From Tetrahymena thermophila SB210 (Eukaryota > Ciliophora > Oligohymenophorea > Hymenostomatida > Tetrahymenidae): DNA of 64,000 nucleotides. This document shows positions 1 through 64,000 of the stretch, one piece after another; the first letter of the stretch is position 1; each line of letters starts with the position of its first letter. The stretch is from positions 992,001 to 1,056,000 of the forward strand of contig NW_002476481.1 of assembly GCF_000189635.1 (NCBI RefSeq), given 5' to 3'. The position numbers and the translations under genes are program-made. Below the pieces are notes generated by a model. It was not told the origin of the DNA and made no database searches. It was given only the letters and a program-made list of their open reading frames with translations.

Positions 1-643
1 ACAGGCAAACAGGCAACCAAACAAACAAACGAATTTATTTGCTTAAATAATATAACTAAAATTTATTAAACCAATAAACAAACAAACATACAACATTCAC
101 GCACAATTATTTTGATAAAAATAGCAAATATTACACTTTATAAATTTAATTTCTATAATTTTGATGTATAAATAAATATATTTCGAATTGTTCTATTTTA
201 ATAGATATTAAGATCAAGTATAATTTATCTACTTAAACTAAGAAATTAAATCTGAACTTTATTATTTAACTGTGTTTAGCTTTAAACAAATAAATAAATT
301 TAATTTCGTTTGAATTATTTTTTTTAATTTAATGAAATGTGATTGATATTTTTTAATTTGCATTTATCTTTATTAAGTTTATTAAGGACTTTTTTAGTTT
401 ATTATTGAATGATTTAATTTATTTAATGTAAATCATTATATATTCAAATACAGAAAATATTTTTAGTACCGAAATATATTCAAGCTCAATCCAAAAAAAA
501 AAATTTTATTTTCAAAATAGAGGTTTTAATTAAAAGGAAGGATATAGAGTAATCTTAAATCTAAAAGACTAGTTAATTTATTAAAATATATAAATTAGTT
601 GCTCTAAATAAAATAGTATGGTTTTTTATTATAACTTGCTGCT
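1..643. other. AT-rich flank, no gene seen
   Basis: No convincing coding exon, RNA gene or repeat family is visible. The stretch opens with short (CAAA)n-like runs and is otherwise low-complexity AT-rich DNA. It lies downstream (3') of the minus-strand LRR gene that ends at 644. Confidence 0.5.
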
Positions 644-3571
644 TCAATACAATAAAAAATTATTATAGTTACAAAGTCTTTTAAATTTTTTAATCCAGCA
701 TCCAAACTTATCTTCATCTTTCTAGGAAACACTTATTGTACTAATTTATAATTAATTAATGAATGAATATAAAAATATTTTTAAAAATGGATTCAAAAAT
801 AGTAAGATAAATTTTAAAATTAGCAAGCATAGTAATTGTAGATAGATTTATACTAATTCTATAATACAAAATTGAATAATTTAAATGTTTAAAATCAATA
901 AATTGAATAATATTTTAGATTAGATCAATAAATTTCATAAATAAAATTTTCCAATTTATGCTATTTTCAAATCAATCCTACTTACTGATACTTACTTGTC
1001 AGATGTTTATTTTGAATATTTGCTTTTAAAATTTTAAGAATTTTAATCTATAAATTTCAAGCCATTTTAAATATTTAAATAATTTCTCAAATATTGCTAC
1101 TCAATTTTTTAATATAAATAGAATCTATTAAAATTTATTATTTATGAATTTTAAGTTGTTTCTTATACATTTAAAAAAATAAAAATTTCAGTTATTTAAT
1201 TTCTTTTTCCTTTTGATTTTTTTTCTTGCTGCAATAGAATAATAAAATTAATATAAAATTTACTAGGTTGCAATTTCTATTTAATTAAGCTTCTAGCATT
1301 ATTTTAAATTTTTGTATAGTGTTTTAAGTCCTTTAATTGTGAATACGCCATAGCTAATTTTTTATTAAATTTAAAATAAATTTAATCTCAGAATAGAAAA
1401 TAAAAATTTACACTAAAATGAGAGATAAGCTAATGATTTCTGTGTTTTTTAAAACATTTTCTGATAAATATCCTAAACCTAAATCACTGATTTAATTACT
1501 ACATCTAATTTACAATTAATATAAAATAAGTATATATAGTTGAACAGTTTAGTTTGTCTTTTACCCCCATAAATCAAATTTCAAGCGTTTAAGGCTAGTT
1601 AATAAAGAAATACTCTAAGATAATATCTTCAGTCCATTATCATTGATCTAATTATCTCTTTTATATTTAACATTTTTATTTTAATTAAATTATAAATATT
1701 TACTAAAAAGCTAAAGTCAAATCTTATAATAATGGTGAGTTCTGTATTAATTTTCCAATAAATTTTGATCCTCTTAATCCAACTTAACACCAACTTTTTC
1801 ATTTACAAAAATTAAAATTTTTAAATTCCTATTAAAATCTAATATCATACCACAAATTAATATATAGAAAGACTAAACTTTTGAATTAGCCTTACTCTTA
1901 TTAGTATTCCTCAGGAAACTCTCCATTAATTATACTGTTAGCCCTTTAAGAATACAAAAATAGATAGTAAATAAAACCTGTCAAGCTGAGCAGTCATTAA
2001 AAGTGGATATCAGTTTTTATCCTGAATTTAACTTTCTCATTATAAAATTCATCTTTAAACTGGGCACCTATGCATTTTAGGAAAATTTTTTGATTCTTTC
2101 GGATCCCAGTTTAGATAGGTTTGACTGTTTTAATTTGATAAATATATTTTACGTTAGGTTAAGATGTATTGACTGGATTTTTGTAAGTTATGAAAAGTAA
2201 TAAAATAAATTGCAAAAACCTATTGCTCCTATCTGATTGTATCTATTTAATAATAAAAACTTTAATTATATTTTGCTAAATCATCAATTTACTGTAAAAT
2301 TAGTTCTATTTAAAGTATGTTTTCAAAGCACTCTGCTGGCCTTAATTAAAATACGTCTATCCATTTCTAATCAATTAAGCAGTTTCTAGAATTATAAAAA
2401 TAATTTGTTATATTTTTTTCTAAAATTTAATTCATGATAATTCTTAAAATTTTAAAATAATAATTTAGTTTGTGGTAAAAATCTTACTGCAATTCTAATT
2501 TTAAGCTACTTAGATGATTTAATTTTAGAATTCCTTCAATTAAAGTAGCAGTGTTATTCTAATCAACTCTGTATTATATGAATAAAATTAAGCAATTATT
2601 TAAAATTTCATAAACTTACTTGTTAAATGAAATACTTAGTCTATTCAAGTCAGTTAAATTTATGATTTCCATTCCTATTATTTCACCAAATTTCTAAGTT
2701 TCATTGAAGCTTGTCAATTATTTGATTTTATATTAAAACTTTTTAAAGAAAAATTTGATTTACTACAAGTCAAGTTCTAAATCTTTAAGCTTTGGTAAAT
2801 TCTTCAAACATTTTGTTAAGTAAGCTACTCCTGCATCCCCAAATTTATTGTTTCTAATCAATTTTTAAAATTAATTAAAAACTAAAATTTTAGTTGAATT
2901 ATTTACTGCAAATTGAGCTTTAATATTTCTAAGCTTTGTAAATAAGATAAATTAGATGCAAGATGCCTTAAGCCGTTATCTCCTATTAAATTAATCCTTT
3001 AAAAATATTTCTTAATTAGTTAAATAATTAATTATTAAAAATAGAATTACATCAAAATCAAATTCAAACTCTATAAATATTAAAGTTATATAAATGCTTA
3101 GCTTAAGCTATTTACTCCTTCATCGGCTAATGTGTTAGAACTTTTAAAATGATATTTGGTGATTAATATTACTTTTAATTTTTGATAGAAATTAATATTA
3201 AATTGTAAAATAAAATGTATTTCAAAAAATTTATGATTAGGTTCATAATAAAAAGTATTAAATTATAAATAAATTACTATAAATTTAACTAAAGTTTTAA
3301 TATTGGTTTTATTTTATTTAAAGAGATCAAACTGTTAGAAATAATCTTAGCTCCTTCTTGTTCTATTTAACAAAATCTATAGAAAAATTTTAATTTGTTA
3401 AATGAGATTTAAATATTAGAAATAAAAAAACCTAAGTGCTATATTTAATTAGGAATATTTCATAAAGTTATAGTTTTAACTAATAAATGCTGTTTTTATA
3501 GTCTAATTAACTGTATTGCATTCAGAATATTCAAACATACTATTCCAGTTTATTTCTTCCTGATCTAATTC
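644..3571 (-). CDS. Multi-exon leucine-rich-repeat gene (RNI-like), 5' end not resolved
   Basis: Read on the minus strand in the ciliate code, a series of short exons encodes about 27-33-residue LRRs of ribonuclease-inhibitor type, e.g. NQINDNGLKIL, NKFGDAGVAYL, NLIGDNGLRHL, NQISDLGLGYL. Exons supported by GT..AG borders and matching phase are 3571-3512 (short), 3376-3278, 3140-3051, 2996-2907, 2853-2767, 2709-2620, 2568-2488, 1943-1851, 1657-1565, 1498-1412 and 1353-1264, plus a terminal exon 731-644 that ends in TGA. Each internal exon starts with the last base of a codon and ends two bases into one, so exons can be gained or lost without changing frame. The repeats are far more diverged from one another than those at 43.5-47.7 kb. 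The first exon was not found; a weak candidate lies near 4450-4560. LRR proteins of this type bind other proteins; the partner is unknown. Exon number between 731-1264 and 1943-2488 is uncertain. Confidence 0.6.
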
Positions 3572-6500
3572 CTTTTACTTTACGAAAAACATTAATATAT
3601 GTGTAAATCATTTAAAATATCCTATTTAAAATTTTAATTTGCTAAAAGTGAAAAATTCTATTTTTAATTTTCATAATAAATAATTTCTAAAAAAAATTAA
3701 TTTGATTTACATTTAAAGAAAATAAGCTTATGATAATAAAAAATGAATATCTATTCACATAAAAAAATGTTTTAATCTATTATGATAATTAAAAATGAAT
3801 TGATCAATAATGATGATGGAAACATTTATAATGATAATAAAAATTAATCTATCTTTTAAGCTAAATTCAAATAATAAATATTATTAATAAATTTGTATTT
3901 TGGGATTATTATTGAATATAATAAAATTAATGATAACTTTAGTAAAAAATCAAAGATTAATATGGTAAAAATTATTTTCTGATGATTTCTTTCACCAAAC
4001 TTTTATAATTCCAAAAAATGTCTTCAAATATTTTTATTAATATAATTTTGATAACTTTACTCTTTATCAAAATCAAAAACCTTGACCTGAAATCATATTT
4101 GTGATAATACAAAATCTCATATTTTTATATTAGTTTTGATTTAATTTTTTTGTTAGTTTAGTAGTATATTTTTATGTTTTTTTAAGAATTATTTTAATAA
4201 ATATTTACATTATTTACTAAGACCTTCTTAAATTAATCTATTTTTAAATATTTATAAGCTAAATTCATGTTTTCTTTAAAATAATTTACCAAAATCTTTT
4301 AAGATTATTTCAGCTATGCAATACACTTAGAAAGCATCTTATTAGTCTTACAAATCAAATGTAAAATCACTATAATTCAGTACAGAGCATCCTTAATTTT
4401 CTAGAAATTTAACTAACCTCTCAATTTAGAATTAAAATTCTAAGAATTTTTCATAATTTTACTTTTAACCCTTTTAAATTATAAACAAATTTCCTCCAAT
4501 CTGAAAGTAATATCCATATTAATTTTCATGTAATAATTTAATCTACTAAAGCTAGAAATCTTTTTAAATGGACAGTAAATATAACTATTAAAGTAGTTTT
4601 ATAGGTAAATAATTTAATTTCACTAAATTTTCTAACTTTATTTAATTAGAATCCATTAAGTTATTGCTTACACTACAATCTTAATCATTGTTGATTTATT
4701 AACAGTTAAACATTTTTTTCTTTTTTAAATTAATTTGATAAAATATTTATATTTTAGTTTTCCCAGAACTTTATCTGGCTACTAGATTTATACAAAATAT
4801 TAATAAAAACAGAAGTAAAACACTGATTAATAATTTTGGCAAAGGATAATTTAATTGTGTGAGAAGAAATTATATTTTATATTTCGAAACCTCAAAGAAA
4901 TATGAAAATTTACCAAAATTTTAAAAATAGATAAATATTCTTTTTGTGATGTCATTTAAACAATCCATAAAATAAATTAAATTAATTTATATAAATAAAT
5001 AATAAATAATTAAACTAGAAATTAAATATTTTTAATAAAAGTTATTAATAAATTATTTGCCAGAGTTTATATTATATAAATATAATTTAAAATATAGCTT
5101 TTTAAGAAAATAATAAAAATAAATAAATAAACAAATAAATTATTTAGGATCTTATAATTGATATTTAAAATCATATATCAACTAAATTTTTTAAATAAGT
5201 AAATTAGCTAATTACTTTATTACTTTTTTTATCTAAAATATTTAGAATTTTTTGAAAATTGTAAAAAGAAAAATTAACAAAATGTTTTAAGTTATGTATT
5301 CCTATAATTTTTAATGTCTATATTTTATTTATTAAGTTAAATCATATAAATAATATAAGGGAAAAAATAATTAATTTTTTATTAATAATTTATGAAAGAT
5401 AACAAAAAATATGCCTATAAAATAATTAAATAGAAGATAAAATTCCTTATTTAAAAATAAGCTTTCAAATGAATTTAAGAAATTAAATAAGAAATTAAAA
5501 TTTACATAGAAATAAGAAATATAAAAAGCAGAAAGCCGTTCTATAAATTAGTTATTTATTTTACTTTTTCTTTTATTTAATTAGGAATAAACAAGCACAA
5601 ACATTTAATAAAATGCTTTTATTACTTTTTTAATAAATTCTTTTACTTAAATTGAATTATGTTTAATGAAAAATGATTAAAAAATTTATAAAATTGTATA
5701 TTTAACATTAATTTTTTAATTACTAAAAAATGATTGTTGGTTTTCCTTTATTTTAAAACAAAAATTATCATAAAAGGTTTCGATAATGAAATTTTGAAAA
5801 ATTACATAAGGAATAGATTGTTTAATAATTAAATTTCTTTTTTTTATATATTTATAATTTAGAGACTATTAATAGAAAAAAATCACTAATTCAGATTAGG
5901 TCTATAACAAAAAGACTATGATTTATGTTATTGTTTCTAAAATTTTTCTTATCAGAATTTAAAAATTGAAATACTAAATAAACCATTTCGTACAAAAACT
6001 ACTTTTTTAAATTTAAATATTTTAACTTATTAGATTGGTTATGATTTTAAATTAGCCATTTTGCTTTATCTTTTCTCAAATATTTATCCTATAAGTATAT
6101 TATATCTCAGTAAAAATAGAAACTGTCTTCCTAGATTTTAGTGTATAAATAATTAGAATTTTCATATTATAATTGGAGATTTGGTATTTTTTAAGTTGAG
6201 GGAACTATAGTAAATTTTTGAAATGGCTATTACAAAATAAGTGAGAAAAATTTTATTTTATTCTCCCCACTAGTAAATTTAAAAGCAATATTTAATTAAA
6301 GTAAATAAATAAATTATGATTGGGTTGATAAAAATTAACTTTACTTAACTTAGTTTACTTTTTTAAATTATATTTATATCCTTTACAGTCTATTTATAGG
6401 AAAACTAAAAATTTTGATATAAACTGCTTTGAAATATTTTTTTCTTGAATACTAAAAAATATATTTATTTAATTTTAATCTGAATTATAAAAATTTTTTT

Positions 6501-7313
6501 TATTTTCTATTGATTTATTTTTATTAAGCTAGCGTTTATTAGATAACAAGTGAAAAACTATATCCATAATTAGATTCATGAAAGACTGTGTATGATAATT
6601 ACTAAATTTTAATTGAATTAACCTTTTTATTTAATAATTTATCAATTACATTTTTTAAAACAATTAGGCTATTACAAGTAAGATAAGAAAAATTTCTTAT
6701 TAGCCTTGATCAAAATTATTAAATATCCAGCAAATGAAAATTTATTTCTTAAGATCTTTTAATTAGAAGGAAAACTAAAATTTCTATCTAAAAACTGAAA
6801 TCATTATTTGATATATTTGATAATTTAACCTTAATGATATCACTTTTTGCTTCTTAAAAACGCTTCGAAAATAGAAGCTAATAAATAAATTTTAAGGAAA
6901 ATGCAATTTTGGTATCTAAAAATTTTCTAATTTAAAAGAATAAATAGCAAATTTATCTAAAAATTTAATTCAAATATATATATTGACTGTTATTTCTCAC
7001 ATATTCAGAATCAATAAAATTTCTATCCAAATTTAAATTATTTTTATTCAATTTTTTTACCCCAATAAACATCAGAATTTTTGATAGTGCTAATTAATTA
7101 GAGACTACACTATACAGTATATTTTATTTTTTTCTAGACCAAAAAATCAAAGAATTTACTTGCCTTAACTTTAATAAAAATTTGTAATCATCAGCTACAA
7201 AAATTATTTAAATTCATAAAAGCTGATTAAATTAACTTTATAATTGAAAACAAAAAAATCAAATTGAAATTTAATATTTATTAAAGTAAAAGTCCAATAG
7301 TAAATAATAGTAA
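3572..7313. other. AT-rich region with duplicated flanking block
   Basis: No complete gene was found. The right half (about 5715-7313) is a diverged copy of 9790-11580, which precedes copy 3 of the four-span family. Shared landmarks include the TTGAGGGAA-containing stretches near 6195 and 10245 and the TGATTGTTGGT stretches near 5730 and 9805. The left part may hold further diverged LRR exons of the gene to the left, but I could not establish splice borders there. Confidence 0.4.
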
Positions 7314-7889
7314 ATGTGGGTAAAGGTAAATAAATTCAAATAAAATCCCAAAGAAAATAGTAAATGACTTTATGAATAATTAAATAGGCTAAGGAAGATG
7401 GATGCAAACATAAGATGTCCTTATTTTTCTTAGGTTTGAATATCGTGATTTCATTTAGTTTAGGAGTTATATCAGCATATATGTCTAGCAACGGATGTTC
7501 AAAAGCGTTTGCTGCAATGGCAATTATTNNNNNNNNNNNNNNNNNNNNNNNNNNNNNNNNNNNNNNNNNNNNNNNNNNNNNNNNNNNNNNNNNNNNNNNN
7601 NNNNNNNNNNNNNNNNNNNNNNNNNNNNTCTTCTTTTGAAGATTAATTTTGTGATTAATTGAGTAATAAGCTTATTGGGAAAGCTGTATCTGGCAAAATT
7701 TCAAATTATTTAGAAAAAGGTTATGATTCAAGCAACGATTTTTATATAATAAAAGGTTGGCCTATTGGTTTTTTAATTTTATAATTGCTACTAAGCCTTA
7801 TGCATATGATTGCAACTTTTTTAAATCTTTTCACTTGCAAAGGCTGTAAACCTAAATCTAGAGAAGAAGCTTATATTTCTTACTTCTGA
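7314..7889 (+). CDS. Four-span membrane protein, copy 1 (interrupted by assembly gap)
   Basis: First of five tandem relatives. Exon 1 is only 12 nt (7314-7325, Met-Trp-Val-Lys); after a 62-nt intron exon 2 begins at 7388 with GCT and continues in frame through the Met at 7415 and the first membrane span. The 100-N run 7529-7628 removes spans 2-3, the start of the ectodomain and the second intron. Reading resumes in the same frame as the other copies through the ectodomain, a last membrane span (GWPIGFLILQLLLSLMHMI), a CxxC-containing tail and TGA at 7887-7889. By comparison with copy 2 the missing stretch should be about 284 nt, so the gap length is a placeholder. No frame damage is visible outside the gap. 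Confidence 0.7.
7529..7628. other. Assembly gap of 100 N
   Basis: Exactly 100 N inside copy 1 of the four-span family. Alignment of both edges with copy 2 (9148-9431) predicts about 284 missing bases. The gap was probably caused by collapse among near-identical tandem copies. Confidence 0.9.
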
Positions 7890-8933
7890 ATTACTTTGAA
7901 ATAAAGTAGATAAACCTAAATTAGTTACTGTATTTTTATCTACATTTAATTTATTGTTTAATCAAATACTTACTATAAAGATAAATTGAAACAAATATTG
8001 ATATATCTAATATATTATCTACCTACATATTTTAATATTTTCTAAATATTTTTAGATGTCTTGCATTAAATATTTGAAGTGTTTTATACAAGTGGAAATC
8101 TTTCTTTAAATTTTAAGACTAAACGTTATAATTTTAATACTCTAATTAACTGTCAAAATATTGCTAAGTTCATTTCTTAATAATTCCATAAAAAATTTTT
8201 TCACTAAAAATTTCTATTCAAAAATAATAAATAAATGAAAAATTGTGAGTTTATCAATATATTTATTAAAATCTTCTCAAAATGAATGACTTTATATCTT
8301 TTTTGGTATAAATTTGAAAAAAGAGATCTAAATTAATCTAAATAAATAACATAAAGTAAAAAACTAATGCAAAAGGTAAATAGACTGAGTCTATGAGACA
8401 ATAGGAAATTCGCTTAATTTTTCTACACCAATTTAAAAATGGTATGAAAGCTAAGTAAGCTACAAATAAATAAATAAATTACCATCTTTAAACTTTACAT
8501 TTTAAATAAATTTAAATATAGTTTTATAACTATGTAATTTTACACTAATTTAAAAGAAAGAATAGCAAACTCTACAAATAATATTGAAAAAGTTTAATTT
8601 AAATATACAGTAATTTCTTACATATTTAGGTTCTATAAATTACCGCTCAAAATAATAATATTTTTTTTTATTTTTTACCGCTACAATTATCACCAGAATT
8701 TGCTGGTAGCTCTAATTAAGAAGAAACCACATTATATAATTTTAAAATTTGTTTCTATATCTAAAATAACTAAGAATTTATTAGTCTTAACTTTATAAAA
8801 GTAAGATGAAAAGTAATTAATAATCATCATCAGCTACGAATATTATTTAAATTCATGTAAGCTGATTGAAGTAATTTTATATTTTTAAAAAAAAAAAATC
8901 AAACTAAAATATTAATAGTAAAAAAAGTATAAA
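7890..8933. other. Spacer between four-span copies 1 and 2
   Basis: AT-rich, no gene seen. The right part (from about 8455) is a near copy of 11035-11580, i.e. the 5' flank of this family is duplicated together with the genes. Confidence 0.6.
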
Positions 8934-9692
8934 ATGTGGGTAAAGGTAAATAAATTCAAATAAAATCTTCTATAAAATAAAAATAATTTGATGAAAAATA
9001 AAATAGGCTAAGGGAGATGGATGCAGACATAAGATGTCTTTGTTTTTCTTAATCTTGAATATTGTTATTGCATTTGGTTTAGGAGTTATCTCTGCATATA
9101 TGTCTAGTAATGGATGTTCAAGAGTGTTTCCTGCCGTGGCAGTTATTAGTTTCTTATATTTAGTATTGAATGTTGTACTAATATTATGGGATAAAACATG
9201 GAGTAATTGTTTTAGCTATGTTAACCTTTTCTTGATATTTACTGTATTACTCATAACGGCTGTAGGTCTTGGATTCTCTGTTTATCAATCTACTTGTGAC
9301 GTAATAGCCTGCTATTAAGGTGCAGCTTCAATAATAGGTAATAAATAAGATAAAAATTTAATGAAAAAGTTATTTACTTTTTATTATTAAAAAAAGATTC
9401 ATTCTATCGTGATTTCCATTCAGGTGAAAAATCTTCTCTTGAAGATTAATAATGTGATTTAGTGAGTGATAAAGTTACTGGATAATATGTATCTATCAAA
9501 ATTTCAAATTATTTAGGCAATGGTTATGATAGCAGAAATAATTTTTATATCATAAAAGGTTGGCCTATTGGCTTTTTAGTTTTATAATTGATATTAAGTC
9601 TTATGCATATGATTAAAATTTTTTTAAATCTTTTCACTTGCTAAGACTGTAAACCTCAAGCTAGAGATGGAGCTTATATCTATTATTTCTGA
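8934..9692 (+). CDS. Four-span, tetraspanin-like-topology membrane protein, copy 2
   Basis: Three exons, 8934-8945, 9007-9337 and 9397-9692, joined in phase to 212 aa. Exon 1 is 12 nt (Met-Trp-Val-Lys); introns are 61 and 59 nt. The protein has a short charged N-terminus, span 1 (about residues 16-35) followed by the family signature SSNGCSR, spans 2 (about 48-66) and 3 (about 77-98), then a loop of roughly 80 residues with three cysteines (QSTC, IACY, QQCDL), span 4 after GWPIGFL, and a tail with CxxC ending in YYF. This resembles tetraspanin topology, but the CCG motif is absent, so family membership is not claimed. It is probably a surface or vesicle membrane protein. Exon 2 used alone would begin at Met 9034, but in-frame conservation upstream of that Met in all copies argues for the mini-exon start. 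Nearly identical to copy 3, pointing to recent duplication. Confidence 0.8.
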
Positions 9693-11584
9693 ATTAATTA
9701 AATAATATTTTAAAATAAAATAAATCATTTACTGTATTTTGTCTATATTTAATTTATTGTTTAATCAATGAAAAACTTTATTATTTTACAAATATTTAAA
9801 AAATGATTGTTGGTCTTCCTTCATTTAAATTATAATAAAATTTTGAAAAATTATAGTAGCATATTTTAATTAATGAAATTTTTTGGTTGATAATTTAATT
9901 TTTTTTTTTATAAATTAATAATTTATAGACTAATTACATACTAATTATAGAAAAAACATCTCTGATTTAGACTAGATCAATAACAAAAAGATTATGATTT
10001 ATAAATATTACTGTTTCTAAATTTTTTTAAAACCATTAATTAATTAATTAATTTTTTGAATTTTCATGTTTTATCCTTAATAGGTTGACTATGAATTTAA
10101 ATTAACTATATTTTTTGTCTTTCTTCACATTTTGATCCAAAAAGGAGAGAGATTATATTTCAATATAGATAGAAACTTTCTTCCTAGATTTTAGTCAATA
10201 TTTAAATAGAATTTTTATATTATAATTGGAGATTTTAGTATTTTTTAGTTGAGGGAATGATAGTAAATGTTTGAAGCTGCAATTGCAGAATGATTTTGTA
10301 TACTTTCGTTTTGATTTCTCCCCCATCAAATGTAAAAGCAAAATAAAAGTAAATTATGATAGAATAGATGAAAATAGATCTTTATTTAGTTAAATTTTTT
10401 TATTTAAAATATAATTTTTAAAATAAATCAATCCATCTGGAGGAAAATAAACTTAAAATTTAAATTTATACAAATATCTATGAAATATTTTTTCTTGAAT
10501 ACTAAAAAATATATTTCTTTATTTAGTTATAATATGAATTATATTTATTAAATTATTGTTTATTAATTTCTATTTATAGCTAGCCAATGTTAGATAATAA
10601 ATGGAAACTATATCTATAATTAGGTTCATAAAAGAGTATGTATGATAATTGCTAGACTTTTACCTGTCTATTTATTAACTTATCATTACATTTTTTAGAA
10701 TAATTAGACTATCTAGTAATATAGAAAAAATTTCTTTTTTAGTCTTGATCAAAATTGTTAATTTACCATCCAATTAATATTTCTTAAGATCTTTTAATTA
10801 GAAGGAAAAGTAAAATTTCTATCTAAAATCTCGAATCATTATTTGATTTATTTATAAATTTAATCTCAAAGAAAGATACCTCTTTTTGCTTCTTAAAAAT
10901 TTTCACAAACAGAATTAAGAGCTATTTATATTTTAAGAAGATTAATTTTTCCACATGTTTAATAAAAATTTATTTTTTTTATTCATTATTAACTATATTC
11001 TATCCAAGTTTTTAGATTGTTATATGTTATTAAAGTAAATAAATAAATTACCATCTTTAAAATTTACATTTTAAATAAATTTAAAGGAAAATATAGTTTT
11101 AGATCTATGAAATTTTAAACTAATTTAAAAGAAAGAATTAGCAAACTCTTCAAATAATATGAAAAAGTTTAATTTACATATGTAGTATTGGACTATCGCG
11201 CGCAAACATTGGAAACCAAAAATGAGAGAAAAATAATAATATGATATTTTTCATCTACCCTATCAATAACCTTATTTAACTTGAAAAAAATTTAAACTTT
11301 GCTTAACTCTTGAAAAAAAAAATTTTTACCGCTACAATTATCACCAGAATTTGCTGGTAGCTCTAATTAAGAAGAAACCACATTATATAATTTTAAAATT
11401 TGTTTCTATATCTAAAATAACTAAGAATTTATTAGTCTTAACTTTATAAAAGTAAGATGAAAAGTAATTAATAATCATCATCAACTACGAATATTATTTA
11501 AATTCATGTAAGCTGATTGAAGTAATTTTATATTTAAAAAAAAAAAAAATCAAACTAAAATATTAATAGTAAAAAAAGTATAAA
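9693..11584. other. Spacer between four-span copies 2 and 3
   Basis: No gene seen. The segment 9790-11030 resembles 5715-7000 and the segment 11035-11190 plus 11330-11584 resembles 8455-8933. The resemblance is broken by about 135 nt at 11193-11328, which includes a GCGCGC run unusual in this DNA. Confidence 0.55.
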
Positions 11585-12343
11585 ATGTGGGTAAAGGTAA
11601 ATAAATTCAAATAAAATCTTCTATAAAATAAAAATAATTTGATGAAAAATAAAATAGGCTAAGGGAGATGGATGCAGACATAAGATGTCTTTGTTTTTCT
11701 TAATCTTGAATATTGTTATTGCATTTGGTTTAGGAGTTATCTCTGCATATATGTCTAGTAATGGATGTTCAAGAGTGTTTCCTGCAGTGGCAGTTATTAG
11801 TTTCTTATATTTAGTATTGAATTTTGTACTAATATTATGGGATAAAGCATGGAGTAAAGTTTTTAGCTATGTTAACCTATTCTTGATATTTACTGTATTA
11901 CTCATAACGGTTGTAGGTCTTGGATTCTCTGTTTATCAATCTACTTGTGATGTAATAGCCTGCTATTAAGGTGCAGCTTCAATAATAGGTAATAAATAAG
12001 ATAAAAATTTAATGAAAAAGTTATTTACTTTTTATTATTAAAAAAAGATTCATTCTATCGTGATTTCCATTCAGGAGAAAAATCTTCTCTTGAAGATTAA
12101 TAATGTGATTTAGCGAGTAATAAGGTTATTGGGTAATATGTATCTATCAAAATTTCAAATTATTTAGGCAATGGTTATGATAGCAGAAATAATTTTTATA
12201 TCATAAAAGGTTGGCCTATTGGCTTTTTAGTTTTATAATTGATATTAAGTCTTATGCATATGATTAAAATTTTTTAAAATCTTTTCACTTGCAAAGGCTG
12301 TAAACCTAAAGCTAGAGATGAAGCTTATATTTATTATTTCTGA
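11585..12343 (+). CDS. Four-span, tetraspanin-like-topology membrane protein, copy 3
   Basis: Exons 11585-11596 (12 nt, Met-Trp-Val-Lys), 11658-11988 and 12048-12343 give 212 aa with the same exon lengths and intron positions as copy 2. Only scattered amino-acid changes separate the two, for example NVVLIL to NFVLIL in span 2 and a few in the loop and tail. The upstream flank from 11330 and the downstream flank to about 12440 are also nearly identical to those of copy 2, so the duplicated unit includes its regulatory DNA. Three loop cysteines, SSNGCSR and GWPIGFL are conserved. Function unknown. Confidence 0.8.
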
Positions 12344-12867
12344 ATTTATTAAATAATATTTTAAAATAAAAATAAATTATTTATTGTATTTTGTCTATAT
12401 TTAATTTATTGTTTAATCAATGAAAAACTTTATTATTTTACAAATATTAATAAAATACTAAAAAAAGAAATTTAGCAGGGTGATAGATAGATAAATAAAT
12501 AAAGGTAATAAACTTTAATTATGGAATACGACAAAAAAGACAATTTTTCTCATAAAAATAAATACAAATTTTTGCCCTGCTTTTAACAATATTAATAATC
12601 GAAAATTTTTACTTCCAGGATATAAGCATAGAGGTAAATATTTCAATAAATAATGAGTCTATTGTAATTATATCTTAATTTTTATAGCATCTAATAATGA
12701 CCAAATAATTATTTGAAATTAAAATCTTTAAATTATATTTGTTCTCAAGCTTGAATTTACTTTTAGGTATTTATTCATCTAAAATTTAATTTTTTGTTTA
12801 CTTTAATAACAAAAGAAAGTAGTCTTGAGTTCCGATAATGAATTAAAACAAAAAATAAACTAAAAAA
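12344..12867. other. Spacer between four-span copies 3 and 4
   Basis: No gene seen. The part after about 12600 is a diverged copy of 14100-14375, the 5' flank of copy 5, showing that copies 4 and 5 are themselves a tandem pair with a unit of about 1.5 kb. Confidence 0.55.
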
Positions 12868-13637
12868 ATGCTTGCTTTAGTAAATTATTATTGAAAATAT
12901 TCTTCATAGATCTTTAATAACAAATCAATTTATTTATAAAAAGGCTAAAAAAGAAAAAGACGGATATAAATATAAACTTTTACTATTTTTTTATAGCTTG
13001 AGCTTGGTAATTGCATTTGGTTTAGGCGTGATTAGTGCTTTTATGTCAAGTAATGGGTGTTCAAGAAGTTATATTTCAACAGCAATCTGTAGCTTTATTT
13101 ATGTTACTCTTAATAGCTTATTTATTTTCAGGTCTTAATCAATCAAAAAATTTTTTAATATGATAAGTAGCATCATATTATTAAATATATTAATAGCATC
13201 AATAGTTGTTGTAGGATTTTCTTTTTAATAATCGACTTGCTAAATTATTGTTTGTTATAATGGCCAGGGAACTTAAATTGGTAAAATATTTTTTTTAATA
13301 ATACATAAAAAATTAATTCATAAAAAACAATCTTTAAAAAATAAAAATAGATTCTTTTTACAAATATTTTAATGATAAGAATAAATCTACTTTTGAAAAT
13401 GATTATTGTGGTTTAGCTAACAATAAATAAATCGCTTAATACATATCTTAATAAATTGCAGAGTATGCTGGAGAAAAATAATTTGATAGCAAAAAACTTT
13501 TTTATATATTAAAAGGTTGGCCTATTAGCTTTTTAATTTTATAATCAATATTAATAATCATCCATATGATTTAAATTGTTATTACTCACTATAATTGCAA
13601 GGATATATGTGAATGTCTCTTGTGTGATTCGGATTGA
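12868..13637 (+). CDS. Four-span membrane protein, copy 4 (second subfamily)
   Basis: Exons 12868-12879 (12 nt, Met-Leu-Ala-Leu), 12944-13280 and 13351-13637 join in phase to 211 aa. Here the mini-exon is essential, because the position equal to Met 9034 of copy 2 is a Leu codon and exon 2 has no other early in-frame ATG. After the splice the N-terminus reads AKKEKDGYKYK, then span 1, SSNGCSR, spans 2 and 3, QSTC and CYNG, an Asn/Gln-rich loop with a third cysteine (DYCGL), GWPISFL, span 4 and a Cys-rich tail ending LCDSD. There are no frame breaks. Introns are 64 and 70 nt at the same positions as in copies 1-3. Function unknown. Confidence 0.75.
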
Positions 13638-14374
13638 ACAAAAATATTCTTATTATATATCTAAATAGGAAAATATTTATTTTTAATTATTATTTTTGTT
13701 ATGGATTTAATATTTGTATGAAACATACATAGATATAAATAATTATTAAATTCAATTAAAATTTAAGTTTTTATATTATCACAAAAAAATTAAATATTAA
13801 AATCACTAAAATCCTTCTTTTTTAAAGGAAATTTTTTTTTTTTGCCAAATTCCATTTCTCTTTTAGAAATAATTATTATTTAACGTAGTATCTCATTAAT
13901 TAAGGACAAACTCAAATCATAATTTTTGTAAAAATATAGTCCTTAATCCTTAATAAAAATTTTTGAAATACCACTGAAAAAAGTCCTTAATTAATGAGAA
14001 TATACAGTATAATAGTTTAATTTTGGTAAACTCCAGTTCAATTTATAACTCCTAATAATGAAGGCTATTTTTGCAAAACCTATAGTTTAAATTTTGAGGA
14101 AATTATTTGCATTTTTTTCTCTCTTATGTTTAGAGGATATAAGTATAAATTTTATTTTTTCAATAAATTATGCATTTATTGTAATTATGTTTTCATTATT
14201 ATACCAGATACTAATTAATGAGTAAATAATTATTTGAAATAAAATTTAAAAATTATATTTGTTCTCTAGCTTGTATAGTTAGTTATTTTTTCATCATAAA
14301 TTTAATTTGTTGATTTTCTATAATAATCAAAGTAGAATTTTCATAATTAATTAAACAAAAAATCAGCTAAAAAA
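13638..14374. other. Spacer between four-span copies 4 and 5, with inverted-repeat element
   Basis: No gene seen. It contains the inverted repeat described at 13892-13998; sequence after about 14100 matches the 5' flank of copy 4. Confidence 0.55.
13892..13998. repeat. Inverted-repeat (MITE-like) element
   Basis: The 16-nt arm CTCATTAATTAAGGAC at 13892-13907 has a perfect reverse complement at 13983-13998, and similarity continues imperfectly outward for about 10 nt (ACGTAGTAT versus ACTGTATATT read outward from each end). The roughly 75-nt core is AT-rich and non-coding. This could be a miniature inverted-repeat transposable element lying between two gene copies; target-site duplication was not established. 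Confidence 0.45.
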
Positions 14375-15143
14375 ATGCTTGCTTTAGTAAATTAATATTC
14401 AAAATATTCTTCATAGATTTTTAATAACAAATAAATTTATTTTATAAAAGGCTAAAAAAGAAAAAGATGGATATAAATGTAAACTTTTGCTATTTTTTTA
14501 TAGCTTGAGTTTGGTAATTGCATTTAGTTTAGGAGTCATTAGTGCTTTAATGTCAAGTAATGGATGCTCAAGAAGTTATATAATAGCAGCAGTCTTTAGC
14601 TTTATTTATGTTGCACTTAATAGCTTATTTATTTTCTGGTCTGAGTCATCTAAAAAATGTTTTAATTTGATAAGTTGCTTTGGGTTATTATGTATATTAC
14701 TAGCATCATTAGTTGCTTTAGGATTTTCTTTTGCGCAGTCAACTTGTTAAATTATTGTTTGTTATAATGGAGAGGGATCTTAAATAGGTAAAATAATTTT
14801 AAAAAAACAAATAAAAAAATAATTCTTTAATAGTTTCCTTTTATATATAATAACAGATGATTTTTATTTATCGTTTTATGATCAAAATAAATCTACTTTT
14901 GAAAATGATAATTGTGGTAAAGCTAATAATAAATAAATCGCTTAATATGTATCTTAATAAATTGCAGAGTATGCTGGAGAAAAATAATTTGATAGCAAAA
15001 AACTTTTTTATATATTAAAGGGTTGGCCTATAAGCTTTTTAATTTTATCATCAATATTAGCGATCATCCATATGATTTATGTAGCTATTAGTCACTGTAA
15101 TTGTAAGGATATTACTAATTGTTTAGATAGAGTTTTTGATTGA
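14375..15143 (+). CDS. Four-span membrane protein, copy 5 (second subfamily)
   Basis: Exons 14375-14386 (12 nt, Met-Leu-Ala-Leu), 14451-14787 and 14857-15143 give 211 aa, with introns of 64 and 69 nt. As in copy 4 there is no Met at the usual exon 2 position, so the start must come from the 12-nt exon. The order of features is AKKEKDGYKCK, span 1, SSNGCSR, spans 2 and 3, QSTC, CYNG, a third loop cysteine (NCGKA), GWPISFL, span 4, and a tail with CNC, ending in RVFD. Most identical to copy 4. The family's conserved loop cysteines suggest a disulphide-stabilised outer loop. Function unknown. Confidence 0.75.
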
Positions 15144-15764
15144 ACAATAAAATTATTTTGATTTTTATTTAAACAATAAAATTTTTATGATATTTATTTT
15201 AACAGTAAAATATTTATTTTTAATTATTATTGTTGTTTTTGATTTAATATTTCTATGATACACACACACAAATAATTATTAAATTCAATTTAAATTAAAA
15301 TTTTTTTAGTTTTGTAGCAAAAAATTAAAAACTTTTTTAAAAATCTAAAATTAAAAAAATTCAATAAAAAATTGAAAGTCTTCTCAGTTGATTTAAAATT
15401 AATAAATATTATTAATCAAAATCTATTTTTAATATTTATTTTCATCTTATAAAAAAATTATTAAAAAATAAAGGCCTTTCTTCTAAAAAGTAGTAATGTC
15501 ACTTCACTAGACTTTAGGAAGGCATTTGTCTATATTTATATTAATAAATTACAAAATTATAAAAATTTATTAATAAAAAAATAATTAAAGTAATTTTTAC
15601 AATAAAATATAGATGATTTAATTTTAGAAAGAAAAGCTTAAAAATTAGAACATAGAATAAGTATAAATAAATACATATACAACTAATGATTAGTAAATAA
15701 GGGAAATTAAGATAGTAAGTTATTATTTTATATATATATTTTTTGTTAAAATTAATTATATAAA
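15144..15764. other. Intergenic, with hairpin element near 15474-15530
   Basis: No gene seen between the convergent copy 5 and the kinase gene. A segment at about 15340-15535 resembles 42960-43130: both share a TAAATATTATTAAT-containing stretch followed by an imperfect hairpin bounded by GCC and GGCATTTG. Confidence 0.4.
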
Positions 15765-18398
15765 TCAATATGCTTAGGAATTTGAGTAGTCATTTTTAAT
15801 AAAATAAGTATTGATAATAGATTTAAATTCATCAAAACTAATTTCTTTATCTCCATCTTCATCGACTTCTTTAATAATTTAATTCCAAACCTCAGACTGT
15901 TTGTTTTTAAAATAATATTTGCTTTATATTTTAATTAAGTTTTTAGAATAAATTACATCGAATTCGAATTCTTATAAGTTGTTTTGGAGTTTGTCTTTTA
16001 CTTCTTACAAACTGATAAATCCATCTCCGTCTTTGTCAAAAATCTATATTAATATTCATATTTATTTTTACTCACACTGATTTAATAAATCAAAGCTTTT
16101 TACATCAAAAACTTTATACAAAAATTCTTCATTTTAGAGGGTGTATTTTCTCATTGCAGCGACAAGGAATTCAGTGTACTCAATTTCTCCATTTTAATTG
16201 AAGTCAATATGATTGATAATTTCAGAAATTTCATCATCTGATAATTGTTCTTGAGAAGTTTACTCTACTCCTTCATTATCTTTATAAGTATTGTAAACCT
16301 AATTTTTTTGATTAAAATGTTATCATTAAGAATGAAATTAAATTAAAGCAAGCAAGCAAGAGATTTTGAAGTTTTTTAAATTGTTCAATCAATTTAATTT
16401 TTCTCAAATTTATTTCATTTAAAAACAAATTTTTACATTTTAAATTGAAAATTAACAAAGCTTTATTTATTTATCTAAAACATTCATTTATTTAAAAAAA
16501 TGTATATTTGTGGAAAAGTTATTTTAAATTTTGATTTTAAATAAAATTAAAAGAAAATATTTAAAAATAAAAATTATTACACTTTTTAAAGCCTAAGCCA
16601 TTTCTTCATGACTGATTTTACCATCCTAATCTTTATCAATTTAATTAAATAAATTAGTAAGCTGGTTATTTTCTTCTGGACTCATGGTATGAATGGCAAA
16701 GAATGTCATGATGTATTTAAGCATAAATTTATCTGCTTTGAACTATCTCATTCTATTTAAGCCTTTCATCAAACTCCTTTATGATAAATCTTTGTTATTG
16801 ACCTATTTAATGAGAGTTTTTTAATTACAATTATTGATTAGAGTTGAATATTTATTACCTTCTTAAACCAGCTATGCTCAAGTGCTTATTTTGCAGAAAT
16901 TCTAAAGCTAGGAATATAAGTTAAAAGTTTTTTTAAAAGATCAATAGCTTCAACAGAAACTCCACCAAAGTATTCTGTTGGAAGACTATATCCTCCTTAT
17001 AATATCTTCTCTTCGATTTCATCATCAGTCTCTGCATCAAATGGGGGACATCCTATTATTTTAAGTAAGTAATTATTTATAATTAACTATTATAAGAAAT
17101 ATAGAAAAATGTAAATGAAATTACCTGATAGGAGTTCATACATTAAAGCACCGCATGACCACAAATCACATTTTTCATCGTAACACCTATTAATGACTTC
17201 AGGTGCTTTAAAATAACTTGTACCACAATCGATATGTAGCTTTTAGTTATGCTCTACCAAAACACTTAATCCCCAATCAATAACTTTTACATGGTACCTG
17301 CTCTCTTATTCATTATATTGAATTAGTACATTCTCTGCCTTGAGATCTCTGTGCACAATATTAATTGAATGCGCGTAGTTGACAGCCATTAAAATTTACT
17401 GCATGATTTGGCATGCGTGATATTCATTAAATTATTACTTCAGCTTTTTAAGAGAAATATTAAAATCGAATTTAATAATTGAAAAGTTAAAATAACGCTT
17501 AAATAAAAATAATATTTTTCATAAAAGTAGCTTTAAATGTGAAATATACTTAATCTAAATGTAAATATATTTATATTAATAATTAAGTAGTAAGTAAGTA
17601 TGTGCATATATATACCTTGCTTAATTTTTGAATTTCATCAAATAGACAGCCTCCTTCGATGTACTCAGTAATAATATAAAAATCTTCTTCGTCTTGATAA
17701 AAATCAAAAATGCGAATAATATTAGGATGATCAAGTCTTTTCAACAATTCCAACTCATTATCGGTTTGTATCAGTTTACTACTAAATTTAAGTATGATAT
17801 AAATTGTGTAAACAAAAGTAGAACATTATTATAAATAGTAAAAAGAAATAAATAAATAAGTAAAATTCTTGCTTAGATGATTTAATTAATACTTGAATTT
17901 AGATATTTCTTAAGTAATATTTAGTTAATTAATTAACAAATTAATTAGTCGTTTATAATATATGATTTGCTTGTTAAGCAAGACATAGAAAGAGATTAAA
18001 AAAAATATGAATCAAATTAAGTTTTGTATAAAAAAGGTTTACTTTTTCTTCAGCCTTTTCATAGCTTTAATGAGTTTTGTTTCTCTATCAAGCACTTTGT
18101 AGACTACACCAAATCCTCCCTCTCCAATAACTTCTAATTTTTCATATTTTTGAGTTAAGTTTTCTATTTCATCAATCACTATATTCTTTTCAAATTTAAT
18201 TTGCTTAGGTGAGTCAGTTTTTCTCTTTTTTTGTATTACTTCACCGTAAGCATGGTAGCTCTCGCTTTCGGTATGATTAGAATTGTAACGTTTGCCACAG
18301 AGCTCATATGTTTGAGAAGAATGGTCGCTTTCTTCATTGGCATTCTTGCTAAAAACTTCAGTTTCTTTTTATTCTGACTGTATGATTTGTTAACTCAT
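15765..18398 (-). CDS. Calcium-dependent protein kinase (CDPK) with four EF-hands
   Basis: Seven exons on the minus strand (18398-18043, 17781-17616, 17443-17125, 17052-16859, 16802-16581, 16298-16104, 16043-15765) join in phase to 576 aa. Residues 1-85 are a polar N-terminal extension. The kinase domain has a glycine loop GEGGFG (92-97), the AMK lysine (114), the catalytic VHRDLKAEN (204-212) and VIDWG at the metal site (230-232, Trp in place of the usual Phe), then GTSYFKAPE and GCPPF. A junction region follows, then four EF-hands: DKDQDGKISHEE, DFNQNGEIEYTE, DKDGDGFISLQE and DEDGDKEISFDE. This is the CDPK architecture: calcium binding to the EF-hands releases the junction and activates Ser/Thr phosphorylation. 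Catalytic Lys, Asp of HRD and Asp of DWG are present, so it should be active. Intron 2 and intron 1 acceptors have alternatives a few codons away. No myristoylation glycine is seen at position 2. Confidence 0.93.
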
Positions 18399-19095
18399 TA
18401 TTCTTATTTTTATTAAATTAATGTGAAATTAATTCTTTATTAAAAAATGTAGAGAAATCCTATTAAGTTTTTAAACCCTCTAAGCAAGCAATCAAGTCTG
18501 AAGCATGTAAAAAATAAAATAAAAAAAGTTTTTAACTTTTATTTGTTATTTTTGAATAATACCGAATTTAGTTGGAATGATAGAAGTTAATCAGTGGGCA
18601 AATTAGTAAAATAACTTGCTTCGTCTCAAGTAGAAAATAAACAAAATTTTAAAAACTGAATTAATTTTTAACATCCAAAAGACACAACTAAGATCAAGCT
18701 TTAGGAATACTAATTGAGTTAATAATTCTACTATCTTTTATTTAATACAGAAGTCAAATGTCTGATAGAAATTCGTTTAAAAATCTTAGATTTTTTATCA
18801 ATTAATTATTTTTAAATAAATTATTTTTTGACATATAATTCAAAGTTTAATTTAAAACAATTTAATAAAGTAATTCTAAATTCTGATCAAATTTTAAAAT
18901 TTAAATTATTTCTGATTGATTGATAATCAGAAATTGTTGCATTTATTAATATTTTGAAATCATTTAAATGAATTAAAAAAATAAAATTTTAAATCAAAAA
19001 TATTTTAATAATTTATTGATAATCATTTGAAATTACCGATTTCAACAAACAAAAAAATTATATCCTAAAAATGGAATAAAAAGTAGGAAAAAAAT
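18399..19095. other. Intergenic, kinase promoter side
   Basis: AT-rich, no gene seen. It separates the kinase start from the 3' end of the tRNA-Lys gene. Confidence 0.5.
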
Positions 19096-19168
19096 CACCC
19101 ACCGAGGGGCTCGAACCCTCGACCACCAGCTTAAAAGGCTGGCGCTCTACCGACTGAGCTAGACGGGT
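19096..19168 (-). tRNA. tRNA-Lys (anticodon UUU)
   Basis: 73 nt on the minus strand fold into a full cloverleaf: acceptor ACCCGTC pairs with GGTGGGT, D stem GCTC/GAGC, anticodon stem CCAGC/GCTGG around the loop CTTTTAA (anticodon TTT), and T arm with GTTCGAGC. Discriminator G. An oligo-T run follows on the minus strand, fitting a Pol III terminator. There is no intron. Confidence 0.95.
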
Positions 19169-21620
19169 GTTGTGAAATAATTGCTTTGGAAAATATAGGC
19201 AAATATTGTAGTCGAAATTATTGATTCTAGCAAAAACGAAAGTAATTTCAAGTTTATTTATTTGTGAAACTTTCTTAAAAATAAAATATTAGAATAAAAT
19301 AACCAATAAACTAAATAAAAAAATATTCAAAGGATAATTTTATAAAAAAAAAGAATTATTAACGATTTTCAGTTGATTATTATTTTTATTTTTTGTTACC
19401 TGAAAGTTAAATCAATTTTTTACTAAAATTCCCAACTTTCTATTTGATTTAATTTTATCTAAAAATAGAACTATATTAATAGCTTTAATTATTTAAAAGA
19501 ATATTTTGGTATTTTATTGTTATTATTTTTTAAATAATATAATTAAAATAAGAAATATGAAATAAAATATATTATATTGTAAAGATAAAATTTAGTTGAT
19601 TTTTAATTACTCTTATCATATTACCTATTTTATATTTTGAATATTTTGTATACAAGAAGAGAAAATATTACCTATTGCAATAACTGTTATCATAACCCAA
19701 CATTACTCACCACGTAAACTTAAGCCTCAATAACCCTTCTAACCCCTCCCAGAAATTTAGAGTCAAAAAATGTTACCCTGACATAATCTTTAAAACCTTC
19801 TAAATATAGCCTTAATTATTGAGGATACACATTATAAAAACAATAAATATTATTTATGTAAATTAAACTTTTTGATACCACTAAGTACTTGTTAGTTATT
19901 GAACTTGATCGATCATCTCTACCTTAGAATAAATCTTTTTATCTAACTGAAAGACCTCATTTATATAATTTTTTGAATATTATGATTACTATTTACAAAA
20001 AATAGAAACAGTTAGGAAAAATATTTGACTATTTTACTTAATAATAATTATTATTCTTTTGAATATATAGGTATTCTTGAGCCTATATTTTTTATAACTT
20101 AGATCAATTATTTGTATGGATGATTTAATTTTTCTTGATCAATATCTTCAATGTTCTAACTTATTTCATAGCATTTAGTAAATAGCACATTTTTTCATGT
20201 AATGTGAGTTAAATTCCATTTAATTTCTATTTCAAAATTTACATAAAAATTGTATTTATTTATGTAATTTTCCAAGATATTGTTAAGCAATATATAAGTA
20301 TATTATAATTTTTTTATTTCTTTTAGCTTAACTCATCTGCTATATTTATAAATTTTATCAATTAGCTAATTTAGAGTCTTCAGGAAGGGTATCAAATAAT
20401 ATATACCCTTATTTTTTTATTTTTGTATATTACTTCGCTACAAATTATAATACCCAGAATTGTATTACGTTTTCTATGATTAATTATTTAATATGCACTT
20501 GAATTTATTCAAATCAAAAGAACATTCCTTCTTAAAAGAATTTTTTGAAGTTTTCTAAATAACCTTACAGTTAATTTCTGAAAGAAAATATTTGGATGAC
20601 ATATTAACTATATTTATTAGTCTTTATAATACTCGTAGATCTTTTTAGAAACAATTTATTTGAGTTTATCATGCCTTTAAAGGAAAATCATCTTTCATCA
20701 TTAGAGGATATTACTCTCAATGAGTATCACAGTATGTATTTAATGATTAAAGTTTAATTTTTTTGGTTTTTTTTAATATAAAATCTTAAAAGCTTTTCTT
20801 TTTAATAAGGTTTTTATTCTAATATTCATCAATTAATTTGCAGATATTATAAGGTTAAAAATGATTAAAATTTATGTAATGAATGCATATCCTGGCTTAT
20901 AATCAATAGGTATAAAACTTTAAGAGAATATTTTATATTCATTATTTTCTAATACTATTTTATTTAATGTTTTTATTTGTAACAATTTTATTTAGAATTT
21001 ATTTAATTTACTTAAAAGTGTTTATTTAACTTAAAATTTTACATGATAAAAAAGCATTTTAAGAGAATGTATATAATTTATTTATCAAATATTTATTTTA
21101 AATGATTAAAAATTCTCAAGATTGCTAATTAAAAAGAATAAAAATAATAAACTTTTTAATATAATGCTTTTTAATCCCTAATTAATTTTACATTTTTCTT
21201 TTTAATTAAAATTTTTTTGTAAAATTTATCAGGAATATTAAGAAAAATTTATTAGTATTTTATTTCATCTAACTCCATTAAAATATTTAAAATCGAAGAT
21301 AAAATAATTAAGGTAATTGATCGATGATAGTTATTCTAAGTTATTTAAGTAATTGAAGATATTTTATTAAATAATTTGTCTTAAAATATTAAAATTAAAT
21401 GGTTAAAAATATTCTTATGAAGCTGATTAAGTAAAGAAAGTAAATTTAAATATTTTGGTTTTAGAACTTAAACTTTTAATGAGTTCCTGTAAAAATTAGT
21501 TTTTACTTATTGCTTAAATTAAAAATAATTTGAGATAATATTATTCTTTTTTTTTGTTTTGTGCTTTAAAAAATTTATTTTGATTTGTGATAATTTAATC
21601 AAATTATAAAAATAAAAAAG
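19169..21620. other. tRNA spacer with gene-like fragments
   Basis: No confident gene. GC-richer patches with protein-like reading occur on the minus strand at 19680-20200 (described separately) and on the plus strand at 20493-20663 (56-codon ORF) and 20671-21103. None can be joined into a sound model. The rest is AT-rich spacer. Confidence 0.4.
19700..20200 (-). pseudogene. Possible decayed or unmodelled protein-coding gene
   Basis: Minus-strand reading in the ciliate code gives protein-like segments in different frames: one with CYEISQNIEDIDQEKLNH followed by YKQLIQVIKNIGSR (about 20185-20050), one with EVFQLDKKIYSKVEM (about 19955-19905) and one with DYVRVTFFDSKFLGG (about 19785-19740). 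Introns could join them (e.g. a GTCAAA..AAATAG intron between the first two), but the first segment lacks an in-frame ATG and is preceded by TGA. Composition is clearly richer in G and C than the surroundings. No family is recognised. It is either a pseudogene or a real gene whose first exon I missed. Confidence 0.3.
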
Positions 21621-21693
21621 TGTGGATGGAGGGTTTCGATCCCTCTACCTCAAGAGCCACAATCTTACGCTCTTCCGATTGAGCTACATCCAC
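21621..21693 (-). tRNA. tRNA-His (anticodon GUG), copy 1 of 6
   Basis: 73 nt on the minus strand. Acceptor GTGGATG pairs with CATCCAC, D stem GCTC/GAGC, anticodon stem TAAGA/TCTTG around loop TTGTGGC (anticodon GTG), and T stem GAGGG/CCCTC. Discriminator A, and the base before G1 is A, so the extra G-1 typical of tRNA-His must be added after transcription. An oligo-T run follows on the minus strand. The T loop is ATCGAAA, with A instead of T at position 54. Confidence 0.94.
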
Positions 21694-21960
21694 TTCATGA
21701 AATGTATGAAGCTAATTACTTATAACAAAAATAAATGTTTATATCAGAAGAAAATTAAGCTATTTTATTAATATAATCATAATTTAGTGAGAATAAATCT
21801 AAAAACAAACTGCTTTTATAAAAAAATTGGATGGGAAAAAATATTTATTACAAGTATCTCTAAAATATTTAATTTTCTTAAAAATAAATATCTACTTTAA
21901 TAAATTTAAGGTAAAAAATAAAAATTTAAGGATAAATTAAAAAATATAAAATAAAAAAAG

Positions 21961-22033
21961 TGTGGATGGAGGGTTTCGATCCCTCTACCTCAAGAGCCAC
22001 AATCTTACGCTCTTCCGATTGAGCTACATCCAC
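21961..22033 (-). tRNA. tRNA-His (anticodon GUG), copy 2 of 6
   Basis: Identical in sequence to the copy at 21621-21693. The 5' flank (CTTCATGAAATATATGAAA read on the plus strand) is shared with neighbouring copies, and oligo-T follows the 3' end on the minus strand. Confidence 0.94.
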
Positions 22034-22220
22034 TTCATGAAATATATGAAACCACTTTTTAGTGAGAACATTTCTAATTGCTACTAATCCTAAAAAAATT
22101 TTTATGAAAATAATTTTTATAAAATAATTTGAGTTACAAATGATGTATTTAGAAAAAGTAAGTAGCAACTTAAAAATTTTTTGCAACAATTAAAACTTTA
22201 AAAAATATAAAATAAAAAAG

Positions 22221-22293
22221 TGTGGATGGAGGGTTTCGATCCCTCTACCTCAAGAGCCACAATCTTACGCTCTTCCGATTGAGCTACATCCAC
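22221..22293 (-). tRNA. tRNA-His (anticodon GUG), copy 3 of 6
   Basis: Identical in sequence to the other copies, only 187 nt from copy 2. Shares the conserved 5' flank and the 3' oligo-T run. Confidence 0.94.
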
Positions 22294-22646
22294 TTCATGA
22301 AATATATGAAACAACTTACTGATTTCATTTTTGTTTATTAAAAAAAGAAACAAGAAATTAAGTATACATATGATTAAATTCTGGATTAAAATTATACTTA
22401 GACTAAAAAAAGCAAAATAAAGCTAATATAGCTTATTTTTACTGTTATAGATTATGCTTATTAATAATAGGTAGCTTCATTAAAATTTAAACTTTACATC
22501 TTCTTAACAAAAACATTAGTACTCAATTCTTATTACATTAAATCTAGTTTATTTAATATTTTTAATTAGATGCTTTAATTTTCTTAAAAATAGGAATCCG
22601 TCTAGTTAGTCTACACTTTTTAATAGATAACATAAAAATAAAAAAG

Positions 22647-22719
22647 TGTGGATGGAGGGTTTCGATCCCTCTACCTCAAGAGCCACAATCTTACGCTCTT
22701 CCGATTGAGCTACATCCAC
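22647..22719 (-). tRNA. tRNA-His (anticodon GUG), copy 4 of 6
   Basis: Identical in sequence to the other copies. Its 5' flank is longer and similar to that of copy 5 (both contain CATACTCATTTCATTTAAG on the plus strand), so copies 4 and 5 probably arose from one duplication. Confidence 0.94.
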
Positions 22720-22964
22720 TTCACAATATATATGAAAATTCATACTCATTTCATTTAAGTATTTTTTTAAGTTGATATAAATATTCAATTAACAAAGTAA
22801 TGAGCTGAATTTAATAAAAAATTTATAAATAAATTCAGATTTTATTTACCTATTTGTCATAAAATAATTTAGGAAGCTGACTTTAAAATAATTCTTTTAG
22901 AGAAAAACTATTTTACACTTTTCTATATAAAATAAAGCACAATTCAAATTAAAAATAAAAAAAG

Positions 22965-23037
22965 TGTGGATGGAGGGTTTCGATCCCTCTACCTCAAGAG
23001 CCACAATCTTACGCTCTTCCGATTGAGCTACATCCAC
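22965..23037 (-). tRNA. tRNA-His (anticodon GUG), copy 5 of 6
   Basis: Identical in sequence to the other copies, with the same 3' oligo-T run and the extended 5' flank shared with copy 4. Confidence 0.94.
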
Positions 23038-23221
23038 TTCATGATATATATGAAAACTCATACTCATTTCATTTAAGCTTTTATCAATTACAACTTACAT
23101 TCATGTATAAATCAAAAAAATCATCGAAGGTAAAACAAACGCTAGCTGAAAGAAAAATTAGTATTAATTTAATTTTATTAATCAAATGCAATGAATTTAA
23201 ATAATTTAAAAATAAAAAAAG

Positions 23222-23294
23222 TGTGGATGGAGGGTTTCGATCCCTCTACCTCAAGAGCCACAATCTTACGCTCTTCCGATTGAGCTACATCCAC
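23222..23294 (-). tRNA. tRNA-His (anticodon GUG), copy 6 of 6
   Basis: Identical in sequence to the other copies. It is the outermost member of the cluster; its 5' flank keeps the TTCATGATATATGA core and the TTTCATTTAAGC stretch. Confidence 0.94.
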
Positions 23295-23948
23295 TTCATG
23301 ATATATGAGCAGAAACTAATTTATTTCATTTAAGCATTCCTCATTAAACAAAAAAATTTTTTAATTAATTTAAAAAATAAATGATAAAATATTTTCCCCC
23401 TCATTAATGTTAAAATAATTAAAAAATATTAAAACAAACAAACAAACAAATATCTTCTAAAATGTTATTTTCTATTAATAAATAATTTTTAACCTTATTA
23501 TAAATAATAATGAATTCATGAGCTTCAAGTAAAATTAATTTAATGTAATTTTAATTTGAAATTTGAATATTCATCCAATAAATTAAAAAAAGCAAATTTT
23601 GAATAATCTAAAATTTCATTAAACTTACTTATTAATATTATATTGACAAATTAAAATAATAAATTTGGATAACAAAAATAAACAAAAATATATCCAATTA
23701 ATTTTATATTTGTTTAATTTCACTAATTTAAAATGCTATTTTATAATCATTATTTTAAAGTTTCAATACTTAGATGTAAGAATTTAGATATTAAATTAAG
23801 GAAATCTTCCGTCTAACGCAGGATTTAGTTGATTTAAAAAATATTTTAATCAGGTAAAACCGCAAAACAAACAAAAAGGTATGAGTATAAATGTTAAGTT
23901 TAACAATTTTAATAGTATATAGAAATGTATAGATTTTAAATGAAGAGC
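23295..23948. other. Intergenic, no gene seen
   Basis: AT-rich spacer between the last tRNA-His gene and the 3' end of the V-ATPase subunit E gene. A (CAAA)n-like run lies near 23435-23450. Confidence 0.5.
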
Positions 23949-25510
23949 TCAATGAGTTTTATTAGCAGCGGCCATTTGAGCAGCGAGCTATTCTTATTTT
24001 CTTTTAGAATCATGTGCAGCTCTAACTGGGTCAGGGTACAAACCTTCTCTGATTTCAGGAAGCATTTCTTAGAAAGCAAAGTCGATTCTGGAATCAATAG
24101 TGTTAGAAACGACTATATTTCCATTTAAGCAAGTTAAAACAATACCACCCAATAAACTTTTAAAGATTTAAAGAAATTTAATATTAGAATTACAAAATAA
24201 GTAAATAAATAAATAAATAGTTTTACTGTTCATCTAAGAAATTGTCTCTGTCAATTTTAATTTTTGAATCTATAGTCTTTTTACATTCTTTTTGAACAAG
24301 CTAGTTAAATTCTGTTTAGCATTCCTTAATCAAACCTTCTATGACAGCGACATCATTTCTCAAGCATCTAAGAGTAGTTTCAGGTTCCATCAACTTAATC
24401 ATAGCCTATTTATTAATGATTTATTTCCATTTGTAAACTGTAAGAAAATTATTGGTAAACAATTCTGATCCAAACAAACCAAACAAACAAATAAATAAAC
24501 ACAAAGTTTATTTTGTTCTTTAATAAATGATCAGGATATCTTTAAAAAATGTGATATGTTTACTAAATTTGTAAAAATCACTTTGCTTTTTTCTTTAATA
24601 TAGAATACAAAGTTGTTTATTCTTATAGGAATGAAGTAAATAAATACATAATTCCTTTAATCTATTACTTGCCAAATTTATATCTTGCTTGCTCAAAAAA
24701 TATTGGATAAAGCTGAAAGAATCTTATTTATTTTTCTTTTATATATTTTTTAGCTTTGCTTTTTTATTTATTTGTTTGCTTGGTGTGCTTCACAAAAATT
24801 ATTTTTTTTTTCAGATTTCAATTCTAAATTCTTACTTGGAGGATAAGATTTTTCAAAAGCTTTTTCTAGTCTTCCTTATTGCAGAGTCTATTTTAAAGCT
24901 CTTTTCTAATATCTCCCTTTAAATCCTCAAGAAAACCGTATCTTTTGCTCATCTTTGAGAGTCTCAATTCATTAACAAGACGTGACTTTTCACTTTAATT
25001 TTATAAAAAAACTCATGTGCTTATCATAAATTCATAAAACAAAAACATTTTTGTATTAAACTCCTAAAATTGAATGCTATTTTATTCTAAAAAGAGTGCT
25101 AAATTGATCACTTAAAATAAATAAATTCTTTTTTATATTGAGGTATTCAATCGCAATCAATCTGCACAAAATGAATTATCTTCAAACTAAAATATGTTTT
25201 TTATAAAGTCTATTGCTTTAATTATAAATAAATAAAGCCTATCTCAAATATTTAATGAACTCATGACGAGACAAATAATTATTCCTGTAATAGAATTTAT
25301 TTACATTTTCTTTTCTTAAATGAACTTGCTTCTATCAGAAGTCATTCTTTCGGTAATTCTAGTTTTTTCAGTTTCGATTTACTTGTTATATTCTTATTCA
25401 TAAGCTTCTCTTGCCTAATTTTCAAAATTTTTTTAAATAAATTAGGCCTTTTCTTAGATGGCCTTCTTCATTTATGAAAGTCTGTGTTCGGGATCGTATT
25501 CCTCAGCCAT
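23949..25510 (-). CDS. VMA4: V-type proton ATPase subunit E
   Basis: Four exons on the minus strand (25510-25305, 24992-24836, 24405-24227, 24156-23949) join in phase to 249 aa; introns are 312, 430 and 70 nt. The N-terminal half is a charged helix (MAEEYDPEHRL start, then KIEKSRLVNELRLSKMSKRY), as expected for the long helix that pairs with subunit G in the peripheral stalk. The C-terminal domain carries the family's best-conserved stretches: LLKNLILQ, IKLMEPETTLRC, and GGIVLTCLNGNIVVSNTID followed by FQEMLPEIREGLY. The length is slightly above the usual 225-230 aa because of a polar tail. The role is a structural stator of the V1 sector, needed for acidification of vacuoles and vesicles. 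Confidence 0.95.
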
Positions 25511-26770
25511 TTATTTTTCCAAAAAATTATTTATTGATTTTGCTTTAATTTATTTGACAATATTAATTGCTATTTATTTATTTGCTTTTTATTTATTTAT
25601 TGCTTGCTTGATTTTGGTTTCTCTTGATTATATATTTTTATTTATTGTCTTAGCCTTGTTAATTAATTTTATTTATAAATAACCAAGAAGAATCTGTCTG
25701 TCTGTATGACATCTCGCAAATTTTTGCTTGCTATTATCAAACAAATCCTCATAATTTTTTCATTAATTAATTAATTAAAAATAAAATAATCATCAATTAA
25801 TAATTGAATAATTTCGGTAAATTCACTTCGCATATTTACCACTTTAAAAGATTCATATCATTGATTATCATAAAATATATCATCATCTTTCAAGCTAATT
25901 AAAAAAAATATATCTTCAAATCCAATAACTTAATTGATAAATAAATATTTGTAAAGACCTAAAATAAATAATATCTTTTATAATTTCAAATAAACGAAAT
26001 TCTAACTAATATTTATTAATTTAATAGAATTGTTTACTATTTACATTTATAAAATATTATTTCTAGTAATTTATTTTGGCATTGCATTTTACATTTTTTC
26101 AAGTTATTCAAAAAAGTTTATTTTTTTAAACATTTATTAAAAAATTATTGAAAATGAAAAATAAAATGTTCAAAAATAACTAATAAAGAGATGACTGACT
26201 CTTAAATAAAAAGCTTAGAAGATAATTTAAAGAAATAATATCAATTGCAAAAGATATTTTATAATTCACTTTTATTCTCATTGCTCTTATTAATAAAATT
26301 TTAATAGCTATGATATATATTACTCTAACAATTTATGATTTTAAGCTATTTTATTTATTTATAAATTTATGTATGAAAATTAGTTTAATATTATTAACTC
26401 ATAAAATATTATGGTAATTTAATCACATTAAAACAAAAAATTTTGCTTTATTTTGAAATTTTTTATTAACGTTAATTGTAAAAAAATTTCTTACAATAAT
26501 GACAAAAATTATTTTTTTAAATTTTAATATCGATTTAAATTAGGAAATAAATCACTATGACAATAAATAGATTAAGGCTTATAAAAAATAAAAATATTAT
26601 TAAGATGTTAAAATGAAACATTAAGTTATTTTGTATTTTTTTGTTGTTGTTGTTATTAAAAATACAAATTGTTTGCACTTTATAAAAAATTAATAATTTT
26701 TAGTGAGTAAAAATAATTAATTTAAAGAAAGTTAAATTGTTTATACTGAAAAACGAATAAACCAAGCAAA
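25511..26770. other. Divergent intergenic region
   Basis: AT-rich, no gene seen. It holds the promoters of V-ATPase subunit E (minus) and the 811-aa coiled-coil gene (plus). A (GTT)n-like run occurs near 26641-26656. Confidence 0.5.
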
Positions 26771-29700
26771 ATGACAGAGAAGCTTTTAATAAATGCATTT
26801 AATTTTAATCAAGAAGCAAACACTGATTAGGATATTAATAGGTAAGTTTATTTAGGAAATTCGGTTATTTATATATATTTATAATTATTATTAGTCCTAC
26901 TACATTAAAAGCAATTAAGCTACTTGGATATGAATAAGAAGACCTTAAGAAAATCAATAAAGAACAAATTGAGTTAGAAACGAAGAAAAAATTGGAGGAT
27001 ATTCCTCTTAATAGGTTGGATGAATTTGTAGAAGTGAAAATGCAACACTATGAAATCAGAAGACTACACAGAATAGAATAAGTAAGAGAGGTAACTACTA
27101 CTTTTTTATTCATAGTAGAAGATTTCAATTGATTTTTTATTTTAAACATAGTTGAGACAAAAACTTTTGAGAGAAAATGAAAAAAAAGACCAAAACATTT
27201 CGTAGGTAAAATGATTTTAAAACTAAAATATATTTATAGAAATTATTTAAAAAAGCAGATGAACAGCACTTTTTAATCCTATAGTTTTAGCAGAGAGGAA
27301 TACTTAGAAAAAGAAAAAAAGAAATTAGAAAAGCTTCAAGAAAAACAAAGAAAACAGATTGATTTCTTAATAAAGAATTAGATTTAAATCGAAGAAATAA
27401 GAAGAGTAAAATAAATAACAAGTTATTTTTTATCATCTATAATAAAATAAAACCTTTAAAATAAGAGAAATGAGCACAAGAAGGAGAAAATTAGACTTTT
27501 AGGAGAAAAAAGGATTGAAGAATAAAGGAAAAGATAGCTTATAAATGAAGAGTAAAAAAGTTTGAGGGAGCAAAAAAATATAGAAATGGAATAGCAAAGA
27601 TAAGAAGAACAGAAAAGACTGCAATAAAAGTTTTAAGAAAAGTAATCTTAATTGCAATTGAAAATGCTCGGAAAACAAAAAGAGTTTGAAACCAAAAAGT
27701 AGAAAAATTAAGAAGTAAGAGAGAAACTTGAATAAAAAATAGTTCAAATCAGAGAAGGTCAGTAAGCCTCGATCTAATAAATATTATAAGTAATTAATTA
27801 AAACTTCTACTGATTAAAATTCTAACTAAAAAATTAATTCATAGAACTATTAAAGGAAGGAAGTTGTAAACGAAAATAAAAAAAAGCTATTTCAGGAATA
27901 ATTACATCAAAAATTCTAAAAAAGAAGAGCTGCTTCAGAAAGCAAAAGTTAATAAATTACTCAATAAAAGGTAATAAATAAAATGCTAACTTTTAATTTA
28001 ATCTAAATTTTTAAATAAGTCTTGGATGATTTTTATTTAAAATATTTTTGATGTGATTTAATTAGTTTATGAAAATGCAGTAAGAAGAAGAGAAAAAGCA
28101 AGAACAGCAGTAAATTTTCCATGAAAAGGAAAGAAGTATCTAGGAGATGTATATGAGAGAAGAAAACCAAAGAAAGGAAAATGCCAGACTCAGATAAGAT
28201 AAGATTAATAAAGTGAAAGAATAATTCCAGAAATCATTAATTGATTTACAATAAAAAAATCAAGTTTAAGAACAAACTATTTATTAGCTTATGGAGAGAG
28301 CCTAGCAAAATAGGACCGAAAGATACTATGATAAGCAACTAAAATGCTACGATCATTAAATAAGAATTGAGGAAACTCTAAATAATGCTAAACGAGTAGA
28401 AAAGTAACATGAAATATAGCGCTTTAAGATACTTTAAAAGATCTCAGATGATAACGAAAAACTTCTGAAAATTTAAAATGAAAAAAGAGAAATGGCAAAA
28501 GTGAAAGCAAAAATACAAGCAGATCACGAAAAAGAAAAGCAGTAAATTATCAAAGAAATGAATACGATTTAAAGATATAATGAATCCATAAAGCTAGACA
28601 AATCAGTCTACTCATCTCAAAATAACGAAAGTTTCATGATGTCAACATTTCACGACACTAAGAAACAAAATCTTTTTTAGAATTAAATTTCTACTCCTAC
28701 AAGCTTTTTCAATAAAAAATAAAATCCAAAAGATGATAATCTGTCGTCTAATAATGATCAATAGAGTAAATAAGATTAAATAATTGGCTAGCCAAACAAC
28801 ATAAATATATTAGCTTTTGGCAAAAAAGATTAATTTAACAGGGTAAATTCTTCTTAAGTAGACATTAGAAAGAAAAAAAGTTAATAACCCTCCTCTAACT
28901 TTTAAGATTCTCAACAAAATTAGTAAACAGAACCTTCACAATAAACAACTGCTAAATAGCTCATATAAAAACCTCGTTATAAATAAAACTCTGATTTTAA
29001 TGCTTATAACCTAACCCAAACCCCTTCTATCCAACAAGCCAATATGACAACGTTTCAAGCAAAAGTAGAACAAGAAAAAAGAATAAAAATGATTTCATTC
29101 TTAAGGGAACATGAAGATGTGTTGAAGATGATTAATAGATCAAAATCCGTATCTTATAATCCTCATCTCCAACAATATAATCAGTCATCTGTAATTCGAT
29201 AGAGATAACTAGAATATTCTTAATCAGCTAGATATACTAATAATATGTTTAATATTTAATACCAAGATAAAAAGCCATAAAAACTTGATTATAAATCAAA
29301 TAAATTGGTAAAAAATATAATATCTTAGGATTATGTTATTGACATTCATACTCACTAAAAAATCATTTGCTAAGAACTTAACATTATTTTACAAAAAGAA
29401 CTTATTGCATTACATAGCGTAAAATTGTTTTAATTTTTCATATAATTTACAATTCTAATACAATAAACATATTTTTAGAAGAATGATTATTTAATTTTGT
29501 TTATTAATTAATATTAATATTAAAATTTTTAAATAGTAAATATTTACTACATTGATTATTTAATTATATAAAAAACAACTTTATTTTAATTTTTTAATTT
29601 GAAATAGCAAAAGCAAATAGAAAAATCACATATAATTATTAATTTAAATACATTTATAAATAAACAAAATAGACGTAATAAATAAATGATGAATCAAACC

Positions 29701-29867
29701 AACTTATGGATTTAGAAGAATCTAAATTAGAAAAAATATCTAAGGAGATATTGAGATCATATTAGTAAATTAAAATTTAATTTAAAAAATTAAATAAAAT
29801 ACAAAACATAAAATAGGAAATAAGAGTAGAAGAGCAGCAAAATACATTAAATTTATAAATTTTTTGA
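26771..29867 (+). CDS. 811-aa coiled-coil protein of unknown function
   Basis: Eight exons (26771-26841, 26895-27090, 27152-27201, 27285-27405, 27466-27789, 27845-27970, 28066-29418, 29673-29867) join in phase and end at TGA. The N-terminus has a compact motif SPTTLKAIKLLGYEQEDL followed by a basic helix (HYEIRRLHRIEQ). From about residue 95 to 430 the protein is almost continuous coiled coil rich in Glu, Lys, Arg and Gln. A polar Ser/Asn/Gln-rich middle region with phosphorylation-type sites follows, and a short helical C-terminus (ESKLEKISKEIL) closes it. I recall similar SP..L.A...LG motifs ahead of coiled coils in other ciliate proteins, often linked to cilia or the cortex, but no named family is recognised. 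The third intron (27202-27284) was chosen to keep frame and has alternatives; the other borders are phase-consistent. Confidence 0.82.
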
Positions 29868-30819
29868 ATGTAAATGATAATGTATAGAACTTAAATAAAT
29901 AAATAAAATAAATTTTTTTCAAAAAGATTATTTTTTAACTTAAATGTTTTGAAGGATAATTGTACTTATGTAAAAAAGTATTAGTGACTATTAGTAAAGA
30001 AATTAGTGATAAAGGAAAATTTAAATTAATTTTGATAAGATTAAAGAATGAAACTTTTTAAGAATAACAAAGAAATAAATGATGCAAATAATAAAAATAA
30101 ATAAATCAAACAAATAAATAAGTAAGTAAGTAATCATTGTTATATTAGAATACAATCAAAATAAATAATTAAATTATTTTAATATAAATATTATCAACCA
30201 GTTATGTGTTTGTTTGTGTATAAGTGTCTATTAAATTTTAATTTAGGTTTGATGTTTTATTTGATATGAGCATTCCTCTAAATTAATTGTGAATTATTAA
30301 TTTATTTTTACTAGCTAAGGTGACAAATAAATTAATTAAATTTACTTGTTTATTTATTTATTTATTAATCATTTTATTTTATGACATTTATTTAATTAAT
30401 TAATAAGCAATTCATAAATGAATTTTTGCATGATTTGTTTTAATATATTTTTAATTTGGTATAGGAGAAAAAAATTAGAGAATAGAGGGAGTCAATTTGT
30501 TCATAATACACGTTTGGAATAGAGATTTGACAATTTAATGCAATTCTCCACCTGAAACTTGATTTGCAACGAAATGTTGTTGATTTGCAGAAAAAGCATG
30601 ATTTACAACTAAATTTGCCTTTATTTAAAGGAGGAACACATTCAAAAGAACCATTTATGTATATTCCTTTTGTTTAAACAAATTATTTAGATATCTTTTT
30701 CATTTTAATGCTTAGATACATTGAAAAATAGATAAATAAATCTTATTGAATTCAGTAGGATATTATTGCAAATTAACTCTCTATTTACTAACTCTTTTTT
30801 AATGTTTTCTTCATTCTTT
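29868..30819. other. Convergent intergenic region
   Basis: AT-rich spacer between the coiled-coil gene and the Jupiter-like gene; no gene or RNA seen. Runs of (TAAA)n and (GTAA)n occur. Confidence 0.5.
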
Positions 30820-31729
30820 TCAACCCAAAGTGAAGTTAGATTTGCCACCCTTTTTTTTATTTAACAAATTTTAAAAATGAATTAATGCTTATTAAATCTT
30901 ACAGGAGGATTGTGAACCTTTACTGATGTCTTAGCATCCTACTATTGGGTCTATTAGCTTGCTTACTATTGCTATTATTGTTAAACAGGCTTCTTGACAG
31001 GTTCTTCATAACCACCAAAGATATTGTTATGAGAGTTATTTTAGTTTTATCCAGCAACTTAAGCTCTGCCACCTCTTTATTGAACAGGTTGTTATTCATT
31101 ACCTCCAAAAATATTGCTTGTCTATTGATGTTAGTTCAATTGCTTTTAAGGTTTTGGTTATTCTTCATATCCTCCGAAAATGTTTGAAGTAGCTTATTGG
31201 TGTACTCTAACAGATGTCTTTACAGGTTAATCGTAACCTCCACCCAAAGTGAAGTTGGAATTACCGCCAGGCTATTAATGAACCTAATTATTTAGTTGAT
31301 TGAAAGAAACTTAAAAAAAGACATTTTTAAATTTTGTATTATTAATAATATGGCCATTTTATATGCTAGTATAATTGTAAAAATAAATAAAAATTGATTA
31401 ATAAACTATGCGATTTTTCATAATCTGCTTCTATAATTTTATTGATATTAAGTAAGCAAAAAGTACCTTGACAGAGGTCTTAGAAGGATCATTAACTTCA
31501 GTTGATTCTTAGTTTGAGTTGTGAGTGACAGTCTTCTTAGGAGCTTCTTACTCATATCCACCTCCGATTGTGAAATTGGAAGCACCGCCAGGAGGGTTGT
31601 GAACCTTTTTTAAAAAAAGCATTAATTAATCAATGAAGAAAGTCATTATTGAGAGCTTAAAACTTATAATAAGAATATGTAAAAATGTTTGCTGCAATCT
31701 ACCTTAACGCTAGTCTTCTTGTTATCCAT
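30820..31729 (-). CDS. Jupiter/HN1 (JPT)-like repeat protein
   Basis: Four exons on the minus strand (31729-31703, 31604-31467, 31283-30903, 30849-30820) join in phase to 191 aa. The protein has repeats of two kinds. The first, KTSVKVHNPPGGxSNFT(I/L)G, occurs three times, in exon 2, at the start of exon 3, and at the extreme C-terminus, where it ends ...GGKSNFTLG and stop. The second, SNIFGG(Y/N)E or NNIFGGYEE, occurs three times in exon 3, between Gln-rich linkers. Animal Jupiter-microtubule-associated homologues (JPT1/HN1) carry PPGGGSNFSLG and SNIFG motifs, so relationship is likely but rests on short motifs. JPT proteins are small, disordered and microtubule-linked. Splicing between Pro-Pro and Gly-Gly of the last repeat leaves a 30-nt terminal exon. 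Gln is encoded mostly by TAA/TAG here. Confidence 0.8.
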
Positions 31730-33046
31730 TTGAAATTTAGTTGAGTTGCTAAGTAATTTATTTATTGTGTTGTTTTCCTTAACCAAAGTTGGGAGTTAAT
31801 TTTTTGTTTTGTTTATTTAATATAATAATTTCTGAAGAGTTAATCAGACAAAGTATTAATATAAATAAAAAATTTCCTTCTCTGACTTTAATTCACTCTA
31901 TAAGATTATACAAAAATTTATTTAATCATTTCCTAAATTTTAAAAATTCAAATATTTATTTAAATTACTGAAATTTATGCATTTTTTCTTTGCATCTGCT
32001 ACTTTCTTTTTAAATTAATTATGTTTATGTATATGTGTATGTTTGATAGCTTGCTTGCTTATTTAATTAAATATTTGATGACATAAAGATTGTAGCTCTT
32101 TATCGAGTGCACGTTTTTATATTCATCATCATCTTATAATAATAATATCAATAATATCTATCTATCTTTCTTTTTTCTTTCAGCTCTCTAATTTTTTCAT
32201 AAATTATTTAATATAAAGTCAAGTAGAATTATTTTATTTAAAATCCTCCTTTTACTGAAACAAAAATTAAATTACAAATTTTTCTTTATCCAATTAATTA
32301 ATATTATAAAATTGATTATATTTTATTTATTACTTATTATTATTGAAAAATTAAAGGTTTTAAAAATATTGATTTTAATACTATTTTTATTAAAAGATAG
32401 ATAATTAATTATATAAACTGCAAATTGTAAAATCTATTCATATAACTAATTTTTTTTTATGAAATATCATTTAAATTTTTTAAAATTTATTTATTTATAA
32501 ATCATTAGGAAGATTTTTCAGAATTAATTAGAATTTGAGGTATTTATTTATTTATTTTTGTAAAGTAAATTTATTTTATTTTTTAATTGAAAATATTTTA
32601 TTAAAGTATATTTTATTGATACATATATAATTTAATTTTTAAATAATAAAAATAAAAGTATTTTTAAAAATGAATTATTTTGTTTCAATAAGCAAGCTCA
32701 AATAATTAATAAAATAAATAAAATTCTTTTTCATTTAGATTTTTAAAATATTCATGAATCATATTACTTAAAAATGTAAAACAAAGAGACAGGATGGATT
32801 TGCAAATAAATTATTTTATTAAAATATGTAAGTAAATTTTAAGATATTTTATTTAAAATAAAGAGTTTCTTTACTTTTTTCTTTTAATAAAGTTTATGTT
32901 AAAATTTTATTTGTTGATATTAATTATAGGTTATAAATTTACTATAATGTAAATATTTTTTGAAATGATTTTTAATAAATTGCTAAAAATATTGTTTGCA
33001 AAATAAATAAATAGTGAAATATTGAATAGTTGGTTTTACAATTTCT
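31730..33046. other. Intergenic, no gene seen
   Basis: AT-rich DNA upstream of the Jupiter-like gene and downstream of the 1424-aa gene (both minus). A short pyrimidine tract near 32160-32190 is the only notable composition. Confidence 0.5.
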
Positions 33047-36000
33047 TCAAATTGCTGGACAGCAAACTTCAACAAACCTCATAAAGATTTACACTTTGGA
33101 AGGTTGAAGATTATATCTAGTGAGCATGACGCTATGTAAGCAGCATAGCCAAAACTTAAAGAACTTAACTGTAACTCCAAGATAGGACATAGCTACAGAG
33201 GCATCATAAACAGAAAATATGTCATACTCAGAGAGCAAAAACCTCAAGTATTTATGCATAAATGAAGTATCCTTAACCTTTTGTTATTCTACTTCGCTAA
33301 GCTCAGCAAGCAAACCATATTCAACAGAATTGCTTATTTCTTCTTTAAGGGCTTCTATTAATTATGGTATTTCATTAAATTTAACAATTCCGAAAATGCC
33401 TTAGTTGTATCCAAAACGAAGTCTAACTTTTGTAAATTTATAGTGAAGATCGCGCAAAATTACATTTAGTGTAAAAGGATCTTCTTACAAAGCCTTTTAT
33501 GTAAATTGTTCTATGTAGTCAAATATTTTTCTAGAAACTTTACCTTTAACAAAAGGTTCAATAGCTTTTCTGATAGATTTGAATTCTAGTATTTGTTAGT
33601 CTTCTCCATCATAGTAAAAGTATTCATATATATGATGAATTATATTCTTTATATGCTTTAGTTCGAACTGAGGACAGAAAAATTCCATAAATTTTTCACA
33701 TTCAAAAAGTTTTTAGGCGACTGTATCTCTCAGCTTTTAGTCTTATAAAACATTTATTGGAAAAACAAATCTTCTTACAGATTCTATCTTTTACATAATC
33801 AGTAGGCAAAGTTGCTGACTGATTTCATTTTTCTTTTGTTTGGTTAGAAAACTATAAATGTACTTTTTAATAAAATAGAAATCTATATATGAAAATTAAT
33901 CTTCCTTATTTGTTGCCATAAATATCTTTAAGGTTTAGTAAAATAGCTTATGATCTTCACACAACAAAGCACAGATGCCTGGAATAATTCTTCTAAACAT
34001 TTACTCAGCAGAAAATACATGATTAACTGATAATATTGTTAGATGAGAAGATATTTTTTTAATAATTTATTAAATAAGTTCTTGCAATTTGTTAATTCCT
34101 CCTAGAAGCTATACTATTCCCTATTTTTTTTAAAATTCTATTTAAAAATCATAAAAATTTTAATTTTAATTTAAAAAATCACAAATACTATATTAAAAAA
34201 ATAAATAATCTTAATCTATTAAAAATAATCTAAATAAAATTAACTTAATTTATTATTTGTTTAATAAATAAAATTAATAATATTTATCATCAGTAGGGTT
34301 GAAAAATTTTTTCAAATACCAAATTTTTCACTAATTATTTTATAAAAAAAATTTTATTTGGCATAACCGAATATTATTCGATCTATGCCTACTAAATATG
34401 ATAAAATTTTAAATATTTTTAAATTCCAAAAGAAAATAATAATTAAAAAAGGATTTGTTTAATCCTTAAAAATTATGAGAAATATAAATTTAATGCTAAT
34501 TAATGATAATCTTGTTACTTTATAGAAAACGTGCATTTTGGTGTTGATCTCATAAATATATTTAAATCTCTCTACTTCTTGGTTTGACATTTTTTGATTT
34601 CTCATTTCTTATGCAAATTATTCAACTAAATCCTAGCTGAATTGTTGATTGAAATTTTTAAGGTTTTTAAGTTGGAAATCGTGAGAGATTAAAGTTGTGT
34701 TATTCTTCATATTCTCAACACAAGCATTAAAAAAGGACATAATAGCAGAAGAATATTGCTAAACTTCTTTTTGTTGTTCATCATAGGTTGGATTTTAAAG
34801 TTTTTTATTCGGAGAGACGAGTTAATTATTTTTTTGTGAATTTTAATTTGACTAATTGTTGTTATTATTTGAATATTTTGAGAGTCCTACTTACTTTTGT
34901 TAGTTATTTGGACCTTCGCTTTTGGGAGAGACACTATTATGGATAGAACTTTTTTTGGAGTTATTTTAACTTACTTGAATTTGCAAAGATGGTTTTCTTG
35001 GGTTAAATTTTTCACTTATTGAAGAATTTTGTTTAAGGTTTAAAGAAGATGTATCTTTGGATGATGTAGGAGAAAGAATTTTAGCTTAATTGCTAATTTA
35101 TTATTAGTTAAGTCCACCAAACATAGATTAATCTGAAAACGGAGATTCAAGTGAAAAAGGGTTATCAATTAATTTATCATCAAATTCATTATATTAATTT
35201 TACTCCTCAATTTCGTTTATTTAGAGATTATTTAAAATCTTTGTTGAAAGAGTACTCTGTATTTTCTTTTGGATTTGCTACCTTATAACTACTTTCACAG
35301 AAGTTCGAAGCTTATCCTTTAATCCATCCAGTTTTTCAGCTATTTTTAAGTCTTATTGCTTTTATTTTTCTTCTTAAGTTTATTGCTCTTGCATCTTTTT
35401 CTTACCTTTTCCTTTCTTTTTCCCATTCCCACTTTTGAAATATTACCTGATGCTTATTTTTTTCTTACTTTCTTCTTTTATTTCTTTCTCTGTGCTTCCA
35501 TGGGATTTGATATTTCCATCTGAATTGAAATCGAAAATTTGTTTTCCTGAGAATTTAGCAGGTGAGACCAAAGGATGAAATTTATTTTTGTTTTCTCTTT
35601 TTAAAGTTAAGCTGTTTGATGATCTCCTGTTCACTATTTAATTACCATTCAGTCTGTTAATTGTTTTATCACGCAATTCTTTAAGCTGGGCGAAATCAAT
35701 AGTCTTTTTAAGAACGAAACCATGTGAGTCAGAAGCTTCTTCTACCTCACTTTCAAAGTTTTATTGATCTCCTTTTACTTTTAAAGAAATTGATGGTTAA
35801 TTCTTTAAAATCCTCTTTTTATTATTATCTTAATCCATATCTCCACTATCGTCATCTTCAGAATCCTCACTTTCATATCCAAATTCTTGAGATTTTAATT
35901 GCTTCAAAGACTAAACTTATTAAGAATGGTTTTCTGTTTTAGAGTTTTCTTCACTATTTAAATCTTTAGTTGTTTTATACTTTTTAGTTTCACCTATTTC

Positions 36001-37719
36001 GAAATCGACTTATTTTTTTGATTTTGGCTTTGATGACTCACCATTTTTATCATTTATTTTTTTTAAGGAAATTAATTTTTATTCTGAATTATCTAGTTCT
36101 AATTTAGAATCTTCATTTATTTTTAAGTCGTTTAACTTATTTAAAGCAATGTGAACATCAATTACTGGGCTACAAATTTCATCATCTTCAAAATCCTGAG
36201 AGCCAAATTTCGATAAAATATCATGCTTACTAGATTTTGTCTGTGTTAATTTTCTTCTGTTTTAAAAGTTGTTGTTATCTCTTTCTTCTCCATTATTTAT
36301 CATATCAATTGCATCCGTAGCAATTCTTTTGAAAGAGGATTGAGTGAAACTACCAAAAGGTTTATGCTACTGAGAATGCTTTTATTAGAGTGATAATTAA
36401 AAAGATGATTTTTTGATTAGATCTTAAGATTAATTTGAATTCAGTTCGTCAGAAGAAGTATCTTTAGAAGGTGAATTATTGAATATTTATTTGATGGCAT
36501 TGTTAGAAAATATATTTTATGTATTCTAAGCGCTAGTTTGAATGTTTGATCCTTACAAAGAAAGTGGATTATTGATGAATTAAAGGTAATCTTTTTTAGA
36601 TTTGAATGAGCTTGGAAAAAATTTATTTAAATTCTTGCTGTTATGTTGTTAAAGAGACATGTAAGGCTATTTTTATACTAGCTCGTATGACATGTGTGAC
36701 ATTTGCTGAATCGGAGATAATTAATTGCTATAGTCATTATCTAAAGTTCTCTTTGTATCAATATAGTCTACAAGCTCATTTTAGCTCCCAAGCGTTTTGA
36801 TCCTAAAATCAGATTTAACCACTCTTTTCTTTCTAACTTAATTTGTATCGAAAGCAAACTGAGTTGTCTGATTTTATTCTTAATTTTATGCTTCTTTTTG
36901 AGCTTGCAATATTTATTACTCTACAAACATCTTGTATATTTTATCATATTTATAAGTAGAAATCAAAGGAGATGGAATTGTTTTTTAACTTTGTGTATGC
37001 CTTAAAAGCAATTTGCTCTATTCTTAATCATCTTTTTTCTTCTAAACAAAAATTCCTAAAATATTTTTTATGTTATATTGATCTGATTAAGTAACAGCGC
37101 TCTTATCATTTATGTGAGTGTTTGTTCTTTATGGTGACATTTATTTTGAAGAAATCTCTCTCATAGATCGTATTTAGCTGCTTTTATTTCTAAGACAAAA
37201 TGTATTTTTCAAAGACTAATCATATTTGCTTTTTAAATAAGATAGCTTCACAATACGCTCTTATTCCATTTTATCTTCTTAAAAAATAGTTTTGTTTTAC
37301 TTCTTCCTTCTTTAGTTGTAGTCATATGAGTATTCGCTTTTGCCTGACTAAAACTAAGAAAGAAAACTCTACTGCTTGTAATTCTCGCCTACAAATGTTT
37401 ATCTACTTTTCATTTCTAAGCAATTAAGAGTACTCTAATTGTTTGATATTTATGGAAGAAGAGTTGACTTGCTGCTATTGAGAGTAATGAACGCTTGTGA
37501 TTTGGGTAGCTTCATTTGGGTCGTATTAAAGTTAGCTAAATTATCAAATGATTTAGGACTTTTATCAGGTGAGAGACTTTTTAAAGCATTTCTCTTGATT
37601 TTTAAAATTAATTTTTGAGCCTCAGGATTGACATTTTTGGTAAATTCCTCTTCGGGAATATCTTAATAGAGCTAAATATTTTATTGGTCAATTTTAGTGT
37701 CCTAAAATGGAGTATTCAT
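33047..37719 (-). CDS. 1424-aa low-complexity protein of unknown function
   Basis: Two exons on the minus strand: 37719-34519 (1067 codons without a TGA) and 34120-33047 (358 codons including TGA), joined in phase across a 398-nt intron. Residues 1 to about 950 are Ser/Asn/Gln/Lys-rich and probably disordered, with many SP and TP sites (SLSPDKSPKSFDN) and an acidic patch (ESEDSEDDDSGD). A more ordered C-terminal region of about 400 residues begins near GIVQLLGGINKLQELIQ and is rich in aromatic and hydrophobic residues, ending in RFVEVCCPAI. I recognise no domain. The size, frame continuity and compositional contrast with the flanks make it a real gene. It could be a regulatory or scaffold protein, but nothing in the sequence says which. 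Confidence 0.82.
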
Positions 37720-40258
37720 AAAATAAAAAATATTTAAGATGATGCTTTTTATTGCTAGTTTTATTTTAAATTGAAGTGCTTTGAATTAAGCCTACTTAAC
37801 TTAATTAAATCAAAATTGCTTGATATCAATCTTATTTTGTTAATTTATTTTATCAAAACAATTTCAAGAAATTATTATTATAAATAAAGAGTAATTCGTT
37901 CTTATATTACTAAAAAACAATTGATTTTATAAAATTTTAAATTTATTAAAAAAGAGAAAGGAATGAATAAATAAATAAATAGTTGATTAACTATTAATTG
38001 ATTTTTAAAGGAGTTTATAAATGTAATAGCTATTTACTAAGATGATATTTGTTAATCTAAATTAAATTACTCTGTCCAACTTATTCATTACTGCTAAAAA
38101 CACTCAATATTAAATCATTTACTACCATATTTTATTAATTGATTAAAAAGTAAAATAAATAAATATCCATTGATTCCAAATCTTTTAATAAATTGAAAAA
38201 AAGTGTGGTTTTGTTTTGAAGTTCGCACTACTAAATGAATTAAAATTAATTAATATCAACCAAATACTATCTATATCTTACAACCAAAATTAATTATCTC
38301 CTTTTTTCTAATCCATTAATATATCATAATAAAATCCAAAATGATACCATAATTTTTATATCATCTTAATAATTTAAAATACTCCACATATTTTAAAATC
38401 CAAATTTTTATTTAATAATTTACTTTTTCCCAAGGTAATGTTAAGCTTGTATCAAATGTAACCTATTCTAGATAGCAGCTAGAATGATATTTTAAGACTC
38501 TTGAAAAAAAGTAAATTTAAAAAGGCTTTTTAAGTCAATAAATTATATCTTTGCTATCCAAATTACTGAATTAATTTTTCCCCACTGACAAAAAACGAAA
38601 TAACTTATTATACTTACAAAACTAATTTCGTTCTCATATAAAGTAACGCATAAGATACTTTTAAAAACAAACTTAATATGTATTTTTTGTATATTCCTCT
38701 ACTTTATTATAAAATATTTTCCCTTATATATATGTATTCAAGATAAAATTTATTACAAAAATCTATAAATAAATCCTAGGTGAATAATTAATTATTTAAA
38801 ATTCTTAATCAGTAATAATTTGTAAAACTAAAGAAAAGATGAGTAAAGATAGTAAATAAAATAATAAAGTTAATTGTAATAATAAATAAATGAATTAATA
38901 AATTTATTCGCTCTTCTTCTTTCTTATTATTTGTATAAACTTAATTATATGTTTTCAAAGAGTTAGTTAGAAAAATCTATAATTTCGCTACTGAATCTTT
39001 CAATAAAAATATCATCAAAGTGAACTAAAAACAAATACCTTGCTTTTAAAAATCAATTATTATGTATTATAATTTCGAAAAAAGTTGGCATTAAACCCCC
39101 TCTTATAATTATTTCCTTCAATAAATCTATAGACTTACTTTTCAAATTTTATGATATTAATTATAGTATTTTTTAAAATAAATATTTCTTCTTTGCTATA
39201 ATAATATCAAAAGTAACAATAAAGAGAAATAAGTTTACTTAATCATTATCAAACAACTTAAAAAAATTTCTATTATTATTATCCCTATAAAAACTAACCT
39301 TCCATTTAATTTTTAATATTTATTTTAATAAAATGTAATAATTACAAATAATAACATAATATCTAAATCATCATTATAAACTATTTAATTCATAATCAAA
39401 ATAAATGGTATGGTAATTTTTTATTTTTAAATAGTAAGAATATTTTAAAATATTAACTAACTTAATTTATTTTATAATAAAAATCTTTTGATTGAGAAAT
39501 ATAGATTATTTTTTTATAAACAAAGATGAGATGCATATTTATAATCTAAGATAGCTCATTAAAGAAGAAAAAAAAAAAAATTTAATTAGATTATTATCAA
39601 AAATACATCTCATTTAGTTATTAGAACTGATTTTTTAATTGTTTAGTTTTATTAAATTTCATTATTTTTATTTAAAATAAGTATTGAAACAAAATTAAAT
39701 TCTATTTCAAAAAGATAGTAAGTAAGTATACATGTTTGTTTTCATTAATAGATTACTTTTTAGTAAAAGAAATTTTATTTGAAGTTAAAAAAATATTTTA
39801 ATTAATAAATATATTCATCATCTTATATAAAATATAATATTTGAATGAAATAAAATTTCAAAAATAAGTTCATAAGTCAATAACATTTATTCTAAAAAAT
39901 TGATTCATTAAATAGAACAATAAAAGAAATGAATATTTATTTATTTATTATATATATTTATATAAATACAGGCGAATTCAAAAATGCAAAACCTTTTCTT
40001 AGGTTAATTACAGTTTAATAATTATTGATTATTTGTATATTTTTATTATTTACAAGTATTATATATATATTTTAAATCTTTTTATTAAATCTTCTAAATT
40101 ATGAAAATTTTAATGAGTTTGAATTTATTTCATAGTTATTAACTATTTAATATTTATTTTTTTACTTACTTAATATTGATCACTTACTAATTAAGTTAAT
40201 ATTACTTATTTGTTAATGTCTTGAAAAATATTTTATTTTTTATCAATATATTTTTAAA
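37720..40258. other. Long AT-rich intergenic region, no gene seen
   Basis: About 2.5 kb without a supportable exon, RNA gene or clear repeat on either strand, apart from homopolymer runs (an A12 tract near 39569). Confidence 0.5.
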
Positions 40259-42034
40259 TCAAATGTTTATTTACAAATTATTATGATTACCCATTTTTTA
40301 TATTAATGGAAATCTTAAATCATCATAGAGATCGTAGTAAATGCTATAAGGATTGTTAATTAGAAGGTTTTGTATATGAATCTGCGTAGCTTTTATCTAG
40401 TAAAATACTTATTTCATGTATATACAATAATTTAAGAAAGACTCATCCCCTCTGATGATATTAGAAATTTTAGAGATGTTAATACAAATCAAAGGATAAT
40501 TAATTAGTTTTTGTATTGCCTAGTTTTTTATGCTTGCTAAATTTTGCATGTTAACTACAAAATCAAAATAGTTGAATTTTTAAATTTGAATTTCGTTGCA
40601 AATTAACTCGAGTTGGGCAATATTTTCAAAATTTAGTCTGACACCTACTATCCTGATTTTTTAAGAGTCGTAAAGGAATTCTAAATTCAAAATAGGTTCT
40701 TTCTGCTAGTTAAAAACAACAAAATGGTAAATTATATCCTTATATTTGAAGAGTATCTTCTTAGTAATTTCCTCTACTAATTTATTTTGATACTCCATGG
40801 TGTCATTATTATTGAAACTCACTTAAAGACTAACTATTTTAGTAATTGGACTGATAGCTTTCCTTAGTTACTCAATTTCTTCAAGTTTACTTACAATTTT
40901 TGTAATTTGTAGAGGAGATTTCCATATATATCTAACGATGACCATTATTTAAAATAAAAAGAAGAAACATGCAGCTAAAATTCCTATGGGAATAGAGTAA
41001 TTTAGATAGTACATTTTGTCACTACCAAAAATTAAAACTAGTAAGAGCAGAGCAACCCAAAACAATATAGAAAAGAAACCATAAAGTATGTAGCTAAATA
41101 TTTTTTAGCATCTATCGTTGTGCTTAGAATATAAAAATTCCGCTTCTAGTCTAAGTCCAAAAACTTAATTTATCATGAGATAAATAAGAGACTCAGTAAA
41201 ATATAAATGGGTATTTCTTTCTAAAATCATGCTAAGAGAAACTGCAGCAAATATGAAAGCAATTATATATACATACCACTTGTTGCCTACTTCTTAAATT
41301 AATGCGAGTAAAGATAACTAAGTGTATTGATAAGCAAGTCCCTCAGCTATCATATAAAGATATTAATGCAAATTTATTAAGTTTCTAAAGTAAAGTCTTT
41401 AAAATAACAGAACTTGATTAGTAAAAAGCAAGATAAGAGAGATTATCATATAAGTCATTTGCTTTTCGTAAGGCTAATCAGAAGTTTGCAAGTAGCTTAG
41501 TATCGCATAGTGAAATATCACGCTAACCAATAAATTAAGAGGAATCTTTAAATTATACTTATTAATTATTTTATTTTAGGCTATTAAGGCATTAACATTA
41601 TTGTTGTTATTATTGTTTATATTATTGTTGTTGTTGTTATTTTGAATGTTGTTAACATTATTGATGTTATTATTATTTTGGTTAATGTTGACGAGATGGT
41701 TTTAGTTTGGAATAAAGTTACCATTTTTCACTTCATTTGTGAATATATTATCTGGATCAAAGTGGAATATCTCCCAAGCGATATGATAATACCACTTATC
41801 ATATTGCTTATGAGTATAAAAATAAATGAAAAAGCCTAGTTTTTCCAAAATGACTAATGCAACTATAATCCACATCTCCGTAAATAAATTACTTTAGTAC
41901 ATTTTAAAAATCCCAACAAAGATAAACAAATATGAAACAAAAGAGATTATTCCAATGAATCTGTATGTGACCTTTTTTTCGATGGGATGGTTGTTTTTAA
42001 TTTGATAGAATCTCTTAAAATCTTTATCGATCAT
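40259..42034 (-). CDS. Polytopic membrane protein with poly-Asn loop, 591 aa
   Basis: A single exon of 592 codons on the minus strand, starting MIDKDFKRFYQIK and ending NNLQINI before TGA. Two membrane spans lie at about residues 28-47 and 58-77. After the second comes an Asn-rich low-complexity loop (about 115-160, repeats of NNNNINN type), then about five further spans at roughly 175-385 (for example WYVYIIAFIFAAVSLSM and FWVALLLLVLIFG). A soluble C-terminal part of about 200 residues follows, with an Arg/Lys-rich start after the last span. Seven spans in total is my estimate. No transporter, channel or receptor motif is recognised. The Asn tract is encoded largely by AAT/AAC, read as TTG/TTA triplets on the plus strand. 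Confidence 0.8.
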
Positions 42035-43551
42035 TTCTTACTACTACTTTATTAGTCAATTTAAGAATAGATTTGATAATTTTACTTGTTTTAAGAAATA
42101 TTATTATTAATTATATTAAAAGCTGAGCGAGCAAACAAGCAAACAAACAATCAAAAGCAAATTCTTCCTCATAGAATTAATTATTGCTATTTTGAATAAT
42201 TTTATGAATGAATACAAATTAACTAGAAGTTCAAATAAATGTATGCTTGCTATTAATTTATCAAAATTTTTGCTTACTTTTGGTTAAATACAAATACATT
42301 CTTCACAATCACCTTAACCAATTTTTATAATTTTTTTTAAGGTGGCAAACAATTTTTTTTCATTCATGATATAATCTTACAAGCTTTTACTTTTTGCATA
42401 TAGTTAAAATTTGCAGAAATTTAAAATTATGTTATTCTCATCAAATTTAAATTAGAGTATTTACACGCACAACTATTTGAGTACTCTACTTGATATCATT
42501 ATTAAAATTCCCTTTTCTTTTTAATTTAAAATTTAAATAGTTTTCAACATACATAATACTAATAAAATTCATGGTATTCACATATTTTTCAAGCACATAT
42601 ATAAACAAAATTATTAACTTACTCATATATACTTAATCTTCGTAGAAATATGAAATTCTTTAATTATAAAATCATGTCGTATTTTTTAAATTCACTCAAC
42701 CAAAATATTTATTTCCAAATTCACCTATCAAATACTTTCATAAAAATATTTATAACTCAATTAAGATATTCATACCAATTAAAAAAATTAAATCTTTGTT
42801 TTGATGAAAAATATTTAAAAGTTAATTAAGCAAAAGATTGAACTTTTTAAAAGATATTATTGTAATAATTTATTTTATGTTATTTTTCATATAAAATATA
42901 TTTAAATTTTTTAATACAAAAAATTTTTTAAAAAGGCTAAAATTAATTAAAAATTTAATAGAAAAATCATAAAGATTGATTGATATAAATTAAAATTATA
43001 AATATTATTAATTAAATTCTATTATAAAATTATTTATTTTTATATAAATTATATTCAAATACATCAGCCATTCAAAAAAATAGTGATCTCAAATCACTAA
43101 ATTTTTGAATGGCATTTGGCTATAATTTAAAATAAAAATAATATACATCTTAAAAAATATTGAGAATACCTATATTATTTAATATAACACATTAATATTA
43201 TTTTCTATTTTTCAAATATTTAATATTTATTCATCCCTTTTTCACCACTTGTTTATCATCAAAATAAATCGAAATATATTTTAAAGACAATTAATCTTTT
43301 TGATTTAAGACATTTACTTTTTACATTCAATTGTTATTATGATTCATTGATTTCATTTTAACTTTAATTATAAATTAAAATAAATTACTAAAAAAAATTA
43401 GATAGAATAAAATTTTTAAATTAAAAATATCTTTAAAATTAATAAAAAAGAAAAATAAATTAAATAAAAAGCTCCAAATAAATTAAAAAGTTTTTAAATC
43501 CATTTTTATATTAAAAAATATCACAATCGAAAACAGTTAAACTGTTTTTAC
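42035..43551. other. Intergenic with hairpin element
   Basis: No confident gene. It includes the hairpin at 43067-43113. A short minus-strand reading ending at TGA 43231-43233 (LKYISIYFDDKQVV) might be the terminal exon of the LRR gene to the right, but its phase does not match. Confidence 0.4.
43067..43113. repeat. Hairpin; second copy of a dispersed element
   Basis: The arms 43067-43087 and 43093-43113 are reverse complements at 19 of 21 positions around a 5-nt loop. The surrounding 42960-43130 resembles 15340-15535, where an imperfect hairpin is followed by the same GGCATTTG sequence. It may be a small dispersed element or a structured RNA. Confidence 0.4.
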
Positions 43552-44498
43552 CTAAGATAAAGTGTCAAATTTGATAGATTAGTATAATTTGCTAAAGTAG
43601 ATCCTAAGTCTGCTCCACCATTTGCATCAATTAAATTATCACTTTTTAAATATTGAAGAAAAAATATTTTATTAATTAGGTAGAAGAAAAAAATGGAGAA
43701 AAAATATGAAATAAAAAGATATTAATAATAATAAAAGCAAAATTTGAAAATATAAAAACAAGATAAATTAAAAAAGATTTAAAAAAAACGTAAGTAATAA
43801 AAAAGAAAAACAAAAATTAATCAAATAAAAACAAATTAAAATAGTTTAAATATATTATTTTAAATTCATTTTATATTTAAAAATATCAAAATTGAAAACA
43901 AATAAAATGTTTTTACCTAAGACAGAGTGTCAAATTTGAGAGATTAGTGCAATTTGCTAAAGCTGAACCTAAACCACATGCACCTTATTTACCAATTTTA
44001 TTGAAGCTTTATAGAAGAAAAAAATTGTATTATTTTGTTATTTTGAAGAAAAAAATGATTAAAATATGAAATAATAAAAACAAACTTTGAAAATAAAAAA
44101 ATGAGTTAAATTAAGAAAGATAAAAATAATAAACGTACAATTTAAAATAAAAAGAAAAATAAATCATAAAAAAAGCTAATAAACAAATTAAAAGAGCTTA
44201 TATATATTGTTTGTTTTAATTCATTTTTTTAACTATAAATATCATAATCTAAAACAAATAAGCAATTTTTACTCAAGGTAAAGTGCCAAATTTGAGAGAT
44301 TAGTGCTATTAGCTAAAGCAATACCTAAGCGTTATGCCCCTACATCACCAATTTTATTGTGACTTTTGAAATATTGAAGAAAAAATATTTAATTTGTTAT
44401 CTAGAAGAAAAAATTTGAAATAATAAGAAATGAATTAATCAATAATAATAATAAAAGCAAAATTTGAAAATAAGACAATAAATTAAATTAAGAAAGAT

Positions 44499-44552
<54 letters not shown>

Positions 44553-47500
44553 GAGAAAAATAAAGAAAGACAAGTAGAATAAAAAATAAAAAGAAAAGTA
44601 AATTAAATAAAAAGCTAACAAACAAATTAAAAGTGTTTAAATATATTGTTTAAATTCATTTTTATAACTAAAATTATCACAATTGATAAAAAATATATTA
44701 TTTTTACCAAATTTTGAGCGTCAAATATGAGAGATTAGAGCAATTTGCTAAAGCAGAACCTAATCCTGATACTCCAATTACACCGATTTAATTGAAACTT
44801 TTTAAATATTGATAAATATATATTTAATTAATAAGTTACTTAGAAAGAAAAAATGAATAAAAAAGAAATAATAAGAAATCAATCAATTAATAAAAAAAAT
44901 TTTAAAATATAAAAATGAGTAAAATTAAGAAAGATAGAGAAAGAAAAAGAAAAATAATCAAATAAAAAGCGAATAAACAAATTAAAAATGTTTAAATATA
45001 TTGTTTAAATTCATTTTTTTAAACTAAAAATATCAAAAAATCTAAAATAAATAAACTTTTTTACTAAATATCAAGTGTCAAATTAGATAGATTAGTGCAA
45101 TTTGCTAAAGCGGTACCTAAGCATGATGTACCTTCATCACCAATTTAATTGGAACTTTTTAAATATTGAAGAAAAAATATATAATTTATTAGTTAGTTAG
45201 AAGAAAAAAATGAAGAAATAAAATTAAAATAATAATAAAAGCACAATTTAAAAATAAAAAAATGAGTTAAATTAGCAAAGATTGAAGAAAAAAAAAAACA
45301 CAAATACAATAAAAAAGGTAAATAAAAAGCTAATAAAAAAATCGAAATAGTTTTAATATATTGTTTAAACTCATTTTAAAAAGTAAAAATATCACTATCC
45401 AAAACAAAAAATTTTTTTACCCAAGATTAAGTGTCAACTTTGAGAGATTAGTGCAACTTGCTAAAGCAGATACTAAGCCAGATGCACCAAATGCACCAAT
45501 TTAATTATCACTTTTTAAATATTGAAAAAAAAATTTTTAATTAACTTGTTATTTTGAAGGAAAAAATGAATAAAAAATATGAAATAATAAGAATAATAAT
45601 AAAAGAAAAATTTGAAAATAAAAAATGAATTAAATTAAGAAATAAAAAAAAGCACAAATTCAATAAATAAGAAAAAAAAAAGAAATTAAATAAAAAGCTT
45701 ATAAACAAATTAAAAGAGTCTAAATATATTTATTATTTTAAATTCATTTTTACTTACATTAAAAAATATCACAACAAGTCTCAATCTGAACCAACAAATG
45801 AAATCCATATCTAATGTGGTCTGGAACAAAAAGAAGGCAAATTAAATAAATATTATATTTTATTATGTGAATAAAGCAGGATTTATAGTTTAAATTCATT
45901 TTAAACTATACTTGCTCACTATAAATAATCTAAAATTCAATAATTTGTATACTTAATAAGCATAAAAATAAATAAAAATATAAATAAATATTATAAAATA
46001 GTTAATTTAAGAGTTATTCTGAGTGCATATTTATGTGCGAGTATTTCTATTCTATTCTCTCTATTCTTACCAATTTAATTCCTACTTTTTAAGTATTGAT
46101 GAAAGAAATATTATTATTTTGTTATTTTGAAGGAAAAAATGAATAAAAAATATGAAAAAATAAGAAATGGATTAATTAATTAATAATAAATAAATAACTA
46201 AAAGCAAAATTTGAAAATAAAAAAATGAGTTAAATTAAGAAAGATAAAAGAAAAAAATAATACAAGTATAATTAAAAAGAAAGAAAAAAACCATATGAAA
46301 AGCTAATAAACAAATTAAAAGAATTTAAATATATTGTTTAAATTCATATTAATAACTAAAAATATCATAATCCAAGACTAATAATTTTTTTTACCCAAGA
46401 TTAAGTGTCAACTTTGAGAGATTAGAGCAATTTGTTAAAGCAGAAACTAAGCCATATGCACCTTATTCGCCAATTTAATTATCACTTTTTAAATATTGAA
46501 GAGAAAATTATTTATTATTTTATTATTTTGAAGGAAAAAATCAAATAAAAAGCTAATTAAAAAATTAAAAGAGTTTAAATATATTAGAAAATTAGACAAT
46601 CGTAAATAAATAAACTGTTTTTTACACTAGTTAAAGTGCCAAATCTGAGAGATAAGTGCAATTTGCTAAAGCAATACCTAAGTCCGATGCTCCTTATTTA
46701 CCAATTTAATTCCTACTTTTTAAATGTTGAAGAAAAAAATATAATTATTTTGTTATTTTGAAGGAAACAATTAATATAAAATTTGAAATAATAAGAAATT
46801 AACGAATAATAATAAATGAAAAATTTGAAAATATAAAAATGAAATGAGTTAAATTAAGAAATATAAAAAAAACACAAGTATAATAAAAATAAATTAAATA
46901 AAAAGCTAATAAATAAATTAAAATAGTTTAAATATATTGTTTAAATTCATTTTTACAACTAAAAATATCACAATCGAAACAAATAAACTTTTTTACTAAA
47001 GATCAAGTGTTAAATTAGAGAGATTAGTGCAATTTGCTAAAGCAACACCTAAGCCTGATGCACCTTTTTAACCAATTTAATTGTAACTTTTAAATATTGA
47101 AGAAAAAACATTTAATTAATTGGCTATTTAGAAGGAAAAAATGAAGGAAGAACAAAAATGAAATGATGAGGTGAGTAAGTTAAATTAAGAAAGATAGAAG
47201 AAAAAAAAGTATAATTAAAAAGAAAATTAAAATTAAATCAAATAAAAAGCTAATAAACAAGTTAAAAGAGTTTAAATATATTGTTTAAATTTATTTTTAA
47301 TAACTAAAAATATCGCAATTCAAAAAAAATAAATTTTTTTACCCAAGATTAAGTATCAAATTTGAGAGGTTTTTGCAATTTGATAAAGCAGAACCTAAGT
47401 CTAATACACTGATTGCACCAATTTAATTATCACTTTTTAAATATTGAAGAAAAAATATTTAGTTTGTTAAAATAAAAAATGAGTTAATAAAGATTGAAAA

Positions 47501-47745
47501 AAAACAAAAACACAAGTGCAATAAAAAACTAAATCAAATTAAATCAAATAAATAAATAGCTTATAAGCAAATTAAAAGAGCTTTATTATATTATTTTAAA
47601 TTTATTTTTATAACTAAAAATATCACAGTCCAAAACAAATAAATTTTAATTTTACACAAGATTAATTGTCAAATTTGAGAGATTAGTGCAATTTGCTAAA
47701 ACAGAACCTAAAACTGATGAACCTTCATCACCAATTTATTTCTAA
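43552..47745 (-). CDS. LRR gene made of eleven 90-bp exons (ends not resolved)
   Basis: On the minus strand eleven exons, each exactly 90 bp, encode one ribonuclease-inhibitor-type LRR apiece: 47745-47656, 47432-47343, 47086-46997, 46715-46626, 46484-46395, 45510-45421, 45154-45065, 44797-44708, 44362-44273, 44006-43917 and 43641-43552. The consensus is NQIGxxGAxxLGSALANC followed by TNLSNLTLxL. Every exon starts at the last base of a codon after an AAAG or AAG acceptor and ends two bases into a codon before GTAAAA, so exons splice in frame in any number. Introns are also related to each other, showing that the unit duplicated was exon plus intron. The stacked repeats should form a curved binding surface. 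No first or last exon was found; the ORF at 49255-50049 may be related. Whether the transcript is functional is unproved, but no exon of the eleven carries a TGA. Confidence 0.75.
44508..44552 (+). repeat. (GATA)n microsatellite
   Basis: About 11 perfect copies of the tetranucleotide inside an intron of the LRR exon array. Confidence 0.95.
45770..46084 (-). pseudogene. Broken LRR exon unit within the array
   Basis: A unit of the array where only the start of the exon remains: from 46084 the minus strand reads RNQIGK in the family frame and then loses similarity after about 20 nt. The rest of the interval (45770-46060) is unrelated to the array and contains a palindrome ATAGTTTAAA..TTTAAACTAT at about 45885-45909. 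This looks like a deletion-replacement or insertion that destroyed one repeat. Confidence 0.6.
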
Positions 47746-48604
47746 CTTTTAAATATTTAAGAAATAATATATAACTAATTAGTTAGTTAGAAGAAAAAAA
47801 TGAAGAAAAAAATCAAATAATAAGAAATAAATTAAAAAATAAAAATAAAAGCAAAATTATAAAATAAAAAAATGAATTAATAAAGATTGGAAAAAAATAA
47901 CACAAGCACAATAAAAAAGGCAAAAAAAATTTAAAGAGTTTAAATATATTATTTTAATTCATAAATATAACTAAAAATATCACTATCAAAATACACATAA
48001 ACTGTTATCATCAAGTAAAAGTATTAGAAAGAAAAAATGAAAAAAAAATTTCAAATAATAAAAAATGGATAATGAATTTAAAAATTGAAAGTGAAAATTA
48101 AGTTAAAATAACTTTAAAAAAATTTGTATTAAAAAAAGAATGAAAGAAAGAATATAGGTGAGAATTACTATTAGAAAAATAATATTCTAAATAAATTGTA
48201 AGTTAAATATATAGAAAGTATTAATAATAATAATATTTATAAATTAAATATACTTCAAATTAATATGGAGAAACTAATGAGATTAGAGTGAAGAGCTTAA
48301 AAACTTTATATTAATAAAAATAAATTTAAAGATTATTGATAAAAAAAGAAATAATTACTTCTTCTAATGTATTATATAATTTAATCTATTTTACCATTTA
48401 TTTTTTTTTTAATATTGAAAAGCAAAAAAAATAATATAAATTTAATTAATTATAAGCGGATAAAAAGAACAAATAAATTATATGTATTTATAATTTTGCT
48501 TTTATAAACAAAAAAAGTTAGCGTAAAATTCATTCATTATTTAATCTTAATATTTCTATTTAAAATGTGTATTTAAAAATATAGTAAGAACTACAGGTGG
48601 CTAA

Positions 48605-48669
<65 letters not shown>

Positions 48670-49254
48670 CATATGTTCAAAAAACTAGTAAAATAATTAC
48701 TGTTCTTAAATTTAATAATAATAATTTTTATTTGTTTTTATTTTTTTCTATTTTATTCCTGTAATGAGGGGAATTTTTATAATATCTCTAATTATTCTCT
48801 AATCCAATTATTTTTTTTTTGATGAGTTTGATATCATTTTCTGAATCGATATTATTTTTTATAACCTGGTTTTATTTTGATTAGAGTTTTCTTGATTCTA
48901 TTTTAAAATAATTATCGATTAATTGATGCTTTATTATTTTTAATATCGCTACCTCAATTAGAATGATTAAAGATTTTTCATCTATGATGAAAAATATGAT
49001 AATGGGTAAAACAAATCAGCATTAATTTCTAATGATAATTCAGTAGCAATTTTTTATTTTTTATTTTGAAATTTGAGGAATAGTGAGAATTTTGTTAATT
49101 TGAAGAAGAAGAAAAATATTTGTACGGAAATTAACATCATAAAGCTAATCACTGAGCTGGTGTCCTCATTATTACATTTTTATAAATTATGATATTTTAA
49201 TTTTGATTATTTTTATAAGAATAAAATCTGTAAAATACATAGATAACATACAAA
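47746..49254. other. Region between LRR array and 264-aa ORF
   Basis: It contains decayed intron-like sequence of the array to about 48000, the (TTAG)n tract and, on the minus strand at about 48990-48677, an open stretch with coding-like composition (KSLIILIEVAILKIIKH, then EKNKNKQKLLLL near its end, TGA 48677-48679). This could be an extra exon of the 49255-50049 ORF, but a second frame is also open there, so I do not call it. Confidence 0.4.
48605..48669 (+). repeat. (TTAG)n microsatellite
   Basis: About 16 uninterrupted copies of the tetranucleotide. It is not the ciliate telomere repeat (which is G4T2 or similar). Confidence 0.95.
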
Positions 49255-50049
49255 TCAAATAGTTAATTTTACTAATTTTGTAAGTTTTTTAATTATTTAG
49301 TTTTTATAGTAGTAAAAATCTTAATGAGATTAACAAATACATGATGAATTGCCATCTATTATCATGTGTAGATGATACAAATTTTTAGAAGTTATATTTA
49401 ATTTGCAGCCTAAAATGAAATTCTAAAGAGCTATGGATTTGTTAATAATTTTACAGTTTTCAAAAGAATATGTTTAGCACGAATTAAACATTATTTATTT
49501 TAAATTAGAATCACTGCCAAGAAATTAAAGTATTGGATTTTAAATTTCACTAATGATATCATTTGTAAAGATTTTTAATATTTAATTTTTATGATCATAA
49601 ATATGCTTATAACTATAATTTTCATTATATTTTACTACTAATGTAAAGTCTATTAATATTTTGTTTCCTAAAATGCAAAGTAATAAATCAATAATTCGAT
49701 CTTTTGAAGGAGTATAGTACTATAAAACAATATTTAGTTAAACTAAATTTTAAAGCTAATTTATGGAGCAGCCAAGATCATAAAATGAGTTTATATTATT
49801 GTTAATATTTGAGTAAATACTAATTTGCAAATGTTTTATGCTCTTAAATCCATTAGACCTCAACCCATCACATAGAAATTTCAAACCCTCGTTTACGCTT
49901 TACATTAACCTGCTTGCAGTGATGTTAATTTAGACGCCTTGGTTATACTTACCATCTTATAGGATTTTTAAATCACCTTAAAAATGAGTAAAATCAATAT
50001 AATCTCCTCCAAATCCCTTTACCTAATCTTCAATATTTAAAACAATCAT
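49255..50049 (-). CDS. 264-aa ORF, LRR-like in part
   Basis: A single open reading frame of 265 codons on the minus strand, starting MIVLNIEDQVKGFGGDYIDF and ending TKLVKLTI before TGA at 49255-49257. Leucine/isoleucine spacing in INQLQNLVQLNIVLQ, SNLKQIMFNSC and LTKLVKLTI resembles degenerate LRRs. It lies upstream of, and on the same strand as, the 90-bp exon array, so it may be the 5' part of that gene (a GTAAAATTAAC donor lies just before the TGA) or a separate diverged LRR gene. TGA is expected about every 60 codons by chance in DNA of this composition, so 265 open codons with sensible codon use support coding. An upstream exon is possible. Confidence 0.55.
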
Positions 50050-51320
50050 ATCTTATTTCTTAAGATTACTTATATTGGTAAAAAATCAATATTAAATATA
50101 TTATTAAATTACAAAAATTAGATAGATAGATACTTTAAGATAAAAAATAATTAAAAGTTCTTCTAATATTTTAGATTAATTTTTTATTATAAATTTTATT
50201 GTAATTATTAAATTTAGTAGATAATATTATCAAGTTAATTTCAGAAACAATTATATTAGCTAAATATTTAATAATTATATTTGATAAATAAAGAAGTGAA
50301 AATAATATTAAAATTTTTAGAATAACTTTGTTTGCAGTTTTTCAATTTACTTTATGCTATTATTAAAATAATTAATAATAATTTAATCTCCATAATTTCT
50401 TATTACAGAGTGATGAAATTTTTTTGTGTTTAGTTATTAAAATATTTGTTTAAAGTAAAACATTTTGGAGAAAAGTAGAATAAGGAGGTTAAATTAATTA
50501 ATGAGGATCGATAGTATATTCTTTTTAGGGTAAAAATTGAATATTTAATATCTAATCAATTTAAAAATATTTTTTATTTATCAAATTTCAAGACTAATTA
50601 ACTTATATTCAATTTTTACAATATAAAAATAATTTGGATATGAAATTAAATTTAAAACTCTAAACCAATTAGTAAGATTTATTATTTGAGTGAGAAAATT
50701 CAATCTGTTAAATTAAAAACTACAAGGATTTTGAAAATTTTTAATACTTATCGAACAAAATTCTATTTAGGATTGACAAAATCATATTAATATTTTAATT
50801 TAAATGTTTTTTGATTAACTTGATTTATATTTATTTACATATTAATTCTCAATAAATATTAATGGATCAAGCAATAAAAATACTAATGTTTGTAAAAATT
50901 ACATAAATCTATATTATTAAAATAATTACTTATGATTTTTTGAATTTCTAAATTGATTTTATATCAAATAAATAATTGTTTTTTAAATTTAACAATATTA
51001 ATGAATTAATTTAATTAAACTAGATAAACAATTCATTCATTCATTGCTATATAAAGAATTTTTGAAAATTTACTCAAGAATATGTATTTATACAGAATTT
51101 TTATTTTATTAATTGATATAATAAATTGATTTAAATCTAAGAAAATATTTTCAAACATAAAAAGATAGAATATTTTTTGTGGGAATGGTCAGATTTGATT
51201 TATTTTGTAATTATTATATTTTTATTAAATAGAGTAAGTAATTTAAAAAAAGCATCAACAGATTATTTTTTAAATTTTAAAGTAAAAGCTAGTGAAGATA
51301 TTTATTTATTTGTTTAAAAA
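50050..51320. other. Divergent intergenic region, no gene seen
   Basis: AT-rich spacer between the 264-aa ORF (minus) and the 161-aa coiled-coil gene (plus). Confidence 0.5.
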
Positions 51321-51806
51321 ATGGAAGGGGAACTTGATATGGAATAAATTGAGGCAGATTTTGGTATAAATCTGAAAGATATTCCTATTTAAGATATTCC
51401 ACTCAAGCTTGGTGAAACAGAGTATTTTTTTGCAGCAAAAAAGGGTTTGTGGAAAACAAAAGTAGAAAATTAAAATGATGAAAAGTTTGAAATGGTAGAC
51501 AAGGAAACGGGATATGAAAAAAAGAAGAAAAGAAATAAAGATGAAGGAGACAATTTAAGTATTCAAGAAATGTAGAGTCGTATAACTAAAATAGAACAAT
51601 AAATAAAATCATCAATAGGCTAAATTACAGATCTTGATCAAAACATATAAAATACGAGAGAGAGATTGAAAGAAGTAAAACAAGAAAATAATAGACTCAC
51701 AGAAATATATATCGACGAACATTTAGAAACAGAATTACTTGTGTTATAGGCATAAAGGATTATTTAAATATAGAAAGATATATTAGAATAAGAAAAGAAT
51801 TTATGA
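51321..51806 (+). CDS. 161-aa coiled-coil protein
   Basis: An intronless reading frame of 162 codons from ATG 51321 to TGA 51804-51806. The N-terminal third is acidic (MEGELDMEQIEADFG), followed by a basic patch (YEKKKKRNKDEGD) and then an amphipathic helix from about residue 85 to 155 (MQSRITKIEQQIKSS, RERLKEVKQENNRL, LLVLQAQRIIQIQKD) with heptad-like spacing, so a dimerising coiled coil is likely. The GLWKTKVENQ segment may be a short conserved motif. I do not recognise the family. The ATG follows an A-rich leader typical of ciliate starts. Confidence 0.75.
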
Positions 51807-54436
51807 ATAATTTTAAATTTTACAAAATTGATTTATATATTTGATTATTATACTAATACTTTGCACTTTCCAACAAATGACTCTTCAAGATTATTTTGAG
51901 TGAGTGATGGATTTTTTTCAAATCATATTATTTTTTATCTTTTATTATTTTATGTTATTTACTTACTATTTTAAAAAAAATCATTTGATATGAAATAAAT
52001 GTAGTCATTATGCATAAAAAATTATTTTACGTTGAAAATATCTTATTTATTTCTTAATAAAATAACCAAAGCTAAGTATTTTAAAAACTTCGATTTAATA
52101 ATTTAAACCAATCGAAAAAAGCCAAATTAAATTTTTACTCCTTATTTATTAAGTTTTTTTATATTAAAATCTAATAAATTATTTTATTTAATTTCTCATA
52201 AATTACAAATAAAACTTGGTTAATTTATTTATGTATTATGAATAATATCTTGATTATTTTGTTTTGAAAACTACTTTTTTAAAAATTGTATATAAAAATT
52301 TGAAAGTAAAATAAATTAAAATATTAAAAGTTTGATTATAGGATAGAAATGTAAAGAGGAAAATAAATTATTTTTAAAATTATATTACTTCTTAATATTC
52401 AATTATTAATGAATAAAAATATTCTATAAATAATTTATAGTGTAATAAGAGTAAATTTTTAAATATTAATTCAATTATAAATTATTTACATATTTGCACT
52501 TTAATATTAAAGCTAAAATTAAAAATTTGCAAAATCATCTAAATAATTAGCAATAGAAGCAGTTTAGCCTCTTTTCAAAAGACAGATTAGATAGAATTTA
52601 TCTTTTTAATGGAGATTTTTCTAGCAAAATAATTAAATGTTTAATTTTACAATTTATAAATAAAATAAGCTATTCTTTATTAATTGTTTTTATATATTAA
52701 TCGTGATTATTTAGCATTTTTTTAAATGAAGAAAAGTAATATTATTTGTTTGTAATTAATTTATAAATGAGTGATAAACTCATGAATTTTACTTTTAGAG
52801 AAAATCAATAATATAAATTTATTGATATAAAATGAAAGCTTTACAATATGATTATTCGATTACATTATTATCGCTATTAAAAAAGTGAAATTATTACTAA
52901 AATATTCATATTCTTTATTAATTTTTTACTAAAAAAATTACTAATTTTTAAAGATAATTTTTTTAACGATAAAAATATTTAATTAAATTTAAATATGGCA
53001 TTAAACAAATAAAACTCTAACTGATAAAAATAAATAAAAATGATAATTAAATAAATCTTATTATGAACAATATTTCCAAATATTCAAAATTTACCTTAGC
53101 ATAAAATAATGGATCTATCATATAAAAAAATTAAATAAATAATTAAATGAACTAAAAAATAAACAAATAATTCTAAAATATAAAATTTCTATTATAATAA
53201 ATGCTTTTTCAAAAGAAATATTTTTATTATCATTTCTTTAAGTACTTTAATCTTTTTAAAAATTGTAGTTTTTTGCTTTGTACAAATTCTGAAAAATAAT
53301 TTTAAATAAATATCCATTTAGTATTCATTTAGATTTAATTTGTTTTTATTTGATTTGAATAATTATCTAGAATAGTTTAAAGAGACCAATATTTCTAATC
53401 AAAACAAAATTATTAATTAAGGTTTTAATAATAGACTAAAAATCGAATTAGATACTTAAGCTTTTATTTGGTATTTAGAATATATTTTAAATTTACAAAA
53501 TTAAACTATACTGAATCATGAATTTTTTTAATTATAAAACATTAAAAATTCTATGAAATTTTAAATATTAACCATCAGAAAAAATAATTTTAATTAAATT
53601 CAATAAAGGTTTCAAATTTTAGTATGATTTTTACTTTTTGTTAGCAATTAATTTGTTTCAAATTGTAAAAAAAAAAATGGTGTTTTATTTTATTTGATAA
53701 AAATATTTGACTAAATATTTATGAAAGATACATTTATTGAAGATATATGAAACTTGCTTGGCTAAAAAGTAAGTGGCCTTGGTAAAATAAAAATTTAATT
53801 AGAAAAAATAAATAAACAATTAATTTGCTTTATAAGCTAGCTGATTTTTTTCAGTCAGTTTATATCTTCCAATAAATTTATTGTTAAAAAGTAATTGTAT
53901 GAAAAGAAGAAATTAATAGAATGAAGAATTAAGCAATAGATTAGCATGCATGATAAACAGAAAAAGAGCGGTTATTAAATATTTGGGTGTGTTAATTAAA
54001 TTTGTTTCTAAGAATTTATTTGTTAAGAAATATTGCGCAAAAATTAATTGCACTTACATTAAATTATATATATATGTTTGACTCATTAAGTATTGAATTG
54101 TATATTCCCATAATACCAAAGAAAATACTAACAAATACAATAAATATTAATTAATAAATTAAAAAAGCAAACAAATAACAAGAAAACTCTATCTAACAAG
54201 CACCTTCATATACAACAAATTCTACTACTCCCAATTAGGCCTAATAAAATACCCAATAGCAAATTGCACTTATAAATTGAATAAAGCTCTCTATATTAGC
54301 CATTCTTTTAGTAAAAATTAGCACGCATAACTAAACACTTGTGTTATAAACCCATCATTGAAAACTAAATATTTTATCTAATATAAGCAATTGCCTTTTA
54401 AATCTGCACTCAAATATATTATTTTTAGAAACTCCT
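51807..54436. other. Long AT-rich intergenic region, no gene seen
   Basis: About 2.6 kb without a supportable gene, RNA or repeat. It becomes less AT-rich only in the last 250 bases, which should hold the 5' leader and promoter of the Cdh1-type gene. Confidence 0.5.
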
Positions 54437-56763
54437 ATGAGTAATTAAGTTTAAACTATTGAAAGCGAGCAATATCCTTTGTGTGCTATGGACGAAAATC
54501 TACTTTTTTCCTCGAATAAAAATTAAAACTTTACGCAGGAATCGTCTGCCAAGCATAATTATTTTAATAACTCCTAAAGCGATAAAAAAAAGAGCTTAAG
54601 CTCAAATAAGGAGAATAGCTCTTCAACTTAATATGTTAAGGAAGGGCTAATTTCTCTTCATTTTAATAATAAAAGCGAAATGGTGGTTTAACCTTTCTCT
54701 AGTTAAAATGCTTAAACCAAATTACACTAGTTACCTTCTTTTAGATAAGCTAATCATAATTAAACATGTAAAACTGCTGACAAAATGTTTGAGAGAAAAG
54801 CCCATCAAAATTAGAGAGAAACTGAATCAGCTATTTAAATAGAGCTCTCACCTGGATGGACTGCTTCTTCTAGTATATCACAGCGCCAGATCCACTCAGA
54901 AAAATCCGAAATGCAAGAGGAAGAAACCCAAGAAATGACTGGAAATGGAATAGCTAGATCTGAGTTAAAAGATGTTGTCCGCAATCTTAATCTGATAGAT
55001 TTGGCTAAAACTGAGGATGAAAGCCCTATGTCTCAAAGTTTAAGTGCATTAAGTAGCAGTAATCTTTTCAGGAGTGAATCTAATAATAGCACAACATCTG
55101 ATTAATTTTTAAGAGAAATCAGCACAAATATCCTCAATTAAAACTCTTAAAATGATTTCATAACTTTAGATAAGAAACAAAAGTTCTACAAAAAGTGTAA
55201 TTTTGATCGCTTTATACCTTCAAGAGTTGAGTCTGATACATACAAACTTTTTTAAATTCACTCATAAATGGAACTTGACTAAGCAAATCATTAGCAAAAC
55301 TTATAATCTAATTAGTAAAACTCAAATAATAACATAAAGGAAGAATAAAATAGACAGCTCTACCATAATTTACTGCATGCCCATTTCTTAGAAAACAACA
55401 CTGTGATAAACCACAACTATTGTTCACCTGCCGATGATACCTCTCTCTTTGCCAATTCTTAAGAAAGCGCATCTAAATAAAGCCAATTTAAACCTTTAAA
55501 AAAGTTGTTTTCATACGGTGAAAATAATTCTTCCTCAAATATGTAATCAAACAATAGCTCCTCTCTTTCTTCATTTATGCCACCTTCTTCTTCCTCATCT
55601 TCTTCAAAAAAATCTTCTATTTATTAATCACTTATTAACTTGCCTGATAATAACATGTACATGAGAGATGAAACACCTAAGCTCAAAATAAATCCTCGTC
55701 CTTACAAAATATTGGAAGCACCAACGCTAAAAAATGATTTCTACTTAAATCTTTTGGACTGGAGTGCTTCCAATCTTGTTTCTGTCGGACTTGAAAATTA
55801 CGTTTATGTTCTTTCAGGAGCTAATCAAAGCGTTAAAACATAATTCACTATACCAGAATATGTTGATCATAATTTATTGAAGATGTAAAGTGGTTAAGAT
55901 TAAATATAGCAATCAGATTATTATAATATGGTTTGTTCTGTAGGATGGTCTTAAATTTCAGATCATATTTCAGTAGGAGACAGATAAGGAAAGGTTTATT
56001 TATTCGATTTGACTAAAAATAAGTTTTTGAGAGTTATGCAGAATCACACAGGGAGAGTAGGTTAAATAGCTTGGAATGGAAACTTGATTGCTACAGGTTC
56101 TCGTGATAAAAACATTATCATAACAGATATTCGTGATAAAAGCTCTAATTCCATAGTATTTAAAGGACATGAACAAGTAACATAATTAATAAAATAAATA
56201 TAATTATTTTTCTAAAATTAAATCTTTTAAAATAGGAAATTTGTGGAATGAGATGGTCTTTTGATGAGTAAACTCTAGCTTCAGGTGGAAATGACAATAA
56301 AGTATTTTTATGGTCTTTGAAAATGAATGGAAAATTAGCTAAAATCTCATCAAGTAAAGCAGCTGTTAAGGCTATTGGTTTTTCCCCACATTAACATAAT
56401 ATTCTCGCATTCGGTGGTGGTACAGCTGACAGATGTATTAGAATATATGACACTTAGCAATTAAAATAAATAGAATGTATAGATACAGGCTCTTAAGTTT
56501 GTAATTTAATATTCTCCAAAAACAGCAGATAAATCATTTCAACACACGGTTATTCGTTGAACCACATACAAATTTGGAACTAATCAAATATGAAAAAATT
56601 AGCAACCTTGACTGGTCACACTTAAAGAGTACTCTATCTCGCGGAAAGCCCATGTGGATAAAATATCTTAACTGGAGCCGCAGATGAAACGATCAGATTC
56701 TGGAATATATTTAAAAATGATACAGTTAATGAGCTTTCTCCTTCAAGTCTTGGTTTAAGGTGA
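54437..56763 (+). CDS. CDH1: Cdh1/fizzy-related APC/C activator (WD40)
   Basis: Two exons, 54437-56176 and 56236-56763, separated by a 59-nt intron, give 755 aa. The C-box DRFIPSR is at residues 257-263, preceded by a Ser/Asn-rich extension far longer than usual (about 40-50 residues precede it in animal and yeast Cdh1). A second disordered Ser-rich stretch follows. The linker KLKINPRPYKILEAPTL leads into FYLNLLDWSASNLVSVGL, the entry to the seven-bladed WD40 propeller (SRDKNI, WSFDEQTLASGGND, GGGTADRCIRIYD, LTGAADETIRFWN). The protein ends LGLR, close to the Ile-Arg tail that docks on the APC/C. The C-box sequence favours Cdh1/fizzy-related over Cdc20. The role is to recruit substrates to the APC/C ubiquitin ligase in late mitosis and G1. 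The intron falls inside the propeller. The start was taken as the first ATG in the open frame; further upstream starts cannot be excluded. Confidence 0.93.
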
Positions 56764-57363
56764 AAAGAAAATAAACTTTAATTAATAATTAATAAAAAAA
56801 ACTATGCAAAATTAATAAAGAGCAGCTTTTTTAAAAAAAAGCAAGCTATGTTATTTTGCAAAAAAAAGAAGCATTGTTTTAAATATTATAAACAAATACT
56901 AACTAACTATCTATCTACCTAATTAATTAATAATTATATAAATTTTCTAAAGAAAGAGTAATAAGATAGCTATTTAAAATTAATCAAATAATAAAATTAA
57001 TATATATTTTTTGTAAATATTATAATTAGTAAGTAATGTTCAATCTTTTTAAAAATATTTTATACATGGAGATTATTTTTTTAAATCATCATATATTTTA
57101 ATCTTAAAAATCAAAATTTTTAGTGGAATTACTTTTGACTGATTCTTTTTAAAAATACAAAAATATCAAATAATCAAAAATAATTTTTTTTTTATTTAAT
57201 TTGATAAATTGATAAATTTTAGTTAGATGACAGTAACAATTCTAATAAATAAAATGATAAAATAAATTATTCAATACAAAACATAATTAAGTTCATTCTT
57301 TTAATTAATAAAATAATTGAAAGAAAATAGTTAATATGAGTATTGTTTTTGTTTTTTATGAGA
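56764..57363. other. Convergent intergenic region
   Basis: AT-rich spacer between the 3' ends of the Cdh1-type and F-box genes; nothing else seen. Confidence 0.5.
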
Positions 57364-60300
57364 TCAGTTTTGATGTTATTCAGAATTGTCTATGTTTTGA
57401 TTATTTTCTTATTATTTATCTTATGTTTCTGTGCTTTATGAATTTTCGTAATTTTCTATTTCGTCCTCCTATCTTCTAACTGTATTTTGTAATTATTAAA
57501 TTTCTTAAGAGTCTTTTTAGAATTCTTGGTGGAGTTACTAGTTTTAAAGCTAAACCTTCTCCAACTCAGCTTATTTTTCTAAGAGAGATTGCTCTAGCTG
57601 CTAGCTTTTTATCTTCATTTCATCAATCTGTAATTAATTTTCATTGAATGTTTTTTCTAATCTTTCTAAAGTCACTTTAGAGTTTTAAACTAAATTGCAA
57701 GCTTCTTATGCAACTTATTTGTGAGCTGTTTACATACCATAAGTGATGATTGTATTTAAAATTATATCTAATTTTGTTCCTTAATCCAAAAATATTTTCA
57801 TAGTACCTGCCTTTCTCTTAATAACTATATCAGGTTCTTGATTTTCTTTTTACTAGAGATTGAAAATAGAATTCATTAATTAAGTTAATTCTGCTTAAGA
57901 TTATTCTTAATCACCATCTTCTTCATCCTCTTCCTCTTCCTCATCATCGTCATTTTCATCATCTTTTTCTTTTACTTCCTTCTCATCTTTATTATTTATA
58001 TTCTACTGATCGTCTTTTTTTTAATCAGAAATTTAAGACTATTCGTTTTGATTTTATTTTTGTGTCATTTCAGTATTGCTCTAAGAGATTTAAGACTATT
58101 CTCTTTGATTTAATTCTTGTGTCATTTCAGTATTGCTCTAAACATTTGAATTTTCTTCTGAGTTTTATTATTTTAAATCAGAGTTATTTTAGACTATGTT
58201 TTGAACTTTACTATGGCCTTATTCGTTTTAGTTTTCAAATTAATTTATTTACTCTTGAATATTCTCATTTACTTCTTCCTTCTTTTTATCCAAATCCATC
58301 TTTTTTGATTTTTTAGTTTTTTTATTTTTTCTATTAATCTTAAATTATTCTCCATCATCAGAATCATTATTGACAATTTCACCCTATTATTTAAAAGCTT
58401 AAATATTGATCATTTATATATATAAAATTTACATTTTTTATGGAAACATTTCTGAGTAGGAGGATTCTGTAGGCACCTTCAAGAAACCCCTTAGAAGTAG
58501 GCCAATCCTTAGACAAAGCGTCAAGTTTATTCTTGGCAAATTGCATATAGGTGCTTGATGAAGTAATATAATTTCTAAGTAAAGAATATAGGTAATACTG
58601 CTTAGCAATAAGAATAAAAATAATAAAGTTCTTATCGATTTAATTCCTAACAATTGGAGTAGATATATCTGCTTAAACCAGGAAATTGTTGAATATATTT
58701 TTCAAACTTTGAGATGACATTCCATTGTGATTTATAGAATTATTTAAAAAGTCTTTTAAATGTAGTGCAATATCAACCTAGTGTTTGTCATATTCTTCCT
58801 CTTCAAATTAGTTAATATTTTCATAATCTAAGATGTTATACCCAATAATTCTTAAAAGAGACACTACAATTTTCTTTTCAGTTTAACTAAGTTTATTTTC
58901 TATACTTTTTTTCTCAAACTCCTCCCAGTTTATGACATCAACCATTGCTCTGATTAGTAAATTCAATTTCTAAAAGAAAGGGTTCCTAATGTGCATCAAT
59001 TTAAACTATGCTTCTATTTCTTTGCAAAGGTCAGTTGCAAGAAGCTGTTCTTACATATCTCTTTTGAAAGTCTTGTGCCAAACTTCACGAACTAGTTCAC
59101 GCCATTCAGGGGAGACACTTCTTACTCTGAACAATTCAACAGAAGAAAGAAAAGGGAAAATATGTTCCTTGAAGATAAAGTGGGGGATTTTTGAACAAAG
59201 AGAGGACTTATCGTATTTAATATGTTCACAACTTTTTATTTTTATCAAGTAATTGTCATTCATTTCAAAAGTTATTGAATTTTCAACAGGATTTAGTGAT
59301 TTCAGTCTTTGTAAATCAACAAATTACATAGACATAATAGAGTGAATGTGATTTATTGATAGACTTTATCCAAGGATCTTAAATGGAAGAATATGTTAAT
59401 TGTAGTCTTCAGAGTGTTAAAAAGCAGGATTTACATTTTCTTCTTACTCGTTATTTACTTAGTGATTCTGGTTTTAATTTTCTTCATTTATGTCTTTATG
59501 ATGGTGATTATGGTGGTGATTGTTGTGTTAATTGTGATGATGGTGAGAATGGTGGCATTCTTCACTTTGAGTTTGATTTGTCTACAATTCAGGTTAGTTT
59601 TCTGACTGATTCCTAGATTATATTTCAGATGGTTCTTCAATTATCTCAGTTTTTTAAACATTATTTTAGTTATCTTATTCTAATTACTCATTTTCATTTG
59701 ATGTTGAATTCTGATTCTATTAAGAATCACTTAAATTACTCTAGTTAAGCTATTATAAGTTCTATAATTGTTAATATTATACCTAAAGAGTTGCCTGTTT
59801 TTACATTAGATGATTTTCGACTTATAATTAATTTTGGTAATCCCTTCTTAACTTTTAATCTTTTTCAATCATTTCTTCATACTCTCTTTTTAGTCTTTAA
59901 TTTTCTTCTATTAGTCTTTACTTTTATTCTTCCTATTTCTTACGAATAGCTTCGTTTCTCTCTAGTTTTTTTTTCAATTTCTCTAAATTTTCTTCAGAAA
60001 TATCATCGTCTTTATCATCAATAACTTCATATTCTTGCTCTTCATCTAGATTTTCACCTTGTTCTTTTTGCAAAAGTTCTTCTAAATTTTCATTAGAGCC
60101 ACTTTTTCCATCTGTATTGCTTTCAATAGCCTAACATTATTCTTACTTTATTTCTCTTGTATAATCGTCATCACCGTTTTCGTTTTGGCCTTTAATATGA
60201 TTGTGATTAAAATCATCACATAATTTGTCTTAACAAATGATATTTTCTTAGTCTTATTAGTTACTTTATTCAATATATTCCTCATTATTTTATTTAATAC

Positions 60301-61294
60301 CATTAAATTAATCCTACCTGCTATCAAAATCATTTTCCTTTTACTCTTAATCTTATTGATTATTATCTTCGTTATTATTTTTTTAGTGATGATGTTTACA
60401 GCATAGAGGAAGACTTTTATCTATTTTATAAATGTATATTTCTTTTTCCTTACTTTTTATTATAGACATAATTTTTTCTATGTTGTGCATCGAGTTATTT
60501 GGAATACTTTATTGATAAATGCTAGAAATCAACTCAACTTTTTTGTTGTAAATCTCCAATCTCTTTTTCAATTCTTATTCAATTTATTCTTTCCAGTTTG
60601 GCTAGTTTCTATCTATTTCATCAAACATTTCCGTACTATTTAAATGAAGTAATTCTATTATTCCAATCAATGTTTCTTCATGCAAAAAGGGTTCATTATT
60701 CATAGTACCGATCATTCTGGCATATACTTCAGCAGGATTTAAAGGGTTGTTGTTTTCTTCTTCTTCGTCTATAAGCTATTATTATTGATTTTGCTATTGT
60801 TGCTACATATTTACTTACTAATTCTAGTCTTAAATCTAACTTTCGCTATTATTGTTCATGCTACTTAAACTTTAATCCATTTAACTAATATCTTAAAGTT
60901 CTTAGTCTTCTAATGTAATAGTTCTTCTTTCTATTTAATTTACTTACTAAAATTATGGCTTTATCACTTCATTTTATTAATCTTATTTAGCCTCTTCTTC
61001 TTCAACTACACTTTTTTGAATAAAATCTTCCATACCTTCTTCTTATTTATTATTATTCAATTCAGAATAGTGGTCTGGAATCTAAACCTATTCCTTTTCC
61101 AGCTAATCAATCGTTTCTGATTGTTATTCTTAATGTTGCTAATAACAAAAAAATTAATTTAACTTGATTTAAATGAAGAGATATATAAATGATAATAATC
61201 ATTTAATTAAATAAAATACCTCTGCATGGTCAACGTATCCCTCTTGATGCTTCTGCAATTAAGCTTAATCTTCGTCTCCTTAATTTTAATTCAT
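57364..61294 (-). CDS. 1266-aa coiled-coil protein with His-rich tract and internal F-box
   Basis: Three exons on the minus strand (61294-61220, 61138-58433, 58383-57364; introns 81 and 49 nt) join in phase to 1266 aa. Order of features: a Gln/Glu-rich N-terminus; a helical region (about residues 155-260); acidic and Asn-rich linkers; a coiled coil at about 440-510 (KLERNEAIRKKQEEQKQRL); a His-rich tract at about 553-573 (HHSHHHHNQHNNHHHN); an F-box-like segment at about 675-720 (IPHFIFKEHIFPFLSSVELF then VRSVSPEWRELV); a helical region; duplicated polar repeats (SNTEMTQ...EQSQIS, twice); a poly-Glu/Asp run; and a second coiled coil near the C-terminus. F-box proteins usually link substrates to SCF ubiquitin ligases through Skp1; the match here is by pattern, not proven. 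The His tract could bind metal. A start at Met 627 (59335), just before the F-box, would also be open, but the single 902-codon exon supports one long protein. Confidence 0.8.
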
Positions 61295-62487
61295 ATTTTA
61301 ATATTTATTGAACACTAAAATCTATAGATGACTACAATTTCTTTTATACTTGTTAATAGTTTAAATATTAATTTAATTTAATTATTTAAAATTTTAATTG
61401 TTTTCGATTCATTTTCAAAACAAATTGATAAATAAGATAAGAAAAAATAAAAAGAATTTTACAAATCGAAGAAAAAATTGCATGATTATTTTTTTAGAAC
61501 AGACCCTAAAATTCTAAAATCTACTTGTTCTTTTATTATTTCATTTGCATTAAAAAACTTTAATAATAAATCAGATTTTATTTTTTAATTTTCTGCAAAC
61601 AAAATCAAAATTTTTCTGAAAATAATTTCTAAATAATCTATAATTTAAATTTATTTTTTATAATAACTAACAATTAAAAAGATAAGTAAAAGTATTTATT
61701 TATAATTTTATTTTAAATAAGTCTAAAAAATTATTTTAATAATGACTACTTTAAATGATATTAATTTGAATTTAATTTTAAGGTTTTTGAAAACTAGCGT
61801 AACATTAATATTATTAATAAAATATTTTTTAGATTTTCTTTTATTTATATTGACAAAAGTCTTATTTCTTATCTTACGATAAATATTAGCTCAATTTTAT
61901 TTAATTTTTTTCATATTTGTTTTTTGTTAACAAACTTAAATGTACCTTTTTTCAACTAATTCTAAATATTTACCTATTAAAAAATACTTTAATTATTTAA
62001 AACTAATTTTATATAGTGTTGCAATTTTTATTTAAATATTCTGCTTGATGAAATTTATAAAGTGAGAGATTTTAATATACTATAAAGAAGAAATTATTTT
62101 CTATTTAAATTAATTGGATGAAATTAATTTAGCTTAAACAGATATCAAATTACAGTCCTTAAATTATAATATTTGTTCTGAAGTTAAAAACCAAATTAAT
62201 AAAAAATTTATTTAAGAAATAGTTGTAAAATTATTTTAATACGAAAAATGAGTAATCAGAGAGTGTGAAGTATTTCTAAAAATGATGATATTACAAATAT
62301 ATAATATATTATATAGAATTGATTTACATTTATATAGTGGATGCAATTTTAAAGTTTTTATTTCATTTATGCAAATTATTCTTTTTAAGTGAGCTCAATT
62401 ATTTATTTATTTACTTGTTTAGAATTTATTTGATTTATTTGGTAAAGGTTAAGTAACATTCATTTTAAATATAGTTTGTGATTATAA
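61295..62487. other. Intergenic, no gene seen
   Basis: AT-rich DNA between the 3' end of the RPA-type gene and the start of the F-box gene (both minus); it should hold the latter's promoter. Confidence 0.5.
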
Positions 62488-64000
62488 TCAAGGATTGTTT
62501 TCCTCAATCACCATAAATTTCTCCAAAGAATTGATGATCTTTTTGGCCTCATAAGCAGGTTAAAAGTCTTTTATAGCATGAATAACTGTCTTATCTCTGG
62601 CGTTGCCATTTTAGTCTCTTTCTTATTTAGTAAGTAACAGGAATCTATATTCCTTATTTTAGGCAGCCATAAGCAATTTCTTTTTTGTTTCTGTACCGTG
62701 TTCTGTATCTTCATCAGCATATCTAAATACATCACCCTTAACACCTGTTTAATTAATAAGTTAATTAAATATGATAAAAATAAATTAACTTAGTTTAACT
62801 TTTAAAAAATAAATTTACCAAGAATTTTTTGACCTACTTCATCGAATGCACTTACCCAAATAGTATCTGTAGAGTCACTTATATTGAGGGAGAGAATATA
62901 TCTAGAGTCAGGCTAATAAAATTATTATTTAAAATAAATTCAATTATATTTTAATAAAATTAATTTTATTAACTAAAATTTTAAAGATGAATAAGAAAAA
63001 ATATTACTTCATTAAAATCTTTATTGCAATTTATGCAAGTCCATACTTCGTTATTACGTGCGATTTTCTTTTTGCAACTAAAACAAGCATTATAATAAAG
63101 AGGAGTATCTTTAATGTACATAATTTAACCACGAATTTCTTTCCAAATTTTCATTTCTGGGTCAGTTTAAAGGTTTTTAATTTCTTCTTTCAAAATGTTT
63201 AGAGAAGATTCAAAGCTAGTTACTTCTCTAGGACCAGTATCATTTCCTTATGCCTTTTGAATAGTGCTTAATTAGTCGGAATTTAAGCTTAGGTACCATT
63301 TTTTGACATCATGGATCTATGGGAAGAGTTATTCATCTGGATTCATGAAGATTTATGTTCCATATCCGATATTAATTTACTTTTTATCTTTAAATTCACC
63401 TATTTTGGCATCTTTAAATACAATGATATCTCCCTACTTTGCATCATAGTCTTTAGCAGTTTCTCCCCAGAGTGTGATTTCTGTTTCAATTAGAGATTCA
63501 TCAAATGATATTATGTCTCTTTTAGATTATTATTAATTATCTTTCTTTAAGATCATGGTTTTAACTTCTGTGTCTGCCTTTACAACAACAATCAAATCGA
63601 TTAAATCTCCTTTCTATTTATTCTACATATCTTAAATGAATTATCTATTTAATTTGATCATAGGAATAGATGGATCTTCTTGACATATCAATATTTTACT
63701 CTCTTTATTGACAGTTACAGTGTGATCTCCCTTATTGCTATTTATTAAATATTATGTAATAGTAATTGCTAAAACTTAAATAAATTAATTTACTATTGAT
63801 GATTATTGTTGACTTTCACTGAAAATTATTTCAAGACTATAACTTAACCTACTTTAAATAAGCCATCATACTATTCAGCTATTTCGTTGAAGAAAGAAAT
63901 ACTACATTCGTCTCCAAACTTATCAATAACATCTATTGAAAAGAGTTTTCCTTACTTTTCCTTAAAGCTTTTCAAATCACCCTTTTTGGTGATTCTAACT
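62488..64000 (-). CDS. RPA1: Replication protein A large subunit (RPA70), C-terminal part; 5' part outside window
   Basis: Four exons are visible on the minus strand: 64000-63849 (continues beyond the window), 63768-63008, 62912-62819 and 62744-62488, all phase-consistent. They encode the C-terminal half of RPA70: part of DNA-binding domain A (GKLFSIDVIDKFGDECS, then FFNEIAEQY), domain B (ITLWGETAKDYDAKQGDIIV), and domain C with its four-cysteine zinc ribbon (CFSCKKKIARNNEVWTCINC) and the closing strand region (RYILSLNISDSTDTIWVSAF). The protein ends EENNP. RPA binds single-stranded DNA in replication, repair and recombination; domain C makes the trimer core with RPA32 and RPA14. Tetrahymena also has a telomerase-associated RPA70 paralogue (Teb1), which I cannot exclude from the sequence seen. 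Confidence 0.92.

Follow-up and report, generated by a model that had tools for sequence, protein, structure and literature searches.

A fixed spot within the 90-bp LRR exons of Tetrahymena thermophila as a probable landing site of a non-LTR retrotransposon

The 90-bp LRR exons of Tetrahymena thermophila probably serve a non-LTR retrotransposon, most likely Tt.REP, as a specific landing site; the element would be tolerated by the host and expand together with the exon arrays. The evidence starts from an LRR exon array in a 64,000-nucleotide stretch of the genome (contig NW_002476481.1, positions 992,001 to 1,056,000; hereafter the window). With high confidence we explain this locus as an LRR array of a published gene family that would have grown by unequal exchange, in a family that would have received independent Tt.REP insertions; the exon that was hit would be passed over in splicing, and this gene copy is probably broken. 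As an ordinary member of its family, the array calls for no new explanation. The new part is a retroelement remnant at one fixed spot inside the repeat exon.

Gene arrays with 90-bp LRR exons have been described in T. thermophila (Xiong et al., 2019, PMC6564038; statements from this paper refer to the portion of its text available to us). The array in the window is a member of this family, and its architecture is already known. The original prediction had placed eleven exons of exactly 90 bp here, in identical phase on both sides and with one LRR each, and both the count and the span (43552-47745, minus strand) are exact:

47656..47745, minus strand: LRR exon 1 of 11, phase 2/2, 90 bp
47343..47432, minus strand: LRR exon 2 of 11, 90 bp
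46997..47086, minus strand: LRR exon 3 of 11, 90 bp
46626..46715, minus strand: LRR exon 4 of 11, 90 bp; the next intron is short (141 bp)
46395..46484, minus strand: LRR exon 5 of 11, 90 bp
45421..45510, minus strand: LRR exon 6 of 11, 90 bp
45065..45154, minus strand: LRR exon 7 of 11, 90 bp
44708..44797, minus strand: LRR exon 8 of 11, 90 bp
44273..44362, minus strand: LRR exon 9 of 11, 90 bp
43917..44006, minus strand: LRR exon 10 of 11, 90 bp
43552..43641, minus strand: LRR exon 11 of 11, 90 bp

All eleven are in phase 2/2 and open with code 6, each holds one repeat of 30 residues, and each is preceded by AG and followed by GTAA. In-frame TGA is absent from their 319 codons, and when these exons are read in the two alternative frames it appears 13 times in 330 and 8 times in 319 codons. 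TAA or TAG occurs in frame in 10 of the 11 exons (15 codons in total), so that it takes the ciliate code to read them through; LRR matches throughout the genome likewise read through both TAA and TAG. The ten introns between the LRR exons have a median length of 266.5 bp (range 141-884), which agrees with the peak near 257 bp published for the young group III of the family (PMC6564038); that group is further characterized there by masking with one of 8 repeat consensus sequences. Their G+C content is 12-17%, versus 33% in the exons. As predicted, the introns are related to each other, since whole exon/intron units match at about 60-80%.

The family was surveyed in a very probably macronuclear assembly of 101,022,631 bases in 445 contigs, one of which (C97) starts with CCCCAA telomere repeats. 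A telomerase reverse transcriptase exon agrees with the PDB chains 2r4g and 5c9h, which are from T. thermophila, at 101 of 102 aligned residues, and also hits 6d6v; two large ORFs of the window gave no PDB hit. The repeat unit has at least 294 matches in this genome (40 of 1535 candidates scored). The census itself comprised the window and 20 fetched arrays, which were picked for similarity to the window unit and are thus not a random sample. A profile built from the eleven window exons gave 246 hits, of which 243 were kept after one weak hit and two hits at sequence edges had been dropped. Among these, 231 are exactly 90 bp long with both AG and GT, 10 have 90 bp and lack one splice dinucleotide, and 2 have both dinucleotides and a length of 84 or 87 bp. 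The 231 exact exons contain no in-frame TGA in 6699 codons, compared with 332 in 6930 and 181 in 6699 codons off frame. Open frames arising by chance would be favoured by an A+T content of about 80% in the region; however, 231 of the 243 hits have the exact length and both splice borders, and in-frame TGA is completely lacking, which renders this explanation next to impossible, and we rule it out.

Exons differ from each other by 0.192 on average, the first 40 intron bases after GT by 0.314 and the last 20 intron bases before AG by 0.167 (mean pairwise differences, 230 units). The expectation that repeats can easily be gained or lost in frame holds. Joining any two different window exons, in either order, makes no stop codon (110 combinations), and among the 231 exons only 119 of 53361 ordered combinations do so. 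The number of exact exons ranges from 2 to 20 over 22 stretches, some of them truncated where the fetched sequence stops, and the window array itself has lost one exon by insertion (see below). Easy change of repeat number is also the thesis of Xiong et al., who report that group III LRR genes spread by ectopic recombination (PMC6564038). Unequal exchange between similar exon/intron units would lengthen and shorten the arrays, at no cost to the reading frame because each unit is phase-symmetric.

Between LRR exons 5 and 6 the exon-to-exon step is 974, because one unit has lost its exon to an insertion. This exon-less unit, which the original prediction had missed along with the first and terminal exons outside 43552-47745, contains the following features:

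46066..46084, minus strand: stump of the lost LRR exon, its first ~19 nt behind an intact acceptor, followed by the element
45786..46065, minus strand: remnant of a retroelement 3' end, ~281 bp, probable Tt.REP tail, recognized by matches within the same genome

The 3' end of the remnant faces the exon start, so that the element lies antisense to the gene. On its exon side it carries short AGAAT tandem repeats, which are followed by a conserved core. Used as a query (45786-46066), the remnant has at least 40 matches including itself (40 of 135 candidates scored). The best reach 99% on contigs C167 and C161 and 96% on C119, and most of the other listed matches cover only the first ~100 bases, at 79-88%. 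The window remnant differs from the copy on C167 (locus L049) by one mismatch and one gap in 275 positions, and the LRR units around these two remnants are far less alike than the remnants themselves. The core has 20 exact copies in the genome, and a 30-nt core has 114 copies within three mismatches, compared with none for the backward control.

The position of the element relative to the LRR exon was analysed in 40 of the about 114 copies: the window, the best element matches (L060-L063), all 15 exact-core copies beyond those already included, and 20 copies with two mismatches (the first ones when sorted by contig, skipping one place that was already included). In 39 of the 40, an LRR acceptor with the first ~19 exon bases lies 12-24 nt ahead of the core, with a profile score above all 300 shuffles of the own flank in each case. 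The element is thus joined after about exon nt 18-19 and in one orientation in these 39 copies, the pattern of a site-specific retroelement. The single exception by profile score, L071, may contain a degenerate version of the site, as judged by eye. The same joint, in the same orientation, is visible by eye in five further loci, which had been fetched for their LRR similarity (L049, read as L017; L012; L020/L050; L045; L058). The joint lies directly behind a conserved AATTGG stretch that codes for conserved LRR residues (NQIG). Behind the remnant, L063 still has the 3' part of an LRR exon by profile (E 2.7e-4) and L062 a short exon end recognized by eye, which indicates that the exon itself was hit.

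The remnant might have inserted only once and then spread with duplicated LRR units. Units do duplicate, and the legend of S30 in PMC6564038, as available to us, suggests a clade of LRR introns that carry the remnant. On such a history, near-identical elements would sit in flanks that are near-identical as well. We compared the identity of the element over 100 bp with that of the LRR flank (40 intron and 16 exon bases) in 276 pairs from 24 copies, a set that excludes L071 and L079-L098 (20 short loci). The 19 pairs with an element identity of at least 95% have a mean flank identity of only 0.770 (0.66-0.89), and the other 257 pairs have a mean of 0.767, so that flank identity is unrelated to element identity. 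Intact units have an identity of 0.815 (sd 0.077) with a 95th percentile of 0.929, a value that none of the 19 pairs reaches; flank pairs among L064, L068 and L069 and the pair L060/L049 lie above the background mean and below this percentile. For the window and L049, the element is identical (1.000 over 100 bp), whereas the flank over 176 bp matches at 0.774. Near-identical elements in unlike flanks point to repeated site-specific insertion instead of hitchhiking. Flank identity thus largely refutes spread of the remnant with duplicated units, and we regard a single insertion as very improbable. It likewise speaks against an element that brought the adjoining LRR sequence with it at its 3' side. 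In principle, identical elements in unlike flanks might equally result from gene conversion that affects the element only. As read from the sequence comparison, the data support independent, and partly recent, insertions at one position.

Several published observations bear on the identity of the element. The available text of Xiong et al. describes group III LRR genes as closely associated with Tt.REP, a non-LTR retrotransposon that has a conserved 3' tail of 54 bp, present in 169 macronuclear copies, and a body that is excised from the macronucleus (PMC6564038). The block conserved in 41 copies of our remnant spans 55 columns, all but two of them conserved at 70% or more; 24 of the columns are fixed by the way the copies were selected. 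The similar length of the two blocks makes Tt.REP the likely owner of the tail, and copy numbers are of the same order (114 by our own pattern versus 169 published). The remnant is probably the Tt.REP tail, an assignment based on block length and copy number, which leaves some room for a germline element other than Tt.REP. We consider such an element unlikely, given that the published tail persists in the macronucleus and is linked to group III LRR genes, and given a conserved block of 55 columns (24 by selection) in the same LRR setting. The single RVT_1 place found in the assembly was considered as a bridge from the tail to REP and rejected, as no such tail occurs in the 3.2 kb read there.

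Based on this dataset, we hypothesize that Tt.REP inserts independently into LRR exons with its 3' end at exon nt ~18-19, possibly after a nick by the REP endonuclease at the AATTGGTGAT site of the exon. The exon that is hit would be passed over in splicing, and the gene would lose one repeat in frame, since exons of 90 bp in phase 2/2 can be skipped with the frame kept. The host may tolerate the element because the exons are phase-symmetric and expendable and because the somatic genome is freed of the element body. Parasite and exon arrays could therefore expand together.

The predicted plan of the window gene is a short first exon, eleven LRR units of the ribonuclease-inhibitor (RI) type, and a short tail exon with TGA:

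48254..48397, minus strand: first exon, 144 nt and phase 0 in the assembly, with its ATG in an A-rich AAAATAAATG context, from the alignment of 12 shared 5' leaders
47746..48253, minus strand: intron 1, 508 bp, GTATAT...AAAAG, resembling intron 1 of its relatives
43259..43316, minus strand: terminal exon of 58 nt that closes with TGA and continues the frame of the array, from a block common to array 3' flanks

At the 3' end, the eleven LRR exons, all open and in phase 2, join in frame to the TGA of the terminal exon. The terminal block is common to 18 of 20 aligned array 3' flanks, the window included, and absent from those of L044 and L052, as judged by eye. At the 5' end, 12 leaders, hand-picked from those matching the window leader, align over ~500-900 bp, and all contain a first exon starting with ATG. 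In 9 of the 12 it has an open frame and a phase-2 end; the exceptions are L040, L057 and the window, whose first exon resembles the family in one frame at its start and in another at its end. Hence, the window copy has no continuous reading frame from its first exon. A search with the majority peptide of this exon, composed by eye, displays matches of at least 43 of 48 residues in all 150 of the 531 candidates that were scored, a set biased to good matches, and 6 of the 150 contain an internal TGA by our own count. Intact copies of the first exon are therefore common among relatives; the window's own is not among the 150 matches listed. Because its first exon is out of frame as assembled, the window copy is probably broken, either as a pseudogene or through an assembly error at this exon, and for the same reason it may not encode a protein at all.

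The predicted product, spliced without the first exon, has 348 residues, with eleven units of 30. It matches Pfam LRR_6 at 44.8 bits (cut-off 23.4), and no domain besides LRR was found in it by Pfam. By sequence it resembles RI-like LRRs: 5irm (which we take to be NOD2), RSP15, DRC5 and RanGAP. The conserved positions of the repeat are Leu, Asn, Ile and Gly. Over the 231 exons, entropy peaks at residue 1 (3.78 bits), at the junction residue, the codon of which is split by the intron (3.63 bits, n=209), at residue 7 (3.07 bits) and at residue 28 (2.92 bits). In LRR proteins, the x positions of LxLxxN form the concave face. In the register of the alignment with RI-like LRRs, residue 28, the junction residue and residue 1 take these positions and are predicted to lie on that face.

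The original prediction had suggested that these exons could create a diversified recognition surface. This view is borne out in part, as three of the four entropy peaks fall on the predicted concave face. Selection for diversity, on the other hand, does not follow from the substitution rates. Corrected dN/dS is 0.85 for the eleven window exons (pN 0.222, pS 0.253), 1.09 for 6000 sampled exon pairs (pN 0.184, pS 0.170) and 1.18 for pairs within loci (pN 0.166, pS 0.144), all near neutral; values per site are noisy and saturated at the variable sites. Frame and structural residues are constrained, and a dN/dS near neutral is no proof of diversifying selection. Xiong et al. report purifying selection by Ka/Ks in most such LRR genes and propose, as a hypothesis only, a role in bacterial recognition (PMC6564038, as available).

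A working, alternatively spliced recognition gene with a concave face selected to vary is hence unlikely, and alternative splicing, as raised in the original prediction, finds no support here. Phase symmetry and the stop-free joins of the window exons would permit it, and the peaks at residues 1, 28 and the junction would suit it. However, the first exon is out of frame here, dN/dS is below 1 within the array and near 1 in the wider samples, published Ka/Ks values indicate purifying selection for most such genes, and a term search for 'alternative splic' gives no mention in the main text of PMC6564038.

The insertion pattern would turn the connection of REP with LRR genes, which has been reported without an explanation, into something concrete and testable: one position and one orientation, hit repeatedly and in part recently. 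Expendable in-frame exons could survive repeated hits, which is a possible reason why exact length and phase persist, and the pattern offers a reason why conserved LRR codons would be a good target. We found no published description of a fixed site within an LRR exon in the sources as available to us; Fillingham (2004) may say more.

Compared with the family of Xiong et al. (2019, PMC6564038), the window array shares exons of exactly 90 bp, phase-2 introns, an LRR product and variable exon number, and, from the available portion of that paper, intron length (257-266 bp), DNA similarity of the units and REP remnants in or near the genes; for the array itself we found no difference. The site of the remnant does differ: it is a fixed spot within an exon here, whereas the available text names LRR introns as the favoured target of Tt.REP (PMC6564038). 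We infer that an exon that was hit may have been annotated as intron, which would account for this difference. With Tt.REP as described in the accessible parts of PMC6564038 and PMC5182062, the remnant shares the association with young LRR genes and the order of copy number, and probably the conserved 3' tail kept in the macronucleus. This is a likeness by description, and no element body was seen here.

The array resembles RI-type LRR proteins in its repeat pattern and is unlike them in having a unit of 30 residues, one phase-2 exon for each unit, and LRR only in the product without the first exon. R1 and R2 are site-specific non-LTR retrotransposons of rDNA. Like the element described here, they insert repeatedly, at one position and in one orientation, into a target that is conserved and present in many copies. 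They differ in that their target is rDNA, whereas here it is a family of protein-coding exons, and the enzyme of the element was not seen. If the proposed explanation is true, a retroelement lives in a protein-coding exon family in the way that R1 and R2 live in rDNA.

As in the window, the first exon is out of frame as assembled in two related LRR arrays, L040 and L057, fetched from the same genome, in which 20 and 14 exons, respectively, were counted in the stretch read. These three copies are found among 12 arrays compared, picked for 5′ leaders matching that of the window gene. At this proportion (3/12, window included), decay of the first exon, or an assembly error at this place, is not rare.

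About 200 bp upstream of exon 1, the motif GTTA is repeated roughly 15 times as a microsatellite (48606-48669), and the intron following LRR exon 8 contains a GATA-type microsatellite (44507-44552). At the other end, about 150 bp beyond the stop codon, lies a hairpin-forming inverted repeat with arms of 12 nt (43067-43113), which was not seen in the first 520 bp of the other 19 aligned array 3′ flanks.

The sole place found in the assembly for a reverse transcriptase domain (RVT_1) is C134:180300-183500 on the minus strand, where the reading frame that contains it stays open for 464 codons or more when translated with code 6. The tail of the LRR-exon element, a retroelement 3′-end remnant (probably Tt.REP), was not found within this stretch.

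The window also carries tRNA genes:

21620-23294, minus strand: six tRNA-His genes in tandem, with equal Rfam scores and start-to-start spacing of about 257-426 bp
19095-19169: tRNA-Lys, accompanying the six tRNA-His genes

An open reading frame on the plus strand (54362-56251) displays a partial WD40 match of CDC20/Fizzy type (E 1.9e-33), which at 116.5 bits stays below the cut-off of 200, perhaps because introns interrupt the frame.
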